Shown: piece by piece, positions 1 through 64,000 of the stretch
Layout of the letters: each line of letters begins with the position of its first letter
Position numbering within the stretch: the stretch's first letter is position 1
Assembly (NCBI RefSeq): GCF_014695375.1
Contig: NZ_JACJOG010000013.1
Location: 1-64,000, forward strand
Length of the DNA stretch: 64,000 nucleotides
Source: Coleofasciculus sp. FACHB-T130
Lineage (GTDB): Bacteria > Cyanobacteriota > Cyanobacteriia > Cyanobacteriales > FACHB-T130
Reading direction: 5' to 3'
Translations under genes and position numbers: made by a program
Notes under the pieces: generated by a model
The model's input: the letters and a program-made list of their open reading frames with translations, nothing else
Told to the model about the DNA's origin: nothing
Database searches by the model: none

Positions 1-47
1 TCCAACATGTTGAGAGATGGTGGGAACTAATTTTTTGTGTTTACACA

Positions 48-335
48 ATGATTAGTTTAAATTCTCCAGCCTTTTTAGGCTTAAATCAATCTTGTAAAAT
101 TGAGACTGAGGTACAAAAAACTAGTTCTATTGATTTTTCAAATCATCAACAATAGAACCATGAATGCGGATGGAGAAATACTATAAATAATTGGCGTCTA
201 ATTATTCAACCACTCTTACTATTTTGGGTAATTTATCCCTAGCTAAACATTTTCCCTGATTCACATTTATTACTAGGATTTAATCATTTAATTGCTGCAA
301 TGAATCAATTTAAACCCTGCTATGCTTCTGGATAA
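48..335 (+). pseudogene. Decayed reading frame, unknown origin
   Basis: One frame runs from an ATG at 48 to a TAA at 333-335. It is interrupted only by two in-frame TAG codons, after about 36 codons and again near position 240. The second half reads like a membrane-protein tail, with a hydrophobic stretch (IIQPLLLFWVIYP) followed by a short polar end. I do not recognise the parent family. The pattern fits an eroded gene, but a chance open frame in AT-rich DNA is possible. The rest of 336-486 shows nothing except a HIP1-like site near 412. Confidence 0.25.
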
Positions 336-486
336 TTTTACTTATTTACTACTTGCTTACTTCGGAAAGTGACAGAAGAAGGTTAGGAAAGGATAATGTA
401 TAAATTTTAGGCGATCGCGATCTAAATAGCGCTGCTTAGTTTTACAATGAATTGGCGAAATCTGGTAGCTCAAAGTCAAAAAATCA

Positions 487-1674
487 ATGGGACACTCTCT
501 GAAGCTTCCTCAAAAAATCATGCTGCTTGGTTCAGGAGAACTCGGCAAAGAATTTGTCATCGCTGCTCAACGTCTAGGCAACCATATCATTGCAGTGGAT
601 CGCTATCATAATGCTCCAGCAATGCAAGTAGCTGATGAATTTGAAGTAATTTCTATGCTCAGTGCTGATGACCTAGAAGCCGTCGTGCAAAAACATCAGC
701 CAAATTTAATTATTCCGGAAATTGAAGCAATTAGGACGGAGAAACTGATTGAATTTGAAAAGAGAGGGTTTACAGTCATTCCAACTGCTACTGCTACCCA
801 TTACACGATGAATCGAGACCGAATTAGAGAACTTGCCCATCAGCAATTAGGACTTAGAACTGCTAAATATGCGTATGCAACAACGCTGGAGGAATTTATT
901 GATGCTTGCGACAAAATTGGGTTTCCCAATGTAGTGAAACCTGTGATGTCATCCTCTGGAAAAGGTCAATCGGTTGTCAATTCGAGCGATGAAGTTGAAG
1001 CGGCATGGAAGTACGCAATTGAAGGTTCTAGAGGAGATACTCAAAAAATTATTGTTGAAGAGTTCATTCCTTTTGAATTAGAAATAACCTTGCTAACGAT
1101 TAAGCAGTGGAATGCTCCAACTATTTTCTGTCCTCCTATTGGTCATCGTCAAGAAAGGGGGGATTATCAAGAATCTTGGCAACCCGCAGCAATGCCAGAA
1201 AACTTGCTTTTGGAAGCGCAGGCGATCGCGCAAAAAGTTACTGATGCTTTGGGAGGCGCTGGAATCTTCGGGGTGGAGTTCTTTATTACCAAAGATTGTG
1301 TAATTTTCTCCGAACTTTCTCCCAGACCTCATGATACAGGAATGGTGACATTAATTTCTCAAAATTTGAATGAATTTGAATTGCATTTAAGAGCAGTTTT
1401 AGGCTTGCCAATTCCTAAAATAGAACTATTAGGAAATTCAGCAAGTGCAGTCATTCTGGCAAGTAAGCATTCAAATTCAATCGCTTTTATGGAGGTGCAA
1501 GAGGCTTTATCTGAACCGAATGTAGATATCCGATTATTTGGAAAGCCAAATTCTCGCCCTAACCGCAGAATGGGAGTCGCTTTGGCGAAAGCAAGTAATG
1601 TCCAAGAGGCGCGGAATAAAGCGACTAAAGCCGCTAGCAAGATTAAAATTGTTAATCAAGACGATCATTATTGA
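487..1674 (+). CDS. purT: Formate-dependent phosphoribosylglycinamide formyltransferase (PurT)
   Basis: PurT is a cytoplasmic ATP-grasp enzyme that makes formyl-GAR from GAR, formate and ATP in purine synthesis. It bypasses the folate-dependent PurN step. The 395-residue product matches the usual family length. The N-terminal nucleotide-binding loop is [11 protein letters not shown] (residues 12-22), followed by the pre-ATP-grasp domain ([11 protein letters not shown]) and the ATP-grasp core with [12 protein letters not shown] near residue 155. The segment GVEFFITKD and the C-terminal [15 protein letters not shown] are typical of PurT and the related PurK. It stands alone on the plus strand. 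An inverted C/G-run hairpin follows about 25 nt after the stop. The start ATG is the first possible in the frame. Confidence 0.95.
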
Positions 1675-1699
1675 TGCTTGATTATTAGAAATCCCCCAA

Positions 1700-1718
1700 C
1701 CCCCCTTTTTAAGGGGGG
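1700..1718. repeat. C6/G6 hairpin element downstream of purT
   Basis: Six C and six G flank a short T/A loop, giving an 8-bp stem (CCCCCCTT / AAGGGGGG). It lies in the sequence AATCCCCCAACCCCCCTTTT, a type of short element often scattered in cyanobacterial intergenic DNA. It may end purT transcription, but no long T-run follows on the plus strand. Confidence 0.45.
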
Positions 1719-1828
1719 CTAGGATAAGATTCTACCTTTTGCCAAAAAATATAGGGTGAAGCAAATATTTTGTCTTTAAATATGACAATTATATTAATAG
1801 ATAAATTAGAAGTCAGGAGTTAGTCAAG

Positions 1829-2608
1829 TTGAACGAGCTTATCTTTTCTGATATTCAAAACCATTGGGCGCAAGAGTGTATCAAACAACTACATGAACGA
1901 AATCTAATTAGCGGCTACCCAGATGGCAGTTTTCGTCCGAATGCACAGGTGACGAGGGCGGAGTTTGCGGCGCTGGTGCGAAAAGCGTTTCCCAATACTG
2001 TCCCGATTCGGAATGCGATTAACTTTGTGGATGTACCTTCAAGTCATTGGGCTTATCAGGCGATTCAAATTGTTTATCGGGCTGGTTTTTTGTCTGGCTA
2101 TCCAGATCGCACATTTAAGCCCAGCCAGCCGATTCCGCGAGTGCAAGCTTTGGTGGCTTTGGTGTCGGGGTTGAAGTATGGCGCTACCACAAATCCTAGC
2201 GAGATATTAAAAAAGTATTTTGAGGATGCAGCGCAGATTCCTAATTATGCAATTGGCGCGATCGCATCTGCAACCGAAAAATATCTCGTCGTCAATTATC
2301 CGAATGTCCGACGCTTTAACCCCAATCAGAATGCCACGAGAGACGAGATTGCGGCTTTGATTTGTCGCGCTTTGAGTATTCCTGGCGTGCCCTTGCAGTA
2401 TATTCCAGGGATGGAATTTGTGGTGATTCAACCGCAATTTGATGAAGCTGAAGCTTTTTCGGAAGGATTGGCACGAGTCAAAATTGCTGACAAGTGGGGT
2501 TATATCGATAAAACAGGTAAACTCGTAATCTCGCCACAATTTGATGAAGCGGATGCTTTTTCTGAAGGAGTGGCACTGGTTAGACAATACGCGCCAAAGA
2601 GGCAGTAA
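1829..2608 (+). CDS. SLH-domain protein with C-terminal WG repeats
   Basis: A 259-residue protein with three S-layer homology units: about residues 5-60 (FSDIQNHWA, ISGYPDGSFRP, TRAEFAALV), 65-125 (FVDVPSSHWA, LSGYPDRTFKP) and 130-190. About one and a half WG repeats follow (GYIDKTGKLVISPQFDEADAF). SLH units normally bind cell-wall polymers. However, there is no signal peptide, and the start is a TTG with an upstream CAGGAG at 1814-1819, so secretion is uncertain. Its TAA overlaps the ATG of the next gene (TAATG). That gene continues with a glycosidase-like domain and more WG repeats, so the two look like halves of one function. Confidence 0.85.
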   Translation: MNELIFSDIQNHWAQECIKQLHERNLISGYPDGSFRPNAQVTRAEFAALVRKAFPNTVPIRNAINFVDVPSSHWAYQAIQIVYRAGFLSGYPDRTFKPSQPIPRVQALVALVSGLKYGATTNPSEILKKYFEDAAQIPNYAIGAIASATEKYLVVNYPNVRRFNPNQNATRDEIAALICRALSIPGVPLQYIPGMEFVVIQPQFDEAEAFSEGLARVKIADKWGYIDKTGKLVISPQFDEADAFSEGVALVRQYAPKRQ

Positions 2609-4575
2609 TGGAAACTCGCGGTGTCTGGATTACCACGACAGATAGCAAAGTCCTGAATTCTCGGCAAAACATTGCTGCGGCGATGGATTTCCTCGCTCAA
2701 ACTGGGTTCAATGTGGTTTTTCCTGTTATTTGGAATAGTGCCTTTACGCTATATCCCAGTAAAGTGATGCGAGACAATTTTGGGGTCGAAATTGATCCGC
2801 GATATCGCGATCGCGATCCCTTAGCTGAAATGGTAACTGAGGCGCGTCGAGTCGGACTTGCGGTGATTCCCTGGTTTGAATACGGATTCGCCGCTTCTTA
2901 CAATCAAAATGGCGGGCATATTCTCGCGAAAAAACCTGATTGGGGTGCCCGCGATAACAGCGGGAATTTAGTTAAAAAGAACAGTTTCGAGTGGATGAAT
3001 GCCCTTGATTCTGAAGTGCAGGAATTCTTACTCAATTTAGTGCTAGAAGTTGTCAAAAATTACGATATTAGCGGCATTCAAGGGGACGATCGCCTGCCTG
3101 CACTTCCAAGCGAAGGGGGCTACGATCGAAGAACAAGCGATCGCTACTTTCAGCAGTTCCTCCAAAATCCTCCGCAAAACCCAAAAGATCCGCAATGGCT
3201 TCAGTGGCGTGCGGATATTCTCACCGATTTTTTAACTCGTCTCTACCAAGAAGTCATTAATATTAAGCCAGACTTGCTGATTTCACTGGCACCAAGTCCC
3301 CACGGTTGGGCACTTCAAGAATATCTGCAAGATCCCAAAGCTTGGAGCGATCGCGGGTTAGTTGATATGATGCATCCACAGTTGTATCGCCGCGATTTCT
3401 CTAGTTACAAACAACTGGTTGATAGTCTTGTCGCCCAGCAATTTACCGCCGCACAACTACCAACCCTGATACCCGGTATTTTACTCAAAGTCGGTGGATA
3501 TCGCATCAGCGCCGAATACTTGTTGCAAGCGATCGCTTACAATCGCTTTCGTGGCATCCAAGGCGAAGTTTTCTTCTTCTACGAAGGTCTGCGAGAAGAC
3601 AATGACGCCTTAGCGAAAGCCTTGCGTTCTGGCCCCTACTCCCAGCCTGCACCCTTTAATCCCTCACCATTAAAACAGCTTGGCTTTACCAATCGCAGAA
3701 TTGGTGGCAAATATAGCTATATCGACACGACCGGGAAAAGTGTCAGCCAGCCCCAATTTGACTGGGTGGATTCTTTTCATAGCGGGCTGGCGCGGGTCAA
3801 AATGGGCTACAAGTGGAGCTTTATTGATACTACTGGAAAATTGATTAGCCGATTCCAATTTGATAGCGCTGAGTATTTTAGAGAAGGGATGGCAGCGATA
3901 AAAATTGGTAGCAAATATGGTTATCTCGATAATACGGGGAAACTCGTCATTCCGCTGCAATTTGATGAAGCTAAGTCTTTTTCAGAAGGGTTGGCAGCAG
4001 TCAAGATAGAGAACAAGTGGGGCTACATCGATCGGAGGAACACTAAGGCGCTAGATGCTCCTCAGGGTTGGATCAACAACTTTCTGCTTCGCTTCCAAAC
4101 TATTTTTAATCCAAACACCCTCACAATTCCTCCGCAATTTGATAGCGCTGATGCCTTTTCGGAAGGAATGGCACGCATTGGTGTTGGTGGAAAATATGGT
4201 TATATTGACACGACGGGAAAGCTGGTAATATTGCCACAATTTGAGGACGCTAAATCTTTTTCAGAAAAATTAGCAGCGGTAAAACTTGCTGGGAAATGGC
4301 AGTATATCGATAAAACTGGGAAGGTGGTAATTTTGCCGCAATTTGAGGATGCTGAGTCTTTTGTAGAAGGGCTAGCAGCAGTCAAAATTGCTGGCAAGTG
4401 GGGCTATATTAACAAGATAGGAAAGCTGGTCATTCCTACAGAATTTGACAACGCGCAATCCTTTTCCCAAGGATTGGCGCTGGTTAATATTGGTGGATCG
4501 TGGCGTTCCGGTGAGAATGGGGAATTGTCTTTCAGCGGCGGGAAGTGGGGCTACACTCGGAATGTGCTGTCTTGA
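2608..4575 (+). CDS. GHL10-like glycoside hydrolase domain with WG repeat array
   Basis: A 655-residue protein. Residues 1-350 resemble the family-10 glycosyl-hydrolase-like (GHL10) domain: it starts METRGVWITTTDSKVL, has VVFPVIWNSAFTLYPS, and contains acidic residues in GIQGDD and DMMHPQLY, as in TIM-barrel glycosidases. From about residue 360 to the end there are roughly eight WG repeats of the form KWGYIDKTGKLVIxPQFDxAxxF. No signal peptide is seen. The start ATG overlaps the previous stop by one base, so translation is probably coupled to the SLH/WG gene. The substrate is unknown; a cell-wall or extracellular glycan is a guess from the family. One WG unit is interrupted by an unrelated ~25-residue stretch near residue 475. 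Confidence 0.85.
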   Translation: METRGVWITTTDSKVLNSRQNIAAAMDFLAQTGFNVVFPVIWNSAFTLYPSKVMRDNFGVEIDPRYRDRDPLAEMVTEARRVGLAVIPWFEYGFAASYNQNGGHILAKKPDWGARDNSGNLVKKNSFEWMNALDSEVQEFLLNLVLEVVKNYDISGIQGDDRLPALPSEGGYDRRTSDRYFQQFLQNPPQNPKDPQWLQWRADILTDFLTRLYQEVINIKPDLLISLAPSPHGWALQEYLQDPKAWSDRGLVDMMHPQLYRRDFSSYKQLVDSLVAQQFTAAQLPTLIPGILLKVGGYRISAEYLLQAIAYNRFRGIQGEVFFFYEGLREDNDALAKALRSGPYSQPAPFNPSPLKQLGFTNRRIGGKYSYIDTTGKSVSQPQFDWVDSFHSGLARVKMGYKWSFIDTTGKLISRFQFDSAEYFREGMAAIKIGSKYGYLDNTGKLVIPLQFDEAKSFSEGLAAVKIENKWGYIDRRNTKALDAPQGWINNFLLRFQTIFNPNTLTIPPQFDSADAFSEGMARIGVGGKYGYIDTTGKLVILPQFEDAKSFSEKLAAVKLAGKWQYIDKTGKVVILPQFEDAESFVEGLAAVKIAGKWGYINKIGKLVIPTEFDNAQSFSQGLALVNIGGSWRSGENGELSFSGGKWGYTRNVLS

Positions 4576-4610
4576 AGGGCTGAGGGCTGTAAGGGTGAGT
4601 TTCCCGGTCG

Positions 4611-5471
4611 CTACTGAGTTGCGGGTGGCAAACGCGATCGCACAGACTGAGCAAATTCCTCGCGTCCAATCTCCAATTGTGGTGGAACGCCGTTGGGATA
4701 GGTTTGAGAGATCAAAGCTTGTAGTTTTTGAATTCGGTTCTCAGGGTTGGGGTGGGTGCTGAAAAACTCCGGAGATTGACCGCCACTCCTGGCACTCGCC
4801 AGAATCTGCATCACTTCAACACTAGCTTTAGGGTTGTATCCAGCTTGCGCCATAAACTGAACGCCAAGGCGATCGCTTTCTAGTTCGTCCTCCCGTCCGT
4901 AGCGCAGATTGACAATCTGGTTCACTGCTTGGGCAATCACTTGTGCCTGCCGACCGCCACCTTGGTCGTCACTCGCCGCAACTCCAACCGCTGTTACCAG
5001 TGCTGTACCAAGTTGCTGCTTTGCCAAGCGTTCCGCCCCGTGTCGTCCCACAACGTGCCCGACCTCGTGCCCCAACACAGACGCCAGTTGTGCTTCAGAA
5101 GAAAGACGACGCAGCAAACCCGCAGTAATGAAAATTTGTCCTCCCGGCAACGCGAAGGCATTAATCGTTTGAGGGTCGCGCAGCAGATGAAATTCAAAGG
5201 GATAGCCGGAAGTCTTCGCCTTTGACTCCTGCACTACCTCATTTCCTACTTTGTCAATATACTTTTGTAGCGCCGGATCTGGGTACAGACCGCCAAATTT
5301 CGCCGCCATTTGCGATCGCGCTTGCAGTCCCAAGACGACTTCCTCCTTTGGCGAAAGTTGCACCCGCTGCTTTTCCCCAGTTACCGGGTTCTCCACTGTC
5401 GTAGTGCAGTAACTAACTAACCCAAATAGCATAAGTAACAGTGCAATTCCCAGCCGGATCAGCGCTCTCAC
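4611..5471 (-). CDS. M48-family zinc metalloprotease, secreted or lipoprotein
   Basis: A 286-residue M48 peptidase of the BepA/LoiP-like secreted type. A basic and hydrophobic N-terminus (RALIRLGIALLLMLFGLV) ends at Cys22, but the residues before it do not form a standard lipobox. The zinc motif HEVGH is at residues 135-139, and the third-ligand region is DELESDRLG near residue 195. These enzymes usually act in envelope protein quality control. It is transcribed towards the WG-repeat gene and faces away from the GlsB-like gene. Family assignment is firm; the substrate is unknown. Confidence 0.92.
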   Translation of the reverse strand: MRALIRLGIALLLMLFGLVSYCTTTVENPVTGEKQRVQLSPKEEVVLGLQARSQMAAKFGGLYPDPALQKYIDKVGNEVVQESKAKTSGYPFEFHLLRDPQTINAFALPGGQIFITAGLLRRLSSEAQLASVLGHEVGHVVGRHGAERLAKQQLGTALVTAVGVAASDDQGGGRQAQVIAQAVNQIVNLRYGREDELESDRLGVQFMAQAGYNPKASVEVMQILASARSGGQSPEFFSTHPNPENRIQKLQALISQTYPNGVPPQLEIGREEFAQSVRSRLPPATQ

Positions 5472-5814
5472 TGCTTATTCCCCCGATTTATTCGTCCGGA
5501 GATTATCATACTGCTCGGCAATCTAACATCAGTCCGAAGGATGCTTTATTTAACTTTTTTGTAGGATAAAGGCAATTCTAGAGCTTGAAGCTAAGCGTTT
5601 ATCTTCTTTTACCCCAATGTTAAATATTATTAATTGACTGGAAAGTTCGGTGCAATCAATAGAGGAATTAGCGCTGTAGGAACCTGAACGTGAAAAGAAT
5701 ACTGTTTGCCTATCTTTTGGGGTAAAGACACTTATATCGTGTGGCAGATAGGATTGCTCTATTTGAACTGTTAATCTGTAAATGTAAAGAAGAGACTATT
5801 AAGGAATCAGAACC
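5472..5814. other. Intergenic region between divergent M48 and GlsB-like genes
   Basis: 343 bases with no gene. It should hold promoters for both neighbours. A 10-bp inverted repeat with a ~100-nt gap is present: TTTACCCCAA at 5608-5617 and TTGGGGTAAA at 5717-5726. Its role is unknown. An AAGGA ribosome site lies at 5800-5804, before the plus-strand gene. Confidence 0.5.
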
Positions 5815-6084
5815 ATGAACATTATTGCTTGGATCGTTTTAGGTCTGATTGCTGGTGCAATTGCTAAAGCTATTTATCCGGGTCATCAAGGCGGTGGTAT
5901 TCTAGGAACCATCGTACTAGGAATCATTGGAGCTTTCGTAGGCGGTAGTATCGGTACTTTCCTGCAAACGGGGACTCTACAATTAGCAGCTTCTAGCTTG
6001 AGCATTCCTGGAATCATTGTCGCTGTTTTAGGCGCAATTGTTGCAGTCTTCCTGTGGAACTTACTCACTCGCCGCGCCGCTTAA
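5815..6084 (+). CDS. GlsB/YeaQ/YmgE-family small membrane protein
   Basis: An 89-residue hydrophobic protein with three predicted membrane segments and Gly-rich turns: IIAWIVLGLIAGAIAKAI, then GGILGTIVLGIIGAFVGG, then IPGIIVAVLGAIVAVFLW. Length and pattern match the transglycosylase-associated / GlsB stress-membrane family, whose exact function is poorly known. A good AAGGA ribosome site precedes the ATG. It is monocistronic, followed by a small hairpin (6095-6117) and a longer one (6235-6261). Confidence 0.9.
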   Translation: MNIIAWIVLGLIAGAIAKAIYPGHQGGGILGTIVLGIIGAFVGGSIGTFLQTGTLQLAASSLSIPGIIVAVLGAIVAVFLWNLLTRRAA

Positions 6085-6234
6085 GTAGCGCTACATCTGC
6101 CACTTCGTTCGGCAGATTCACAATGCTCAATCTGCGATCGCAGCTCTTGGGCAAGTCTTGGGCAACTGATTAATTTTCAAGGAAGTGAAAATTGCGTTGT
6201 AATAGACGACAGGTAAGTAGTATACGCCTCGTCA

Positions 6235-6261
6235 GTAGGGGAGTATCATAGACTCCCCTAC
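6235..6261. terminator. Perfect 10-bp hairpin downstream of the GlsB-like gene
   Basis: GTAGGGGAGT and ACTCCCCTAC flank a 7-nt loop. There is only a short T-containing tail (ACTTTC). It sits in the 386-base gene-free stretch 6085-6470, which otherwise shows a weaker ATCTGCC/GGCAGAT hairpin at 6095-6117 and no gene. Confidence 0.45.
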
Positions 6262-6470
6262 ACTTTCAATGCAATGAGATCGAGGAACGCGATCGCTTGG
6301 AGCAAGATTGATATTTTTTGATTGAAGTATGATTCGGGAATTCTCAATCTTGCTATACATAGTTATTTTATGGCTTTGAAAATAGCTTTAAAATAATTGC
6401 CAGAGCCTTGCATCTACCATTCGTATAAAAGTTCAAGATAAAAATTGAAGTGTGAAACCGCAGGCTGCAA

Positions 6471-7178
6471 CTATAGCCCTGCGAACCATTCATAACCTTG
6501 ATCTTCCCAATAGCCCTTATAAGGTAACAAATCGCCAACTAGCGTAATGCTTGTCACCCATTTGCTTTGCTTGTAGCCGAGTTTAATCGGGGAAGCTAGA
6601 CGTAGAGGGGCACCATTTTCAACCGATAAAGGTTGACTATTTTTTTGATACGCCATGAGAGTTTGGGGATGCAACGCAGAAGCGATATCCCAACTTTCGT
6701 AATAACCATCCGCCGATTTAAAGTAAGCATAGCGGACATTCGCTTTTGGTTGCGCTAGAGATACAATTTCCCGCAGTTGGATTCCCCCCCACTGCACAAT
6801 TGCCGCCCAACCTTCGACGCAGACATGGCGAATTGTCATTGAGGATAAAGGCATTTGCTGAAGATCCGCCATACTAAGACTCAAAGGATTATTAACCTCG
6901 CCATTTACATTTAGGCGAAACGCAACAGGGTCTATTTGTGGCGTAAAGTCAAATGTATTAATAATTAAAGCATCTGGCTCAATCTGGCTAGCAGGAAATT
7001 CAGGTACAGGTTTTTGCGGATTTAGCAGTAACTCTTCAACACTTTGGTTGAGGGGTTCAAAAGCTTTACCTGCAATCCCCTCAAACACGCTGAACGCACA
7101 ACCCCCCAGAAGTAAGCTAATACTAGAAAGTCCTGAGAATTGCAGAAATCTGCGACGGGGAACTTGAATCAAGTTCAT
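6471..7178 (-). CDS. Sulfite-oxidase-fold molybdopterin oxidoreductase, Tat lipoprotein
   Basis: A 235-residue protein of the sulfite oxidase / MsrP-like molybdopterin family. The N-terminus has a twin-arginine motif (RRRFLQFSG, residues 8-16) and a lipobox (LLGGC), so a folded, membrane-anchored periplasmic enzyme is expected. The conserved Cys that binds molybdenum in this family is in RHVCVEGW near residue 118, and the segments AYFKSADGYYESWD and GAPLRLASPIKLGYKQSKWV are typical. The cytochrome b gene lies just upstream on the same strand, so the pair probably exchanges electrons with the quinone pool. The substrate cannot be read from the sequence. Confidence 0.9.
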   Translation of the reverse strand: MNLIQVPRRRFLQFSGLSSISLLLGGCAFSVFEGIAGKAFEPLNQSVEELLLNPQKPVPEFPASQIEPDALIINTFDFTPQIDPVAFRLNVNGEVNNPLSLSMADLQQMPLSSMTIRHVCVEGWAAIVQWGGIQLREIVSLAQPKANVRYAYFKSADGYYESWDIASALHPQTLMAYQKNSQPLSVENGAPLRLASPIKLGYKQSKWVTSITLVGDLLPYKGYWEDQGYEWFAGL

Positions 7179-7337
7179 AAAATATCTCTACTAAAATATT
7201 CAATAACTTAAATAGCAACCTCTTCCTTTAAGAGTTCCTGTAAGAAACCCAGTGAACTCATTTTAAAGAAGGAAACTAGATTGATAATGAGCTTTAGGAT
7301 TGTTGTAATCCAACCTACAGCTCATTATAAAATACCG

Positions 7338-7946
7338 CTACCAGAACATAGAATCAATTAAACGAGAACCTCCTACTTTAAGAGCTAGCCAAGAGTGAAC
7401 CATTGCAAAGAGTATGACAGTTGGCACACTCATAAAGTGAACAATTCGCAATGCTTGCCAATCGCCAAATAAATCAACAATCCAGTGAAATTGAGCTGGT
7501 TTATACATTCCCAGTCCGCTTAGCAAAGCGAGCAGTAAAATCGGAATAATCGCGGTGTAAGCAATTCGATGCCAAGCATAAGCAATGCGCTTGGGGTTGT
7601 GGCTCAATTGCAGTGCCTTCACATCCTTCTCACCTACAAATCGATGCTTCCAGCGCCGAGTTATCAAAATATAAATCCCGTACCAAACTAAATTTAGAGC
7701 AAATAGCCACATGGCAGCAAAATGCCAGTGTCTACCTCCAGCAAGCCAGCCGCCTAGCAAAAACAAGGGTGGAAAATGCCAACCACCGCGTCCGCCAAAA
7801 ACCGGATTAGCATTGTAAATCTGTAGTCCGCTGGTAATCATTAAAAGCAAGCTAATAATGTTGATCCAGTGAAATGATTTTACCGCCAAAGCTTGTGTCG
7901 GTAGCAGTGGGGGGCGAGGTGTTTGGGAGGAAATAGACGAACTCAT
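7338..7946 (-). CDS. Cytochrome b561-type membrane subunit
   Basis: A 202-residue protein with four or five membrane helices and His residues in helix contexts suited to heme b (AVKSFHWINIISLLLMITSG, LAGGRHWHFAAMWLFALN, AYAWHRIAYTAIIPILL, RIVHFMSVPTVILFAMVHSW). This is the di-heme cytochrome b/b6 domain seen with molybdoenzymes, formate dehydrogenases and hydrogenases. It lies 159 nt upstream of the molybdopterin oxidoreductase on the same strand and is likely its quinone-linked partner. Confidence 0.88.
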   Translation of the reverse strand: MSSSISSQTPRPPLLPTQALAVKSFHWINIISLLLMITSGLQIYNANPVFGGRGGWHFPPLFLLGGWLAGGRHWHFAAMWLFALNLVWYGIYILITRRWKHRFVGEKDVKALQLSHNPKRIAYAWHRIAYTAIIPILLLALLSGLGMYKPAQFHWIVDLFGDWQALRIVHFMSVPTVILFAMVHSWLALKVGGSRLIDSMFW

Positions 7947-8039
7947 AGATTTATAAGTATAAATTTATCTTTTTTTGATTTCATCTTAAACACTATCTTC
8001 TCACATCAAAACTCAAAACTCTTCTTACCAATTTTCTAT

Positions 8040-8477
8040 TCAAACCGTTTCTCCTTTTACTGGCACTAAATAACACCCAGTAATTTTCCATTTACCCTGA
8101 GATTGCTTTTTCATCAGATAAAGTGCCCTGATCAAATTCCCATCTCGATCGAGTAGAAGCACTTGCTGAGCTGGGAATCCTTCAATTGTGGTCATGTTCT
8201 CAAACATCACGGAACGAGGACGATGAACTGGTTGATAAGCAGCCTTCACCATCCTTAAAAAGTTGTCTGGCGTCCCGAATTGAGCTTGAATTTCAGAGCT
8301 AGCAAAGGAGAAAGCTCCTTCAGCATCGTCTTTCTGAAATGCTTCCAGTTGGTTAGAAATCACAGAACGGATAATCAGGCGATCGCTATCAGTTACTTCC
8401 ATTTGTTGAGCTTTAACAGGTAAGGTGAGCGGTAAAAAAGCCAGCAAGAATTTCAGGAAACAACGGACGCAACGCAT
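8040..8477 (-). CDS. DUF4864 secreted protein
   Basis: A 145-residue protein with a signal peptide (RCFLKFLLAFLPLTLPVKAQQ). The mature domain matches the DUF4864 pattern: RLIIRSVISNQLEAFQKDD at its start, AFSFASSEIQAQFGTPDNF in the middle, and YLMKKQSQGKWKITGCYLVP at the end. The fold resembles SnoaL/NTF2-like domains; function is unknown. It precedes the cytochrome b and molybdoenzyme genes on the same strand and may be co-transcribed with them. Confidence 0.82.
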   Translation of the reverse strand: MRCVRCFLKFLLAFLPLTLPVKAQQMEVTDSDRLIIRSVISNQLEAFQKDDAEGAFSFASSEIQAQFGTPDNFLRMVKAAYQPVHRPRSVMFENMTTIEGFPAQQVLLLDRDGNLIRALYLMKKQSQGKWKITGCYLVPVKGETV

Positions 8478-8561
8478 CTGAAAATTATTTTGACCTATCG
8501 GAGATTTTAATCTGGATTAGCAAGCCGGATTGGAATGAGCCAAGAACTCCGTTAGGCTCAA

Positions 8562-9680
8562 TCAACCAGATTTAATCTGAGACAATCTATCTTGCATTTC
8601 TACATCCACCGACACCGAGCGAATTTTGCGCCCGATTGCTGGAGGCTGCCGCAGTTCGCATCGGAGATCCGCAACTAATTCGCACAAGTGTTGCGCTATG
8701 TCCCGATCCAATGGCGTCTCTGGTTGAAAGCTATGTTCAATCTGACGAGCTAGTTGAGAACCCCACGGAAAGCCAAACATCCCTAAAGAACCCGCTAGCT
8801 TGTGAGCTGCCCAAACTGCTCGGTGGCGCTGTTCCAACCCCAATTCGTCTCTCAATAAGGCAGTCGTTGCCTCCTCAACAACATCTATCCGAGAGATAAT
8901 CTCTCCTTGCAAGCGCTCCCAAACTTTCATCACTGCTGCCTGCGTTTGAGCAAGCGTCGGCGGCTGGTGTAGGGCGGAGGATACCGCTTGTGTTGGAGGA
9001 TGAGATTGAGCTGGCTTGAGGCGATATCCTAGCCCATAAACCGTCTCAATCAGATCGGTGGGAGCGCCCGCGGCTCTCAGTTTTTGCCGCAACCCTTTAA
9101 TGTGAGATCGGACGGTTTCTTCAGCGGGTGGTTGCTCAAACGACCACAGGTGTTCCAGAAGCTCGCTGCGGCTAAAGACTTGATTCGGACAGCGCACAAA
9201 CAGTTCTAGTAGCGCATACTGTTTGGGGGTAAGATGCAAGTTTTTCCCTTCATAGCGTCCCTCTAAGGTAGGCGGGTCAAGACCTAGGCTGCCATTCTTC
9301 AGAATTGGCGGCTTTAATAAACAGCAATGACACAGGAGAGTGCGGACACGAGCCGCTACTTCTTCTAAATCAAAGGGTTTGAGGACATAATCATCCGCAC
9401 CAGCATCCAGCGCAATGACTTTATCGCCATCAATTTCATGGGCAGCGTATAAAAGAATCGGCATCAACCGCCCTAAAGAACGTAGCCGCTGACAAAGACT
9501 GATGCCATCCAGTGTGGGGAGCATCACATCTAGCAAAATTAAGTCATAAGTACCAGCCCGTGCGAATTGCCAGCCTGCTTGCCCATCGGCTGCCCGGTCA
9601 ATTATATAATTGCGATCGCTGAGGGTTTTGGTGAGAGCTTGTGCCAAACGCTCATCATCTTCCACTAGCAGAATGTTCAC
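8562..9680 (-). CDS. OmpR-type response regulator with C-terminal HPt domain
   Basis: A REC-wHTH-HPt protein. I place the start at GTG 9680 (product VNILLVEDDERLA), because an AGGGG site lies 10 nt upstream; a longer frame begins at 9761. The receiver domain (about 1-120) has EDD, phospho-acceptor Asp in LILLDVMLP, and Lys in YVLKPFD. The winged helix (about 130-225) ends ETVYGLGYRLK. The last ~100 residues hold an HPt domain with the phospho-histidine motif AAHKLAGSLGMFG. No histidine kinase gene is next to it. The HPt suggests it takes part in a branched phosphorelay. It is the first gene of a minus-strand run leading to the DUF4864 gene. Confidence 0.93.
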   Translation of the reverse strand: MNILLVEDDERLAQALTKTLSDRNYIIDRAADGQAGWQFARAGTYDLILLDVMLPTLDGISLCQRLRSLGRLMPILLYAAHEIDGDKVIALDAGADDYVLKPFDLEEVAARVRTLLCHCCLLKPPILKNGSLGLDPPTLEGRYEGKNLHLTPKQYALLELFVRCPNQVFSRSELLEHLWSFEQPPAEETVRSHIKGLRQKLRAAGAPTDLIETVYGLGYRLKPAQSHPPTQAVSSALHQPPTLAQTQAAVMKVWERLQGEIISRIDVVEEATTALLRDELGLEQRHRAVWAAHKLAGSLGMFGFPWGSQLARQIEHSFQPETPLDRDIAQHLCELVADLRCELRQPPAIGRKIRSVSVDVEMQDRLSQIKSG

Positions 9681-9799
9681 TTTGAGATTTCCCCTAATCC
9701 TGATTCGCTTCCCGTCAAGCACTGGCGACAGACGCCCGCAGGCATTTTCTACATATATCAATTAATTTGTCAATAGTGTTTTAAAAAATAAGCATTTCT

Positions 9800-9943
9800 A
9801 TGAAGTTATTTAAACTAAGTTTGCCTGATATTAAAGATAAAAGCAAAAAGGCAAATACTAATCATTACGATTGGCCTTATGCTGGCAGCAGTAACCGTAG
9901 CAGTGAAGCATCTTTTGAAATTGGCAATTGCGGTGGGTTTTAG
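9800..9943 (+). CDS. Possible small protein of 47 residues
   Basis: A short open frame in the ~320-base gap between the response regulator and the first Uma2 gene. It starts MKLFKLSLPDIKDKSKK, continues HYDWPYAGSSNRSS, and ends EIGNCGGF. No clear ribosome site precedes it. The composition looks protein-like, but there is no recognised family. It is divergent from the response regulator. It may be a chance frame. Confidence 0.3.
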   Translation: MKLFKLSLPDIKDKSKKANTNHYDWPYAGSSNRSSEASFEIGNCGGF

Positions 9944-10080
9944 AAAGATTTTTAAGTACGACAATCACTAACGATGGCTGTCTCTGCAACAATAACATCT
10001 AGCAATTTTTCGTTGTGCTATTCGATTCATCTTGGGTTCGCAATTCAAGGCAAATTGCGATCGCTAATTTCCGCTAACTT

Positions 10081-10647
10081 CTAACTAAACAACCGCGCCA
10101 CAGGACAAGTAAACCCGGGAAGCAAGGGCGAAGTCAGTTCATTGCTGGCAAACAATGTTGCTGTTAGCACCAGTGTTGCCCCCTCCCGTCGATAAATCTG
10201 AATTTGCTGCAAACGCCAATCAACTATCCAGTATTCTCTGGCTCCCTGCGATGCGTAGAGTTTTAGTTTCACCTGTCTATCTCTGCGTTCATTCTCCTCG
10301 CCTGGAGATAGCACCTCAACCACCAACTCTGGTGCTGCGGTTAAATGCCCTGCATCATCTAACACAGCAGCTAATCGTTCCTTGCTTGCCCAAACTACGT
10401 CAGGAATCACGTTATCAGCATCCGTAAAAATGATGCCAGCACCACTTGCAGATTCTCCTAAACCAGTCTGTCGCGACCAAAAATTCAACTCTGTACAAAT
10501 ATTGCTACATACCCTTTGATGACCCCAGTGTGGTGCGCGTGTCACAAATAATTCTCCATCCACAATCTCATAGCGATTCCCGTTATCTGGCAACAACTCC
10601 AGATCGGCAACTGTCCAACGTACTCGATCGGTAGTGGTCTGGCTCAT
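10081..10647 (-). CDS. Uma2-family (DUF820) endonuclease-like protein
   Basis: A 188-residue protein of the Uma2 family, abundant in cyanobacteria and having a restriction-endonuclease-like fold. Diagnostic segments are RYEIVDGELFVTRAPH near residue 26, the acidic PDVVWASKERL, ELVVEVLSPGEENERRDR and KLKLYASQGAREYWIVD, which carry the D...ExK-type active-site residues. The biological role is unknown. A close paralogue lies at 12998-13561 on the other side of the EF-G gene. Confidence 0.92.
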   Translation of the reverse strand: MSQTTTDRVRWTVADLELLPDNGNRYEIVDGELFVTRAPHWGHQRVCSNICTELNFWSRQTGLGESASGAGIIFTDADNVIPDVVWASKERLAAVLDDAGHLTAAPELVVEVLSPGEENERRDRQVKLKLYASQGAREYWIVDWRLQQIQIYRREGATLVLTATLFASNELTSPLLPGFTCPVARLFS

Positions 10648-10780
10648 CAGGTACTCCTTGAGTGTGTTACTCCATTTTATTAGTGCAAAGAAAAGACTGA
10701 GAACTAGATTTTCAGTCCTCAGTCCGCGAAGAGAGTGCCGCTACGCGAACACTCCTTAGTTCTATTTTCAGATGAAGGTT

Positions 10781-12850
10781 TTAGCCGCGCAGATGGGCAG
10801 CGTTTTCCATCAGTTGCTGTTGCAGGTTGGCGGGTACCGGCTTGTTGGAGGTAAACTCCATTGAGAAGTTAGCTTGACCGGAAGAAAGCGATCGCAACTG
10901 TGCAGAATAACCGAACATTTCCACGAACGGCACTTCGGCACGGATGACGGCGTAGTTTTCCATCGTCTCAGAACCCAGCAGGACGCCGCGACGAGACGAG
11001 AGATCGCCCTGCACTCGCCCGACAAACTCGTTAGGTGTCTCCACTTCCACGAGCATAATCGGTTCGAGGATCACTGGCGCTGCTTTGGCAAAAGCTTGCT
11101 TGAGTGCAAGACTAGCCGCAGTTCGGAATGCCATTTCCGAAGAGTCAATCGCGTGGTAGGAACCCGCTTCTAGTATCGCTTTGACACCAACAATCGGATA
11201 ACCGATGAGATGTCCGCTAGCGATCGCTTCGCGGAAACCTTTCTCGCAAGCGGGGATGAATTCTTTAGGAATTGCACCACCAACCACCCGATTCTCGAAC
11301 GCAAACGGGTCTTCACAGGGTTCAATCCGACCGATAACATGAGCATATTGACCGGGACCGCCGCCTTGCTTCTTGAGCCTGTAGTCGAAGGTTGCCGACT
11401 GGGTAACGGTTTCGCGGTATGCTACGGCGGGCGCACCGACGTTAACTTCGGCGTTGTATTCCCGCTTCATGCGTTCGATGTAGATTTCTAGATGCAGTTC
11501 GCCCATCCCCGAAATTAGGGTCTCCTTGGACTCCGGATCGATGCTGACGCGGAAGGTGGGATCTTCTCGTGTAAAGCGATTGAGCGCTTTTGACATTTGA
11601 TCGGCATCTTCCCGTTTCTTAGGCGCGATCGCTAGCGTCATTACGGGTTCTGGCACAAATATCCCCTCCAAAGAGAGGTTAGTTCCGTCCGAGCAGAACG
11701 TATCGCCAGAAGCGCAGTCTACACCCAACAGAGCTACAATCTCCCCTGCGGCGGCACTTTCGACCTCCTCGCGTTTGTTCGCGTGCATGCGTACAATTTG
11801 GCTGACTAGCACCCGTTGGTTGGTGCGAGTGTTGTAGATGCGTTGTCCCTCACGCAGCGTCCCGGAATAGATGCGGGTATAAGTCAGTTGCCCGTACTCA
11901 TCTTTGGCAATTTTGAAAGCCAAGGCAACCAGTGCGGCTTCCGTGTCTGGATAGACATGAATCGGCTCATTGGTCGAAATCGCGATCGCTTTCACCACTT
12001 CTCTATCCACTGGTGACGGCAAGTAAAGAGCAACAGCATCTAATAAGTTCTGAACCCCCTTATTTTTGAAGGCGGAACCTATCAAAACTGGCGTTAATTG
12101 CAAGCTTAAAGTTGCCCGACGAAGGGTTTCCCGAATCATTTCTTTGGGAATTTCTTCGCTCTCAAGTAGCATCCTCATCATTGATTCGGAGAAGATAGAG
12201 AGTTGATCGAGCATCTTTTCTCGTGCTTCTTTTGCCTCATCCTGTAAGTGTTCGGGAATCGACTGAATGACGCGAATTTCGCCTTTTTCTCCAGCAAAAT
12301 AGTTTGCCGTCATTTCAATCAAATCAATGACGCCTTCAAACTTATCCTCGCTGCCGATAGGATACTGAAGCAGTACCGGGTTCAAACCGAGTTTTTCTCG
12401 CAGCGATCGCACGACTCGGAATGGATTTGCACCTGTCCGATCCATCTTATTAATGAAGGCAATACGCGGCACTCGGTAGCGCTTCATCTGCCTATCTACA
12501 GTGATAGATTGCGATTGCACACCAGCAACCGCGCACAGCACCATAATCGCACCATCAAGAACCCGCAATGCACGTTCAACTTCAATCGTGAAGTCCACGT
12601 GTCCAGGAGTATCGATCAGGTTGATCTGCGTATCATTCCATACGCAAGTTGTCGCTGCTGAAGTGATGGTAATGCCTTTTTGTTGCTCTAACTCCATGTA
12701 GTCCAATGTCGCGCGATCGCTACCTCCCCGAACTTCGCCAATCTTGTAAATTTTGCCCGTGTAGTACAGAATCCGCTCGCTGAGGGTGGTTTTACCAGAG
12801 TCGATGTGAGCGGAAATACCAATATTACGGATGCGCGTTCGGGGAATCAT
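10781..12850 (-). CDS. fusA: Elongation factor G paralogue
   Basis: A 689-residue translational GTPase. I choose the ATG at 12850 (MIPRTRIRNIG), because family members begin there; the frame stays open to 12907. The G motifs are all present: AHIDSGKT, TITSAATTC, DTPGH, NKMD and SAFKNKG. Domains II-V are complete, ending in the EF-G C-terminal fold. Its AHIDSGKTTLSERILYYTG start resembles mitochondrial-type EF-G1 and the accessory EF-G copies of cyanobacteria more than the main EF-G. It does not sit in an rpsL-rpsG-fusA-tufA operon here, which supports paralogue status. Whether it does translocation, recycling or stress duty cannot be told. Confidence 0.92.
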   Translation of the reverse strand: MIPRTRIRNIGISAHIDSGKTTLSERILYYTGKIYKIGEVRGGSDRATLDYMELEQQKGITITSAATTCVWNDTQINLIDTPGHVDFTIEVERALRVLDGAIMVLCAVAGVQSQSITVDRQMKRYRVPRIAFINKMDRTGANPFRVVRSLREKLGLNPVLLQYPIGSEDKFEGVIDLIEMTANYFAGEKGEIRVIQSIPEHLQDEAKEAREKMLDQLSIFSESMMRMLLESEEIPKEMIRETLRRATLSLQLTPVLIGSAFKNKGVQNLLDAVALYLPSPVDREVVKAIAISTNEPIHVYPDTEAALVALAFKIAKDEYGQLTYTRIYSGTLREGQRIYNTRTNQRVLVSQIVRMHANKREEVESAAAGEIVALLGVDCASGDTFCSDGTNLSLEGIFVPEPVMTLAIAPKKREDADQMSKALNRFTREDPTFRVSIDPESKETLISGMGELHLEIYIERMKREYNAEVNVGAPAVAYRETVTQSATFDYRLKKQGGGPGQYAHVIGRIEPCEDPFAFENRVVGGAIPKEFIPACEKGFREAIASGHLIGYPIVGVKAILEAGSYHAIDSSEMAFRTAASLALKQAFAKAAPVILEPIMLVEVETPNEFVGRVQGDLSSRRGVLLGSETMENYAVIRAEVPFVEMFGYSAQLRSLSSGQANFSMEFTSNKPVPANLQQQLMENAAHLRG

Positions 12851-12997
12851 AGGACAATGCTCTACCTTATTAGAGCCATGAAAAGACGTTTGCCACTTGT
12901 GCGGCAATATTTATACTACATGAATACTACAAAAGTGTCAAGGGTGTGGGAAGTGCAGCTAATCTAGAATATATGGCTACTCACAAGGATTGCTTTT

Positions 12998-13561
12998 ATG
13001 AGTCAAACAGTAAATCAAGAGGTACGCTGGACTACCGCAGATTTGGAACTATTACCAGAGAACGGTACGCGCTACGAAATTATTGATGGAGAGTTGTTTA
13101 TGTCTAGATCCCCCCACTTGAGCCATCAACGCACTTGTGGCAATATGTACCGAAAGTTACAAGATTGGTCAGAAGACACTGGGCTGGGGGAGGCGTTTAT
13201 TAATCCAGGCATTATTTTCACGGAAGCTGATAATGTAGAGCCGGATGTGATTTGGATTAGTAAAGAAAAATTAGCTGCTCTGGTAGATGATTCAGGACAC
13301 CTAACAGGCGCACCAGAGTTAGTTGTAGAGGTATTATCTTCTGGAGTGCAAAATGAACGCCGAGATAGAGAAGCTAAGCTTAAATTATACTCAGTCCGAG
13401 GAGTACAAGAATACTGGATTGTTGATTGGCGCTTGCAGAAAATTGAGGTTTATCGCCGTAGCAACTTGATTTTACTATTGACTGTAACATTGTTTAGTAA
13501 TGATGAAATCAGTTCACCTTTATTGCCTAATTTTAGTTGCCTAGTTTCAAAACTTTTTTAA
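12998..13561 (+). CDS. Uma2-family (DUF820) endonuclease-like protein, second copy
   Basis: A 187-residue Uma2 protein, collinear with the copy at 10081-10647: the same MSQT start, VRWT and ADLELLP, and the same PDVIW, ELVVEVLSSG and KLKLYS motifs. The third residue of the SPGE motif region differs (SSGV here against SPGE in the other copy). It runs divergently from the EF-G gene. An older local duplication around EF-G would explain the arrangement, though Uma2 genes are so common that chance is possible. Confidence 0.92.
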   Translation: MSQTVNQEVRWTTADLELLPENGTRYEIIDGELFMSRSPHLSHQRTCGNMYRKLQDWSEDTGLGEAFINPGIIFTEADNVEPDVIWISKEKLAALVDDSGHLTGAPELVVEVLSSGVQNERRDREAKLKLYSVRGVQEYWIVDWRLQKIEVYRRSNLILLLTVTLFSNDEISSPLLPNFSCLVSKLF

Positions 13562-13654
13562 AGCCAAGAATGAGTAATTGTACTATCATAGTATAACTTT
13601 AAACAGCTACATAGATAGCCAGTAATGTGCCTAGTTAGAACCAAGGAGAAGTTA

Positions 13655-14308
13655 GTGAAGGTATTTCGTGACTTGAAGCTTACTGGACAACCGGAAACCT
13701 TGCAAGAGGTTATTCAAAAGATAGAAAAAATTCTCGATAACGGTTGGTATAAGGACACACAAGCAGAAGCCGAATTAAATTCTCGTCAGGTATACGACTT
13801 AACGATGTACTGCTTTAGTTGCTCAGAAACTGAGGCGCGTCGAGCAAGTAGCCTGTGGTTTGGAGATCCTCAGTACGGCAAGTTATCGGTATCTAACATA
13901 GTTCCGCAGAAAGTTTCCGAACTCTCCTACGATGAGTACAACCATATTTTGGAGGAGTTTTTCAACCGCTTTGTTGTCCCTGCGCTAAAGGGTATGGAAG
14001 AAGTGATAATTGACTGGACCGATCCAGAGTTTGACCTTGAGGAGTCGGCAAGTCCAGAAGGAGCTTTCTTTTTACTTAAGTTTTCTGAGGCTGCGAATAA
14101 GTCTACAGCAGCTTCTCACCCTATGGACGAGGAACGCTGGTATGCCTTCCTAGTCGCCGCCCACAAAAATAATGCGGCTCTCGATTCTTCTAATCTAGTG
14201 CGTTGGCTAAGGGAAGAAGGGGGCTGGTCGGAAGACATTGCCTTTAAGTTGGCAGCTCAGTATGAGTCTGCTAGGTCACTATTAAACTACTATGACCGCA
14301 GTAAATGA
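13655..14308 (+). CDS. Unknown protein, upstream partner of a PIN-domain gene
   Basis: A 217-residue soluble, mixed alpha-helical protein that I do not recognise. The start is taken at GTG 13655, because AAGGAG at 13643-13648 is spaced 6 nt ahead of it; an in-frame ATG at 13625 lacks such a site. Visible features are an acidic centre (IIDWTDPEFDLEES), a stretch DEERWYAFLVAAHKNNAALD and an end rich in Ser/Arg. Its TGA overlaps the ATG of the PIN gene (ATGA), so the two are translated together. The layout is that of a two-gene toxin-antitoxin or defence cassette, with this as the candidate antitoxin or regulator, but there is no direct proof. Confidence 0.75.
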   Translation: MKVFRDLKLTGQPETLQEVIQKIEKILDNGWYKDTQAEAELNSRQVYDLTMYCFSCSETEARRASSLWFGDPQYGKLSVSNIVPQKVSELSYDEYNHILEEFFNRFVVPALKGMEEVIIDWTDPEFDLEESASPEGAFFLLKFSEAANKSTAASHPMDEERWYAFLVAAHKNNAALDSSNLVRWLREEGGWSEDIAFKLAAQYESARSLLNYYDRSK

Positions 14309-15015
14309 AGACTCCTGTAACGATTTTAGATGCCGCACAGTACATAGCTGTCTCTCCTGCGCCAGTTGTACTCATAGATACCTGCACGGTGTTGGATGTT
14401 ATTCGGGCACCCCAAAGGGAATCTACTCACATCATTTCTGCGGCAAGCAACATGACATCAAGAGCATCAGTGAATCCGAAACAACTCTGGGTCGTTGCTA
14501 CAGAACTTATCGATAATGAGTGGAAAGATAATTGTCAGAAGGTTGAAGATGAACTAACAGTTCATATCAAGAAGATTGATAGCCAGCATAGTAACCTACG
14601 GATAGCTGCAACATACTTCCATCCTGTTAATCTGGTTAAGCCATTAACATTAGGAGGACTTAAACTACCGATGCACTTGCGTCGAGTAGCTCAATCTTTA
14701 CTTGATTCAGCTGTTCTTATCGCTGATGATGGTAATTACATAATCCGTGCCAGAAACCGGGTGAGGAGGGGAGAACCACCGGCTCAGAAGGGTAAGCAGG
14801 AATATAAGGACTGCGAAATTATTGAACACTACCTCGCTTTTTGTAAGGAGCTACGCGACAAAGGATTTCGAGAGAAGTGCGTGTTTACTTCATCTAACAC
14901 GCAAGACTATTGCGACAGCAAGAAAAAACTTCATCTCAGTTTACAGACTGACTTTGATGCACTAGGGCTTGAATATGCAAGAGATATCGCCCACGCATAC
15001 TCGTTGGTGAAGTAA
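14305..15015 (+). CDS. PIN-domain (DUF4935-like) protein
   Basis: A 236-residue protein with the layout of DUF4935/PIN_12 proteins, a group of putative PIN-fold RNases. The first PIN aspartate sits in VVLIDTCTVLDV (Asp25). A conserved ATELIDNEW follows, then a basic stretch (IIRARNRVRRG), an acidic KDCEIIEHYLAF, and the C-terminal VFTSSNTQDYCD that matches the last acidic PIN motif. It starts inside the stop of the preceding unknown gene. PIN proteins often act as tRNA- or mRNA-cleaving toxins. At 236 residues it is larger than VapC toxins (about 130). No other gene joins the pair downstream. Confidence 0.75.
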   Translation: MKTPVTILDAAQYIAVSPAPVVLIDTCTVLDVIRAPQRESTHIISAASNMTSRASVNPKQLWVVATELIDNEWKDNCQKVEDELTVHIKKIDSQHSNLRIAATYFHPVNLVKPLTLGGLKLPMHLRRVAQSLLDSAVLIADDGNYIIRARNRVRRGEPPAQKGKQEYKDCEIIEHYLAFCKELRDKGFREKCVFTSSNTQDYCDSKKKLHLSLQTDFDALGLEYARDIAHAYSLVK

Positions 15016-15210
15016 AAAGCAACACAGCGATCGCTCTCCTTGCAAAACTGCTTACGCGATCGCTTCTTGTCCTTTGTTCCAGCTCAAGTTATTCAGCGCG
15101 ATCGCGTAGTATTGGGAACGCGAAGTGTGTAGACGCCGAAAAGAAGGAATCAGCTGGATCAGCTCTCCAGAGCGATCGCATTCTCCCCCTTGGCAAACTT
15201 GCTCAAAATA
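15016..15210. other. Intergenic stretch rich in HIP1 sites
   Basis: About 195 bases with several GCGATCGC or GCGATCG sites and no gene. It lies between convergent PIN-domain and radical SAM genes. Confidence 0.5.
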
Positions 15211-15242
15211 TAAAAAAAGCTGACCTGTAATTTTAGTCAGCT
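15211..15242 (-). terminator. Rho-independent terminator of the radical SAM gene
   Basis: On the minus strand, AGCTGAC and GTCAGCT form a 7-bp stem with an 11-nt loop, followed by a run of seven T. It begins 27 nt after the stop of the radical SAM gene (15269). Confidence 0.8.
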
Positions 15243-15268
15243 CATCAGATTAGATTTAGCGACAAGTC

Positions 15269-16345
15269 TTAAGTCCAGTAGAGAATACGACCTTGAGGAA
15301 AGCGCTTAGTAATCTCACCTTCAAAAAAGCGCCGTAGCGTCTTCATCGTGTCAGTGTCATAAACATACTTGGTACCGCCAAACTTGTTACGCTTAACAGT
15401 GCGTGTTTCTTCGTCCATGTCCAGCTTTGATTGGGGATACCAAGTTTGCAAAACCTCTTTTGAGCCAGGGGTGAAGCGGTGGGAAATCAACTCGAAAGTC
15501 AGGTCACAATCGAAATCGAGTGCTTCGCTAATCGAGTCAAGCAAACGAGTGTAGTGTGTCTCCCAATCCTCTATCGGCATAATCGGTGCAATCACTAAAC
15601 CCACTGGATACCCGCCACCACCAGAAGATTGAGGTAAAGCCAACCGCCGCAAAGCTTGCAGCCGGGAAGCGACTGAGGCTGTACCGCCTTCAAACCGCCG
15701 AGACACCGGATCGGCATTCACACTGATTCGACAACGGGTGTGACCATTGTGTGGTAAGTCGAGTAATTCATCCACCGCATCGAACTTGGAAACCCAACGC
15801 AGATGTCCGTTCGTCCGCGTGCCAAAGTAGCGGATACATTCTGCAAGGCTGCCAGTTAAATGTTCAATGCCCAAGGGATCGGTGTAGCAGCTAACCTCAA
15901 AACTTGTGGCGTCGCTTCCTTCGTAAGCTGCTAGATTCTCCAATATTTGCGGCAAGTTCGCAAAGACGCGAATTACTGGTGGCCCTGATAAACTACCAGC
16001 TAAATAACAGTATTGACAGTGTGCTGGACAGCCTTCCGCGATGTGAAATTGCCAGTCAGCCGATGGAGGGATGGGGCTAAGTTTGAAGGAACTAGGCGGT
16101 GCGGTGACGACAGCGAGGGTACGCTTAGCAATGTTGTAGGTATCGCGATCGCTCTCGCCACGCAAACCAGTGAGGCGGTTTCGCGGCAACTCTTCGATAG
16201 GTAAATTGAGCGACTGGACGCGAGAAAGTATTTGCTGACCGTAAGGCTCTTCTAAGGCAGCGGGTGTGAATAAAACTCGCTCCGGCATCCACAAACGAGT
16301 GGATGGCGCTTCGGGTGAGGAAATGTTGTCTGCGATCGCGTGCAT
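15269..16345 (-). CDS. Spore photoproduct lyase-like radical SAM enzyme
   Basis: A 358-residue radical SAM protein of the spore-photoproduct-lyase family. The [4Fe-4S] cluster motif is CPAHCQYCYLAG near residue 108 (C-x3-C-x2-C). The N-terminal part includes WMPERVLFTPAALEEPYG, and the C-terminal half has SHRFTPGSKEVLQTWYP as in SPL relatives. In spore formers SPL repairs UV thymine dimers; in non-sporulating cyanobacteria the target is not established. It is monocistronic with its own terminator. Confidence 0.88.
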   Translation of the reverse strand: MHAIADNISSPEAPSTRLWMPERVLFTPAALEEPYGQQILSRVQSLNLPIEELPRNRLTGLRGESDRDTYNIAKRTLAVVTAPPSSFKLSPIPPSADWQFHIAEGCPAHCQYCYLAGSLSGPPVIRVFANLPQILENLAAYEGSDATSFEVSCYTDPLGIEHLTGSLAECIRYFGTRTNGHLRWVSKFDAVDELLDLPHNGHTRCRISVNADPVSRRFEGGTASVASRLQALRRLALPQSSGGGGYPVGLVIAPIMPIEDWETHYTRLLDSISEALDFDCDLTFELISHRFTPGSKEVLQTWYPQSKLDMDEETRTVKRNKFGGTKYVYDTDTMKTLRRFFEGEITKRFPQGRILYWT

Positions 16346-16419
16346 ACTGTCAGATTCTGCGTATTGATCAATTTGGAGCTGAAGTCAGGGGCGATCGCGA
16401 TCGCCCCTTCCCGATGACC

Positions 16420-16776
16420 TTAATTTTCTAAAACTTGGCGGATGCGTCGTTCCAACAGTTCCAGATCCAGACCGCCTTCATCACGGCTAATCCGACGCAC
16501 CGTTGAGTTAACGTTGCTCAAATCCACCAATAAATCTTGGAGAATTTCTTGCTGTTGACGCGCTTGGGTGACTTCACGCGGTTCTTGTACCAAGTCACGA
16601 ACGATGGTGTCTTCAGCCCGCGAGGCAACGATGGGGTCAGCTTCTCCCTGTAGATGAACGAAGGTTCGCCGCCCCGGTCCGCGCTCTTCCTCAATGGGGA
16701 TAATTGCTGTCACCTGGTCGGAGCGCACGTATTTTCCGAATCCTAGATGGACTAAAACCGATGATTGTAGTTTCAT
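16420..16776 (-). CDS. Small conserved protein, function unknown
   Basis: A 118-residue protein. The first ~55 residues form a beta-rich piece (SVLVHLGFGKYVRSDQVTAI) ending in HLQGEADPIVASRAEDTIV, which is faintly like the small DUF370/RemA regulators. A helical tail (QQQEILQDLLVDLSNVN) ends ELLERRIRQVLEN. The RemA resemblance is weak and I do not assign it. No partner gene is next to it. Confidence 0.75.
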   Translation of the reverse strand: MKLQSSVLVHLGFGKYVRSDQVTAIIPIEEERGPGRRTFVHLQGEADPIVASRAEDTIVRDLVQEPREVTQARQQQEILQDLLVDLSNVNSTVRRISRDEGGLDLELLERRIRQVLEN

Positions 16777-17110
16777 TTAGAAGAATGTTTATTTTGTCCC
16801 TTACTTCTATTTTAAACGCCCACCAAAAGACCTGAGACCTAGAACTGGAGCGGGTTTTACTCCCTTAAGAGTAGTAGTATCCGGTGGCGATCGCGCGACT
16901 TTTTAACACGGTTATTATTGACGAAAAAATGTCTGTTCGCGAAAAAGAGTTATCTGCATCTTGACAAATTACGATTTTTATGGAAGTTTGGGATTACGGT
17001 AAGGATGTTGCCTTCAACTTCTTTGCATCCAGACTGCGGCTGCTGAACCGAAGTCTCCTAAACTCTTCACAAAATTGGGGTCACACTGTGACCCGTAAAG
17101 GAACTTATTC
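16777..17110. other. Intergenic region upstream of rtcB
   Basis: 334 bases without a gene between divergent genes. It contains TTGACA at 16960-16965, but no convincing -10 at the right spacing. No repeat or RNA structure stands out. Confidence 0.4.
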
Positions 17111-18550
17111 ATGCAGCCAAAAAATCTGAATAGACTCCTCCGGGCTTTGACCCGTGAGGGACTTGACGTAAGTTACGAAAATAGAACTTACTCTGTTCGC
17201 CTAAATAATTCTCTCGACGCACCAGCAGCAGAAGTTCTGCTTCCCGAAGATTTTCCCGTAGAAGCTAAGGCGCTTAAGCAACTAGCAAATCTAGCCAATG
17301 TGCGTCATCCTAGCGGGGGTCATGTTTGCAAGTGCTGTGCTACGCCTGACTTTCATCCTGGTGATGCTGGGGTTGCTATTGGCTCAATTTTGGAAACTAA
17401 AGGGATGCTAATCCCTGCTGCTGTCGGTTCGGATATCAACTGCGGGATGCGATCGCACGTTGTAGACTTGTCGCTTGAGGAATTTTTGGCAAAGCGCGAT
17501 CGCTTCGTGGAATTGATGAAAGGCGATTATTTCTTCGGAACTCGCGATGTCACCATGACAGCCAAAACTGCTCGTGCCTTGTTCCAGTACGGGATTCCCG
17601 GCTGGTTGGATGCAATGCTAGATTCCCCTATGGGTAGTATTGTCAAGTCTGACTTAGACCAATTGGCGGCGGAATGCGATCGCGTCTACTTAGGCGGTTC
17701 CATGAACGGCGATGTCAAGTTTGCACCAGAGGAACTAATTCCAGAAGACGGGTTAGTGCGGGATGGTGGACTAGCTACCATCGGCGGCGGGAACCATTTT
17801 GTCGAAATTCAGGTGGTGGAACGGGTAGAAGACAAAGCGACAGCTTACGCCTGGGGGGTCCGAGAAGGACAACTGGCGTTTATGATTCACTCAGGTTCGC
17901 GCAACGTGGGGAAGTATATTGGGGGAATGTGGCGCGATCGCGCTAAATCTGCATGGGCTAAAGGTGCAAAATACCCTGAATTTGGTCTTTTTCCCCTCTC
18001 AGTTGCAGCAAATCCGGAACTTGTCACCCGTTACCTGCAAGCTGAGGCGACTGCTGCTAATTACGCCTTTATTAATCGGTTGCTGTTGGCGGAACTGTTG
18101 CGCCTGCGCCTGCGGGAAGTTTACGGTAATGTCGAGGCTCCCCTCGTCTACGACTTGCCACATAATATTACCCTCAAAGAAGGTGCTGGATGGGTGACTC
18201 GCAAAGGTGCTTGTCCCGCCCATCCCGGACAACCTGTGATTATTCCCGGTTCGATGGGTGCTGCATCTTACTTGCTGATTGGCAAAGGGAACCCGAAATT
18301 TTTAAGTTCTGCTTCTCATGGTGCAGGAAGAATGAGGTCGCGTTTCGATCTCACCCGCCAAGGTGCAGACCAAACTGAAGCAACTTTGGGCTTAACGGGA
18401 GTAGACTGCATCACTTTGCGCGAAGAACGCAGAATCGAAGAAGCACCCGCAGCGTATAAGCCAATTGTGCCTGTAATTGATGCCCAAGTTGAGGAAAAAA
18501 TGGTTAGCGTAGTGGCAAAGATGAAACCTGTATTGACTTTTAAAGCGTAG
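17111..18550 (+). CDS. rtcB: RtcB-family RNA ligase
   Basis: A 479-residue protein of the RtcB family, which seals 2',3'-cyclic phosphate or 3'-phosphate RNA ends to 5'-OH ends using GTP and Mn2+. Metal and active-site motifs are visible: VGSDINCGMRSHV near residue 115, GGGNHFVEIQ near 225, HSGSRNVGKYIGG near 260, and SHGAGRMRSRF near residue 405, which holds the His that carries GMP. No rtcA or rtcR gene adjoins it. Downstream, from about 18606, comes the first copy of a ~140-bp repeat. Confidence 0.95.
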   Translation: MQPKNLNRLLRALTREGLDVSYENRTYSVRLNNSLDAPAAEVLLPEDFPVEAKALKQLANLANVRHPSGGHVCKCCATPDFHPGDAGVAIGSILETKGMLIPAAVGSDINCGMRSHVVDLSLEEFLAKRDRFVELMKGDYFFGTRDVTMTAKTARALFQYGIPGWLDAMLDSPMGSIVKSDLDQLAAECDRVYLGGSMNGDVKFAPEELIPEDGLVRDGGLATIGGGNHFVEIQVVERVEDKATAYAWGVREGQLAFMIHSGSRNVGKYIGGMWRDRAKSAWAKGAKYPEFGLFPLSVAANPELVTRYLQAEATAANYAFINRLLLAELLRLRLREVYGNVEAPLVYDLPHNITLKEGAGWVTRKGACPAHPGQPVIIPGSMGAASYLLIGKGNPKFLSSASHGAGRMRSRFDLTRQGADQTEATLGLTGVDCITLREERRIEEAPAAYKPIVPVIDAQVEEKMVSVVAKMKPVLTFKA

Positions 18551-18605
18551 GAAAGAATACTGTGGCATTGGAGCGATCGCGGTGTTGGATAACTGGTATA
18601 CAGTA

Positions 18606-18745
18606 AGGCGATCGCTCATTTTACCCACTGCTTGCGATCGCTAAGATTCCAACATCTAACACACCAGATAGTTTCTATTTTCCTCTGTTTAGAAGGATGA
18701 AGAAGGAACCGCAGAACATAAGGAAGTTGGCATTGCGGGCGATCG
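18606..18745 (+). repeat. Copy A of a ~140-bp repeat flanking ltrA
   Basis: Aligns by eye with 20045-20190. Both copies share a GCGATCGC start, GATTCCAAC(A/C)TCTAAC, GATAGTTTCTA, then GGATGAAG(A/C)AGGAACCGCAGAA and a Gly/Ala-codon-like end. It begins 56 nt after the rtcB stop and covers the apparent upstream ATG (18697) of the ltrA frame. Confidence 0.75.
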
Positions 18746-18813
18746 CTACAGAAAGATTCGATTTTCTATGGGATATTATCTGCATAATCCTCTCGGAAAT
18801 TAGAGAGTGCAAG

Positions 18814-20004
18814 ATGATTAAAACTTTGTGGCAACCTCCCCGCCTGCGGACGCCTGAAGAGAACGAAAAAGAACGCCGCGCGACTTGGTTAGAACTCTTT
18901 TATGACTTGGTATTTGTGGCAGCGATCGCGGAAGTCGCGCATACTCTTAACGAACACGTTTCGCTACCGGGTTTTTTGGGTTATATGCTGCTGTTTGTGC
19001 CGATTTGGTGGTCTTGGGTTGGGGCGACTTTTTACGCAAGTCGGTTCGATACTGACGACTTAGGACACCGACTACTGACATTACTGCAAATGATTGCGAT
19101 CGCAGTGCTGGCAGTAAACGTGCATTACGGCTTAGGAAAAACTTCCGACGGCTTTGCCCTTTCCTACGTAACTGTTCGATGTATTTTAATTTTCCAGTAT
19201 CTAAGTGCTGGATACTTTGTGGTGGCAGCGCGGAAGTTGACAACTTGGTACGTGATAGGCTTTAGCATCGCCGCCGCCATCTGGCTAATCTCAATTTTTG
19301 TCCCAATTCCTTGGCGTTTTTGGCTTTGGGGATTGGGATTTTTGATTGACTTTGGCACACCTCTCACCGCCAGACAGTTGGCTGCCAAGGTGCCGCCGAG
19401 CTTTTCACACATCCCAGAACGTTTAGGCTTATTTACGATTATCGTGTTGGGTGAGGCGGTAATTGGCGTAGTCAAAGGCGTTTCTCAGCTGCAATGGGGT
19501 CTTGCATCTGCCACTGTGGCTGTGCTGGGGATGATAGTTGCTTTTAGCCTGTGGTGGATCTACTTTGACAGCGTGGATGGCTCACCTCTGCGGAGGATGG
19601 GAACTGGCAACCTGAACTTTGGTTTAATCTGGCTCTATTCCCATTTACCCCTCGCCATTGGCATTGCTGCTGCTGGTGTAGGTGTGGAACATATTGTCGT
19701 GTCCAGCAAAACGGCAGGAGCGTTACCCAGTAACGAACGATGGCTGATCTGCGGCGCTGTGACGATGTGTTTGATAGCCTTGGCGGTGATTCACCTGATT
19801 ACCTGTACTTTAGGGACAAAGCGACATCGTAAGATTTTAGCCGCCTATCGTTTGGGTTCTGCGGCTTTTATTCTGGTGATTGCGATCGCGGGTGCGGCTT
19901 TGTCACCGATTACAGTCGTTAGTTTGGTAGCTTTAGCTTGTGCTGTGCAAGTGGTGCTGGGTTTCCTGATAACCCCTCACGTTCAGCCTGAGGCAAAGTG
20001 CTGA
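18814..20004 (+). CDS. Low temperature requirement protein A (LtrA) family
   Basis: A multi-pass membrane protein of the LtrA family. I place the start at ATG 18814 (MIKTLWQPPRLRTP), giving 396 residues. The longer frame from 18697 uses codons inside a dispersed repeat, and LtrA proteins begin near the RATWLELFYDLVFVAA motif, here at about residue 24. Ten or more membrane segments follow, with the conserved LGEAVIGVV near residue 220. LtrA was first linked to growth at low temperature in Listeria; its molecular role is unknown. It is bracketed by two copies of the same repeat. Confidence 0.9.
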   Translation: MIKTLWQPPRLRTPEENEKERRATWLELFYDLVFVAAIAEVAHTLNEHVSLPGFLGYMLLFVPIWWSWVGATFYASRFDTDDLGHRLLTLLQMIAIAVLAVNVHYGLGKTSDGFALSYVTVRCILIFQYLSAGYFVVAARKLTTWYVIGFSIAAAIWLISIFVPIPWRFWLWGLGFLIDFGTPLTARQLAAKVPPSFSHIPERLGLFTIIVLGEAVIGVVKGVSQLQWGLASATVAVLGMIVAFSLWWIYFDSVDGSPLRRMGTGNLNFGLIWLYSHLPLAIGIAAAGVGVEHIVVSSKTAGALPSNERWLICGAVTMCLIALAVIHLITCTLGTKRHRKILAAYRLGSAAFILVIAIAGAALSPITVVSLVALACAVQVVLGFLITPHVQPEAKC

Positions 20005-20044
20005 TCGATACGATAAAGGTATTCAGCCAGCCTCAGGCTTGGGA

Positions 20045-20190
20045 AAGCGATCGCCTACTTTCCTCAAAATTGCGTGCGCTCGCGAGAATTCCAACCTCTA
20101 ACGCACTCGATAGTTTCTAGCTTCCTCCCTCTAAAGGGATGAAGCAGGAACCGCAGAAGAGGATGAGGCTGGCGCTACGGGCAAACAGCT
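20045..20190 (+). repeat. Copy B of the ~140-bp repeat
   Basis: Starts 41 nt after the ltrA stop and matches copy A (18606-18745) along its length with scattered substitutions. Shared blocks include ATTCCAAC, TCTAAC, GATAGTTTCTA and GCAGGAACCGCAGAA. Orientation is the same, giving a direct repeat around ltrA. Confidence 0.75.
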
Positions 20191-20197
20191 TAACAAT

Positions 20198-21901
20198 TTA
20201 TCTTCGATTGCTGAAGGCAGGAACCGCAGAAGAGGATGAGGCTGGCGCTGCGGGCGATCGCTGCCCAATCGATGCCTGGAATATAGGATAATTCCCATAT
20301 TTTCCTAAAGGTAAGAATTCCATCGTAAACTGCTGGTTTTTTAAAGGCAGCTTTACCTCTTCAGGCTTTTTCTCAGAGATTTGGCAGGAACGAGTGTAAT
20401 AGCAGACATAAATAAACTTCTCTTTTTTCTGCTCAAGTAACACCTCGCCCAAAGTTTGTAAATCCTGAGGTTCTTTCGTCAGGAAAAATACTTTTTCAAG
20501 TAGGGGTGCTTGGAGAACTTGAGCAACATATTGGTTGGACATCGCGACTACTGTTTCTGGTTGCGATCGCAAAAACTGAATAGCTGGAGAAATCCCTTGA
20601 TAATTTTTACTGAGATAAGCCGTACCGGAGTAGGTGTTTTTATAAACCCCAATTATAAAAAGCACCAAGAAAATAACCGTACCTATTTTTTTGATACTTC
20701 TGTTCGCCAATCTCCGGACAAATTCAAACTCTTTGATTGCGACTAAGCAAATTAGCGGTACCAAAACCAGCAAAAATCGAGACCCCCATTGTTTGCCTCC
20801 AGCACCAGCCGGAACCATTACCGCAACCGCTACAGTAAATAAGAAACAGATTGCATAGATAACCGTCATTCCCAAGCTTAGTTTTAGCTTTTGTCGGCTA
20901 AATAAACTCACTCCTAAATATAAAATTGCAAATAAGGTTAGGGGAAAATACTCAAACAAGCCAGAACTCATTTGATTAAAATTTGCCACCGCCACTAATA
21001 ATCTATCGACTAGCGAGAATTTCTCTACTATCTGAACGGAATGCATTCCTAGAGGATGCTTATAAATCAATGTATTCAGCACAAAGAAGATGGCAATCGT
21101 TAAAAATGTGCTGACAACAAAGAGTTCCTTTCTTCTCGCTAAAAACTGAACTTTTTTTAATTTTAAAAAAGATGCAGCATAAACCAGGACAGTCAAAAAC
21201 GCGACGATGCCTAGAATTTCTTCTCTAAACCAAACAGATAAGCCAATAAATACCCCACTTAATACAGCATCTTTTTTAGACAACCCTTCTGTTCCCGGTA
21301 TTAATAAAGTTGCCATTCCGTGAAAGCAAAGCGCTACAGCGAGGCTATGTTCCCAATACATCGCGCTATAGATAGATAAAGGGGAAGCAAAAATTAGGAT
21401 GGCAAGCGCGATCGCTGTACTAAAAGCTTTTAATTTCAACCGTCTGCAAGCAAAATAAAAACTTACCCATACAGCCCAAGTAGCAATCAAGGGAACGATG
21501 TATAATCCTCTATAGCCGAAAAGCGCTTGGAAAGGTGCGGTAACAAGGGGAAAAGTAAACGGAAAGGTAATGAAGTACTGCCCAAATCTGTTATAAACAA
21601 ACGGTTCTTGAAACGGGTATAATCCACTTTGCCAAAGATTCCGAACCCAGTCTTCTACAGGTAAGTTTAGGTCAAAGCGAAACTGCCCGCTGCTAAATTG
21701 CTTCGCTAACAAAGCTTTAAGCCCAGCATCTCCACTAAAAAAGACATCGTTTGGGAGTTGCGATTGCAAAAACAGTGAAAATAAAACGCCCGCTAAAATG
21801 ACAAGTAAAGGAAATCTATATTGGTTGATTTTAGCTTTACTATCAGAATTGCTAGGATCGGATGTAACATCTCTCCACGTTTTTGACATATAATTCTTCA
21901 T
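20198..21901 (-). CDS. Multi-pass membrane protein, GT-C glycosyltransferase-like
   Basis: A 567-residue protein with about ten membrane helices. The first periplasmic loop has the acidic residues (DVFFSGDAGLKALLAKQF) and FREEILG expected of GT-C glycosyltransferases. These transfer sugars from lipid carriers on the outer face of the plasma membrane. A soluble C-terminal domain follows the last helix. The last ~20 codons (RSPAAPASSSSAVPAFSNRR) lie in a third, partial copy of the neighbouring repeat, so the native C-terminus has probably been replaced or extended. Substrate unknown. Confidence 0.75.
   Translation of the reverse strand: MKNYMSKTWRDVTSDPSNSDSKAKINQYRFPLLVILAGVLFSLFLQSQLPNDVFFSGDAGLKALLAKQFSSGQFRFDLNLPVEDWVRNLWQSGLYPFQEPFVYNRFGQYFITFPFTFPLVTAPFQALFGYRGLYIVPLIATWAVWVSFYFACRRLKLKAFSTAIALAILIFASPLSIYSAMYWEHSLAVALCFHGMATLLIPGTEGLSKKDAVLSGVFIGLSVWFREEILGIVAFLTVLVYAASFLKLKKVQFLARRKELFVVSTFLTIAIFFVLNTLIYKHPLGMHSVQIVEKFSLVDRLLVAVANFNQMSSGLFEYFPLTLFAILYLGVSLFSRQKLKLSLGMTVIYAICFLFTVAVAVMVPAGAGGKQWGSRFLLVLVPLICLVAIKEFEFVRRLANRSIKKIGTVIFLVLFIIGVYKNTYSGTAYLSKNYQGISPAIQFLRSQPETVVAMSNQYVAQVLQAPLLEKVFFLTKEPQDLQTLGEVLLEQKKEKFIYVCYYTRSCQISEKKPEEVKLPLKNQQFTMEFLPLGKYGNYPIFQASIGQRSPAAPASSSSAVPAFSNRR
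20205..20265 (+). repeat. Partial copy C of the repeat, inside a coding end
   Basis: Contains GGCAGGAACCGCAGAAGAGG and GATGAGGCTGGCGCT, nearly identical to the end of copy B, followed by GCGGGCGATCGCT as in copy A. It overlaps the 3' end of the minus-strand membrane protein gene and encodes its Ser/Ala-rich tail. Confidence 0.75.
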
Positions 21902-22501
21902 TTTTTATTTCCTCAACTTACAAGCATTAATATTAAAGACAATATTCACAACCGGCTCCCATTTGGGTAGAGATTCCTCCCACAATTTTTACTAACCATC
22001 CCTTTACCTGGGTACTGTAAAAATCAGCTACTTACGTAAAATCGGGCAATCCCGAAAATAGGTTCGCTATATTTTACGCAATTAGACTGAAATTCTACGA
22101 CAAAGAATAAGCTATCTTTACTAAATCTTCAAAAAATGACCATTTTTCACCTGAAGTTGTAAAGATTGGGTGAAGTAATGTCTAAACTATACAGAGATGA
22201 AATAAAGGCTGAGCCACTATGGTCGCAACTAATAAAAAAAAGTGCAATCTGTAAATTTAGAGACGGTTTTTATCGATAGTCTTCCCAACAAATCGATAAT
22301 TTAACTAAACTGCCCTCCGGATGCATAGAGAGATAAATTTTGATTCAATGCTTGTAAACAATTCGCTGAGACAATAGCTAACTCTTTCTCCAGCCGATTT
22401 GCTACCGCGCTCATGGGTGTCCGATTATAAATAATTTCTATTTCATACCATTAAATTGCTCAGTATTTCCCTAAATTTTGCCAGTCTAGAAAATAACCTA
22501 G
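21902..22501. other. Gene-poor region with possible gene remnants
   Basis: About 600 bases with no intact gene. Short frames are seen: plus strand 22178-22279 (starting MSKLYRDEIKAEPLW) and minus strand near 22300-22413 (starting MSAVANRLEKELAIV, ending YASGGQFS). Neither has a recognised family. They may be remnants or chance frames. Confidence 0.35.
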
Positions 22502-22660
22502 AGGCTTGGTGAAAAATTAGGCAAAATTTTGAGTTTAGAGCAAATTTCGCTACCCGATGAACCCGTGAAACTGACTGCTGGCGCTACTAGCGAACTCCCA
22601 GAAAAAACATTTACTGCCAAAATTGAGAAGAGTGACCTACTTTACCGGGAAGTGCTGTGA
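22502..22660 (+). pseudogene. 3' remnant of a gene once coupled to cofH
   Basis: An open frame with no good start reads GEKLGKILSLEQISLPDEP, then VKLTAGATSELPEKTF and [13 protein letters not shown], ending in a TGA that overlaps the GTG of cofH (GTGA). In-frame stops lie just upstream (22499-22501 and 22487-22489), and a coding-like stretch (SLENNLEAW) continues in another frame just before it. This fits a frameshifted or truncated upstream gene. The parent family is not recognised. Confidence 0.4.
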
Positions 22661-23817
22661 CGACTAAAACTGTTGATGCCATTCTTGAGCGTGCCCTGGC
22701 AGGTGGCGATTTGTCACAAGAAGAGGGAGTTGTACTATTAAAGCAAACCGATCCAGATGTCCAGTCAGCGATTCGGGAAACATCTGATAAGCTGCGACTC
22801 AGGCAAGCGGGTGAGACTGTCACCTACGTGATCAATCGCAATATTAACTTCACCAATATCTGCGAACAGCACTGTAGTTTCTGCGCCTTTCGCCGGGATG
22901 AAGACGAAGAAGGCGCATTTTGGTTAGAGAGTCCCCAAATTTTGGAAAAAGCGGCTGATGGAGTCCGGCGGGGGGCGACGGAGATTTGTATGCAGGGGGG
23001 ACTCCATCTTGGGGCAAAAATTAATGGTGCTTCTTTGCCTTATTACCTGCAACTGGTGAAGACAATCAAAGAGGAATTTCCCCAACTGCACCTACACGCC
23101 TTCTCTCCCCAGGAAGTGCAATTTATTGCCAGGGAAGATGGTCTTAGCTACGAGTCGGTGATTGCGGCGCTGCGAGATGCCGGTGTTGGCTCAATGCCGG
23201 GAACTGCGGCGGAAGTTTTGAACGATGAAGTGCGGCGCGTCCTTTGTCCGGAAAAGCTAGATACCGCAACTTGGCTGGAAATTGTGGGGACAGCACACAA
23301 GTTGGGAATGCCAACCACTAGCACCATGCTTTCCGGTCATATAGAGACACCAGAACAGCAGATGCAGCATTTAGACAAGTTGCGATCGCTCCAACAAACG
23401 GCTGTTACCCAAGGATATCCTGCCCGGATTAGCGAATTCATCCTATTACCTTTCGTCGGTCAAGAAGCCCCCAAACCCCTGCGTCGTCGAGTGGGGCGAG
23501 ATCAACCAATTTTAGAAGACGCCCTGTTGCTGACTGCTGTGGCGCGAATTTTCTTAGGAAATTGGATTCCCAACCATCAACCCAGCTGGGTGAAACTCGG
23601 TCTCGCGGGTGCGGTAGAAGCTCTGAAATGGGGCTGCAATGACATCGGCGGCACCTTAATGGAGGAGCATATTACAACAATGGCTGGGGCAGTGGGTGGC
23701 ACCTGCATGGAAGTGGAAACTTTGCAGTCAGCGATTCGTTCATTAGGGCGTCCTTACCAACAACGGGATACACTCTACAGAGTGCTAAAGAGGGACACGG
23801 TTGCTGTTCTCTCCTGA
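22657..23817 (+). CDS. cofH: FO synthase subunit 2 (CofH)
   Basis: A 386-residue radical SAM enzyme. CofH joins the tyrosine-derived fragment to the ribityl-diaminouracil ring in synthesis of FO (8-hydroxy-5-deazaflavin), the antenna cofactor of many cyanobacterial photolyases and the core of F420. Cluster motif [10 protein letters not shown] is near residue 69. The segments [40 protein letters not shown] and [10 protein letters not shown] are diagnostic. Start GTG 22657 with GGGA seven bases upstream. CofG, the first subunit, is not in this window. Confidence 0.96.
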
Positions 23818-23949
23818 GCGGGCAGTTAATATTTGGCTCGACTCAGATCCGGGCGTCAGCGTTGCACAGCATTGGCATCCGAATCAGTCGGTTGTTGCTC
23901 AAGATGGCTCGCCCGAATGCGAAAGCTCCTACGACTCTTGACTTGGTTT

Positions 23950-25644
23950 ATGCCTCAGAAAAATCAACGTTCCCTTCTGACTGTGGCAGCTGCCGTGTTG
24001 CTGATTGCTGGCGGCGCAGTAACTTACTGGCTGCTGATGCAGCGGAATCTATTTCAGGCTGATGTCCCGGTGGGTGCCGAGATGGTTCCCCAGGATACCT
24101 TGCTCGCCGTGTCAGTCTCGACTGATGAAAAGCAATGGCAGCAACTGCGGCAATATGGCACTCCCGCTAGCCAAGCCGCATTTGGCAAACAACTCGCCGA
24201 ACTGGAAAAAAATCTCCTCACCGCTAACGGCTACAACTACCAGCAAGATATCAAGCCTTGGGTGGGGAAAGAAGTCACGATCGCTTTTTTGTCACAGCAG
24301 TTACCCCAGAATCCCAATGCTGTCCCGGTTGGTCAACAATCGGTGGTGATGGTATTGCCAATTGAAAATCCTCTGCAAGCAAAGCAAGCGCTAGAAAAAT
24401 ATAGAAACCCGACCTCTAGCAAGTTCGTTGAACGCATTTACAAAGGCATCAAGATTCGAGAAACCCAAGGCAGTTCTGCCCAGAATTTCTCAACGACGCT
24501 GCTAGAGCGTTCCTTAATTGTTAGCACCGATCCGAAAGGGACGGAGCGTGTCATTGACGCTTACAAAGGCGGTGCCTCCCTAGCGGATACTCCAGGTTAC
24601 GCAGAGGCTTTGGGGAAGATTAAAGCGGGTGCGCCGTTTGCCAAAGTGTATTTTAATGTGCCGGTGGCAACAGCAATGGCAGCCACCTATTCAGCGCGAT
24701 CGCTTTCTCCCCAAAATCTCGCCTCGGTTCAACAAAGGCAGGGAGTCGGCGCGACGGTGACACTGGAACCGCAGGGACTTCTGTTTAAAGGAGTGTCTTG
24801 GCTGAAGCCGAATAGCGAGACAAAGTATGTGGTGGAAAACAACGCCAAAAGTATGCCTCGGCGTCTCCCCGGCAATACTCTGATCGTGACCTCTGGTGGC
24901 AATTTGCAGCAGTTGTGGCAAGATTACGTCCAAGGTGCCCAAGCGAATCCGCTGATCCGGGTTAGCCCAGAACAGATGAAAGCCGAGATTCGGTCTAAAT
25001 TGGGTCAAGATTTAGAGCAAGATTTGCTGCCTTGGATGAAAGGCGAGTTTTCTCTGGCTTTAATTCCCACACCTCCCGGAACTCCCTCGATTTTAGGTGC
25101 TGGGGTGGCGTTCCTGGTGCAAACAAGCGATCGCCCTAGAGCTGAAAAATCCCTCAAGCAGCTGGATGAGGTGATGGCACAGCAATATAAGTTTCAGGTA
25201 CAAGAAACGACGCTCAACGGTCAACCAATCGTCAATTGGACGTCGCAACTCGGTGGCTTAGCCGCCACTCACGGCTGGTTAGATGGTAATGTTGCTTTCC
25301 TGACATTAGGGGCACCCGTTGCTAGTACCCTCGTCCCCAAACCCCAAGCGACTTTGGCGGACAGCGAGTTATTCAAACAAGCGATTCCTCAGCAGCTCAA
25401 TGACAAGAACGGTCTGTTTTTCATTGATGTTGACCGTACCATTAACGCTGGGAATCTGTCGCTCTCGCAAGTCGATCCAAATCAAAAAATCTTTACAAAC
25501 GCGATACGCTCCATTGGCGTCACGGGTGGCATCAGTAGCGATCGCAGTAGCCGCTTTGATATCTTCGTCAACATGAAGAAAGTTGGAGATCTCAGTCCTT
25601 CGCCAAAAGCCAGTCTCTCTCCCAGTCCTAGCCCTTCTCCTTAA
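23950..25644 (+). CDS. DUF3352 domain protein
   Basis: A membrane-anchored or secreted protein of 564 residues. I take ATG 23950 (MPQKNQRSLLTVAAAVLLIA) as the start: a single N-terminal hydrophobic helix follows at once, and the longer frame from TTG 23833 adds a Cys/Arg-rich, unlikely leader. The rest matches DUF3352: VPQDTLLAVSVSTDEKQW, then repeated alpha/beta modules, and WMKGEFSLALIPTPP. It ends in a Ser/Pro tail (SPSPKASLSPSPSPSP). Function is unknown. It follows cofH on the same strand. Confidence 0.85.
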   Translation: MPQKNQRSLLTVAAAVLLIAGGAVTYWLLMQRNLFQADVPVGAEMVPQDTLLAVSVSTDEKQWQQLRQYGTPASQAAFGKQLAELEKNLLTANGYNYQQDIKPWVGKEVTIAFLSQQLPQNPNAVPVGQQSVVMVLPIENPLQAKQALEKYRNPTSSKFVERIYKGIKIRETQGSSAQNFSTTLLERSLIVSTDPKGTERVIDAYKGGASLADTPGYAEALGKIKAGAPFAKVYFNVPVATAMAATYSARSLSPQNLASVQQRQGVGATVTLEPQGLLFKGVSWLKPNSETKYVVENNAKSMPRRLPGNTLIVTSGGNLQQLWQDYVQGAQANPLIRVSPEQMKAEIRSKLGQDLEQDLLPWMKGEFSLALIPTPPGTPSILGAGVAFLVQTSDRPRAEKSLKQLDEVMAQQYKFQVQETTLNGQPIVNWTSQLGGLAATHGWLDGNVAFLTLGAPVASTLVPKPQATLADSELFKQAIPQQLNDKNGLFFIDVDRTINAGNLSLSQVDPNQKIFTNAIRSIGVTGGISSDRSSRFDIFVNMKKVGDLSPSPKASLSPSPSPSP

Positions 25645-25685
25645 AGTTTCGGTTTTCAACCCCAAGGTACGCTAAGGTTCGCGCT

Positions 25686-25722
25686 AAGGTACGCAAAGCT
25701 CAATAATTCCTTTGCGTACCTT
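25686..25722. terminator. Perfect 13-bp hairpin
   Basis: AAGGTACGCAAAG and CTTTGCGTACCTT flank an 11-nt loop. The left arm is preceded by related direct repeats (GCTAAGGTACGC type at about 25669-25694). It lies 42 nt after the DUF3352 stop. There is no T-run, so it may be a palindromic repeat rather than a true terminator. Confidence 0.5.
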
Positions 25723-25878
25723 GGCAATTGCCTTAGCAGGATGACAGCGTTAAAAAAAATAACAATTAGTTGGCTAAACCTGGGTGATTCTACCAAGCCT
25801 CAGAGCGACCAGAACCGATAGGATCAAAGTGGCGCTTGTGTGAGCGACTTAGATAACAATTGCTGGAAAGAATACAAG

Positions 25879-26952
25879 ATGAACCTGGTTGCACTCCAGA
25901 ATGGGTTAGATAATATCTCCTTCGCCGTCCTGTTTGCGACGATGTTGATGTACTGGATAGGAGCAGCTTTCAATGGCATCCCCTATCTGTGGGCTTTATC
26001 GACGGCAGGGATGGCGATCGCAAACCTCTGCATTGCCGCCCTACTGGGCGCACGATGGCTGGACGCAGGCTACTTCCCTTTGAGCAATCTCTATGAATCC
26101 CTCTTCTTCCTAGCTTGGGGGATTACCACGATCCATCTGATTGCTGAAAACATGAGCAAAAGCCGCTTAGTAGGCGTCGCCACGTCACCCATTGCAATGG
26201 GTATCGCCGCTTTTGCCGCCTTGACATTGCCATCTACGATGCAGTCGTCAGAGCCTTTAGTGCCGGCACTAAAATCCAATTGGCTGATGATGCACGTCAG
26301 CGTCATGATGCTCAGTTATGCCGCGCTGATGGTGGGATCGCTGCTTGCGATCGCTTTCTTGGTGGTAAGTGGCGGTCAGAATGTCGAACTCCGAGGCAGT
26401 TCTGTCGGAACCGGCGGATTTCGCAGTAAAAATGACCCGGCACGCCCCTACCGTCTGCAACGCGCCAGCGATTTCGTGCCCCAGCCACAAGGAGCAACCA
26501 GCGAGTCATCTTCTGCTGTGGAGCGTATTTTTGAAAGCAATGGCAGCACCAAAACAGCCGTTCTCGATTTAGTGACCTCCCAGCCTTCCCAAGAAGGGGT
26601 ATCTGAATTACCAACCCTTTCGCCCCAGCGCCTGAGCCTTGCCGAAACCTTAGATAACATCAGCTACCGCATCATCGGTTTGGGATTTCCCCTCCTGACG
26701 ATTGGAATTATTGCCGGTGCCGTCTGGGCAAATGAAGCTTGGGGTTCTTACTGGAGTTGGGACCCCAAAGAAACTTGGGCACTGATTACCTGGTTGGTAT
26801 TTGCCGCCTATCTCCATGCCCGCATCACCAAAGGCTGGCAAGGAAGACGACCGGCAATTTTGGCGGCGACAGGCTTTGTTGTCGTCTGGATTTGCTATCT
26901 TGGGGTCAATTTACTAGGAAAAGGACTCCACAGCTACGGTTGGTTCTTTTGA
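25879..26952 (+). CDS. ccsB: Cytochrome c assembly protein CcsA/Ycf5 type (CcsB nomenclature)
   Basis: A 357-residue multi-pass protein of system II cytochrome c maturation. It handles heme at the thylakoid or plasma membrane for attachment to apocytochromes such as c6 and f. The heme-binding WWD motif is [18 protein letters not shown] near residue 290. Start chosen at ATG 25879 ([17 protein letters not shown]), the position where family members begin; the frame is open from 25840. An unusual ~75-residue hydrophilic insert (about residues 160-240, rich in Ser, Gly and Pro) separates the two membrane halves. The partner Ccs1 gene is not in the window. Confidence 0.93.
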
Positions 26953-27067
26953 TCTTTTAGTCAATTTGCGAACGGCTTTTAACAATTCGCTATTCGCCAT
27001 TAGCAATGACTGATGACCAATGACCAATAAGGAATAACTCTTTAAACTATCAATTCAACCGGGGGAG

Positions 27068-27916
27068 ATGGTTGTGGATAATCAGTTCGACTCGCTAGCC
27101 AAAGGTGAAGTTCTCTCTGTGGATGAGTCTTCCCAAATTTTAATTGGGCACCGCACATTCAGAGTCGGTGAATTCGCAGATGCAATCAGAACGCAGTTGG
27201 AATATGGTTTAGGTGGATGGACAGAAGAAAAGGATGGCTGGTTTAGCGACCAAGGCATTCCTTGCGAAGTGCTGAAATTCGGCTCCAACGGCTGGCAAAA
27301 GGGGAAAGTCAGATTTAGCTTGGAATTTTGCCCGGAAGATCCGCAGACGCAGCAGTCATCAACCATTGAAGACAGTGAGCCACAAAGGGCACCGATCCCA
27401 GCCACCTTGGATGAGGAAGTGTTAGTTGGAGCCGAAGCACCGTTAATCTATGAGGAAGAGTTAATTCTCATAGAAGTGCCAGAATCCGCTTTGGAAGAAC
27501 TGGAAATGGCACCAGAAGCAGCCTTTGGTGCGGACGATCTGGATCTCACTGGAGAATCAGCCTTTGGTGCGGATGATTTGGAAATGGCACCAGAATCAGC
27601 CTTTGGTACGGATGATTTGGAAATGGCACCAGAAGCAGCCTTTGGTGCGGATGATTTGGAAATAGCACCAGAATCAGCCTTCGCCGTGGACGAACTGGAT
27701 CTCACCGGAGAAGCAGCCTTTGGTGCGGACGAACTGGATCTCACCGGAGAATCAGGTTTCGGTGCGAACGATCTGGATCTCACCGGAGAATCAGGTTTCG
27801 GTGCGAACGATCTGGAATTTCCAGAATTGTCTGAAAAGGAAGAGAACCCATCAGACTCGCTACTCGATGATGTCTGGCAAGACATGAATGAAGCTAGCTG
27901 GCGTAACAATCAGTAG
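27068..27916 (+). CDS. KGK-domain protein with tandem 13-residue repeats
   Basis: A 282-residue acidic protein. The first ~90 residues resemble the cyanobacterial KGK domain: they end NGWQKGKVRFSLEFCPED, with the namesake KGK near residue 79. Residues 146-249 are eight tandem copies of a 13-residue unit of the type EMAPEAAFGADDL or DLTGESGFGANDL. The tail (DSLLDDVWQDMNEASWRNN) is acidic. Function unknown. A G-rich site (27061-27066) almost touches the ATG, so the in-frame GTG two codons later may be the real start. A terminator follows. Confidence 0.8.
   Translation: MVVDNQFDSLAKGEVLSVDESSQILIGHRTFRVGEFADAIRTQLEYGLGGWTEEKDGWFSDQGIPCEVLKFGSNGWQKGKVRFSLEFCPEDPQTQQSSTIEDSEPQRAPIPATLDEEVLVGAEAPLIYEEELILIEVPESALEELEMAPEAAFGADDLDLTGESAFGADDLEMAPESAFGTDDLEMAPEAAFGADDLEIAPESAFAVDELDLTGEAAFGADELDLTGESGFGANDLDLTGESGFGANDLEFPELSEKEENPSDSLLDDVWQDMNEASWRNNQ
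27503..27814 (+). repeat. Eight tandem 39-bp coding repeats
   Basis: Eight 39-base units in frame, encoding alternating EMAPE(A/S)AFGADDL and DLTGE(S/A)(G/A)FGA(D/N)(D/E)L versions. DNA identity between some units is nearly complete (units 7 and 8), so copy number is likely variable between strains. Confidence 0.85.
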
Positions 27917-27978
27917 GGAAGCGGAAATTGGGCGAGTAATCATCGCTCACAAGCCAACCGATACCAGACTTACGAAGA

Positions 27979-28010
27979 AGGGGCGCTGTTATATGACAGC
28001 CCCTCTTTTT
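27979..28010 (+). terminator. Rho-independent terminator of the KGK gene
   Basis: AGGGGCGCTGT pairs with ACAGCCCCT with a 2-nt bulge around a TATATG loop, followed by CTTTTT. It lies about 65 nt after the stop. Confidence 0.75.
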
Positions 28011-28139
28011 CTGTAGTTGATTTAATGAAGGCGCACGCCGCTTTACCTGACAGTTTTAGAACGACTTGGAAAGTGATCGGGGATCTTTATTACCAACAAA
28101 ATTGAAAATTCAGACCGATAACAGTAAGTCTTCTCCAAC

Positions 28140-29138
28140 TCAAACCTCAAAATCCAATCTCTCCCCCACTGTTAAGCGAGTACCATTCGCAAAGTCCCAA
28201 CCAGACTGAGGGCGTTTTCCAGCCATCTGTATTTCTCGCAATAACAACAGTCCATCGCCAGTTTGAACAATTGGGCCAAATCCTTTGACAATGCTCACCA
28301 CCTCGCCTGGATGTGACGAACCAGAGGACAAAGAAGACCAATCCGATAGCACCTTTAATTCTGGGGCGATTTGCCAGTAAGCCTCTCCTAGAGGGGCAGT
28401 AGCACTGATTTTGAGCGGATTCCCCCGAAATGTTGCCACACAATCCGGGAAAAAGCCCCTGACTTGGTTATGTAATGCGATCGCGCTTTTCGACCAATCA
28501 AGACAATAATCCGGTTTTTTAATCAGCGGCGCATAAGTCGCCTGCGATTCATCTTGGGGGATTGGTTCAATTTCCTGGCGTTCCAGCTTCAGGAGGGTTT
28601 CTACTAATAAATCTGCCCCAATCTCGGAAAGCTTTTGCGCCAAATCTTGAGCATTATCCAACAGTCCAATCGGCGTATAAGCTTTTAGCAGCACTGCACC
28701 CGTATCCATCCCCGCATCCATCAGCATCGTTGCGATCCCCGTTTCTGTCTCGCCATGATAGAGGCACCACTGGATGGGAGCAGCACCCCGATGCTTGGGC
28801 AAGATCGAGCCGTGTACGTTGATGCAACCCAATTTGGGCATATCTAAAATTTGTTGGGACAAAATTTGTCCGTATGCCACCACGACAAAAACATCTGCAT
28901 TTGTCTGTTTTAGTTGAGCGAGCGTTTCCTCGTCTTTTTTAATCCGCTGCGGTTGCCAAACAGGTAGCTGATGCGTCAAGGCGACTGATTTTACTGGAGA
29001 AGGCATCATTTGGTTGCCCCGTCCCCGACGTTTATCCGGCTGCGTAACAACGCCTAAAACTTCAAATTCTGGATTAGCGAATAACCGTTCTAAAGTAGGG
29101 ACGGCAAATTGTGGGGTGCCAAAAAATATGACTTTCAT
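28140..29138 (-). CDS. fmt: Methionyl-tRNA formyltransferase
   Basis: A 332-residue enzyme that formylates the amino group of Met on initiator tRNA using 10-formyl-THF. It starts [19 protein letters not shown]. The catalytic Asn and His are in [19 protein letters not shown] near residue 107-109, and the catalytic Asp is in [11 protein letters not shown] near residue 143. The C-terminal tRNA-binding domain is complete ([31 protein letters not shown]). Length is normal. No def gene adjoins it. Confidence 0.97.
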
Positions 29139-29217
29139 TTCCTTAGGGAACGGTAATTGGTAATTGGTCTTGATTGAAAAGCAATTTTTCCCTTAACCAT
29201 TAGTAAAAAAGTAAAAA

Positions 29218-30075
29218 CTAAGGGTTAATAATCGCAATTTCGATGCGGCGGTTTCGTTGTCGGTTGGTATCGCTATTATTTTCTACTAAGGGAAAAGTTT
29301 CGCCGTAACCAACAACAATCATGCGATATTTTTTCTCCAAAGCAGTGAATAAATACTGCTCAGCAGCTTGGGCGCGTCGAAACGATAGCGCTTGATTGTC
29401 TGTAGATTCACCATTGTCATCGGTGTGAGCAGCAATTTGAATTGTGGCACCTGGGTAGTTCCGTAAATCGGCGATGACATTGTCTAAAATTACGGGTGCC
29501 TGTGGTAGCAGAACACTATCGCTGTTTTTAAATAATAAGTCGCTAGGTAGGGTGACTTTCAAAGCATCCGATGGTACAGAAACCCTAGAAGCGTTAGTGA
29601 CTTGATTGGAATTGGGAACGCGATCGCCTTGAAGTTGCTGGGAGATTTCTTGTAGACGTGCGGCGAGGGGTTCGCTGGAACTCTGGCGACCGACTTGGGT
29701 TTCCAGTTTAGTCGTGCGATCGCGCAGTGCTTGCAATTGCGCCTGTAACTGTTGCAGCTCTGCTTCCAGTTGCCGTCTTTGTTCCGCACTCAGTTCTACT
29801 GGCGGACTGGCGCTGGTGACAGCAGGGGACGGCTTAAAAGTAGAGGAGGCGGTGGATGTCTCTAGTTTGGCGCGGCGCAGCACTTTCACAACTAGGGGCA
29901 CCTCTGGCGTCAGGTCGGGAAAGACTCCCGCGAGGACGAGACCGAACAGCCACGCCAAGCCACCTCCCACCCCCAGCAACAGCACTCGCCAGAGTAAAAC
30001 CAGTAAAAACCTCCCAATGCCTGTAGATTGGCGAGGAGAAGTGTTATCGGCAAATGGTGCTTCTTGTTTTGTCAC
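29218..30075 (-). CDS. OmpA/MotB-type peptidoglycan-binding envelope protein
   Basis: A 285-residue protein. A cytoplasmic Ser/Pro-rich start is followed by one membrane helix (FLLVLLWRVLLLGVGGGLAW, about 24-43), then a coiled coil (QRRQLEAELQQLQAQLQALR, about 98-117) and a C-terminal OmpA domain (about 180-283) with AAHTDDNGESTDNQALSFRR, RAQAAEQYL and NRQRNRRIEIAI. OmpA domains bind diaminopimelate in peptidoglycan. It probably links the inner membrane to the wall. No MotA-like partner is adjacent. Confidence 0.88.
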   Translation of the reverse strand: MTKQEAPFADNTSPRQSTGIGRFLLVLLWRVLLLGVGGGLAWLFGLVLAGVFPDLTPEVPLVVKVLRRAKLETSTASSTFKPSPAVTSASPPVELSAEQRRQLEAELQQLQAQLQALRDRTTKLETQVGRQSSSEPLAARLQEISQQLQGDRVPNSNQVTNASRVSVPSDALKVTLPSDLLFKNSDSVLLPQAPVILDNVIADLRNYPGATIQIAAHTDDNGESTDNQALSFRRAQAAEQYLFTALEKKYRMIVVGYGETFPLVENNSDTNRQRNRRIEIAIINP

Positions 30076-30442
30076 CCGTTTTCCTATTTTTATCCAGACA
30101 ACAGATTAACACTCGATAATGCGATTAAGCTTTTTTCGTTGTCCGAGGCAATAAAAATGGGCGATCGCATTATTAACTTGCGCGAAGAGACATTTGGGAA
30201 TACTTTTGGGATATAACCCTGGAGTGCCGTTGTGATGTTATTAGGTAGCCCTCAGTCACTGTCTAGGCAAGTATGTAGAAATCAGTCAACCTGCCGCCAA
30301 GAAAATTTCTTGCCTTAGATTAATTTTTAATCGCTTTTCGACCGTCTTGTGGAAAAATATCATAGCAAGAGCGATAAGGTGTTTCACCCATCAAGCCGGA
30401 TTCATTGAGATATGATAAATTTTTTTACATCTTTTGTTTTTT

Positions 30443-30471
30443 TTGACAGGTTTTGTGGATATACATATAGA
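30443..30471 (+). promoter_or_regulatory. Predicted sigma-70-type promoter
   Basis: TTGACA at 30443-30448, a 17-nt spacer, then TATAGA at 30466-30471. It lies about 75 nt upstream of the ATG of the secreted protein at 30548. The surrounding gap (30076-30547) is otherwise free of genes. Confidence 0.5.
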
Positions 30472-30547
30472 TATAGGGACGCTGCACTGTTCCTTGGGCG
30501 TTGCTCCTCACACAAGAAACGCCGTTTAGCAACCCCACCCCCAATCA

Positions 30548-31423
30548 ATGTTCATTCGCCTCTTCCGCTCAGGATGGTGCTCTAATCAACCATACCTCCC
30601 GCTTATTGCGGCTGCGCTGCTGATGGCTCCTAGCTCATTTGCCTTAGCTGGCACGGCTGCGTCTACAATCGCAGGTCCCTCTACCATGCAATATCCGCAA
30701 GCCCGAAAGGAATTATCTGAAGCTGCTCCCGACATGACTCAAGCAGTAGTGCAAATCGACCCCCTCGATAGCCCTCATCCCGTCCCGTGGAATTGGGTAA
30801 TGACTACTCATGCAGAAGTCACCGCCAACGGCGGCACTGGGGTACGTTACTATCGCAGCCCCTCTTTAGTGTCTCCTGATGGTCAGTATGCTGCTTACAG
30901 CCGGATTCAGTTGCAGGTGCAACCGGAGTTGTACCAATGCCGCATTTCCAGCGTCATGTTTGTAGAAAATTTGAGGACAGGGGATTTACGAACGATCTCG
31001 GCGTCTTCTCCTTTGGCTGACAATCCCTTTGTCAGTAACGAAGAAGCGGATATGCCGGGGATCATCGCCATCTTGATCCCCATTTCGTGGTCGGCGAAAG
31101 GCGATCGCGTCTTAGCACGGCAATTTGAAGGTTTATTTAGTACGTCCGATGCTTCTGACTATGCCGTTGTTTGGGATCGTCAGCAGAATCGTACTACGAC
31201 TCTCTCTCCTGACCGCGATGATTACACCAACGCGGTGTTGTTAGGCTGGAGTCAAACTAATCCCGACCAAGTTCTGTTTCGAGCAGGCGAATTGGGCGAG
31301 GAAGAGTGGCCTCTATGGGCTGTTGATTTGAAGGGTCAAACCGTAGCCGCAATTGAGGATCAACCCCTCATTTTTGGTCAGACGATTACCCATTCTTGGG
31401 CAGGGCCACAGGCTCATTTCTAA
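30548..31423 (+). CDS. Conserved-looking secreted protein, unknown function
   Basis: A 291-residue protein with a signal peptide (LPLIAAALLMAPSSFALAGT). The mature part reads like a beta-propeller or TolB-like sheet protein: YRSPSLVSPDGQYAAYSRIQ, FVENLRTGDLRTIS, ISWSAKGDRVLARQFEG and YAVVWDRQQNRTTTLSP resemble successive blades. I do not assign a named family. A predicted promoter lies just upstream. The next gene on the strand is also an unknown envelope protein. Confidence 0.75.
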   Translation: MFIRLFRSGWCSNQPYLPLIAAALLMAPSSFALAGTAASTIAGPSTMQYPQARKELSEAAPDMTQAVVQIDPLDSPHPVPWNWVMTTHAEVTANGGTGVRYYRSPSLVSPDGQYAAYSRIQLQVQPELYQCRISSVMFVENLRTGDLRTISASSPLADNPFVSNEEADMPGIIAILIPISWSAKGDRVLARQFEGLFSTSDASDYAVVWDRQQNRTTTLSPDRDDYTNAVLLGWSQTNPDQVLFRAGELGEEEWPLWAVDLKGQTVAAIEDQPLIFGQTITHSWAGPQAHF

Positions 31424-31578
31424 AGGAACAAAATCAAGGATGAAGGATGAAAAAGATTGAAGGTGACAAAAAAAGTTTTTTACTCATACTGTCAGCCGGA
31501 ATTTTAAACTTCATCCTTCTTTTTTTCTGATGAATCTAGCTTATAGCTGCCAATATTTATATATTTTTAAATTAAATT

Positions 31579-33525
31579 TTGATTAAATCTTTGATTAAGT
31601 CTAAACGATTTAAACGAGTCTTTTTAAGAGTTATCGTTAGCCTGACTTTTTTGCTTTTGGGTTCCGGCTTTTTTATTTATTATACATTAAAAAGTTCTGC
31701 TAACAAAAACAATATATCAAATTATGAAATTTACCTCAAAAATCAATTAAATCAACCAAATTCTTATCCGGTTAATTATCCTATCTCATCGAGTGTTTAT
31801 CAACCCGTCAGCGTGTGGACAGGACGCCTAATATTACTACCGAAAGAGCAGAGACAGCTTAGAAAATCGGTGCTCTTTGAAGTTTATAATGCTGATTCCG
31901 CGCATCAGAATCTAGTAGGAAAAATTGTAAATTTAGAATGGAGCCGGGACGCAGAAGTGCAAAGATTTGTCCAGGCTGTAACGCAAGATGTCAAATTTAT
32001 TCAGGCAACTGAAGATAGTAAAAAAACGGGGAATTTGCATCCTGACCGATTAAACAATTGGCAAAATGTCGATCCCTTAGAATCCTTGGCTGGAGCGCGA
32101 CCTCAAGATGATGTCGTCGTGGAACTCAAAAACCCAGTTGTTGTCACCAGTAACCAAAAAGAACGCCCCTCGCTGAGGATTCCTCAAGAACCCGTACAAG
32201 TCACGGGTCGGATTTATGCTTTAGTGACAATTATCAAAAGAGAGGAAGCAGATAGCGTTAGCGCAACGTCTTCTTCGGATCGTTTTGTTGTACGTCACTT
32301 TAATAAAAAAACAAAACAATTTGATGGACCTTTAGAAACCATTCGGATTCCTCAAGTGCCATCTGACCGCAACGGGATTACTCGGTCAACAAATCGAGGA
32401 ATTGAAAAGTCTCCCCTCAATTCCGCAGGCTGGTACATTTATGGGACAAAAGATGCCGAGGGAATATTTGTCACCCAGGCAATTGAACCCCGCGCCCTGA
32501 TGCGTTTGCAACCGGATGAAGTGCGGGTAAATCGGAAATCTGCTAATTCCTATCTGAAAAAAGAACTTTGGAAAGGTACTGAAGGTCAAAAAGGAACCGC
32601 CAAGATAGTTTTACTCGATCCAAAAAGTCAACAATTTAACGAGGCGGTATCGAAATGGCGCGAGGGAGATCGAGCAATTGTCCTTCATACATACGGTGGA
32701 ATTGGGGGTAAAAAACCCGAACCCGAACCACTGGGCGTAGTTACGGGACATTTTGCTTATGGCATTGCGACAGTCGTGCGCGATCGCTTCACGGATGAGT
32801 TACGCTTTGACATCGAGTATCGGCAAGTTTACGCCCATAACCCTGATGGCATTATTGCTGGGACAATGAAATGGTCTACTTACATGGGAGATTTACAGCG
32901 GGGTTGGGTGGGAAATCGACCTGTATCCGATGCGCTCGTCAAGCTAGATGCTGTGACGCAAGATTATGATTTTGATGGCATCCAACTGTCACCCATGAAA
33001 GAATTTATGCGCCAGTTGGATATCATGATGGCACGCTACCGGATTGGAGATGGAACGGGTAGTTCAGTAGTGACACCCTCAACTTCTTGCGTACAAGATG
33101 CTAACCAAGCGCTTTTTGTGACAATTAAGCAGGTAGAGAAACAGGTGGCGTCGAATCCTCGCATTCAAGAGTGGTTGCGGCGTCATCCCAGCGACACCCA
33201 AACCTTACGATTTCAGCAACTCGTGAAATTAGGGCGATCGCTTGAAAAGCAATTAGCACCCCTAGGGATTATTCGTTCCGATTGGCAAGAAAACGCTGAG
33301 AATTTAGCAGGAACCAGGACAGCGGACGGCACCCTTACCACTGTCTTGAAGGCAGCAACAACTTGGCGAACCATGTTACCTCGACGGGCGCATGATGAAA
33401 TTGCCACGATTTTGTTAAATAATGGAGCCGCTTTGTGGGTAATTCGGACGAACCAAGTGGGGGGATTTAATCCAGATATTGTGCCTCGTGCCCCTACGGC
33501 ACTTTTAGGGCACCGCACGAATTGA
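31579..33525 (+). CDS. Large membrane-anchored protein, unknown function
   Basis: A 648-residue protein starting at TTG 31579. A basic N-terminus precedes one membrane helix (VFLRVIVSLTFLLLGSGFFI, about residues 14-33), and the rest appears extracytoplasmic. Notable segments are PVSVWTGRLILLPKEQRQLR, VTGRIYALVTII, GHFAYGIATVVRDRFTDELR and RFQQLVKLGRSLEKQLAPLG. I do not recognise the family. No Cys pairs or catalytic motif are evident. It is followed 55 nt later by a small unknown gene on the same strand. Confidence 0.75.
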   Translation: MIKSLIKSKRFKRVFLRVIVSLTFLLLGSGFFIYYTLKSSANKNNISNYEIYLKNQLNQPNSYPVNYPISSSVYQPVSVWTGRLILLPKEQRQLRKSVLFEVYNADSAHQNLVGKIVNLEWSRDAEVQRFVQAVTQDVKFIQATEDSKKTGNLHPDRLNNWQNVDPLESLAGARPQDDVVVELKNPVVVTSNQKERPSLRIPQEPVQVTGRIYALVTIIKREEADSVSATSSSDRFVVRHFNKKTKQFDGPLETIRIPQVPSDRNGITRSTNRGIEKSPLNSAGWYIYGTKDAEGIFVTQAIEPRALMRLQPDEVRVNRKSANSYLKKELWKGTEGQKGTAKIVLLDPKSQQFNEAVSKWREGDRAIVLHTYGGIGGKKPEPEPLGVVTGHFAYGIATVVRDRFTDELRFDIEYRQVYAHNPDGIIAGTMKWSTYMGDLQRGWVGNRPVSDALVKLDAVTQDYDFDGIQLSPMKEFMRQLDIMMARYRIGDGTGSSVVTPSTSCVQDANQALFVTIKQVEKQVASNPRIQEWLRRHPSDTQTLRFQQLVKLGRSLEKQLAPLGIIRSDWQENAENLAGTRTADGTLTTVLKAATTWRTMLPRRAHDEIATILLNNGAALWVIRTNQVGGFNPDIVPRAPTALLGHRTN

Positions 33526-33580
33526 GAAAAATTTATCCATCCCATCAAACAGCAGAAACTACCAGGAGGCACGAGTAGCA

Positions 33581-33829
33581 ATGGTGCAGCAACCAATACA
33601 GGAGGAGCGACCACCACTTTACAGCTGCGTTATTGCAATTGATAGCGTCACCGGACGCCAAGAGGAAGAAATAATCGCTTTCGGCGTATCTGTTGATGAT
33701 GCTAAAAAGCAAGCTCAGCAGTTGTTAGCAAACTATGGATGTGATGAATCGCAAATTCTCAAGTTAATCCAGCAGGCAAGAACTGAACCCGTATCTCCCT
33801 GGTGTTCCCCTGAAAATAGACAAGGTTAA
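33581..33829 (+). CDS. Small conserved-looking protein of 82 residues
   Basis: A short protein with a beta-beta-alpha look: LYSCVIAIDSVTGRQEEEII, then FGVSVDDAKKQAQQLLANYG and ESQILKLIQQAR. The pattern resembles small single-domain proteins of unknown function in cyanobacteria. An AGGAGG site lies 14-19 nt ahead of the ATG. Probably co-transcribed with the preceding gene. Confidence 0.65.
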   Translation: MVQQPIQEERPPLYSCVIAIDSVTGRQEEEIIAFGVSVDDAKKQAQQLLANYGCDESQILKLIQQARTEPVSPWCSPENRQG

Positions 33830-33843
33830 TCTGAATGCGATCG

Positions 33844-34554
33844 CTACTCGTCTGCTTTATCTAAAAGATTTTGAAGGCGCTTCCGTTCGCTCTCTTCTAA
33901 AGCTTTTCGAGGATCGGTACGGCGACGACGATACCAAGTCGCGCCCCCAACCAACATCGCAATTAATAGCAAGGCACCAATTAAGGGCAAGAAATCACCC
34001 GTTTTTAGCGCCCGTAAGCCGTAACTTCCTAACATTACAAATGGCAACACTCCAGGGATGGTTCCCAGAATGGTTCCTAGTAGATAATCCCGAAAGCGAA
34101 TTGAAGTCAAACCAGCGGCAAAATTAACTAAGCCGTAGGGAATAATTGGCTGTAGGCGGATGGCAAACATATAGAATAAGCCACCCTGAATCATCTCCGC
34201 ATCAATCGCTTGCAAGCGTCCGCCTAACTTTTGAACGACAAATTCACGCCCCACCGTGCGCGTAAAGGCAAAAGCCACTACAGCTGCAATCACGGCGGCA
34301 ATACTCGTCCAAAGCGTCCCCAACCAAGGACCAAAAATTGCGCCACTGGTAAGATTTAGTGCTGTAGAAGGCAAGATTAACAGTGTCGCCAAGGTATAGA
34401 AAACGATATAAATAATTGGTGCCCAGATGCCAGCTTTATTCAGCCATGTTTGGAGTTGAGCTGGATCGATGCCTCCCAAAAAATATACTGCGAGTCCCGT
34501 CGCTACAATGCAGACGGCAGTCAATAGGAAAATGCCACTTTTAGCGTTCAACAA
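33844..34554 (-). CDS. TVP38/TMEM64-family membrane protein
   Basis: A 236-residue DedA-superfamily protein with about six membrane segments. The signature region is LPSTALNLTSGAIFGPWLGT near residue 60, followed by FTRTVGREFV, FAIRLQPIIPYGLVNFAAGL and GTILGTIPGVLPFV. Family members are proposed to move or scramble lipids; the substrate here is unknown. The C-terminus is basic and soluble. It is the first gene on the minus strand after a MITE-like element. Confidence 0.93.
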   Translation of the reverse strand: MLNAKSGIFLLTAVCIVATGLAVYFLGGIDPAQLQTWLNKAGIWAPIIYIVFYTLATLLILPSTALNLTSGAIFGPWLGTLWTSIAAVIAAVVAFAFTRTVGREFVVQKLGGRLQAIDAEMIQGGLFYMFAIRLQPIIPYGLVNFAAGLTSIRFRDYLLGTILGTIPGVLPFVMLGSYGLRALKTGDFLPLIGALLLIAMLVGGATWYRRRRTDPRKALEESERKRLQNLLDKADE

Positions 34555-34598
34555 AAACTCCTTTATTTTTAGCCATTAATCATTTGTCATTAGTAATA

Positions 34599-34714
34599 GG
34601 ACTTACGCAGAGATTTCCCTAAATCCCTCGATAAATTGAGGGACTTTTCCAGTTCTCCCCCTTTTTAATGGAGATTAGGGGGATCTATATTTCAAGCTTT
34701 CAGCGTGTAAGTCC
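34599..34714. mobile_element. MITE-like element with short inverted ends
   Basis: A 116-base stretch begins GGACTTACGCAG and ends GCGTGTAAGTCC, whose reverse complement is GGACTTACACGC. The ends are therefore inverted and nearly matching over 12 bases. Inside is a second hairpin made of CCCCC/GGGGG runs. GGACTTACGC-type ends are common on small cyanobacterial elements. No clear target duplication is seen. Confidence 0.45.
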
Positions 34715-34728
34715 GGAGTTGTTCTTGA

Positions 34729-35760
34729 TTAGTCTTTGCTCACTCGTTCTTCGGATATTACTAAAGACTCTTGAGTGCTGATTTCTGACTTGTGACGCTT
34801 TTCGGTTGGTTCTTGACTTTTGAAACCATAAGCTTCGCGCACTAAATAAAGCGGACGTCCTTTGACTTCTTCGTAAACACGACCAAGATACTCGCCAATG
34901 ATTCCCAGTGTTATTAACTGGATACCTCCCAGAAATAACACCGCCACCATGATGGAAGCATAACCCGGAAGATCGATCCCAAAAATTAGAGTGCGAAAGA
35001 ATAAGAAGCTAGCGTAAATAAATGACAAAAAAGATATCGTAACGCCCACGTAACTCCATACTTTTAAAGGGAGAAAACTAAAGGAAGTAATTCCATCTAG
35101 GGCAAAGTTCCATAGACGCCAATAGTTCCACGTCGTGGTTCCCTTATAACGTGGAGGACGATCGAATAAAACAGAAGTTTGCTTGAAACCTACCCAAGCA
35201 AAGAGTCCTTTCATAAACCGGGTTCGTTCTGGCAGTAGCTTGATGGCTTCTACCACACGCCGATCGAGCAACCGAAAGTCCCCGGTATTGCGGGGGATGG
35301 GGACGCGACTCATCTTGCCAATGATCTGATAGAAAGCTTTGGCTGTAGAGTTTTTCAGCCAACCTTCATCACGCGATCGCCTAGTTGCATAAACGACATC
35401 ATAGCCTTCGCGCCATTTGTCTACCAGTTCCTTAATTAACTCTGGCGGATCTTGCAAGTCGGCATCAATTGGGATTACCGCAGCACCCGCAGCGTAGTCA
35501 AGTCCGGCACTGAGGGCGACTTCTTTGCCAAAGTTGCGGGACAAGTTGACGACTTTAATCGCTGGGTTACGATAATGATGCTCAATTAGACACTTTAGGG
35601 TATTGTCCTTACTGCCATCATTGACGCAAACAATCTCGTAGGTTGTATTTACGGTTTCTAGTACCGATAGCAGCCGCTCAAACAAGTAGTCAATATTGTC
35701 CTCCTCGTTGTAAAGCGGTACTACCACAGAGAGTTCTACTGGGTCAATATCTAAGGACAT
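34729..35760 (-). CDS. GT2 glycosyltransferase with two C-terminal helices
   Basis: A 343-residue family-2 glycosyltransferase of the DPM1/GtrB type, which makes polyprenyl-phosphate sugars for flipping and export. The GT-A fold has VVPLYNEEDNI, VNDGSKDNTL and the DXD-like [14 protein letters not shown] (about residue 96). NTGDFRLLDRRVV, ERTRFMKGLFAWVGF and RYKGTTTWNYWRL are typical. Two membrane helices (about 230-300) precede the [16 protein letters not shown] motif. It is divergent from a GT39 gene 83 nt away, a natural user of the lipid-linked sugar. Confidence 0.92.
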   Translation of the reverse strand: MSLDIDPVELSVVVPLYNEEDNIDYLFERLLSVLETVNTTYEIVCVNDGSKDNTLKCLIEHHYRNPAIKVVNLSRNFGKEVALSAGLDYAAGAAVIPIDADLQDPPELIKELVDKWREGYDVVYATRRSRDEGWLKNSTAKAFYQIIGKMSRVPIPRNTGDFRLLDRRVVEAIKLLPERTRFMKGLFAWVGFKQTSVLFDRPPRYKGTTTWNYWRLWNFALDGITSFSFLPLKVWSYVGVTISFLSFIYASFLFFRTLIFGIDLPGYASIMVAVLFLGGIQLITLGIIGEYLGRVYEEVKGRPLYLVREAYGFKSQEPTEKRHKSEISTQESLVISEERVSKD

Positions 35761-35843
35761 AAAAAAACAAAGACAAGCTAATATATGTCAAGTTTCACCT
35801 AACTTGACTGCACTTTAACCTAAATTCTAATTTCGTCAATATT

Positions 35844-37568
35844 ATGAGCCGAAGCTTCACAGTTCCTAAATCATCGCGGCGCTGGTTGTCGCTGGAGATG
35901 TTGCTCCTAGGCGCGATCGCGATCGCTGTTTTGTTAAGAATTATCTATCTAGGCAGCCGAGAATTTTGGTACGACGAAGTTCTATCCCTGATCCTCGCCA
36001 GCGGTCACGGCGTTGACTATCAAGCTCCGGGAGCGCAACCCGTCAACCTGCGGGACTACAGCGCTTTATTGATCCCACGAGCCGGTGATGTCGTAGGAAC
36101 GATCAAAGATGTCTATAAAGGTATCTTGGGCGATGTCCATCCGCCCCTTTCTTATTTCAGCCTGTACTTCTGGCTACAGCTATTTGGCAATAGCGAAGCT
36201 GCCTTACGAGGTCTAGGCGCATTGCTGAGTGTAGGTGCAATTGGCGGTGCTTACGGATTAGGACGTTTTGTGATGGGACATCGCGGCGGACTGATTTTTG
36301 CTGCCTTACTCGGTACAAATCCTTTCTATTTATTCCACTCTTTAAATGCCCGGATGTATGGCCCGCTGATTTTATGGACGATTCTCAGCACCTGGGCAAT
36401 GCTGCATCTGGTTGACACAAAAGGAGCAACAGAGAGTGTCCGAGCCTCCGAGTGGGAAATTGAACCAGACGCCACGCCATCATCCCATCATCCCAGCAAC
36501 CGCTCATCGATTCTCTGGAGTGCGATTCTGATTGTTTCAGTCGCTGCTGGACTGCTGACGCAGTATCTTTTTGTCTACTGGGTGATGACCCTAGGCATCT
36601 TTGTCCTCATCTTTGACCGGCGGCGGTGGTGGCAGCACGGATTGCGTTTGGGGGCGGGTGTATTGCTGTGGATGCCTTGGTTTGTTTGGGGAACTCGGAA
36701 GCAGGGGCGTCTGGGTGAAGTGGGCAATCAGTTTTCCAAGGGAAATCATTTCGCAGATGTTACCCAAACCTTGAGCAGTCACTTGTTACTGGGAGACTGG
36801 GTGGGAGATGTCGTCAAAACTCCCGCAGAAGCGACCCTCGCGATTGTGGCAGGGTGCCTGATAATTTTGTTACTAGCCGGGTGTACCTTTAGCCTCTGGC
36901 GGCAAGGAAAGCGTCGTACCTTATTCATGGCTTTGTCACTGGGAATTTTGCCCCTGTGCATTGCATTTGCAGTGGATATTCTCGCTGGCAAATACACGAT
37001 TGGCTTTGGCGGTGGAAGGGCACTGATTTTTGTTTTGCCTGGATGCTTGCTATTAATTGCTTTATGGCTGGAACGGGCGGCGGGACGCTGGCGCGGAGTA
37101 GCGGTAGCAGGTTTGCTGCTGTTGTATCTGGGCATCAGCATCGGGGACTTCAGCACGAGAAACCGCTCGATGTTCCATCAGATAGCAGATTTGATTCAAC
37201 AGGAACCTACAACGCCAACTTTAATCGTGATGAACTCCCGCGCTTGGGGTCACATTCTGCGTTTGGCTTATTATCTTCCTCCCACTGCCCCGGTTCAGCT
37301 ATTAGCCCAGCATCCTGCCGACCTTGCACCTGCTTTAGAAAAAGTTCTGACAAGCGGACAAGCAACGCAATATCCTCGGATTCTCTGGTTAGAGAGCGCT
37401 CGTCCTGTGAATAAGGCTCCCAAAACGGAGGCAGAAAAACAGCAAATTCAGCAGGAAATCCAGCGAGTTTTGCAATCTCGTTACCAGTTGGCGCAAACGC
37501 AGCAGCTATCGGGAACCACGATTCTGGATGAGTTTGCGGTTAATCTTTACAAGAATCGGAATCTCTAA
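35844..37568 (+). CDS. GT39-family membrane glycosyltransferase
   Basis: A 574-residue multi-pass protein of the PMT/ArnT-like (GT39) group. The first loop after helix 1 has REFWYDEVLSLILASG, with the catalytic acidic pair. HPPLSYFSLYFWLQLFGNSE is the usual second-loop motif. About ten further helices and a soluble C-terminal domain (from about residue 445) follow. Such enzymes transfer sugars from polyprenyl-phosphate donors on the outer face. Its stop overlaps by four bases the stop of the convergent gene at 37565. Confidence 0.88.
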   Translation: MSRSFTVPKSSRRWLSLEMLLLGAIAIAVLLRIIYLGSREFWYDEVLSLILASGHGVDYQAPGAQPVNLRDYSALLIPRAGDVVGTIKDVYKGILGDVHPPLSYFSLYFWLQLFGNSEAALRGLGALLSVGAIGGAYGLGRFVMGHRGGLIFAALLGTNPFYLFHSLNARMYGPLILWTILSTWAMLHLVDTKGATESVRASEWEIEPDATPSSHHPSNRSSILWSAILIVSVAAGLLTQYLFVYWVMTLGIFVLIFDRRRWWQHGLRLGAGVLLWMPWFVWGTRKQGRLGEVGNQFSKGNHFADVTQTLSSHLLLGDWVGDVVKTPAEATLAIVAGCLIILLLAGCTFSLWRQGKRRTLFMALSLGILPLCIAFAVDILAGKYTIGFGGGRALIFVLPGCLLLIALWLERAAGRWRGVAVAGLLLLYLGISIGDFSTRNRSMFHQIADLIQQEPTTPTLIVMNSRAWGHILRLAYYLPPTAPVQLLAQHPADLAPALEKVLTSGQATQYPRILWLESARPVNKAPKTEAEKQQIQQEIQRVLQSRYQLAQTQQLSGTTILDEFAVNLYKNRNL

Positions 37569-38209
37569 TTTTTGGGCCATTGCCAGTTAAAACGATTCCA
37601 TTCGTAAATGCCTTGAATCTCATACTCGCTGCCATTCTCAAACCGGATAATGCAGTTAGTATGAGAGACCCCGCTCTCTGTGGTCTCGTAAACCCCAACC
37701 ACCGTGCAGGGAAACCATTCGCGGCTACAGGGGCCGTTTTCTTGCACCCACTCCCACAGACCATTAGAAACCTCAATGCGATCGCCTACTTTCAGCTTTA
37801 ACCCTTGCTTGCCCTCCCGCTCATAATACTCAGCCAGATGAACCGGCTGAATGCGATAGAGCCACCCAAAGCCATAGCGATCGCGTAAAAATTGCATCGC
37901 TCCCGAATCTTGATTATTTAACCAGTCATTGAGTAAGGTAATCTTCCAAGAGCGATTTTGTCTTTCTTGTTCCTTGACAAATTGCAGTAAAGCTTTGACT
38001 TGTTCTGCTGTAAGTTCCTCCAATGGATTCGCACCATCGGCATTTTCATCACCACTCGCCGGGTTCTCCCCTTGGGCACCCAGCAGTTCCTTGACAAGAA
38101 CTTGCAGCAGAATTTGCTTCTGCATATCGCTGAGAGGATATACAGCCTCCTCACATAGACTAAATGCTGCTTGCAGTGCCGCTTCAATCTCAGATCGGGT
38201 CACAATCAA
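37565..38209 (-). CDS. Conserved-looking cytoplasmic protein, unknown function
   Basis: A 214-residue soluble protein. The N-terminal half is helical and acidic (NPLEELTAEQVKALLQFVKE), and the C-terminal half is beta-rich with KVGDRIEVSNGLWEWVQENG and CSREWFPCTVVGVYE. The middle contains FLRDRYGFGWLYRIQPVHLA. No named domain is recognised. It is convergent with the GT39 gene, with overlapping stop codons. Confidence 0.75.
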   Translation of the reverse strand: MIVTRSEIEAALQAAFSLCEEAVYPLSDMQKQILLQVLVKELLGAQGENPASGDENADGANPLEELTAEQVKALLQFVKEQERQNRSWKITLLNDWLNNQDSGAMQFLRDRYGFGWLYRIQPVHLAEYYEREGKQGLKLKVGDRIEVSNGLWEWVQENGPCSREWFPCTVVGVYETTESGVSHTNCIIRFENGSEYEIQGIYEWNRFNWQWPKN

Positions 38210-38397
38210 TTCCTTACTTTGGAATGGATCGCCACACAGCAGAGCTATCTCGGTGATTCTGAGTGGGAATGCCCAGACTTAGAGCGCTCATTAAGGGCGA
38301 TCCCCTATTATCGCAGAATTGTCAAGATATCCCGAAGCTCCTGTTTGACTAGATTCGCGCTAAGCTGAGGGGTGAAGTTCCCAAAAAACCTGAAGTC

Positions 38398-38844
38398 ATG
38401 GTACGGTTTATGCGATTTCGAGCTGTGTCTATTTTTTTCATCTCTTGCCTTATCGGAGTTGTGAACTTGCTGTTTACTCCTCCGGCTTTGGCATTGACAC
38501 AGATTAAACTGTCTGAACTTTCCTACCATGACTGCCCATCTGAGTTAGCAGATGGGGCGGTTATGAGTACCGGCGCTTCCAGAGCTGCGAGTTGCTACAT
38601 TGTTACCGGCAAAGCTCAAAATGACTCTGATAAATATGTCTACAACGCCGATATTTTTGGTCGCATTTACGACGCGAATGGCGACTCGGTAATGCAAAAC
38701 CGAACGCGCCTCGGTTCGATCGAAGAAGTACCGCCTGGAGTCAGCGATTTTGAACTCAGGATCTCGGTTGCTGCAAACCAGCCGACACCCTTACAGCTCA
38801 AGCAATTCAAAGCCGCTGGATTTAACGGTACAGTCCGCCGTTAA
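38398..38844 (+). CDS. Small secreted protein, unknown function
   Basis: A 148-residue protein with a signal peptide (VSIFFISCLIGVVNLLFTPP then ALALT). The mature domain looks like an immunoglobulin-like beta sandwich: CYIVTGKAQNDSDKYVYNAD, FGRIYDANGDSVMQNRTRLG and VPPGVSDFELRISV follow the pattern of FxLYD-type domains. The assignment is tentative. Two Cys residues may form a disulfide. Confidence 0.75.
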   Translation: MVRFMRFRAVSIFFISCLIGVVNLLFTPPALALTQIKLSELSYHDCPSELADGAVMSTGASRAASCYIVTGKAQNDSDKYVYNADIFGRIYDANGDSVMQNRTRLGSIEEVPPGVSDFELRISVAANQPTPLQLKQFKAAGFNGTVRR

Positions 38845-38924
38845 CAAGCCCGCCGTTAACATCTGATTGCAAGGATTTTAGATTATAGATTCACTCCAAA
38901 ATCCAAATCTAAAATCCTTTGACC

Positions 38925-39206
38925 CTAAAAACCCGGAGTGAATTGAATGCTGGAGAACAATCCAGCCAGAATTTGCAGCACAAAAATCGCTAAAATCGGG
39001 GAGATATCCAGACCACCCAACGGCGGAATAATCGAGCGAAAAAGGTTGAGGTAAGGGTCTGTAATTGGACTCAAGGTAGAAGCTATCTGGTTCATCCAAT
39101 TGACTGTCGGAAACCAAGTTAAAAGAATCCGTACAATCAATATGAACATATACATGTTCAGAAAGGTGGAGATCGTATTGATCAGTAATTCAGCTGAAGA
39201 ATTCAT
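38925..39206 (-). CDS. YggT/Ycf19-family membrane protein
   Basis: A 93-residue protein with two membrane helices (STFLNMYMFILIVRILLTWF and ISPILAIFVLQILAGLFSSI) and the family motif ITDPYLNLFRSIIPPLGGLD between them. YggT/Ycf19 proteins are present in most cyanobacteria and plastids and have been linked to division and nucleoid or membrane organisation. It lies 78 nt downstream of the small coiled-coil membrane protein on the same strand. Confidence 0.94.
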   Translation of the reverse strand: MNSSAELLINTISTFLNMYMFILIVRILLTWFPTVNWMNQIASTLSPITDPYLNLFRSIIPPLGGLDISPILAIFVLQILAGLFSSIQFTPGF

Positions 39207-39284
39207 CGGTGTTGAAGGTTCCTTGTTAAAATTGGTGAACGCTTGAAACTTGAAGACAGTTTAACGGATTTACCGGATTGAAAC

Positions 39285-39680
39285 TTAGGAATCTTGATTA
39301 AGCGATGTTCCTAGGGAACGACCCCTTTCAGAAATTCGTGCTGTATCTGAGGAAGAAAATCGCTCCCGCTCTAGTTCTGTACTTTTGCCATTTACAGTGC
39401 CTAGCTGTGTCCGGACTTCATCAATTGCTGCATTTAACTGAGCAATTTTATCCTCTAAGCCTCGCCGTGCAAATTCAATACTTTCTGAATCCTTTAGCTG
39501 ACGCTTTTTCCCCTTGCTCAACTTCGCTTCTGACGAGCCAGGATTGAGCAGAGAGGCGTCAGTTGTGTCAGTTTCGGACGCGCGTCCAGAAGCAACCAGC
39601 GCTCCGACAATTCCACCGACTAGACCGCCAACTATCGTTCCAGCCAGAAATCCACTGCCAAAACTATCGCGCTGACTCAT
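39285..39680 (-). CDS. YtxH-like small membrane protein with coiled coil
   Basis: A 131-residue protein with one Gly-rich helix (GSGFLAGTIVGGLVGGIVGA, residues 8-27), then a hydrophilic Lys/Ser region and a coiled coil (LEDKIAQLNAAIDEVRTQLG). The build is like YtxH or gas-vesicle-type stress proteins, but the tail is not a clear match. It may be co-transcribed with the YggT-family gene. Confidence 0.75.
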   Translation of the reverse strand: MSQRDSFGSGFLAGTIVGGLVGGIVGALVASGRASETDTTDASLLNPGSSEAKLSKGKKRQLKDSESIEFARRGLEDKIAQLNAAIDEVRTQLGTVNGKSTELERERFSSSDTARISERGRSLGTSLNQDS

Positions 39681-39872
39681 CTTAAAATTACCGTTGTTTT
39701 TTTTCTTGTTGCAACTGTTTTCAGGTTAACTTTTTGCTGACCTCGATGCCTACCAGTCTAAGGAGTCATCTGTTCAGTTGTCAGTCGTCCTAAGTAAGAA
39801 ATCTGAACACAGATTTCATCTTTGATTGCTCATCTTTTGGATCGTGCGTTGGATACCGCTTTGGATACCGCG

Positions 39873-40523
39873 TCAGGTGCCAAACGTGCGATCGCCTGCA
39901 TCTCCCAGCCCCGGTACAATATACCCGTGGCTGTTCAAACCCTCATCAATCATTGCCGTATAGACAACCAAGCCCGGATACGCGACAGAAAGCTGTTGCA
40001 GGGCGGGTGGCGCTGCTACAACCGAAATAATCCGCATTAAAGCTGGGTCAACGCCTCGCTGTGTCAGTTCTGCGATCGCCCTCATCATGGTTCCACCCGT
40101 CGCCAGCATCGGATCGCAAATTAAAACCCGCGTTTGAGGGTCAAGCCGTTCCGGCAATTTATTCAGATAACAGCTAACTTCCAGGGTTTTCTCATCCCGC
40201 ACCAAACCGATATGGTAAATCGATGCCAAAGGCAGCAACGTCTGCGCCCCGTCTAATAACCCCAATCCTGCCCGTAAAATCGGCACCACAACCAGTGGCA
40301 CCTCTGGATTGATAAATGTAGCAGGACATTCAGCCAGGGGCGTCTGTACGGTTGTTTCTATCGTCGGCAACCATTCTCTAGTTGCCTCATAAGTCAGCCA
40401 GCGCCCCAGTTCCGTCATCGCGCTTTTAAACAGCACCGATGGCGTCGCAGCATCACGAGCAACAGCCAGCCAATGTTTAATCAGTGGATGGGGAGGAACA
40501 TAGACACGCAGTTGGAGAGTCAT
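39873..40523 (-). CDS. upp: Uracil phosphoribosyltransferase
   Basis: A 216-residue enzyme that makes UMP from uracil and PRPP (pyrimidine salvage). I take ATG 40523 (MTLQLRVYVPPHPLIKHW) as the start, where family members begin; the frame extends to 40556. The substrate-binding PRPP loop is VLICDPMLATGGTMMRAIAE near residue 128. Other family segments are VPILRAGLGLLDG and MIDEGLNSHGYIVPGLGDAG. The last is the uracil-binding end and the protein is complete. Confidence 0.95.
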   Translation of the reverse strand: MTLQLRVYVPPHPLIKHWLAVARDAATPSVLFKSAMTELGRWLTYEATREWLPTIETTVQTPLAECPATFINPEVPLVVVPILRAGLGLLDGAQTLLPLASIYHIGLVRDEKTLEVSCYLNKLPERLDPQTRVLICDPMLATGGTMMRAIAELTQRGVDPALMRIISVVAAPPALQQLSVAYPGLVVYTAMIDEGLNSHGYIVPGLGDAGDRTFGT

Positions 40524-40722
40524 AATTGCGATTTTGGCAGTCAGATGCCAGCTCAAAGACCTGACCTATCATAGAACCTCCTGGGATGTCTGAAAACCCA
40601 GATTGATTCTGGGTTCGGTTTCTTTGTCACCAAACCCCACGCCAAAAGCATTTGTGGGGTAACGAAAAGCCCACAATTCCAACTAACTTGGTTTTTTCTA
40701 TTGAAAATAACTTGCAATAGTA

Positions 40723-40751
40723 TTGACATATATTTTCAACAAGGCTATATT
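40723..40751 (+). promoter_or_regulatory. Consensus sigma-70-type promoter
   Basis: TTGACA at 40723-40728, a 17-nt spacer, and TATATT at 40746-40751. This is a near-perfect housekeeping promoter, with start of transcription expected at about 40758-40760. It points towards a terminator about 70 nt away rather than directly to crtH. Confidence 0.7.
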
Positions 40752-40758
40752 TATTTTC

Positions 40759-40829
40759 AGTGTTCTCCTCTCATTAAGGATCGGCAGGTGGGGCTGGTTA
40801 GCAGTAGCAAGCTAGTCCCCATTTTTTTT
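40759..40829 (+). ncRNA. Candidate small RNA or attenuated crtH leader
   Basis: About 70 nt from the predicted start to the end of a T-run. The 5' half is unpaired and pyrimidine-rich (TTCTCCTCTC). The 3' half is a terminator hairpin: TGGGGCTGGT (40789-40798) pairs with GCTAGTCCCCA (40811-40821) with one bulge, followed by eight T (40822-40829). The general plan, unpaired CU-rich segment then terminator stem, recalls small cyanobacterial RNAs such as Yfr1, but I see no exact match to a known family. If readthrough occurs it could be an attenuator for crtH. Confidence 0.5.
40789..40829 (+). terminator. Strong Rho-independent terminator
   Basis: A GC-rich 10-bp stem with one bulged base and a ~12-nt loop, then eight consecutive T. 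No plus-strand gene ends before it, so it most likely ends a short transcript from the promoter at 40723. Confidence 0.75.
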
Positions 40830-40960
40830 AAGAGGCAAGACACAAGCCCAATAAAAGCAGCCTTTAGCTCATGCAGTCGCTCATATGAGTCTGGTGAGAT
40901 AAATTAGACACCAAAGGGCTTGAGTTATTGGTTGAGTTGTTGGCAGCGGGGCATTTTTGT

Positions 40961-40984
40961 GTTAATCCCTAATAGGGATTGAAA
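40961..40984 (+). other. Solitary CRISPR-repeat-like sequence
   Basis: GTTAATCCCTAATAGGGATT followed by GAAA resembles the 3' half of common cyanobacterial CRISPR repeats (AATCCCTAxxAGGGATTGAAAC type). Only one copy is present, with no spacer array or cas gene, so it is at most a relic. The hairpin (AATCCCTAATAGGGATT) is also a simple palindrome. Confidence 0.25.
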
Positions 40985-41013
40985 TGAGTAAAATTTTCCC
41001 TTACTGCTGCCTC

Positions 41014-42537
41014 ATGCCTTCAACTACCGTTAAATCTCCAACTGCACAAACGTTTGATGCCATCGTGATTGGCTCTGGAATTGGAGGGCTGGTGACAGCC
41101 ACCCAACTGGCAGCGAAAGGCGCTGAAGTTCTCGTACTGGAAAGCTACTTAATTCCAGGTGGCAGTGCCGGATACTTTGAGCGGCAGGGATATCGGTTTG
41201 ACGTAGGGGCGTCGATGATTTTTGGGTTTGGGACTCAGGGCACCACCAATCTGCTCACCCGCGCTCTAGATGCTGTGAATGTCAGTCTGGAAACCATCCC
41301 CGATTCCGTCCAGATTCACTACCATCTTCCCGCCGGTTTGGATCTAAAAGTTCATCGCAATTATGAGAAGTTTTTGCAAGAACTCACTGCCTACTTCCCC
41401 CACGAACGGGAAGGGATTCGACGCTTCTACGACGAATGCTGGAAAGTTTTCAACTGCCTGAATGCGATGGAATTGCTGTCGTTGGAAGAACCCCGGTATC
41501 TGACACGGGCATTTTTTCAGCATCCCTTAGCCTGTCTCGGCTTGGTAAAGTATTTGCCTCAAAATGCTGGTGATATTGCAAGGCGATACATCAAAGACCC
41601 GCAGCTACTGAAGTTTATCGACATGGAGTGCTACTGCTGGTCAGTTGTCCCCGCTGACCGGACACCGATGATTAATGCAGGGATGGTGTTCTCAGACCGG
41701 CACTACGGCGGCATTAACTATCCTAAAGGGGGTGTAGGGCAAATCGCCCAAAAACTGGTGGAGGGACTGGAAAAAGCTGGGGGACAGATTCAGTACAAAG
41801 CCAAGGTGACGAAAATTATTACCCAAGAAGGTCGAGCGGTAGGCGTCGAGTTGGCAAATGGAAAAGTCTATGGAGCCAAGCGGATTATTTCCAATGCAAC
41901 GCGCTGGGATACTTTCGAGAAGTTACTGCCAGCGGAAGAAATGCCAGCGGCTGAGAAGAAGTGGCAAAATCGTTATCAGAAATCGCCGGGTTTCTTAAGT
42001 TTGCACTTAGGCGTTAAGGCAGATGTGCTGCCGCTTGGTACTGATTGTCACCACATTTTGCTAGAAGATTGGCAGAAGATGGAAGCGGCGCAAGGCACGA
42101 TCTTTTTGTCGATTCCTACGTTACTCGATCCGGATTTAGCACCAGAAGGTCATCATATTCTGCACGCCTTTACCCCTGATTGGATTGAAAATTGGCAGGG
42201 ACTTTCTTCTAGCGAATATGAACAGAAAAAGGAAGAGGCAGCAGGACGAATCATTGAGCGGCTAGAGAAGATTTTCCCCGGTTTAGATGCAGGGTTAGAT
42301 TATCTGGAAGTCGGGACGCCCCGCACGCATCGGCGCTTTTTAGGTCGTGCAGATGGGACGTATGGCCCAATTCCTAGAAACAAGTTATTAGGACTATTGG
42401 GAATGCCATTCAATCGAACTGCGATTTCGGGACTTTATTGTGTGGGAGACAGTACGTTTCCAGGGCAGGGTTTAAATGCGGTGGCATTTTCTGGTTTTGC
42501 TTGTGCCCATCGCGTGGCGGTAGATTTGGGGTTGTAA
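41014..42537 (+). CDS. crtH: Prolycopene (carotenoid) isomerase CrtH
   Basis: A 507-residue FAD enzyme that converts poly-cis prolycopene to all-trans lycopene after the zeta-carotene desaturases, at the membranes where carotenoids are made. The FAD-binding Rossmann motif is [19 protein letters not shown] near residue 20. Family segments are [39 protein letters not shown] and [20 protein letters not shown] near the end. I prefer ATG 41014 (MPSTTVKSP). The upstream in-frame ATG at 40984 sits on the CRISPR-like palindrome and would add ten unlikely residues. Confidence 0.93.
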
Positions 42538-42700
42538 GGGTTTTATCGAACCCCAGACGACTCCCTAGGGAGCAGAGGAAAGAAAACAGCGGATTTCTGG
42601 CTGCTGATTGCACAAGTTACATTATTTGAAATGCCCGAATCATCACTTCGTTCAATTGTTGCATTTGCAGAATACCCAACTCTCCTAAGCGTCTGATGAT

Positions 42701-42707
42701 TAATCTA
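42701..42707. repeat. Target site duplication, left copy
   Basis: TAATCTA directly precedes the left IS end. The identical copy is at 43675-43681. Confidence 0.9.
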
Positions 42708-43674
42708 ACCTGAGTTCGGGTTAAGCCGGAGGGAGGAAAAACGCATTGATATTGAGAGAGGGCTTCTTAGGCTGATGGCAATAGGCAATTAATCCACAGA
42801 CCAAATTCACCAAGAAATTGACCGGACTGCGATGCCTAGAATGCTCAATGTGAGAGATGTTTTTCAATTGGTCGATAATTGTCTCAATTATGGAGCGTTT
42901 GCGGATAAGCAGCTTATCTATCAGTGGCATCAGCTTATTCTTCATATTGCGCTTCGGCTTAGTAATCAGTTGAATCCCCATCTGGGTTAATAGCTGCTCA
43001 AACAACTTTTGCGATATATACCCTCGGTCAGCCACCACCTTACCAGACAACCCTTTGAGTAGAGTCAGCACAGGCTTACGGTCATCTATATTGCCAGCAG
43101 TGACAGCGATATTCAGCAGTTCCCCTTGGTCATTACAAACCAGATGTAGTTTAAAGCCGAAGAACCAATCTACACAAGTCTTACCTCGCCTGCCGATATC
43201 CTTGAACACCTTGTGGCTTTTGATTCGTCGGTTATGACAGACCGCAATCTTGGTCGAGTCCATTACAGACACACCTGTACACTGACCAAAACAACTGTGT
43301 AGATAGGTACTTAAAGGAATCAGGGTGGAAGGCATCCATTCTACAAAGCGTTGATAACTCACCAACTTGGGAAAGGCTGCACTCCACTGTCCATGTACCT
43401 TCTCTTGGTAAAACGCTTTAAAATTCCGGTAATGAGATTGATGAAATGCAATCTCGATGGTCATAATTTCGCTCAGGCACAGTTGACGATGGCGGTGGCG
43501 ATGTTTGAGTGCATCCCTCATCAGTTGTTTATGCCACAAAGGTTCAAAAAGAAGGCAGAAATCATCGACAGAGCAAAAAAGTTCTTCTAGACTAAGCATG
43601 GGACGAGCCTGTAAAGCTGTTGTGTGATGACTTTTAGCTTACTCGCTTGTCCCCTCCTTATCCCGAACTCAGGT
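42708..43674 (-). mobile_element. Complete IS982-family insertion sequence
   Basis: A 967-bp element. Terminal inverted repeats are ACCTGAGTTCGGG(T/A)TAAG, 18 bp with one mismatch. They are flanked by a perfect 7-bp TAATCTA duplication, so the insertion is recent or little changed. It holds a single intact transposase gene on the minus strand and sits in the toxin gene of a mazEF-like pair. Confidence 0.95.
42721..43599 (-). CDS. IS982-family transposase
   Basis: A 292-residue DDE transposase, apparently intact. DDE positions lie in GVSVMDSTKIAVC (Asp near residue 152), VVADRGYISQKLF (Asp near residue 210) and RSIIETIIDQLKN (Glu near residue 255). An N-terminal helical DNA-binding part is present, with the usual RHRQLCLSEIMTIEIAFHQS. 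It nearly fills the element, ending 13 bp from the left end. Confidence 0.95.
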   Translation of the reverse strand: MLSLEELFCSVDDFCLLFEPLWHKQLMRDALKHRHRHRQLCLSEIMTIEIAFHQSHYRNFKAFYQEKVHGQWSAAFPKLVSYQRFVEWMPSTLIPLSTYLHSCFGQCTGVSVMDSTKIAVCHNRRIKSHKVFKDIGRRGKTCVDWFFGFKLHLVCNDQGELLNIAVTAGNIDDRKPVLTLLKGLSGKVVADRGYISQKLFEQLLTQMGIQLITKPKRNMKNKLMPLIDKLLIRKRSIIETIIDQLKNISHIEHSRHRSPVNFLVNLVCGLIAYCHQPKKPSLNINAFFLPPA

Positions 43675-43681
43675 TAATCTA
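43675..43681. repeat. Target site duplication, right copy
   Basis: TAATCTA directly follows the right IS end and is identical to 42701-42707. Confidence 0.9.
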
Positions 43682-43937
43682 CGTTCAAGGGTAGCAATTC
43701 GAGTTACCCTAACTTTAGAAGAAACTAGCAATCCCGTGCAGGAAAATTCTGCGTCTGAAATATTGAGAGCAAATTCTTCAAGACTTAAGCTGGTGGCATT
43801 TTGAGAGGAAATGAAGCAAAGAGTCACTTCATCTATTGCAGAACTTGCCGTCAGCACTAACGCAGGACGTAATTTTGTTGTACTTAAGTCTGTAAAGGGA
43901 AAATTAACTAGGACAATATCTCCTTTTTTAAGTCTCA

Positions 43938-44144
43938 CTAGATTGCTTCTCCATCCTCGAGGGTGTAAATATCAGGTTCATTGTGGAGAAAATCAAAAGC
44001 TCCTCCGCTTTGTACAAGGTGCGCTAATTCAAGGGTTGAAGGGTAGGGTATATTGCTAAATAGTTTTTCTTCAAGTAGAGATCGCTCATCCGGTGGCAGA
44101 GATAAAATAACTTGGACTAGGGATTCAACTAATTGGGTATTCAT
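43938..44144 (-). CDS. Antitoxin of the disrupted MazF-type pair
   Basis: A 68-residue protein: VESLVQVILSLPPDERSLLE, then AHLVQSGGAFDFLHNEPDIY and an acidic end (TLEDGEAI). Small acidic antitoxins of this type precede PemK/MazF genes in cyanobacteria. Its TAG overlaps the GTG of the toxin (TAGTG), so the two were coupled. A good AGGAG lies 7 nt before the ATG. Antitoxin is retained although the toxin is broken. Confidence 0.8.
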   Translation of the reverse strand: MNTQLVESLVQVILSLPPDERSLLEEKLFSNIPYPSTLELAHLVQSGGAFDFLHNEPDIYTLEDGEAI

Positions 44145-44353
44145 GGATTATTCTCCTGGTTTCTGTTGAGTTGCTTGTTTTATGATAGCGATCGCGCCTT
44201 TCTCGAACTACAGGAAAAAGAGGAAACAGAGCGATCGCATTCAGCGCCATTTGCCCTTAACACTTGCCTGCTCTATTAGATAAAATCTTGTTGACTGCCA
44301 CAGCCGCTACCATAAAGCATGGGTTTACTGCGCCTGCTTGACGAATTAACACA

Positions 44354-45667
44354 ATGACGACAGAGCCTAATCCTTCCCAGTCCAATTCACCGTCAAACGC
44401 TCAAGATAGTGGCAATGGTAACAGACCTGCTGTGAACAGCCCGTCGCAGATGCAATCGCTGACACCGTCCGGACGGAACCAATACGAGCAACATTTGGCT
44501 ACCATGCCGCGATCGCTGGTGCTGTCCAAAAAGAATCCAGTTGTTCCGCAAGGAACGCCCATCGTCCTGATAGCGATCGCCTTAGTCATCCTAGGGTTAG
44601 CGATTAATAACTTCTGGATCGGGATATCAGGAGCGATCGTCGGGCTAGTCGTATCGCTGCGGATGCTATGGCTTGGTTTGGAACCCGTGCTGGATGAGAT
44701 GCTACCGCCAAAACAGCGAGCTGTCATCGTCGCCATCGTCGGAACAATCTTATCGCTCATCAGCTTGCTCAAGTTTTCTGGTATCAACCAAAACATCGGC
44801 AAGTGGTTGAACCAGCAAAAATGGGATGAACTCGGTTCCCTGGCAGAATGGACAGGAGCTGTAGGGCAAATTTTCATTGCCGTCATCGCCGTATACGTGG
44901 CGTGGCGACAGTACATTATTTCCAGAGACTTGACCATTCAGCAAAACTCCCTGACCATTCAGCAAAACCTGATTACTCAGCAGCAGACGATCGATACTTA
45001 TTTTCAGGGCATCTCCGACCTAGTATTAGATGAAGAAGGATTGCTCGAAGATTGGCCTCAAGAGCGGTTACTAGCCGAAGGGCGTACCGCCGCTATCTTG
45101 AGCAGTGTAGACGCCAGCGGGAAAGCCAAAATTCTGCGGTTCTTGTCCAGTTCTAAATTGCTAACTCCCCTAGAACGCGATCGCCGCCTAGGTCGAGCTA
45201 TCTTTGACGGACTGGGAGGCTATGCAGAAGACCGCGTCAACGGCGTGCGCGTTATCGACTTAGGAGTCATGTTAGCGAAGGCAGATTTGTCTGGCACCGA
45301 CTTGCGCCGCACAGACTTAAGCGAAGCCAATCTTGTTGGTGCTAACTTAAGCAATTGCGATTTAGTCAAGGCTAATTTCTCTCGCACCATCTTGTATGAA
45401 GCGAATCTTGCCGGTGCCGATTTCAAAGCCACCCGCTTGTTCTATGGTCCGGGGGAAACTGCGACCCCTCGCACTCATACTCAACCTCCCTACGCTAACT
45501 ACAAAACAGGTGCTTATACGGGCGCTGTAGTAGAAAATGCCGACTTCACCGACGTTGAGGGACTCTCGGAAGAACTGCGCCAATATTGTTGTGCTTGGGG
45601 TGGCGAAAAAACCAGAGCCACAATTCCCGGTGGTTGCGAAGGCATTCCTAACAAATTGGAACGATAA
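44354..45667 (+). CDS. Membrane protein with pentapeptide repeats
   Basis: A 437-residue protein. The N-terminus is a Ser/Asn/Gln-rich soluble stretch (1-65). Three membrane helices follow (PIVLIAIALVILGLAINNFW, GAIVGLVVSLRMLWLGL, AVIVAIVGTILSLISLL), then a fourth at WTGAVGQIFIAVIAVYVA. The Gln-rich link ISRDLTIQQNSLTIQQNLI leads to a helical region. Residues 310-370 carry pentapeptide repeats of the A(D/N)LxX form. Repeats of this type form a right-handed beta helix; the function is unknown. A duplicated (D)LTIQQN(S/L) motif lies before the domain. Confidence 0.85.
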   Translation: MTTEPNPSQSNSPSNAQDSGNGNRPAVNSPSQMQSLTPSGRNQYEQHLATMPRSLVLSKKNPVVPQGTPIVLIAIALVILGLAINNFWIGISGAIVGLVVSLRMLWLGLEPVLDEMLPPKQRAVIVAIVGTILSLISLLKFSGINQNIGKWLNQQKWDELGSLAEWTGAVGQIFIAVIAVYVAWRQYIISRDLTIQQNSLTIQQNLITQQQTIDTYFQGISDLVLDEEGLLEDWPQERLLAEGRTAAILSSVDASGKAKILRFLSSSKLLTPLERDRRLGRAIFDGLGGYAEDRVNGVRVIDLGVMLAKADLSGTDLRRTDLSEANLVGANLSNCDLVKANFSRTILYEANLAGADFKATRLFYGPGETATPRTHTQPPYANYKTGAYTGAVVENADFTDVEGLSEELRQYCCAWGGEKTRATIPGGCEGIPNKLER

Positions 45668-45926
45668 TTCGTAGCTGTTAGCGATTAGTCATTAAATAGA
45701 GGGACTTAATTATTTGCCGGATGAGTAGGGCGACTAAGCGTTACTCATCAAACCTTATCAATGTATGGTTTTGTCCCTCAATCCAAACGACAAAATGACA
45801 GGATTAAATTCAGTTATCCTACTTAGTCATCAGTCCTTTGCGATTGACGAAGAGCGAATAAGTAATGACACTTGACCAATGACAGCGATTCACTAAAAGT
45901 TATTGGCGAATCGTTAACAGCTAATT

Positions 45927-46880
45927 ATGAACCCCAAATATTCCTTCATCATTCCCATCTATAACGAAGAGAAAAGCATCCCCGAACTTTATCGGCGGAT
46001 GAGTGCGGTGATGGAGCGGCTAGATGCCCCAACGGAGCTAATTTTAGTCAACGATGGCAGTCGCGATCGCTCTTTGCAAATGCTGCGCGAATTGCATGAA
46101 AAAGATCCGCGAGTTTGCTATCTGAGCCTTGCCCGCAATTTCGGTCATCAGATTGCTGTCACCGCAGGTCTTAATTTTGTTCGGGGTGAAGCAATTGTTA
46201 TCCTTGATGCCGACTTACAAGATCCCCCAGAATTAATTCCAGACATGGTGGAAAAATGGCAACAAGGCTATCAAGTCGTCTATGCTCAGCGCATCAAACG
46301 CCACAAAGAAGGCTGGTTCAAGCGCTTCACCGCCTATGTGTTTTATCGTCTTCTCAAGCGTCTGGCAAATGTAGACATCCCTACCGATACAGGCGATTTC
46401 TGTCTAATGGATCGACAAGTCGCAGATATCCTTAATTCGATGCCTGAGCGCAATCGTTATATCCGGGGACTGCGTTCTTGGGTCGGCTTTCCCCAAACCG
46501 CCGTCTACTTCGAGCGTCACCCCCGCTTTGCTGGCGAGGTGCAGTACACTTTCAGTAAATCTTTGTCCTTGGCAGTGAATGGATTAGTCTCCTTCTCAAA
46601 AGTACCGCTGCGGCTATCTACTTATGTCGGCTTATTCGCGGCAGCGATCGCTCTGGTGATGGCAATATTAGTTCTGTATTGGCGCATTTTTGTCCCCAAT
46701 TCTCCTTTAACCGGGTTTACCCTGATTCTGGTAGCAATTTTCTTTCTCGGTGCCGTGCAACTGGTAAGTATCGGTATCCTAGGAGAATATATTGGGCGCA
46801 TCTACGAAGAAGTCAAAGGCAGACCCCTGTACACTTTAGCGGAAGTGGCTGGTTTTAAAAATGTAGCGAGTCGCAAGTAG
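45927..46880 (+). CDS. GT2 glycosyltransferase, DPM1/GtrB-like
   Basis: A 317-residue relative of the enzyme at 34729-35760: [62 protein letters not shown] and the closing [17 protein letters not shown] are all shared. Two C-terminal helices are present. It makes polyprenyl-phosphate-linked sugars for envelope glycans. No GT39 gene is next to it, in contrast to its paralogue. Confidence 0.92.
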
Positions 46881-47006
46881 AAAAGGAAAGCTTTTTTAAC
46901 GCAAGAAATGTAAATATTTTCATAAAATCTGGCAGAGATACTCTTCAAGTTGAGCAGGCGTTACAAAGTGCGTTAACACAAAGTTAATTGACTACCCTAA
47001 CAGCGC

Positions 47007-48008
47007 TTAAACTAAAATTGTCTGCCCAGTTTCTGCTGAACGACGGGCGGCATCGGCAACTTTGAGGGCGTATAAGCTAGCCTCTGGGGTGACATACAGC
47101 TGTGTGCCTTCAATCAAGTGGTCTAAAACCATGCTGGTGTCTTTGGCAAATAAACCCCGACGCCCTGCCACTTCAATTGGTGTTGTCTCGTTCTCTTTGA
47201 TTAGCTTGCCCTCATCTCCATCGAAAATTAATCCCCCCTGTTCTCCGTGAACCTCAAAACTTCGGGATGGTTGCCAGAGATTTTCCCCTTTTCCATAAAT
47301 CACCTCTGCAACCACGCCGCTAGTAAACTTTAGCTGGGCTGTGCAAAAACAGGATTGGTAGAACGCCCCCTCGCCCCAATACCGTGCTTGACAGCTAACG
47401 GTAGCAACAGTTCCAAACAAATCAGTTAGGCGATGGATGCGAGAGAGGGCACCGCACAGAGGAAAACCAAACAATTCTGGGTGATAAGTCCAGCGTTGGG
47501 GTGCTGGGTGCTGGGGATTGATGGTGCTGTAGCGGGCGTAAAAGACTTCTCCAATTTCGGGTAAGGATTGCCGCAGTGCTTGATGCAAACCGCCCAAAAT
47601 TTCTATATGCTCGACGTGCAGGAGTTGATTGCGATCGCGTGCTAAGGCAATGAGTGCTTCTGCTTCGGCAACGTCCAAGCACAGCGGATATTCGACAATA
47701 ACGTGTTTGCCAGCTTCAAGTGCGGCACGCGCGATCGCTCCATGCTGCTGGTTCACCGTGCAGATGACGATCAAATCGATATCCTCGCGCCCCACTAAAT
47801 CTTCCCAAGATGAAACGGCTTGGCAAGAGTAGGTTTGACTAAATTCCTTTATGCTGTCTGGGGTATGTCCGGCAACGGCTACTAGCTGGGTTCTATCTTG
47901 GGATTGAAATGTTTGCGCCCGGAGTTTAGCTGCATATCCAGTTCCCACCAGCCCGACACCGATTGGGAGCTTGCCAGACCACGCAGGATGAGACACTGAT
48001 GTTGGCAT
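47007..48008 (-). CDS. Gfo/Idh/MocA-family oxidoreductase
   Basis: A 333-residue NAD(P)-dependent dehydrogenase-type protein. Rossmann motif GVGLVGTGYAAKLRAQTFQ is near residue 16. The family Lys of the usual EKP motif is replaced: HVIVEYPLCLDVAEAEALI near residue 110. The C-terminal half has SFEVHGEQGGLIFDGDEGKL. Loss of that Lys suggests altered catalysis or a non-catalytic role. The substrate is unknown. It stands alone between the GT2 gene and petF. Confidence 0.88.
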   Translation of the reverse strand: MPTSVSHPAWSGKLPIGVGLVGTGYAAKLRAQTFQSQDRTQLVAVAGHTPDSIKEFSQTYSCQAVSSWEDLVGREDIDLIVICTVNQQHGAIARAALEAGKHVIVEYPLCLDVAEAEALIALARDRNQLLHVEHIEILGGLHQALRQSLPEIGEVFYARYSTINPQHPAPQRWTYHPELFGFPLCGALSRIHRLTDLFGTVATVSCQARYWGEGAFYQSCFCTAQLKFTSGVVAEVIYGKGENLWQPSRSFEVHGEQGGLIFDGDEGKLIKENETTPIEVAGRRGLFAKDTSMVLDHLIEGTQLYVTPEASLYALKVADAARRSAETGQTILV

Positions 48009-48429
48009 TTTAAAAATGTGTTGTTGCTAACAGTAAAAAATCATCCGGTGATTAATCTCTAAATTTTTCAGTTCATCTGTCTGAATTTAAAGATTAATTG
48101 TTGTTATTAATTCTTTCTATAATTACAGCTAATATATTTACCCCGAAGAAGGTATCTCGATGTTCTTGAGGAATTGTCAGCTGAACATCGTATCACTGGT
48201 CTACCATTCCATTGATAAGTATAAGTAATTAGGATTGAATCTTAAAAGTTTATTACGAATACCATTCACACCATCTATTGATCTCGTGTTGAAGGCTCTG
48301 GTTTTTCCCGTAGTATCTAAAGAGGAAGTGAACCTAGTAAGCAAACCTTTACCTGAGCTTAGTCTAGCGAGGAAGGTCGCTCTACTCTGAATTACTACTG
48401 CCATTTCGACTACTTGAGAGGAACGCTAC
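48009..48429. other. Regulatory region upstream of petF
   Basis: 421 bases without a convincing gene. A weak promoter candidate (TTGAAG at 48289, TAGTAT at 48311, 16-nt spacer) would give a leader of about 110 nt. An inverted repeat CGATGTTC/GAACATCG lies at 48158-48190. The ribosome site GAGAGG precedes the petF ATG. Confidence 0.4.
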
Positions 48430-48726
48430 ATGGCTTATAAAGTAAGGTTAATTAACGAAGCCGAAGGGCTGGACACCACGATTGAAGTTGAAGGCGACGT
48501 CTATATTCTTGACGCCGCAGAAGATCAAGGTCTCGATCTGCCCTACTCCTGTCGCGCTGGTGCTTGTTCAACCTGCGCTGGCAAAGTGACTGAGGGTGAT
48601 ATCGATCAATCTGACCAGTCTTTCCTGGATGACGATCAGATTGAAGCTGGCTATGTCCTGACTTGCGTGGCTTATCCCAAGTCGGATTGCACCATCATGA
48701 CCCACCAAGAAGAAGAACTCTATTAA
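48430..48726 (+). CDS. petF: Plant-type [2Fe-2S] ferredoxin
   Basis: A 98-residue ferredoxin. It accepts electrons from photosystem I and passes them to FNR, nitrite reductase, thioredoxin reductase and others. The cluster ligands are Cys41, Cys46, Cys49 ([16 protein letters not shown]) and Cys79 ([10 protein letters not shown]). The C-terminus HQEEELY is typical of the major PetF. It is monocistronic and followed by terminator-like hairpins. Confidence 0.97.
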
Positions 48727-48794
48727 GAAAACCAGTCAGTGGTTGGTTGTCAGCGATCGCAGACAAGAAAAAACAACGTACAACGGATATCAGT

Positions 48795-48822
48795 AAAAGA
48801 CGCGCTATTATTGGCGTCTTTT
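48795..48822 (+). terminator. Hairpin after petF
   Basis: AAAAGACGC and GCGTCTTTT form a 9-bp stem with a 10-nt loop about 70 nt after the petF stop. The stem's own T-run can act as the U tract. Confidence 0.6.
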
Positions 48823-48928
48823 CAAACCAGCAACTGACTTGTATGGGCGGGTTGATCGATAGGATGGACTATTTACAGATATCTGGATTAAACCCGCCGC
48901 CAAATAACTGACAACTTCTAAGCTTTTT

Positions 48929-48957
48929 AGCAGGGACACTCTTCCAGTGTCCCTGCT
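48929..48957. terminator. 12-bp hairpin between petF and the SpoIID gene
   Basis: AGCAGGGACACT and AGTGTCCCTGCT flank a 5-nt loop. On the plus strand it is followed by TGATTGTTTTC, on the minus strand by AAAAAG, so it is better placed for the plus direction. It lies 10 nt from the end of the convergent SpoIID gene. Confidence 0.6.
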
Positions 48958-48966
48958 TGATTGTTT

Positions 48967-50664
48967 TCAGGAGTTGGGCAACGCTTTTGTATTTTGATCC
49001 GGGCCGAAGGTAATGGACTGATTAAGAGGCTGAATTTGGGCACCAGGATAGTAGAAGTTGAGAATCTGCTGACTTGACCAACCCGCTTTCGCTAAATTGA
49101 ATGCGCCGGTTTGGCTCATGCCGACGCCATGCCCCAATCCGCCCCCAGTAAAGGCATAACCTTTTACGGTTTTGTCTGCGCCATAGATAGGCTGTAGATA
49201 GAAAAGGGTGCTGCGGGGTGGTCGGAAGGCACTGCGGATATCATCCTTATGGATCTCAACCACGCCGGTGTCGGTTTGCACCGCCAGTCGGATAATCCGT
49301 CCGGAGGGCGATCGCTCTGCTACCCGCAATTGCTTAATTGCTTTAAAGGGAGTATGGGGAGTCTTTGTCCGCTTGAGATAAAGCTGCAAATCTTGGGTAA
49401 TCTGAGCGATACTGCTGGCTTTACTCCAGCGAAACCAATTGCCGCCAGTTTCGTGAAATCCTTGTTTCAGGCTGATAAACCGCTGGAAATTTTGTTCTTG
49501 AGCCAAAGACAACTGCGGGTTCCAAATTGTCCCAGATGAATCTACCACGGCTTGGAGATACGGGCGATCTGGGCCATTCCAGACATCATTAAAGGGCGCA
49601 CTGATGCCACCGCTGGTACTGGAATAAAGGGCATCCACCAGTTCATTCTGGTAAGTTAGCACTTGACCTTTCGTCGCCGCGATCGCTTTGTCTGTCGTCG
49701 GTACAGTGCCGGTGAGACCCTTGTAAACTTGGCAGTGGGTGTCTGCACACAGTTCGTACCCATCCACTGTAAACCGCCGTAAGTTCCGCAGTGCATAAGT
49801 CCGAGCAATGATTGCCTGCGCTTCCGCCGCCGCATAGGGGGCACCGCCGTCCAGTTCGTGCGGTACAACGCCCCGCAGATAAATTTCTAACGGTACTTGA
49901 TTGACCAGGGTGTAAGTGCCGTAAGCGTTGGGTTGCAGCCGCAACGAGCCAGCGTAGAGAACGCTATTTTTCGAGTTTTTGCCTTTTGTCACCTGGATCG
50001 GGTTTTTGCCAGGGATAATCTCTATCTGGTCGCGATCGTACCGAAAACCATTCACCACGAGAGACGCTTTGGGCACTTTCTGCACCACTTCCGTCTCCAA
50101 ATACGCAGCGCGATCGCCTTGAGCTTGAAGGTTCTGCAACAGCCAGCGGCGCACTAAAGGCGTTTTATAAACATCGCGTTTTGCCCACACCTGCCAGCGT
50201 TCCGGCTGCGCTACCTCAACCTCAATTCCCTTGGCTTGCCACGCTTTGGCACTGTCTTCCGCCATCTCAAAACTCCGATAAATGCCCAGGACAAGCCGTT
50301 CCTCTAAAGCAGGTGCTGGTAGAGGTTGCATGGTCACTTCTAGCTTGGCACTGGTGGTTTGCAGGGTTTGTTGGCGATCGCCTGTATTAAAGCGCAACAT
50401 CAAGCGATCGCCCGATGTTGCCTGCAACGTCATTTGGTCGGGTTCCTCACCAAATCGCTGCACAACCCCCACTTTCAGTTCCACATCATTGCTACTGGGT
50501 GCCGGTCCAGACGCCGCTGTGAGTCCTATCAGCCCAAACACCGTCAAAATGGTGCGGGACCAGTGACCTAAACGTTTTCCCATCCCAGCCGGACGAGTGA
50601 ATTTCCGACTTTGCGATTTGGTTTTTACCAAATTCTGCCTCAAGGTACATCCCTTTTTTTGCAT
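48967..50664 (-). CDS. SpoIID/LytB-domain protein
   Basis: A 565-residue secreted protein. A basic N-terminus precedes a hydrophobic signal (TILTVFGLIGLTAASGPAPS). An SPOR-like stretch (LVLGIYRSFEMAEDSAKAWQ) is followed by the SpoIID core: LEIYLRGVVPHELDGGAPYA, AEAQAIIARTYALRNLRRF, DALYSSTSGGISAPFNDVWN and GGGLGHGVGMSQTGAFNLAK. SpoIID enzymes are lytic transglycosylases acting on denuded glycan strands; in cyanobacteria the function is likely cell-wall turnover. Convergent with petF. Confidence 0.9.
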   Translation of the reverse strand: MQKKGCTLRQNLVKTKSQSRKFTRPAGMGKRLGHWSRTILTVFGLIGLTAASGPAPSSNDVELKVGVVQRFGEEPDQMTLQATSGDRLMLRFNTGDRQQTLQTTSAKLEVTMQPLPAPALEERLVLGIYRSFEMAEDSAKAWQAKGIEVEVAQPERWQVWAKRDVYKTPLVRRWLLQNLQAQGDRAAYLETEVVQKVPKASLVVNGFRYDRDQIEIIPGKNPIQVTKGKNSKNSVLYAGSLRLQPNAYGTYTLVNQVPLEIYLRGVVPHELDGGAPYAAAEAQAIIARTYALRNLRRFTVDGYELCADTHCQVYKGLTGTVPTTDKAIAATKGQVLTYQNELVDALYSSTSGGISAPFNDVWNGPDRPYLQAVVDSSGTIWNPQLSLAQEQNFQRFISLKQGFHETGGNWFRWSKASSIAQITQDLQLYLKRTKTPHTPFKAIKQLRVAERSPSGRIIRLAVQTDTGVVEIHKDDIRSAFRPPRSTLFYLQPIYGADKTVKGYAFTGGGLGHGVGMSQTGAFNLAKAGWSSQQILNFYYPGAQIQPLNQSITFGPDQNTKALPNS

Positions 50665-50861
50665 GGACTATCTGAGGATAGAAGATTTTTCTTCAAAGCT
50701 GACTCTATATTTTGTCTCAACCTACGCAGCTAGTTGTTCCATCTATTGTGATAGACGCCAGGACGAATAGATCGGGGATGAACGACAATCTTCAGCTTAA
50801 TTTAAAGTATCCAGTTGTCAAGTCGAAGTCATTCCGAGTATGATTTAGAAAGAAACAACAG

Positions 50862-51146
50862 ATGGAGACAGCTACTCGTCCTATGGTAAGGGTGCAAGAA
50901 ATACCCCTGCAAAAGATTCATCGTCCTCTGCCGCGACAAACTGACCAAGCCAAAGTAGCGGCTTTGATGGAATCCATTCAAGAAATCGGTCAGCAAGAAC
51001 CCATCGACGTGCTGGAAGTAGATGGAGAATACTATGGTTTTTCCGGCTGTCATCGATTTGAAGCTTGTCAGCGCTTAGGTCAAGAAACAATTTCTTGCCG
51101 GATTCGCCGCGCACCGCGCTCTGTTCTAAGAATGCATTTAGCTTGA
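50862..51146 (+). CDS. srx: Sulfiredoxin
   Basis: A 94-residue enzyme that uses ATP and a thiol to rescue 2-Cys peroxiredoxin from the sulfinic acid form. The catalytic Cys is in YGFSGCHRFEA near residue 62, and the substrate-binding region is MVRVQEIPLQKIHRPLPR. The ATG at 50862 or the in-frame ATG at 50883 could be used. Its last codons run to within 150 nt of the Dps start on the same strand, forming an oxidative-stress group. Confidence 0.93.
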   Translation: METATRPMVRVQEIPLQKIHRPLPRQTDQAKVAALMESIQEIGQQEPIDVLEVDGEYYGFSGCHRFEACQRLGQETISCRIRRAPRSVLRMHLA

Positions 51147-51295
51147 GTATTCAAAAACAAGCTTTCCAGCTCAAAATTCAGCCTGTACTGCGAATTAGTA
51201 TCCTCGATCGCAGTTTATCTTGTCCTAAGCGTGCAAAGATAATCTACAAAAGTCTGTGCTTTTCTATACACTTCCATCTAAAAGGATCAAGGAAT

Positions 51296-51847
51296 ATGAG
51301 TAGTATCAATCATCATCAACGTCTATACCCAACTAGCATTGACATTGCCGCAGAAACTCGCTCTAAAGTAATCGAGCTTCTAAACCAAACCGTAGCAACC
51401 ACCCTTGACCTAAAAACTCAGGTAAAGCAAGCGCACTGGAATGTCAAAGGGATGGACTTCTACCAGTTACACCAACTTTTTGATGAAATCGCCACTGAGT
51501 TGGAAGAATTCACCGATCTATTTGCCGAAAGAGTCACCGCTCTAGGAGGGTTGGCAATGGGAACGGCTCGGATGGCGGTAGCTGCGTCTATCTTGCCAGA
51601 GTATCCGATTGATATCATCGACGGCAAAGACCACATTATCGCGTTGGCGGAACGCTTTGCACCTTATGCCAAGTCGCTGCGCCAAAATATTGATGCTTCA
51701 GCCGATTTAGGCGATGCCGATACCGCAGACCTTTACACAGAAGTGTCTCGCGCCATTGATAAGCGGTTGTGGTTCTTAGAAGCGCATCTGCAAACTGGAA
51801 CGCTAACCTCTGTTGGCACAAGACAAGCAGTTGCCAGCAAACACTAA
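51296..51847 (+). CDS. dps: Dps-family ferritin-like protein (first copy)
   Basis: A 183-residue Dps miniferritin that oxidises and stores iron using peroxide and can shield DNA. I take ATG 51296 (MSSINHHQRLYP), preceded by AAGGA at 51289-51293; the frame is open from 51065 over the sulfiredoxin end. The ferroxidase motif region is KQAHWNVKGMDFYQLHQLFD (His and Asp), with ELEEFTDLFAERVTALGG carrying the acidic ligands. Its His at the N-terminus (HHQR) is typical of several cyanobacterial Dps proteins. Confidence 0.95.
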   Translation: MSSINHHQRLYPTSIDIAAETRSKVIELLNQTVATTLDLKTQVKQAHWNVKGMDFYQLHQLFDEIATELEEFTDLFAERVTALGGLAMGTARMAVAASILPEYPIDIIDGKDHIIALAERFAPYAKSLRQNIDASADLGDADTADLYTEVSRAIDKRLWFLEAHLQTGTLTSVGTRQAVASKH

Positions 51848-51938
51848 ATTAGCTGTCAGATGGGGCGCACAAGCGGTGTGCCCCTAGGAGCTTTCAACCA
51901 TTAAAGCGCACCTGCGGGGGCTAACTGAAAAAGCAAAC

Positions 51939-52607
51939 GTGGTAAACGAAGCAGATTCCGTACAGCAATTTGCTCACCAGTTACAGCAACTCATGCAACT
52001 GGCGGGGATTTCCAGTTTTAAAGCCTTGAGTCGGCAAGCTGGAGTTTCAGAACGACAAGTCAAGCGACTGCGACTGGGACAAGTTTCGCAGATGCGAGTA
52101 GAAACCCTAATCAAGCTCTCCCAAGCGTTGAAAGTGTCAGTAACCGAGTTACTGACCACCTTTGGGGATAGGAAACCGCCAGCGCTGGGAGAGCAGATAA
52201 ATCGGGAGCATGAGTTGGCGTCTTTACAGCAAGAGTATCAGCTGCTGCGATCGCTCTTAGAACAGCAGCGAGAAACTTTAATGCAGGAATTCCAGATGTC
52301 GAGTCTGCAAGTTTTAGAATCTTTTTTGTTGTATTGGCCTACCGCAGCCGCCAGAGCTTTAGAGAATCCCCAGATGGAAGCTGTGAAATTGCTGCCATTA
52401 GTCCGACCTGTGCAACAGATGCTTTCTCAATGGGGAGTGGAAGCGATCGCATCTGTCGGTGCAGAACTCCCTTACGATCCGCAGTTCCATCAACTCATTA
52501 AAGGAACTGCTCAACCTGGAGAAATTGTGAAAGTCAGTAATCTCGGCTACCGCCAAGGAGAGAAACTGCTGCACCGCGTCAAAGTCAGTGCTATATCCAA
52601 AGCTTGA
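51939..52607 (+). CDS. XRE-type HTH regulator with GrpE-like C-terminus
   Basis: A 222-residue protein, GTG start. Residues 8-70 form a Cro/C1-type helix-turn-helix (FKALSRQAGVSERQVKRLRL, LIKLSQALKVSVTELL). A long coiled coil follows (HELASLQQEYQLLRSLLEQQ). The last ~55 residues look like the GrpE C-terminal beta domain (YDPQFHQLIKGTAQPGEIVK, VSNLGYRQGEKLLHRVKVS). Such fusions suggest a DnaK-linked or stress-sensing regulator. It lies between two Dps genes and is probably their regulator, an inference from position only. Confidence 0.8.
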   Translation: MVNEADSVQQFAHQLQQLMQLAGISSFKALSRQAGVSERQVKRLRLGQVSQMRVETLIKLSQALKVSVTELLTTFGDRKPPALGEQINREHELASLQQEYQLLRSLLEQQRETLMQEFQMSSLQVLESFLLYWPTAAARALENPQMEAVKLLPLVRPVQQMLSQWGVEAIASVGAELPYDPQFHQLIKGTAQPGEIVKVSNLGYRQGEKLLHRVKVSAISKA

Positions 52608-52738
52608 GCCTACCCATCTGACTACGTTCAAACCCACGCAATATCAAGCGCTCGACTAATCTCCCCTTTGGCTGATGAATCCCCTGTATAGATTTGTTGC
52701 ACTAGTAAGAGTGATTATCGCTGGAGAACACAACAATT

Positions 52739-53281
52739 ATGCGTCCTTTAAACATAGGTTTAACAGAAGAGCAGCGTCAAGGCGTGACGGATTTATTAAA
52801 TAAAGATCTGTCGGATGCCTACCTGCTATTGATCAAAACCAAAAAGTACCACTGGGATGTGGTTGGCCCTCAGTTCCGCTCCCTGCACCAGCTATGGGAA
52901 GAACACTACACCGCGTTGACGGAAAGCATTGATGCGATCGCTGAGCGAGTTCGCGCCTTGGGTGGTTATCCCGTAGGAACTGCGGAAGGCTTCCTGAAGT
53001 ACGCTTCTATTAAAGAAGATCCGGGTACTCTTCCCAACGCATTTCACATGGTAGAAAACCTCGTGTCAGATCACGAACTGGTTATCCGCAACCTGCGCGA
53101 ACACATCGATCAGTGCGGTGATAACTTCCACGATCAAGGTACCGCTGATTTCCTCACCGGCTTGATGGAACAACATGAGCAAATGGCTTGGATGTTGCGT
53201 TCCTTCATCGAAGGTGAATCCATTCAGCCAGACGGCAGACTCTCAGCAGAAGGTTTGAAAGTTCCCGTCAACATGAAGTAA
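52739..53281 (+). CDS. dps: Dps-family ferritin-like protein (second copy)
   Basis: A 180-residue Dps/bacterioferritin-like protein, quite different in sequence from the first copy: RPLNIGLTEEQRQGVTDLLN, then the ferroxidase region KKYHWDVVGPQFRSLHQLWE with SIDAIAERVRALGGYPVG, and DHELVIRNLREHIDQCGD. Two Dps types often specialise for different stresses or metals in cyanobacteria. A strong terminator follows at once. Confidence 0.94.
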   Translation: MRPLNIGLTEEQRQGVTDLLNKDLSDAYLLLIKTKKYHWDVVGPQFRSLHQLWEEHYTALTESIDAIAERVRALGGYPVGTAEGFLKYASIKEDPGTLPNAFHMVENLVSDHELVIRNLREHIDQCGDNFHDQGTADFLTGLMEQHEQMAWMLRSFIEGESIQPDGRLSAEGLKVPVNMK

Positions 53282-53303
53282 TTCATTCGGAAAAGTAGAC
53301 ACT

Positions 53304-53340
53304 GAGGAGGTAGATTAAGTTCTACCTCCTCAAGTTTTTT
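53304..53340 (+). terminator. Perfect 11-bp terminator after the second dps
   Basis: GAGGAGGTAGA and TCTACCTCCTC flank a 6-nt loop, followed by AAG and a run of seven T. Start codon ATG of the next gene (53342) lies right after the T-run, with no ribosome site of its own other than sequence in the hairpin (GAGGAGG). Confidence 0.9.
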
Positions 53341-53341
53341 T

Positions 53342-53830
53342 ATGCAGCCAGAACTGAGTCCTACTGAAGCAATTAAATTAGCTAAACAAGTAGCTAATTT
53401 GCTACCATCACCACCACGAATTTATCAGAATCAGAATGGGTGTGTTCAAGAATGGCCTGATTCCCCTGGTTCGGAAAATATTTTAACTTTACAGTATGTA
53501 GGCGGTGTTTGCATTCCAACTGAGTGCTACCCTAAGATAACGCTGCTCACTATTACCTTTGAAGGCGAAGCTGCTAAACAACAAAACGATTCGGTCACTC
53601 TAGTTCAAAAATTAAAGAATAGAATCTTTTCCCAAAAAAGCAATTCCTCCGTTCACTTACCTGTGGGAGGGGAAAACATAATATTTGTTTGTAAGTGGGA
53701 CAGCCCGTATAAAAGAGGGGAACTTAAACACAGTTGGTGGTTTCATGTTGCTACAGACCACCAAGTTAAGTTTATTCTTGAGTCAGGAGATAATTTAATT
53801 TCCTACGATGATGGGCCGCCGCGTTGCTGA
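53342..53830 (+). CDS. Unknown small protein after the dps terminator
   Basis: A 162-residue protein I do not recognise: helical start (LSPTEAIKLAKQVANLLPSP), then beta-type segments (ILTLQYVGGVCIPTECYP, NIIFVCKWDSPYKRGELKHS) and FHVATDHQVKFILESGD. Base use is slightly more AT-rich than its neighbours. The ATG follows the T-run of the preceding terminator, so expression would need readthrough or an internal promoter, or a later start codon may be correct. Confidence 0.65.
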   Translation: MQPELSPTEAIKLAKQVANLLPSPPRIYQNQNGCVQEWPDSPGSENILTLQYVGGVCIPTECYPKITLLTITFEGEAAKQQNDSVTLVQKLKNRIFSQKSNSSVHLPVGGENIIFVCKWDSPYKRGELKHSWWFHVATDHQVKFILESGDNLISYDDGPPRC

Positions 53831-53886
53831 AGTAAACAATAAAATTAGTAGGACTTTCGCAGCTAGTTGATGCTCATCAAGAAAGA

Positions 53887-53911
53887 AAAGCACAATCTAT
53901 TATTGTGCTTT
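53887..53911. terminator. 10-bp hairpin
   Basis: AAAGCACAAT and ATTGTGCTTT flank a CTATT loop, 57 nt after the preceding gene. Nothing else stands out in 53831-54097 apart from a GGACTTTCGCAG stretch resembling the MITE-like ends at 34599. Confidence 0.5.
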
Positions 53912-54097
53912 GCTAATAGCAATCCTATTTGAGTGATGAGATGCCAGCAATGTCAGATACCCTAATTCTCTCTCGAAGCCGGAGATCTTGCCTTTAGGAA
54001 TCCTTTAGGACTGCTATAACACGAGCTTTCTTTCTTGCCTTGTTCAGCCTACACGCAGCAGTTACACCATTGCTGCTACTAAATATTCAAGTAATTG

Positions 54098-54874
54098 TTA
54101 AGTAGGAGAGAAAGGCTGTAACCAGCGGAGAATTTCTCTTTTCAACAAATTCAGCTCTTTGTATAAAATTTCTTGCTTTACCCATTGACCAACAGCATCA
54201 AACGGTGTGAAGTCCTTTCCCGCTTGCCAATTGACATCTTGACCAAGCGGTGTAATATGACTTCCTGGTAACATTTGCATTGCTACCATCCCCGAAAATC
54301 GCTTCTGCAAAACCTCAGTTAAGCCAGTTGATTGGTCAAGCGTATCGTTAGAAAATTTAATCAGTAAATTTCGCGGAATACTGTATTTATCAGCGATCAA
54401 CTTGTTAGTTTCTACCGGCGAAGGTGTAAACTCGACATTAAAAGCTGGGCTGAAATTAAACTGCTGCACAAATGGGATGGCTTCGCTTGCGGTGTAGTTA
54501 TTAAAGGAAATCAGGATATTCCCAGCACGTTCCACTGAAAAAAGACTACCAATGAGTAAATGCAGTTTGCAACCCATGCTGTGTCCAAGTCCGTAGATTG
54601 GGAGATATCGCCGCCGCAATAACGCTTTTGCCCGTAATTGTTCGATGGCGCTATCGAAGCTCAGGAGAACGTTGCCTGCGATCGCGCTATGATCCAGCGT
54701 ATTCACAAACGGCGTCGCAATCACCGCATAGCCTTGATTCCCCAGTTGTTCTAACAACCAGCGATAAGTGACGTGGGGTGCAGCCGCCACAAATGCGCCC
54801 CCAAGAAAATGCACAATTCCTACAGGATGTTGGGGAATTAACACCCAATTACCGGATATTTCTTTCCAGTCCAT
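54098..54874 (-). CDS. DUF1350-family alpha/beta-hydrolase-like protein
   Basis: A 258-residue protein of the DUF1350 family found in cyanobacteria and plants. It begins MDWKEISGNWVLIPQHPVGI and has the oxyanion-type HFLGGAFVAAAPHVTYRWLL and the nucleophile elbow-like GLGHSMGCKLHLLIGS near residue 97 (Gly-His-Ser-Met-Gly). NILISFNNYTASEAIPF and MLPGSHITPLGQD carry the presumed acid and His. Function unknown. Confidence 0.9.
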   Translation of the reverse strand: MDWKEISGNWVLIPQHPVGIVHFLGGAFVAAAPHVTYRWLLEQLGNQGYAVIATPFVNTLDHSAIAGNVLLSFDSAIEQLRAKALLRRRYLPIYGLGHSMGCKLHLLIGSLFSVERAGNILISFNNYTASEAIPFVQQFNFSPAFNVEFTPSPVETNKLIADKYSIPRNLLIKFSNDTLDQSTGLTEVLQKRFSGMVAMQMLPGSHITPLGQDVNWQAGKDFTPFDAVGQWVKQEILYKELNLLKREILRWLQPFSPT

Positions 54875-54935
54875 GAAGCGATATTCGCGTTGTTAATACT
54901 TCTTCATCTTAAAGCTTGCTTGCCGGAGGTGGGCA

Positions 54936-54993
54936 GCGATAAGCCTAACGACTTCACTTGGCTAACGCACTGACCAAAAGAGAATGCGATCGC
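54936..54993. repeat. Dispersed repeat, copy 1, beside the thermonuclease gene
   Basis: GCGATAAGCCTAACGACTTC followed by ACTTGGCTAACGCACTGACC and AAAAGAGAATGCG. It matches 55694-55746 with about eight differences. The two copies bracket the thermonuclease gene. Confidence 0.6.
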
Positions 54994-55056
54994 CTTTGTT
55001 TGCCCAGCGCTTTTTGCTAAGACCCAAAGTATATTCCTTGTCTTCGTTCCCGCTCA

Positions 55057-55578
55057 CTAACCGCGACTACCCTGAGTGCGGCGGAAATCCCACGGCATCA
55101 TCGGTTGAGCTTGTTTCCAAAAACCCAAACGTTGCTTTTTAGCTGCTGCCTGTGCTTGTAGATATTGGTTTTTGGTAGCAGCGCAATTGTTTAAATGTTG
55201 CGGGTAGACAACGGCTTGACCTTCTTGCACCATTTGAAGGTTTACTGACTGATTGCCTCGGTAAACTTCCGCCACAGTGCGCCCAGACTTGTCTGTATTC
55301 ACCACCCTTAGCCGCACGCTCTGACCAGGGGCTAGAAGCTGCTTGAGGCGATTAGCCGATCGATCGCCCCACGGTTTCTGCTCTCTTTCAGGCGCATCAA
55401 TACAAGCTAGCCGAATTCTGAACTGTTTGTTGCCTTGGCTTACCGTAACATCATCTCCATCTCTAGCACTTACTACTTGAAATGAGGCGTTTTGGGCTAA
55501 ACTGTTGCCGCTCAAAGAAACAAAGGCAATCGTTAACACAGCAGCAGGCAGGGTTTTTGCAAACGTTGATAGATTCAT
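55057..55578 (-). CDS. Secreted thermonuclease (SNase) family protein
   Basis: A 173-residue protein with a signal peptide (TLPAAVLTIAFVSLSGNSLA). I take ATG 55578 (MNLSTFAKTLPA); the longer frame to 55662 adds a poor leader. SNase landmarks: ARDGDDVTV, RIRLACIDAPEREQKPWG with catalytic Arg and Asp, DKSGRTVAEVY, and LNLQM-like VNLQMVQEGQAVVYP. Family enzymes cut DNA and RNA with Ca2+. It may scavenge external nucleic acids. Confidence 0.92.
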   Translation of the reverse strand: MNLSTFAKTLPAAVLTIAFVSLSGNSLAQNASFQVVSARDGDDVTVSQGNKQFRIRLACIDAPEREQKPWGDRSANRLKQLLAPGQSVRLRVVNTDKSGRTVAEVYRGNQSVNLQMVQEGQAVVYPQHLNNCAATKNQYLQAQAAAKKQRLGFWKQAQPMMPWDFRRTQGSRG

Positions 55579-55693
55579 GGCAGTCGTTGTAAATGCCTTG
55601 TAAAAGATGTATGTAATTTCTAAATTACCGAGCTGCGATCCGAAGGCTGCGCGGTAGCGCAATCGCTCTTTTGTCTACGGCTAACACAATCGT

Positions 55694-55746
55694 GCGATAA
55701 GCCTAACGGCTTCGCTTCGCTAAGGCGCTCAACCAGAGAAAATGCG
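55694..55746. repeat. Dispersed repeat, copy 2, beside the thermonuclease gene
   Basis: GCGATAAGCCTAACGGCTTC followed by GCTTCGCTAAGGCGCTCAAC and CAGAGAAAATGCG. It is in the same orientation as copy 1. Further palindromic repeats (GTTCGCGTAGCG, CTATCCCGTAGGGAGT types) follow up to 55830. Confidence 0.6.
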
Positions 55747-55840
55747 TGAAACGTTCGCGTAGCGTTCTCGTTCCTCGAAGGGGTTCCCGAAGGGTAGAGT
55801 CGCTATCCCGTAGGGAGTCGCGCTTTACTTCTATAAAGCA

Positions 55841-56104
55841 TCACTCGTCAATCGTTGGAGGCTCGCGCTTTAATAAATCAGAGGGAGGGCGATCGTTACT
55901 CCATGCCCACCAGACACTACCGCACTGGCACTGATAAAACTCCTGCCATTTTCGGCGATAATCTTCTGTCATCACGGGCGATCTCCGGTTGAGCCAAACC
56001 TGTTGCGCTTCCCTGGAGGAAGCCCGACAGTTAGGACAGCAAAACTTGCGGGCGTGAGTAGCAGATTCGATCCATTTGGGAGGAACTGAGTCAAAAGCTT
56101 CCAT
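55841..56104 (-). CDS. Small zinc-ribbon-like protein
   Basis: An 87-residue protein with two Cys pairs, CCPNCRAS near residue 23 and YQCQCGSVWWAWS near residue 58. This looks like a zinc ribbon of C-x2-C ... C-x-C type. Basic residues between them (LNRRSPVMTEDYRRKW) could contact nucleic acid. No family name is assigned. Confidence 0.65.
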   Translation of the reverse strand: MEAFDSVPPKWIESATHARKFCCPNCRASSREAQQVWLNRRSPVMTEDYRRKWQEFYQCQCGSVWWAWSNDRPPSDLLKREPPTIDE

Positions 56105-56388
56105 GTATTGAATTTGTGGGTAATTAACTGCCCAAGAGCAGCATTCTTCAAGCTGGGACTGCTCTAGCTAAGTTGTTTCCTTGTGTTTAGGAATTCTTAA
56201 GTTTGAATAAGATACAGGCTTCTGTGCTTATTTTAAAGCTGTAGTAGTACTGAAGCGCCTCATTTTCAGTTATTGTCTTGGGTGTCCCGTGTCATCCTTC
56301 TCCAGGCGGGGATAAAGCCGAAAAACGCGCTCATTTGCAGGGGACGGCAAACTGGGAAGCACTCTCTCAAGAAATAAGGATTCAGCCC

Positions 56389-58116
56389 ATGTCTCATCCT
56401 TTTTATCTCAACCTTATCTCCTTTTTCGGCCTTTTTGGTTTATGCGCGATCGCGTGGCTCTTTTCCGAACACAAGCGAATCATTCCTTGGCGCGTCATTA
56501 TCTGGGGCATTGGTTTGCAATTAGTCTTGGCTTTTTTGGTGTTCAAGTTTCCCCCCACGCGAATCGCACTGGAGCGGTTTACGACCTTACTAGACGCGGT
56601 GTTTGTCGCTGCTGACACTGGGGCGCGGTTTGTCTTTGGGAGAAATATTGTCCCCATCCCCGGTCAAGATCCACCAATCAATCTTGGCTATATTTTTGCT
56701 TTTCGCGCCTTACCGACGGTAATCTTTTTCTCCGGACTGATGGCGCTCCTCTACAACATCGGCGTCATTCAAGTCATCACCGAGTTATTTGCCAAATTAT
56801 TTTATTGGACGATGCGCCTGAGCGGGGCGGAAGCGCTCAGCGGTGCCGCGAATATTTTTGTGGGCATTGAGGCGGCGATTGTCGTTAAGCCTTATCTGCC
56901 AAAAATGACCCGTTCGGAACTGTGCGCGATTCTAGCGTGTTGTTTTGGTACGGCTGCCTCCTCAACCCTGGCAATTTATGTCAGTTTCCTCAGACCTGTC
57001 TTTCCGAACATTCTGGGACACTTAGTATCGGCGTCGATTATGGCTATCCCCGCCTGTTTTGTGATCTCAAAAATTTTAGTGCCAGAAACCGGAACACCGC
57101 TGACGCTGGGCGGTATTCCTAGCGAGAAAACAGCCAAGGAATTTGAGCAAAATGAGTTTGAGGAAGTCGAGAAGGAAGGGACGTACAAACAGGAAACAGT
57201 CGCTGGAGAACCCATCGAGCGAGTTAGCCCCTTAGATGCGGCGATTGTCGGCTCTTTGGATGGGGTGAAGATGGCAGTAGCGATCGCTGCCGTGTTGATC
57301 TTAATCTTGGGTTTAGTTTCTTTAGTGAATCAATTTTTTGGTTGGTTGGGCGGTTTACCCGGAGCAGTCGGTGACTTATTCAAAGTTGTCACTTTAGCAA
57401 ATATTCAAGGAGTCTTGTTTTATCCCCTAACAATCTTAACCGGCGTCCCTTTTAGCGAATCTTGGACGGCTTCTGTGATTATTGGGCGACGACTCCTCGA
57501 AACTGCAATTCCTCCCTATCAAGCGTTAGCAGAAGCCGCCCAAGCCGGAACTGTAAGCGATCGCACGGTGTTAATTGTCAGTTATGCCCTCTCCGGATTT
57601 GCCCATCTAGCTTCAGTCGGCATTTTTGTGGGTGGCACCATTGCCCTCATTCCCTCGCGGCGCAAAGATATCTCCGAACTCGGTTGGAAAGCGCTATTTG
57701 CTGGCACGCTGGCGACAATGATGATTGCCTGTCTAGCTGGCATATTTGACACTGGAGATCCCAGTATTTTGGGTGTACAAGGCGCTCCTGCTTCCATCAC
57801 CGCTCCTGCTGCTAGCCCAACGGTGTCTCCTGCTCCCGGTGCCACGGTTTCCCCTGTACCAACGTCAACACCCGTTAACCCAGCGATAACGCCCTTACCG
57901 GCTACAACGATTTCACCCGAACCAACGTCAACACCTGTTAGCCCAGCCCTAGCGCCCTCACCCGCAACTCGGCTGCAAGCCCCCGCCACAAAACCTCCGG
58001 CGACACCCAGAGCGACAACAACACCCAAGGCGACGCCTAGAGCTACCACTCCGCCCACTCAGCAAGCTCCTAAACCCAAGCCTACGGCTTCAGCCGTTCC
58101 GTCTCCCTCCCCCTAA
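56389..58116 (+). CDS. NupC-family nucleoside transporter with Pro/Thr/Ser tail
   Basis: A 575-residue concentrative nucleoside transporter (CNT). ATG 56389 (MSHPFYLNLISFFGLFG) follows a TAAGGA site by 8 nt; the frame is open from 56278. CNT landmarks: QLVLAFLVFKFPPTRIAL, FFSGLMALLYNIGVIQVI, LSGAEALSGAANIFVGIEAA (nucleoside site) and SYALSGFAHLASVGIFVGG. It probably imports nucleosides with Na+ or H+. The last ~110 residues are an unusual low-complexity tail of Pro, Thr, Ala and Ser (SPVPTSTPVNPAITPLPA type). Confidence 0.9.
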   Translation: MSHPFYLNLISFFGLFGLCAIAWLFSEHKRIIPWRVIIWGIGLQLVLAFLVFKFPPTRIALERFTTLLDAVFVAADTGARFVFGRNIVPIPGQDPPINLGYIFAFRALPTVIFFSGLMALLYNIGVIQVITELFAKLFYWTMRLSGAEALSGAANIFVGIEAAIVVKPYLPKMTRSELCAILACCFGTAASSTLAIYVSFLRPVFPNILGHLVSASIMAIPACFVISKILVPETGTPLTLGGIPSEKTAKEFEQNEFEEVEKEGTYKQETVAGEPIERVSPLDAAIVGSLDGVKMAVAIAAVLILILGLVSLVNQFFGWLGGLPGAVGDLFKVVTLANIQGVLFYPLTILTGVPFSESWTASVIIGRRLLETAIPPYQALAEAAQAGTVSDRTVLIVSYALSGFAHLASVGIFVGGTIALIPSRRKDISELGWKALFAGTLATMMIACLAGIFDTGDPSILGVQGAPASITAPAASPTVSPAPGATVSPVPTSTPVNPAITPLPATTISPEPTSTPVSPALAPSPATRLQAPATKPPATPRATTTPKATPRATTPPTQQAPKPKPTASAVPSPSP

Positions 58117-58264
58117 AACTGAGGATTGTGGATTTATTTCAACTTCCTGGGTAGGGGCATATCCCTACTTTTACCAGTTATTTCATCCACATTCCTTAGA
58201 ATAGTTTTCAGTGAGTAGAGGGGAGCGATCGCGTCTTTACCATAGTTGCCCCAAGTCATCCAAG

Positions 58265-58876
58265 ATGAATCCAGAGCCTGAAATTCGCCGCTTATTAGAT
58301 GTCATGCCTGCATCTGGTCGAATGCTGACAAAAGTGGTTAGCAAACCGGAGCAACCGCAGGTGATTAATAGCCCGTTTCCGCTGCCTTGGGCACAAGATC
58401 GACCGATTTATATCAATTTTGATTTATGGCGTCGCTTGTCTCAGCCGCAGCGAGATTTGCTGATTTTACGCACAGTTGCTTGGCTGACTGGGATCAAGTG
58501 GTTTAAACCCGACCTTTATCAAGGTGTGGTGGCGGCTGGGGCAATCGGAGCAATCGTGCAGCTTGTCCAAGGAGATGCTGTGGGTGTTGTCGTGGCTAGC
58601 GGATTGAGCGGACTGGCAGCGACTCAGATTTGGCGAAACACTCGCAGTTCTCAGTCTGAACTGGATGCGGATGAATCGGCAATTAAGGTAGCGATTCGGC
58701 GGGGCTACACGGAAGCTGAAGCTGCCCAGCAATTGTTATCCGCAATTGAAGCCGTCGGCAAAATCGAAGGTCGTTCCAGTTTGAATTTTACAGAGTTAAT
58801 TCGCGCTCAAAATTTAAGAGCGATCGCGGGTTTGTCATCGCTGAGCGTTCCAGAAAGCGTCAAAAAAAGCAGTTAA
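58265..58876 (+). CDS. DUF3318-family protein
   Basis: A 203-residue protein of a cyanobacterial family of unknown function. I take ATG 58265 (MNPEPEIRRLLDVMPASGRM), which is the usual start; the frame is open from GTG 58211. The middle has a hydrophobic region (YQGVVAAGAIGAIVQLVQGD, VGVVVASGLSGLAATQIW), and the region ELDADESAIKVAIRRGYTEA follows. Convergent with a GT39 gene four bases downstream. Confidence 0.85.
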   Translation: MNPEPEIRRLLDVMPASGRMLTKVVSKPEQPQVINSPFPLPWAQDRPIYINFDLWRRLSQPQRDLLILRTVAWLTGIKWFKPDLYQGVVAAGAIGAIVQLVQGDAVGVVVASGLSGLAATQIWRNTRSSQSELDADESAIKVAIRRGYTEAEAAQQLLSAIEAVGKIEGRSSLNFTELIRAQNLRAIAGLSSLSVPESVKKSS

Positions 58877-58879
58877 GCT

Positions 58880-60640
58880 TTAGCGCTCTCGACAGTAATA
58901 AAGTTTGGTTTCGTAGCCATCCACTGAAGGGAAATTGGCATTCGTAACACATTTATCTAACTCTATGGGTGCGTGGAAATTTACCAGCAAAACATCTAGA
59001 GGGCGCGGTAAAGTCGCCAAAGTTTTTTGCAGCGCCGCTGTTGAAGTTTGAGGATTTTGGTCTTGATGCGCTAGGAGAAATTGGATTTCCCTTGGCTGTA
59101 CCGCTTGCTGTTTGAGTTCCCACGCGATTCCCATCATTTCCCCATTTTGTACATGGGTTTTGTGAGTTGTGGCAATTAGAATTGGCACTTGCACAGATGA
59201 AGATGGGGAATCTTGCAACTCTATAATCGGTGGCACTAAGAGATCGGGGCGATAGTATTTCTGATAACCCAAATTGCAGGCGACTGTTAGCCCGCTCAAT
59301 AGTCCCATGAGCCAAATGAGCGCCACAGCTTTTTGACCAGATATTTTAATAAAAGGGTTGATTTTACCTTTGGTTTTTGAGCCGGGATCGATGCTGACTG
59401 GACTTGACTCTTTTAAAGTAGTTTCTTCAACCTTCACAGCGTTCCAGCAGGCGGCAAGACTGGCTCCTACGATAACAATTACAGCGGGAAAATAGACGAA
59501 GTTATACCTTGCCCCGCGAGTTAAATCAATTCCGAGGATGTAGGTAAAGACAAAAAATAGCGCGATCGCACTCCAAATAAAACCCTCAAAGAGTTGGGTT
59601 GTCAAACCCGCCTCTTGCCGCTGAAATTTCAAGCCTCGATAGAGGATGGGTAGCGCCCAAAGAAAGAAAACAATCATCACAGCCCCAGAAAGAATCACCA
59701 CGACTAAATCGGGTGACTCTACCGGAAGTAGGGCGATCATCGTAATCCAAGCCGCGATCGCCTGAAATATAGGACTAAGCCATGCCAAACCGACGCGATC
59801 GCCTTGAATCCATTCGGTTAGCTTGCCCCCATAACTGTTCTGCAAGAATACTGGCACCCACACTAATCCCCCCGCCAGCGTCCCAGCCGCAACCGCCAGC
59901 AATGGGATCGAGGACTTGACACTGGGAAATTTAAAATTCTTCTGAGTCCGTCTTTGTTGCCATAGAAGGACAATCAACGCCAGCGCTTGGGCACCTAAAG
60001 TTAGAACGAAAAAATAATGACTGGAAATTCCTAATGTATTAATCCCTACCCAGAGGAGTACGAGCCAAACGGGCAGAGGTGCCTGACGTTGCAGATGTCG
60101 TGCGGCAACCACCAGACAGGTAAGGGAAGCGATCGCCCACAAAATTGCCAAAGTGTAATGACGGGCTTCCTGCGCTAGAAAGATGCCGTAGGGCGAAACC
60201 GCCATCATTGCTGCTGCCAAGTGCCCTACCAACCGAGAACGAAACGCAAACCAGCCGAATGCGTACATTGCAGGGATAGAGGCGACGCCGAAAAGGGCAG
60301 CAAGCGATCGCGCCCCCCACAGCGAAACCAATCCCCCATCCGGCGGAAATAGTTTCAACCACAGGTGAGTTAGCACAAAGTAGAGAGGGGGATGGTTGCT
60401 TTCAGTGACTAAGTGATGAATGACATCGTTGATTCCGGCTGCTGGGTTTGCTTGCAAAGGTTGCAGAAGAGTATCGAGTGCGATCGCTCGATCTAGGGGA
60501 ACGCCGCGAAAACTATTGCCTAGGCTGAAAACCAGCGTCGAAAATTCATCCGTCCAAGGCGACTTGCCAGCCAAATTCAGCAAGCGCAAGCCAGTCCCAA
60601 CTCCTATCCACACTAAAAGTAGCAGCCAGTTATTAGTCAT
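58880..60640 (-). CDS. GT39-family membrane glycosyltransferase (second copy)
   Basis: A 586-residue multi-pass protein of the PMT/ArnT-like type. The first loop has GKSPWTDEFSTLVFSLGNSF with the catalytic Asp/Glu pair, and the second loop SNHPPLYFVLTHLWLKLFPP. AQEARHYTLAILWAIASL follows the usual pattern. A soluble C-terminal domain ends VDGYETKLYYCRER. It is one of two clear GT39 proteins here, with 35844-37568. Confidence 0.88.
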   Translation of the reverse strand: MTNNWLLLLVWIGVGTGLRLLNLAGKSPWTDEFSTLVFSLGNSFRGVPLDRAIALDTLLQPLQANPAAGINDVIHHLVTESNHPPLYFVLTHLWLKLFPPDGGLVSLWGARSLAALFGVASIPAMYAFGWFAFRSRLVGHLAAAMMAVSPYGIFLAQEARHYTLAILWAIASLTCLVVAARHLQRQAPLPVWLVLLWVGINTLGISSHYFFVLTLGAQALALIVLLWQQRRTQKNFKFPSVKSSIPLLAVAAGTLAGGLVWVPVFLQNSYGGKLTEWIQGDRVGLAWLSPIFQAIAAWITMIALLPVESPDLVVVILSGAVMIVFFLWALPILYRGLKFQRQEAGLTTQLFEGFIWSAIALFFVFTYILGIDLTRGARYNFVYFPAVIVIVGASLAACWNAVKVEETTLKESSPVSIDPGSKTKGKINPFIKISGQKAVALIWLMGLLSGLTVACNLGYQKYYRPDLLVPPIIELQDSPSSSVQVPILIATTHKTHVQNGEMMGIAWELKQQAVQPREIQFLLAHQDQNPQTSTAALQKTLATLPRPLDVLLVNFHAPIELDKCVTNANFPSVDGYETKLYYCRER

Positions 60641-60911
60641 TAGTCAATGGTGAATGATACTTAGTTAAGCGCAATCGCTAACTATCATCCCTAGCTTAAA
60701 TGGCACTCGCCATAAGCCGTGTAAGATCCCATTGAACAAACGTTGCTAATCTGTTGACGTAGTACACAATCAGATTGCTGCATGAGCGGATAAACTCGAT
60801 TGGCGACGCTTTCTCGCTCTCAGGGGACTGCGTCCCGGACGCTCTTTGATCGCAGTCTAAATGCACAACAGCTTAGTAATCTGAAGAGACACTCGAAAAG
60901 GACATCCTCTC

Positions 60912-61187
60912 CTATCCGCTTGGCGAATCATTGCCGTAGCAAGACATTACTTCAAACATAGCACCGGCTATCAGTTGCACAGGAGCCGTAAAAACGTAGT
61001 AGATGATACCTGTACCCAAGAGTAAGACAGCCAAACTGAAGAGTATTACCCAGCGATCGGACGGTTCATAGGTATCTTCGTCAATATCACGAGCCTTTAA
61101 TGCGTGAACTACCCACCACCAACCGCAAGCGGTATGGTGGCGCTTCCAACTTCGTGTGGGATTTACGGCGAATAAGTTAATTTCACT
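60912..61187 (-). pseudogene. Fragment of a membrane-protein gene without a start codon
   Basis: An open frame of 91 codons reads NPTRSWKRHHTACGWWWVVH, then ALKARDIDEDTYEPSDRWV, a membrane helix ILFSLAVLLLGTGIIYYVFT and APVQLIAGAMFEVMSCYG, ending in TAG at 60912-60914. No ATG, GTG or TTG start is available before the upstream stop at 61188-61190. It looks like the 3' end of a larger gene. The upstream end coincides with a 17-bp perfect palindrome. The parent family is not recognised. The rest of the gap 60641-60911 shows no gene. Confidence 0.5.
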
Positions 61188-61221
61188 TTATAAGGCAATC
61201 CTCATAAAGTGAAATTAACTT
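61174..61221. repeat. 17-bp perfect inverted repeat
   Basis: AAGTTAATTTCACTTTA (61174-61190) and TAAAGTGAAATTAACTT (61205-61221) flank a 14-nt loop. It is AT-rich, so a weak terminator at best. It marks the break point of the gene fragment and lies 41 nt after the next minus-strand gene. Confidence 0.75.
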
Positions 61222-61261
61222 TCTTGTCAGATGAATAATTAGAAGTGATTGAATGCTGCCT

Positions 61262-61534
61262 TCAGCTATTAAAGCTTGATATCAGAGAATTCCAATCGAG
61301 GTTTTTCACCAGTTGGATCGCATCTTGGGGTAAATTCCCGATCTCACCCCACAATTGTCCGGGGGTGATGCCAAAAACGTACTGCAATCCCACCACCACC
61401 ACCAAAATTGTCAAAATCAACCCGAAACCAGCTTTTAAGATTCTAACCAGCAGCGTAACCAGCAAGAGGGATACGGCGATCGCTGCAACTACTAATACAA
61501 TCTGCGAATCTACTGACCCAATTAAAGAATCCAT
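61262..61534 (-). CDS. Small membrane protein, unknown function
   Basis: A 90-residue protein from ATG 61534 (MDSLIGSVDSQIVLVV); the frame is open to 61615 but the longer leader is unlikely. Two membrane helices (IVLVVAAIAVSLLLVTLLVR and AGFGLILTILVVVVGLQYVF) precede a short amphipathic tail (LPQDAIQLVKNLDW). No family is recognised. Confidence 0.65.
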   Translation of the reverse strand: MDSLIGSVDSQIVLVVAAIAVSLLLVTLLVRILKAGFGLILTILVVVVGLQYVFGITPGQLWGEIGNLPQDAIQLVKNLDWNSLISSFNS

Positions 61535-61655
61535 AATCCAAAATGCTAATGAGTGAGTAACAATAACTTTCCATTCTTTTGTACGGTGAGTTGACTCAAT
61601 GAGCTTGCAAGCCAATTTGTTAAATCATTGCGTCAACCCACTTGTACGCATCCTA

Positions 61656-62267
61656 TTAATCGTCAATTTCTACGGCTGTGAACGTACTAGGAATGCGAGA
61701 TTCAATAAATTCCTGCGATACGTTAGGAACTGCCAGCTTATTCTCTTGGGAAGACTTGAGTGGTGGAACGTTAAACTCAAGCGCAGAGGTATCAGGATTT
61801 CGGCGGGCGATTAAACGGGTACCATCCAGAATTGTATAAGTGGCAGGTGTTGACTCAATGCCTGCAACGTTAATACCACTCGGTAAATAAATTCCCTGGC
61901 AATCCCAGCCTTCAGGCGTTGTCTCACCGTCTGCTAGGAAGTAGAGACTGTTATCGCCAGTCTTCGATTCTTCAGAGGCGGGGCCAAAGATGCCGATTGT
62001 GTTCCCAGTTTGATTGCTGCATTGTCCCCAGGTGACACCCGACTCGATTGCGGCTTTTTGCAAGGTCAATTCGTCAATTCGCTGTTGCACTTCTGGAGGG
62101 ACATCCTGGCTTTCCTGGAGTGCTGATAAACCGTTTAGCGTTTTTGTCACCTGAATATAGTCAGGATTTTTGGATACCTTGGGTCGATCTGCCAGAGAGG
62201 GTTGGGCGATCGCTAGGTTCACCACAAATATCACTAGGGCGAGCGCAATTTTGAAAAGATTCTTCAT
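61656..62267 (-). CDS. Secreted protein, unknown function
   Basis: A 203-residue protein with a signal peptide (FKIALALVIFVVNLAIAQPS then LADRP). I take ATG 62267. The mature region has a helical start (LQESQDVPPEVQQRIDELTL), two Cys (WGQCSNQTGN and GWDCQGIYLP) that may pair, and LYFLADGETTPEGWDCQG. The end is beta-like. No family is recognised. Confidence 0.7.
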   Translation of the reverse strand: MKNLFKIALALVIFVVNLAIAQPSLADRPKVSKNPDYIQVTKTLNGLSALQESQDVPPEVQQRIDELTLQKAAIESGVTWGQCSNQTGNTIGIFGPASEESKTGDNSLYFLADGETTPEGWDCQGIYLPSGINVAGIESTPATYTILDGTRLIARRNPDTSALEFNVPPLKSSQENKLAVPNVSQEFIESRIPSTFTAVEIDD

Positions 62268-62709
62268 GTTTTTCTCTTGTGACAACCAGAAAGGCTTTCT
62301 CAATGTTCTTGTGTCTTTTGTCCAGACTGGCTATCCAGACTGGCGATCCAGTTTGGCAAGAATCTATTGCAGAAGCATAAATTCATCCTACGTAATCACA
62401 ATTTATAAAAGCAAACACTCTTTTTTGTTGAATCGATAAACTCAATTGATTGAGGAACTGGCATTACTGAAATTACCCGCAATTTGCACCAACGCTGTTC
62501 TGGGTAACAACCAGGGTTGGAAAAGTCGAATTCATAACGCTTAGCCTAAGTCAATCACTTCAATTTATTAATTCAACAAGAAAGAGTATTTGCTCTTATA
62601 CTTTAAGCGCCATACAGTGAAACTATAGCAAGTGCAGCACAAATACAAAAAACCCCTAAGCGCACTCATCAAAGCATTAAACGAATTTGAAGTTGCAAGA
62701 GGTAACAGC
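62268..62709. other. Intergenic region upstream of the DUF1003 gene
   Basis: About 440 bases between divergent genes. CCAGACTGGC occurs twice in tandem near 62320-62345 with ATCCAG between. No gene or clear promoter is seen. Confidence 0.35.
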
Positions 62710-63306
62710 ATGAACTCCACTCAATCCAGTCAACCCGGTATCAACGAATTGCAACAAGCCCCTGTCGTTCTGACACAACCACAATTTTCAAAAATTAAAC
62801 CACCTGAGAAGAAGCCCTTAACGTTTGGGCAAAAGGTGGCAGACAAAATGGCAACTAAAGTGGGTTCCTGGGCGTTTCTGATTGGACAATCAACCGTTCT
62901 TGCTGGATGGGTAGGTTGCAACCTGATACCGGGACTGCCTCACTGGGATGAGTCTCCCTTCATGATGTTGAACCTGGTATTCTCCTTTGCCTCTGCTTAC
63001 ACCGCTCCCGTCGTCTTGATGAGCCAGAACCGCCAATCAGAAGAAGATCGGGAAAGTGCGAATCACAACTACCAGATCACGTTGCAAGCCGCTCAAAACC
63101 TGGAACTGTTGCACGAAAAGCTAGATGCTGACTATGCCAAGAAACTAGACGAGCTAACTGTATTAATCAAGCAGCAACACCAAGCAGCGAGCGAAGTCAA
63201 GGTTGTGTTCGTACCGGCTCAAAACTTAAATGAGTTGGAGCATCACTCCAACAAGATTGCAACGGTGGCTGTTCTGAATAACCACTCCAGAAAACAGGCT
63301 TCCTAA
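62710..63306 (+). CDS. DUF1003-family membrane protein
   Basis: A 198-residue protein. ATG 62710 (MNSTQSSQPGINELQQAP) is preferred, with AGAGGT just ahead; the frame is open from 62632. The DUF1003 core is GQKVADKMATKVGSWAFLIG, then WDESPFMMLNLVFSFASAYT and APVVLMSQNRQSEEDRESAN, two membrane helices followed by a coiled-coil tail (QNLELLHEKLDADYAKKLDE). Function is unknown; the family often sits near transporters. Confidence 0.9.
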   Translation: MNSTQSSQPGINELQQAPVVLTQPQFSKIKPPEKKPLTFGQKVADKMATKVGSWAFLIGQSTVLAGWVGCNLIPGLPHWDESPFMMLNLVFSFASAYTAPVVLMSQNRQSEEDRESANHNYQITLQAAQNLELLHEKLDADYAKKLDELTVLIKQQHQAASEVKVVFVPAQNLNELEHHSNKIATVAVLNNHSRKQAS

Positions 63307-63536
63307 ATATTTTCAATAATTTAGCTCGAAGTAACGGTTAACGACCAGCGAGAAAGGCTAGAAATGTCTTTACTCTTCTCGTGACTTAATCTATTAATCC
63401 TTTCATCATGCGTGAGTTTTGAGCTTCGTTGTGAGACATATTCCTTTCAAGACATTTCTCACAATCCCAACAGGATTGCTACAGCGTCGCCCAAAAGTCC
63501 GGATAGACACAACAGAATTTGGAGCATGAACTGAAC

Positions 63537-64000
63537 ATGAACGGACTTTTCGCGGCAATTTCAACCGGCTTTACCGCCTTTACGGCAACTAACCTGGATG
63601 ACATTTTGATTCTGATGTTGTTCTTTTCCCAGGTCAATGCTGTCTTTCGCAAACGCCACATCATTGCCGGACAGTATCTTGGCTTTGCCGCCCTTGTTCT
63701 CGCCAGCCTTCCCAGCTTCTTTGGTAGTTTGTTGTTGCCGCGTCCCTGTATTGGGATGTTAGGATTGGTTCCGATTGCGATCGGCATCAGCCGCTTAGTG
63801 AATTCTAATGCAGAAGATGATGCTGACTCAGACGAAACGCCAGCTCAACCAGCCTGGTTTAGCAGTTTCATCTCACCCCAGGCGTATAGCGTAGCAGCGG
63901 TAACTTTTGCAAATGGCGGCGATAACATTGGAATCTATATGCCCCTGTTTGCAAGCTGCACCTGGCAAAATCTAGCCATCGTTCTGGGAGTGTTTTTCTC
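63537..64000 (+). CDS. CadD-family cadmium resistance transporter, cut by window end
   Basis: The frame opens at ATG 63537 (MNGLFAAISTGFTAFTATNL) and runs to the window end without a stop: at least 154 residues. Helix-rich start with the family motif FTATNLDDILILMLFFSQV, then YLGFAALVLASLPSFFGSLL, GLVPIAIGISRL, a polar loop with acidic residues (EDDADSDETPAQ), and VAAVTFANGGDNIGIYMPLF. This pattern fits CadD-like transporters, proposed to export Cd2+ or other cations. The 3' end lies outside. Confidence 0.88.
   Translation, partial: MNGLFAAISTGFTAFTATNLDDILILMLFFSQVNAVFRKRHIIAGQYLGFAALVLASLPSFFGSLLLPRPCIGMLGLVPIAIGISRLVNSNAEDDADSDETPAQPAWFSSFISPQAYSVAAVTFANGGDNIGIYMPLFASCTWQNLAIVLGVFF

Follow-up and report, generated by a model that had tools for sequence, protein, structure and literature searches.

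A conserved small RNA gene between upp and crtH in Coleofasciculus sp. FACHB-T130 is very likely isaR1, with predicted iron-sparing targets

The window, by which we mean the whole analysed stretch of 64,000 nucleotides of Coleofasciculus sp. FACHB-T130, contains a compact element at 40723-40829 on the plus strand, flanked by two divergent genes. On one side lies upp, assigned by its family model to uracil phosphoribosyltransferase (39873..40523, minus strand), which is a frequent divergent neighbour of the element; on the other lies the carotenoid isomerase gene crtH (40984..42537, plus strand; TIGR02730, 973.9 bits), its frequent downstream neighbour. The TIGR02730 match runs from residue 24, and the true start of crtH is probably the ATG at 41014. 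The initial annotation had placed the element on the plus strand upstream of crtH, in agreement with the position of this gene downstream of 40829. Just 5′ of the first crtH ATG there is a single palindrome, AATCCCTAATAGGGATTGAAA (40964-40984, plus strand), which resembles a CRISPR repeat (Rfam CRISPR-DR5, below the cut-off) and whose core was found, among the loci searched, only in this genome and in one congener (G001). Just downstream of crtH is a DDE transposase gene (42721-43599, minus strand; PF13612, 233 bits).

The element begins with a -35 hexamer TTGACA (40723..40728) and a -10 hexamer TATATT (40746..40751), separated by a spacer of 17 nt. The first is invariant in 30 aligned loci and present in 67 of the 70 distinct sequences of a wider set; at the second, TATA is found in 29 of the 30 loci, and TATC in locus L029. 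Downstream of the TATATT comes a CU-rich segment, GTTCTCCTCTC, followed by a hairpin. A conserved block starts at the A at 40759, 8 nt past the -10 hexamer, and the transcript predicted from there is 71 nt long (40759..40829, plus strand; length from the sequence), with a score of 92.6 bits under covariance model R1, in which this sequence is itself included. Reading from the same A, the RNA opens with AGTGTTCTCCTCTC; a brief A/T spacer leads to AGGATCGGCAGG, after which come the GGGG...CCCC hairpin and the eight T. The opening segment (40759..40772) is a 5′ seed of the anti-Shine-Dalgarno type, identical in all 30 sequences of alignment A1. The intrinsic terminator (40787..40829), which is indicated by folding and by covariation, consists of a hairpin at 40787-40823, with its GGGG/CCCC arms at 40790-40820, and the eight T at 40822-40829. 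The 72-nt stretch 40758-40829 folds with -23.8 kcal/mol (z -2.5), a value equalled by 4 of 200 shuffles. The TTGACA-17-TATATT promoter, the hairpin with eight T and the CU-rich segment that had been claimed for this site agree base for base with the sequence of the window. A peptide reading of the element was rejected: the start codons within the RNA open a 5-codon frame and a 14-codon frame with no stop, and loci differ in the length of the spacer that follows the seed.

As bare patterns, the promoter and the terminator are near chance for this region. Between 38000 and 44000, 10 promoter-like sites were observed where 7.9 ± 2.9 are expected, and 6 terminator-like sites where 6.5 ± 2.7 are expected; among the 10 promoter-like sites, only 40723-40751 matches at 11 of 12 positions. 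Such counts are what one would see if a promoter and a terminator stood here by chance and no transcript were made, but conservation and covariation over many genomes leave this explanation with almost no credibility. What stands above chance is thus the conservation, not the promoter and terminator pattern.

With 136 bases as query and E up to 0.01, blastn gave a match in 75 of the 100 genomes, counting the own one; in five of the 75 every match had an E above 1e-4. The positive genomes include every searched member of the genus (two genomes) and of the family (six). The TTGACA and the 14-nt 5′ end are common to all of the best-scoring 30 loci, and the T run after the hairpin is found in 30 of 30, beyond which the sequences diverge. 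Therefore, judging by these 30 loci, the conserved block corresponds to the promoter plus a transcript of about 70 nt. Seed variants are present in some of the more distant loci. Model R1 (E up to 0.01) found matches in 146 of 388 genomes at the level of the class and, where a completeness of at least 90 was asked, in 301 of 389 at the level of the order, both counts including the own genome; in one other family all 14 of 14 genomes were matched. The collected loci are not a random sample, since they are the best scorers of the blastn and R1 searches together with 20 more divergent or complete loci picked by hand. The own genome has a single R1 match, and a second, weaker one was seen in six genomes (G367, G446, G189, G273, G305 and G312); these second matches are possibly paralogues of the same RNA, which we identify below as IsaR1. 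In locus L031 (G058, reverse strand, 1477-1563) the spacer after the first seed holds a near-duplicate of the seed, GTGTTCTCTTC, and the RNA of this locus may carry two seeds. Searches of viral contigs (with one exact pattern) and of plasmids and phages (by blastn) gave no match, and there is thus no sign of mobility.

The hairpin is also conserved as a structure. In an alignment not fitted to the model, with 29 distinct sequences, 97% of the cells pair, as against 35-51% in slid versions, and changes on both sides of a pair occur in 24 cells versus 6.6 ± 2.5 in shuffles. Alignment A1 has 4 pairs changed on both sides, a count that 18 of 500 shuffles reach. In the model-fitted alignment of 83 distinct sequences there are 9 such pairs, 6 of them in the main terminator stem, and 57 doubly changed cells versus 7.3 ± 2.8 in shuffles, figures to be read with the bias of alignment A3 towards its own structure. 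The initial annotation held that a small RNA would be refuted if the hairpin had no compensatory changes in related genomes; such changes are present in both the unfitted and the model-fitted alignments. In the consensus fold, some bases of the seed are paired.

Two options had been offered for this transcript, a free small RNA or a leader whose premature termination controls carotenoid isomerase, and the gene order over 90 loci bears on both. (The set had been 92; L063 and L065, both adjacent to crtH, fell below the cut.) Counting neighbours in the sequence around the RNA, which mostly extends about 1.5 kb in either direction, so that absence refers to that stretch, upp and crtH flank the RNA in 62 loci, crtH alone is found in 9, upp alone in 12 and neither in 7. 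The hairpin upstream of crtH, whose conservation in relatives was to be checked, lies between upp and crtH in 62 of 90. If the RNA were a terminated 5′ leader of crtH, the consensus promoter would start a transcript that mostly stops at the hairpin and is extended by read-through into crtH mRNA. In keeping with this, 71 of the 90 loci have a crtH downstream in the same orientation, and no plus-strand promoter-like site is listed between the terminator and crtH. However, no crtH was found in the downstream stretch of 19 of the 90, 17 of them cleanly (the two unclean ones are L014, with 225 nt of downstream sequence only, and L061, with a short partial crtH-like match); RNA and crtH are separated by anything between about 40 and about 1000 nt; and the best-conserved part of the RNA is an anti-ribosome-binding-site seed that matches genes elsewhere. 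Since the RNA occurs without a nearby crtH and its spacing to the gene is loose, the leader is very unlikely. The seed has no notable complementarity to either neighbour, the longest matches being 4 nt in crtH and 5 nt in upp. Of the two options it is the free small RNA that stands, with its own promoter and terminator, compensatory changes and 19 of 90 loci without crtH; the leader does not, given its loose gap and the missing seed complementarity. All this suggests that the neighbouring crtH should not be read as a cis target. A functional meaning of the upp-isaR1-crtH order, in which read-through of the terminator from a Fur-controlled isaR1 promoter would yield low-level crtH transcripts besides a trans-acting sRNA, is a doubtful proposal, to which we give little weight; if true, one iron-responsive promoter would serve both the sRNA and a low level of carotenoid isomerase.

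We turn to the promoter of this small RNA, scored against the 7-1-7 site consensus of Fur, which we take to be TGATAATNATTATCA. An upstream Fur-box-like inverted repeat, TGAAAATAACTTGCA (40702..40716), and a second one, TGACATATATTTTCA (40724..40738), which overlaps the -35 hexamer, each match this consensus at 10 of 14 positions. On this consensus, the best 7-1-7 match in each of 70 distinct upstream sequences scores 10.8 of 14 on average, compared with 8.5 in mononucleotide shuffles. The 70 come from 78 loci; most of those dropped duplicate a genome in the set, and L071 is without the orienting pattern. At least 10 of 14 is reached by the upstream-box region in 40 of the 70 (5.5% of shuffles) and by the -35 region box in 59 of the 70 (3.2% of shuffles), where the -35 hexamer itself contributes part of the score; both boxes reach it in 32. 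In a control region lying further upstream, 1 of the 70 sequences attains this score, close to the rate in the shuffles of that region. Judged by these matches, the promoter carries two Fur-like sites at fixed positions.

The targets of IsaR1 that have been confirmed, as enumerated in a citing paper, are fed1, petJ, sufBCDS, sodB, petABDC1, acnB, hemA and chlN (PMC8136909). In the own genome and eight relatives we looked at petF, sufB, sodB, acnB, hemA, petC/petA and chlN, and measured, between positions -60 and +20 relative to the start codon, the longest exact match to the 15-nt seed complement. In the own genome this is 9 nt for sufB, 8 nt for petF and for chlN, 6 nt for the presumed sodB and for acnB, 5 nt for petC and 3 nt for hemA; the last two, although published targets, have no seed site in that interval here. 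As background, 224 other gene starts were scored: a match of at least 8 nt is found at 8 of them (3.6%) and one of at least 7 nt at 18 (8.0%). This background is noisy, since it is made of first-ATG/GTG calls on open reading frames of at least 100 amino acids and includes neighbours from related genomes; with the targets still included, 22 of 246 starts reach at least 8 nt. By a hand calculation, the binomial chance of three of seven tested genes reaching at least 8 nt is about 0.001.

A match of at least 7 nt is kept for petF in 8 of 8 genomes (G007, whose best ferredoxin match, L159, is weaker, was excluded from the nine), for sufB in 8 of 9 and for chlN in 9 of 9, counts which are not independent because the genomes are related. 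The conserved core of the match is mostly GAGAGGA in petF and chlN and mostly AGAACAC in sufB. The same threshold is reached for acnB in 4 of 9 genomes, for hemA in 2 of 9 and for petC in none of 9. The presumed sodB has 6 nt in five and 7 nt in three of 8 genomes, and the other superoxide dismutase of this genome 3-5 nt; which of these genes is sodB is our inference. Seed pairing, as predicted from these matches, lends support to some of the core iron-sparing targets but not to all that have been published. The predicted target petF, a [2Fe-2S] ferredoxin gene (48430..48726, plus strand), has TGAGAGGA at position -15 relative to its start codon. In four genomes (G000, G001, G002 and G005) isaR1 and petF share a contig, at a distance of about 7-13 kb. 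A further gene of the window, of the Dps/ferritin family (PF00210; 52739-53278, plus strand), carries GGAGAACAC where its ribosome-binding site lies; this seed match of 9 nt measures 8-9 nt in three close relatives and 6 nt in G004. The gene is a possible IsaR1 target absent from the published list, or the match could be that of an ordinary ribosome-binding site.

Which RNA is this? IsaR1, like the element described here, ends at what we take to be a Rho-independent terminator. The IsaR1 of Synechocystis PCC 6803 is described as a 68-nt RNA, with its start at 3164320, that is conserved in cyanobacteria (PMC6202907). It is characterized elsewhere as widely conserved, repressed by Fur and accumulating in iron starvation (PMC7760821), and as by far the most induced non-coding transcript in the iron-depleted Synechocystis transcriptome (PMC5386190); iron-induced Synechocystis sRNAs of about 70 and 80 nt, which we do not link to IsaR1, have also been reported (PMC3516471). 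Given the size of the RNA, the Fur boxes, the neighbourhood, its presence in Synechocystis and a seed predicted to pair at the ribosome-binding sites of petF, sufB and chlN, we propose that 40759-40829 (plus strand) very likely encodes IsaR1, the iron-stress activated sRNA, and that it acts as follows. In iron-replete cells, Fur on the two promoter boxes would keep isaR1 silent. Under iron shortage the RNA of about 71 nt would be transcribed, ending at its own terminator, and its 5′ CU-rich seed would pair with mRNAs that encode iron-using proteins, at their ribosome-binding regions and most clearly in petF, sufB and chlN, lowering the expression of these proteins. To the conservation, Fur-like boxes, terminator and seed complementarity seen here, Fur control, iron induction and target repression are added by analogy with published Synechocystis work.

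We base the name on the genus, the neighbourhood and the features of the RNA, and compare it with PCC 6803 IsaR1 through published descriptions of the latter. This comparison by description leaves some room for a rival reading in which the RNA would be a similarly built sRNA, also conserved in cyanobacteria but other than IsaR1: one of the Yfr1 or Yfr10 type, PsrR1 or one not yet described. So does the likeness to Yfr1, a short sRNA of about 70 nt with a CU-rich segment before its 3′ terminator (PMC4734099). However, the conserved Yfr1 motif is given as CACUCCUCACACC (PMC4734099) and is absent from the segment, which reads GUGUUCUCCUCUCAU; the Yfr1 of S. elongatus is placed between guaB and trxA, and PsrR1 is listed as 131 nt long (both PMC6202907). 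Yfr1 thus differs in motif and in neighbourhood. The RNA is also without a match in Rfam: at gathering scores no family matches the window as a whole, and with 431 bases and E up to 10 nothing was found on its strand within it, the matches in searches around it being only CRISPR-repeat-like or, on the minus strand, RT-6 below its cut-off. The Rfam check for a known family, for which the Yfr1 and Yfr2 models had been named, was therefore negative. Another sRNA is, on balance, highly improbable.

Several observations count against the IsaR1 identification. A pattern scan of named genomes (35 matches in total, 5 of them with cyanobacterial titles) found a seed variant in Synechocystis salina LEGE 00031 (L100), and this genome and presumed members of the genus score low with model R1, at 29-45 bits, their copies having the seed CTCTTCTC, with one base changed. 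The RNA is directly upstream of crtH in three of the four presumed Synechocystis-genus genomes looked at, and in the stretch surrounding these three loci upp was not found, only crtH being adjacent. The changed seed with the low scores, this absence of upp, the partly paired seed of the consensus fold and, among the published targets, the lack of a seed site at hemA and petC and the match of only 6 nt at acnB and the presumed sodB each weigh against IsaR1. A review citing the 2017 paper gives “upp, crtH” as IsaR1 targets (PMC13414033). Since upp and crtH exactly flank the RNA here, with seed matches of 5 and 4 nt only, this looks like neighbours misread as targets, and taken in that way the passage speaks for IsaR1.

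We conclude that the element is in all likelihood a real gene for a small RNA and an ordinary member of a known family; what is new is the presence, anatomy and predicted targets of IsaR1 in this organism. The likely main iron-sparing sRNA is thereby located in a genome whose window gave no Rfam match, and model R1 detects the RNA in hundreds of cyanobacterial genomes despite the lack of a matching Rfam family. The iron regulon of this organism becomes predictable, with petF about 8 kb off in the same window.

As to known systems, a passage on Trichodesmium IMS101 offers the guess that this organism is without such an sRNA, and E. coli work is cited there beside IsaR1 (PMC12090762). As far as citing papers describe the PCC 6803 IsaR1 of Georg et al. 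2017, the RNA reported here resembles it in its length of about 70 nt, its own terminator, the crtH neighbourhood, the Fur-like boxes and the wide conservation, and in a seed complementary to the ribosome-binding sites of petF, sufB and chlN. It differs from its Synechocystis-genus relatives in the seed, which is CTCCTCTC here and CTCTTCTC there, and from PCC 6803 IsaR1 in that a hemA or petC site was not found in this genome. RyhB of Escherichia coli is a Fur-repressed sRNA that spares iron by repressing the mRNAs of iron-using proteins. Compared by function only, and with no homology claimed, RyhB and the IsaR1 proposed here would work alike.
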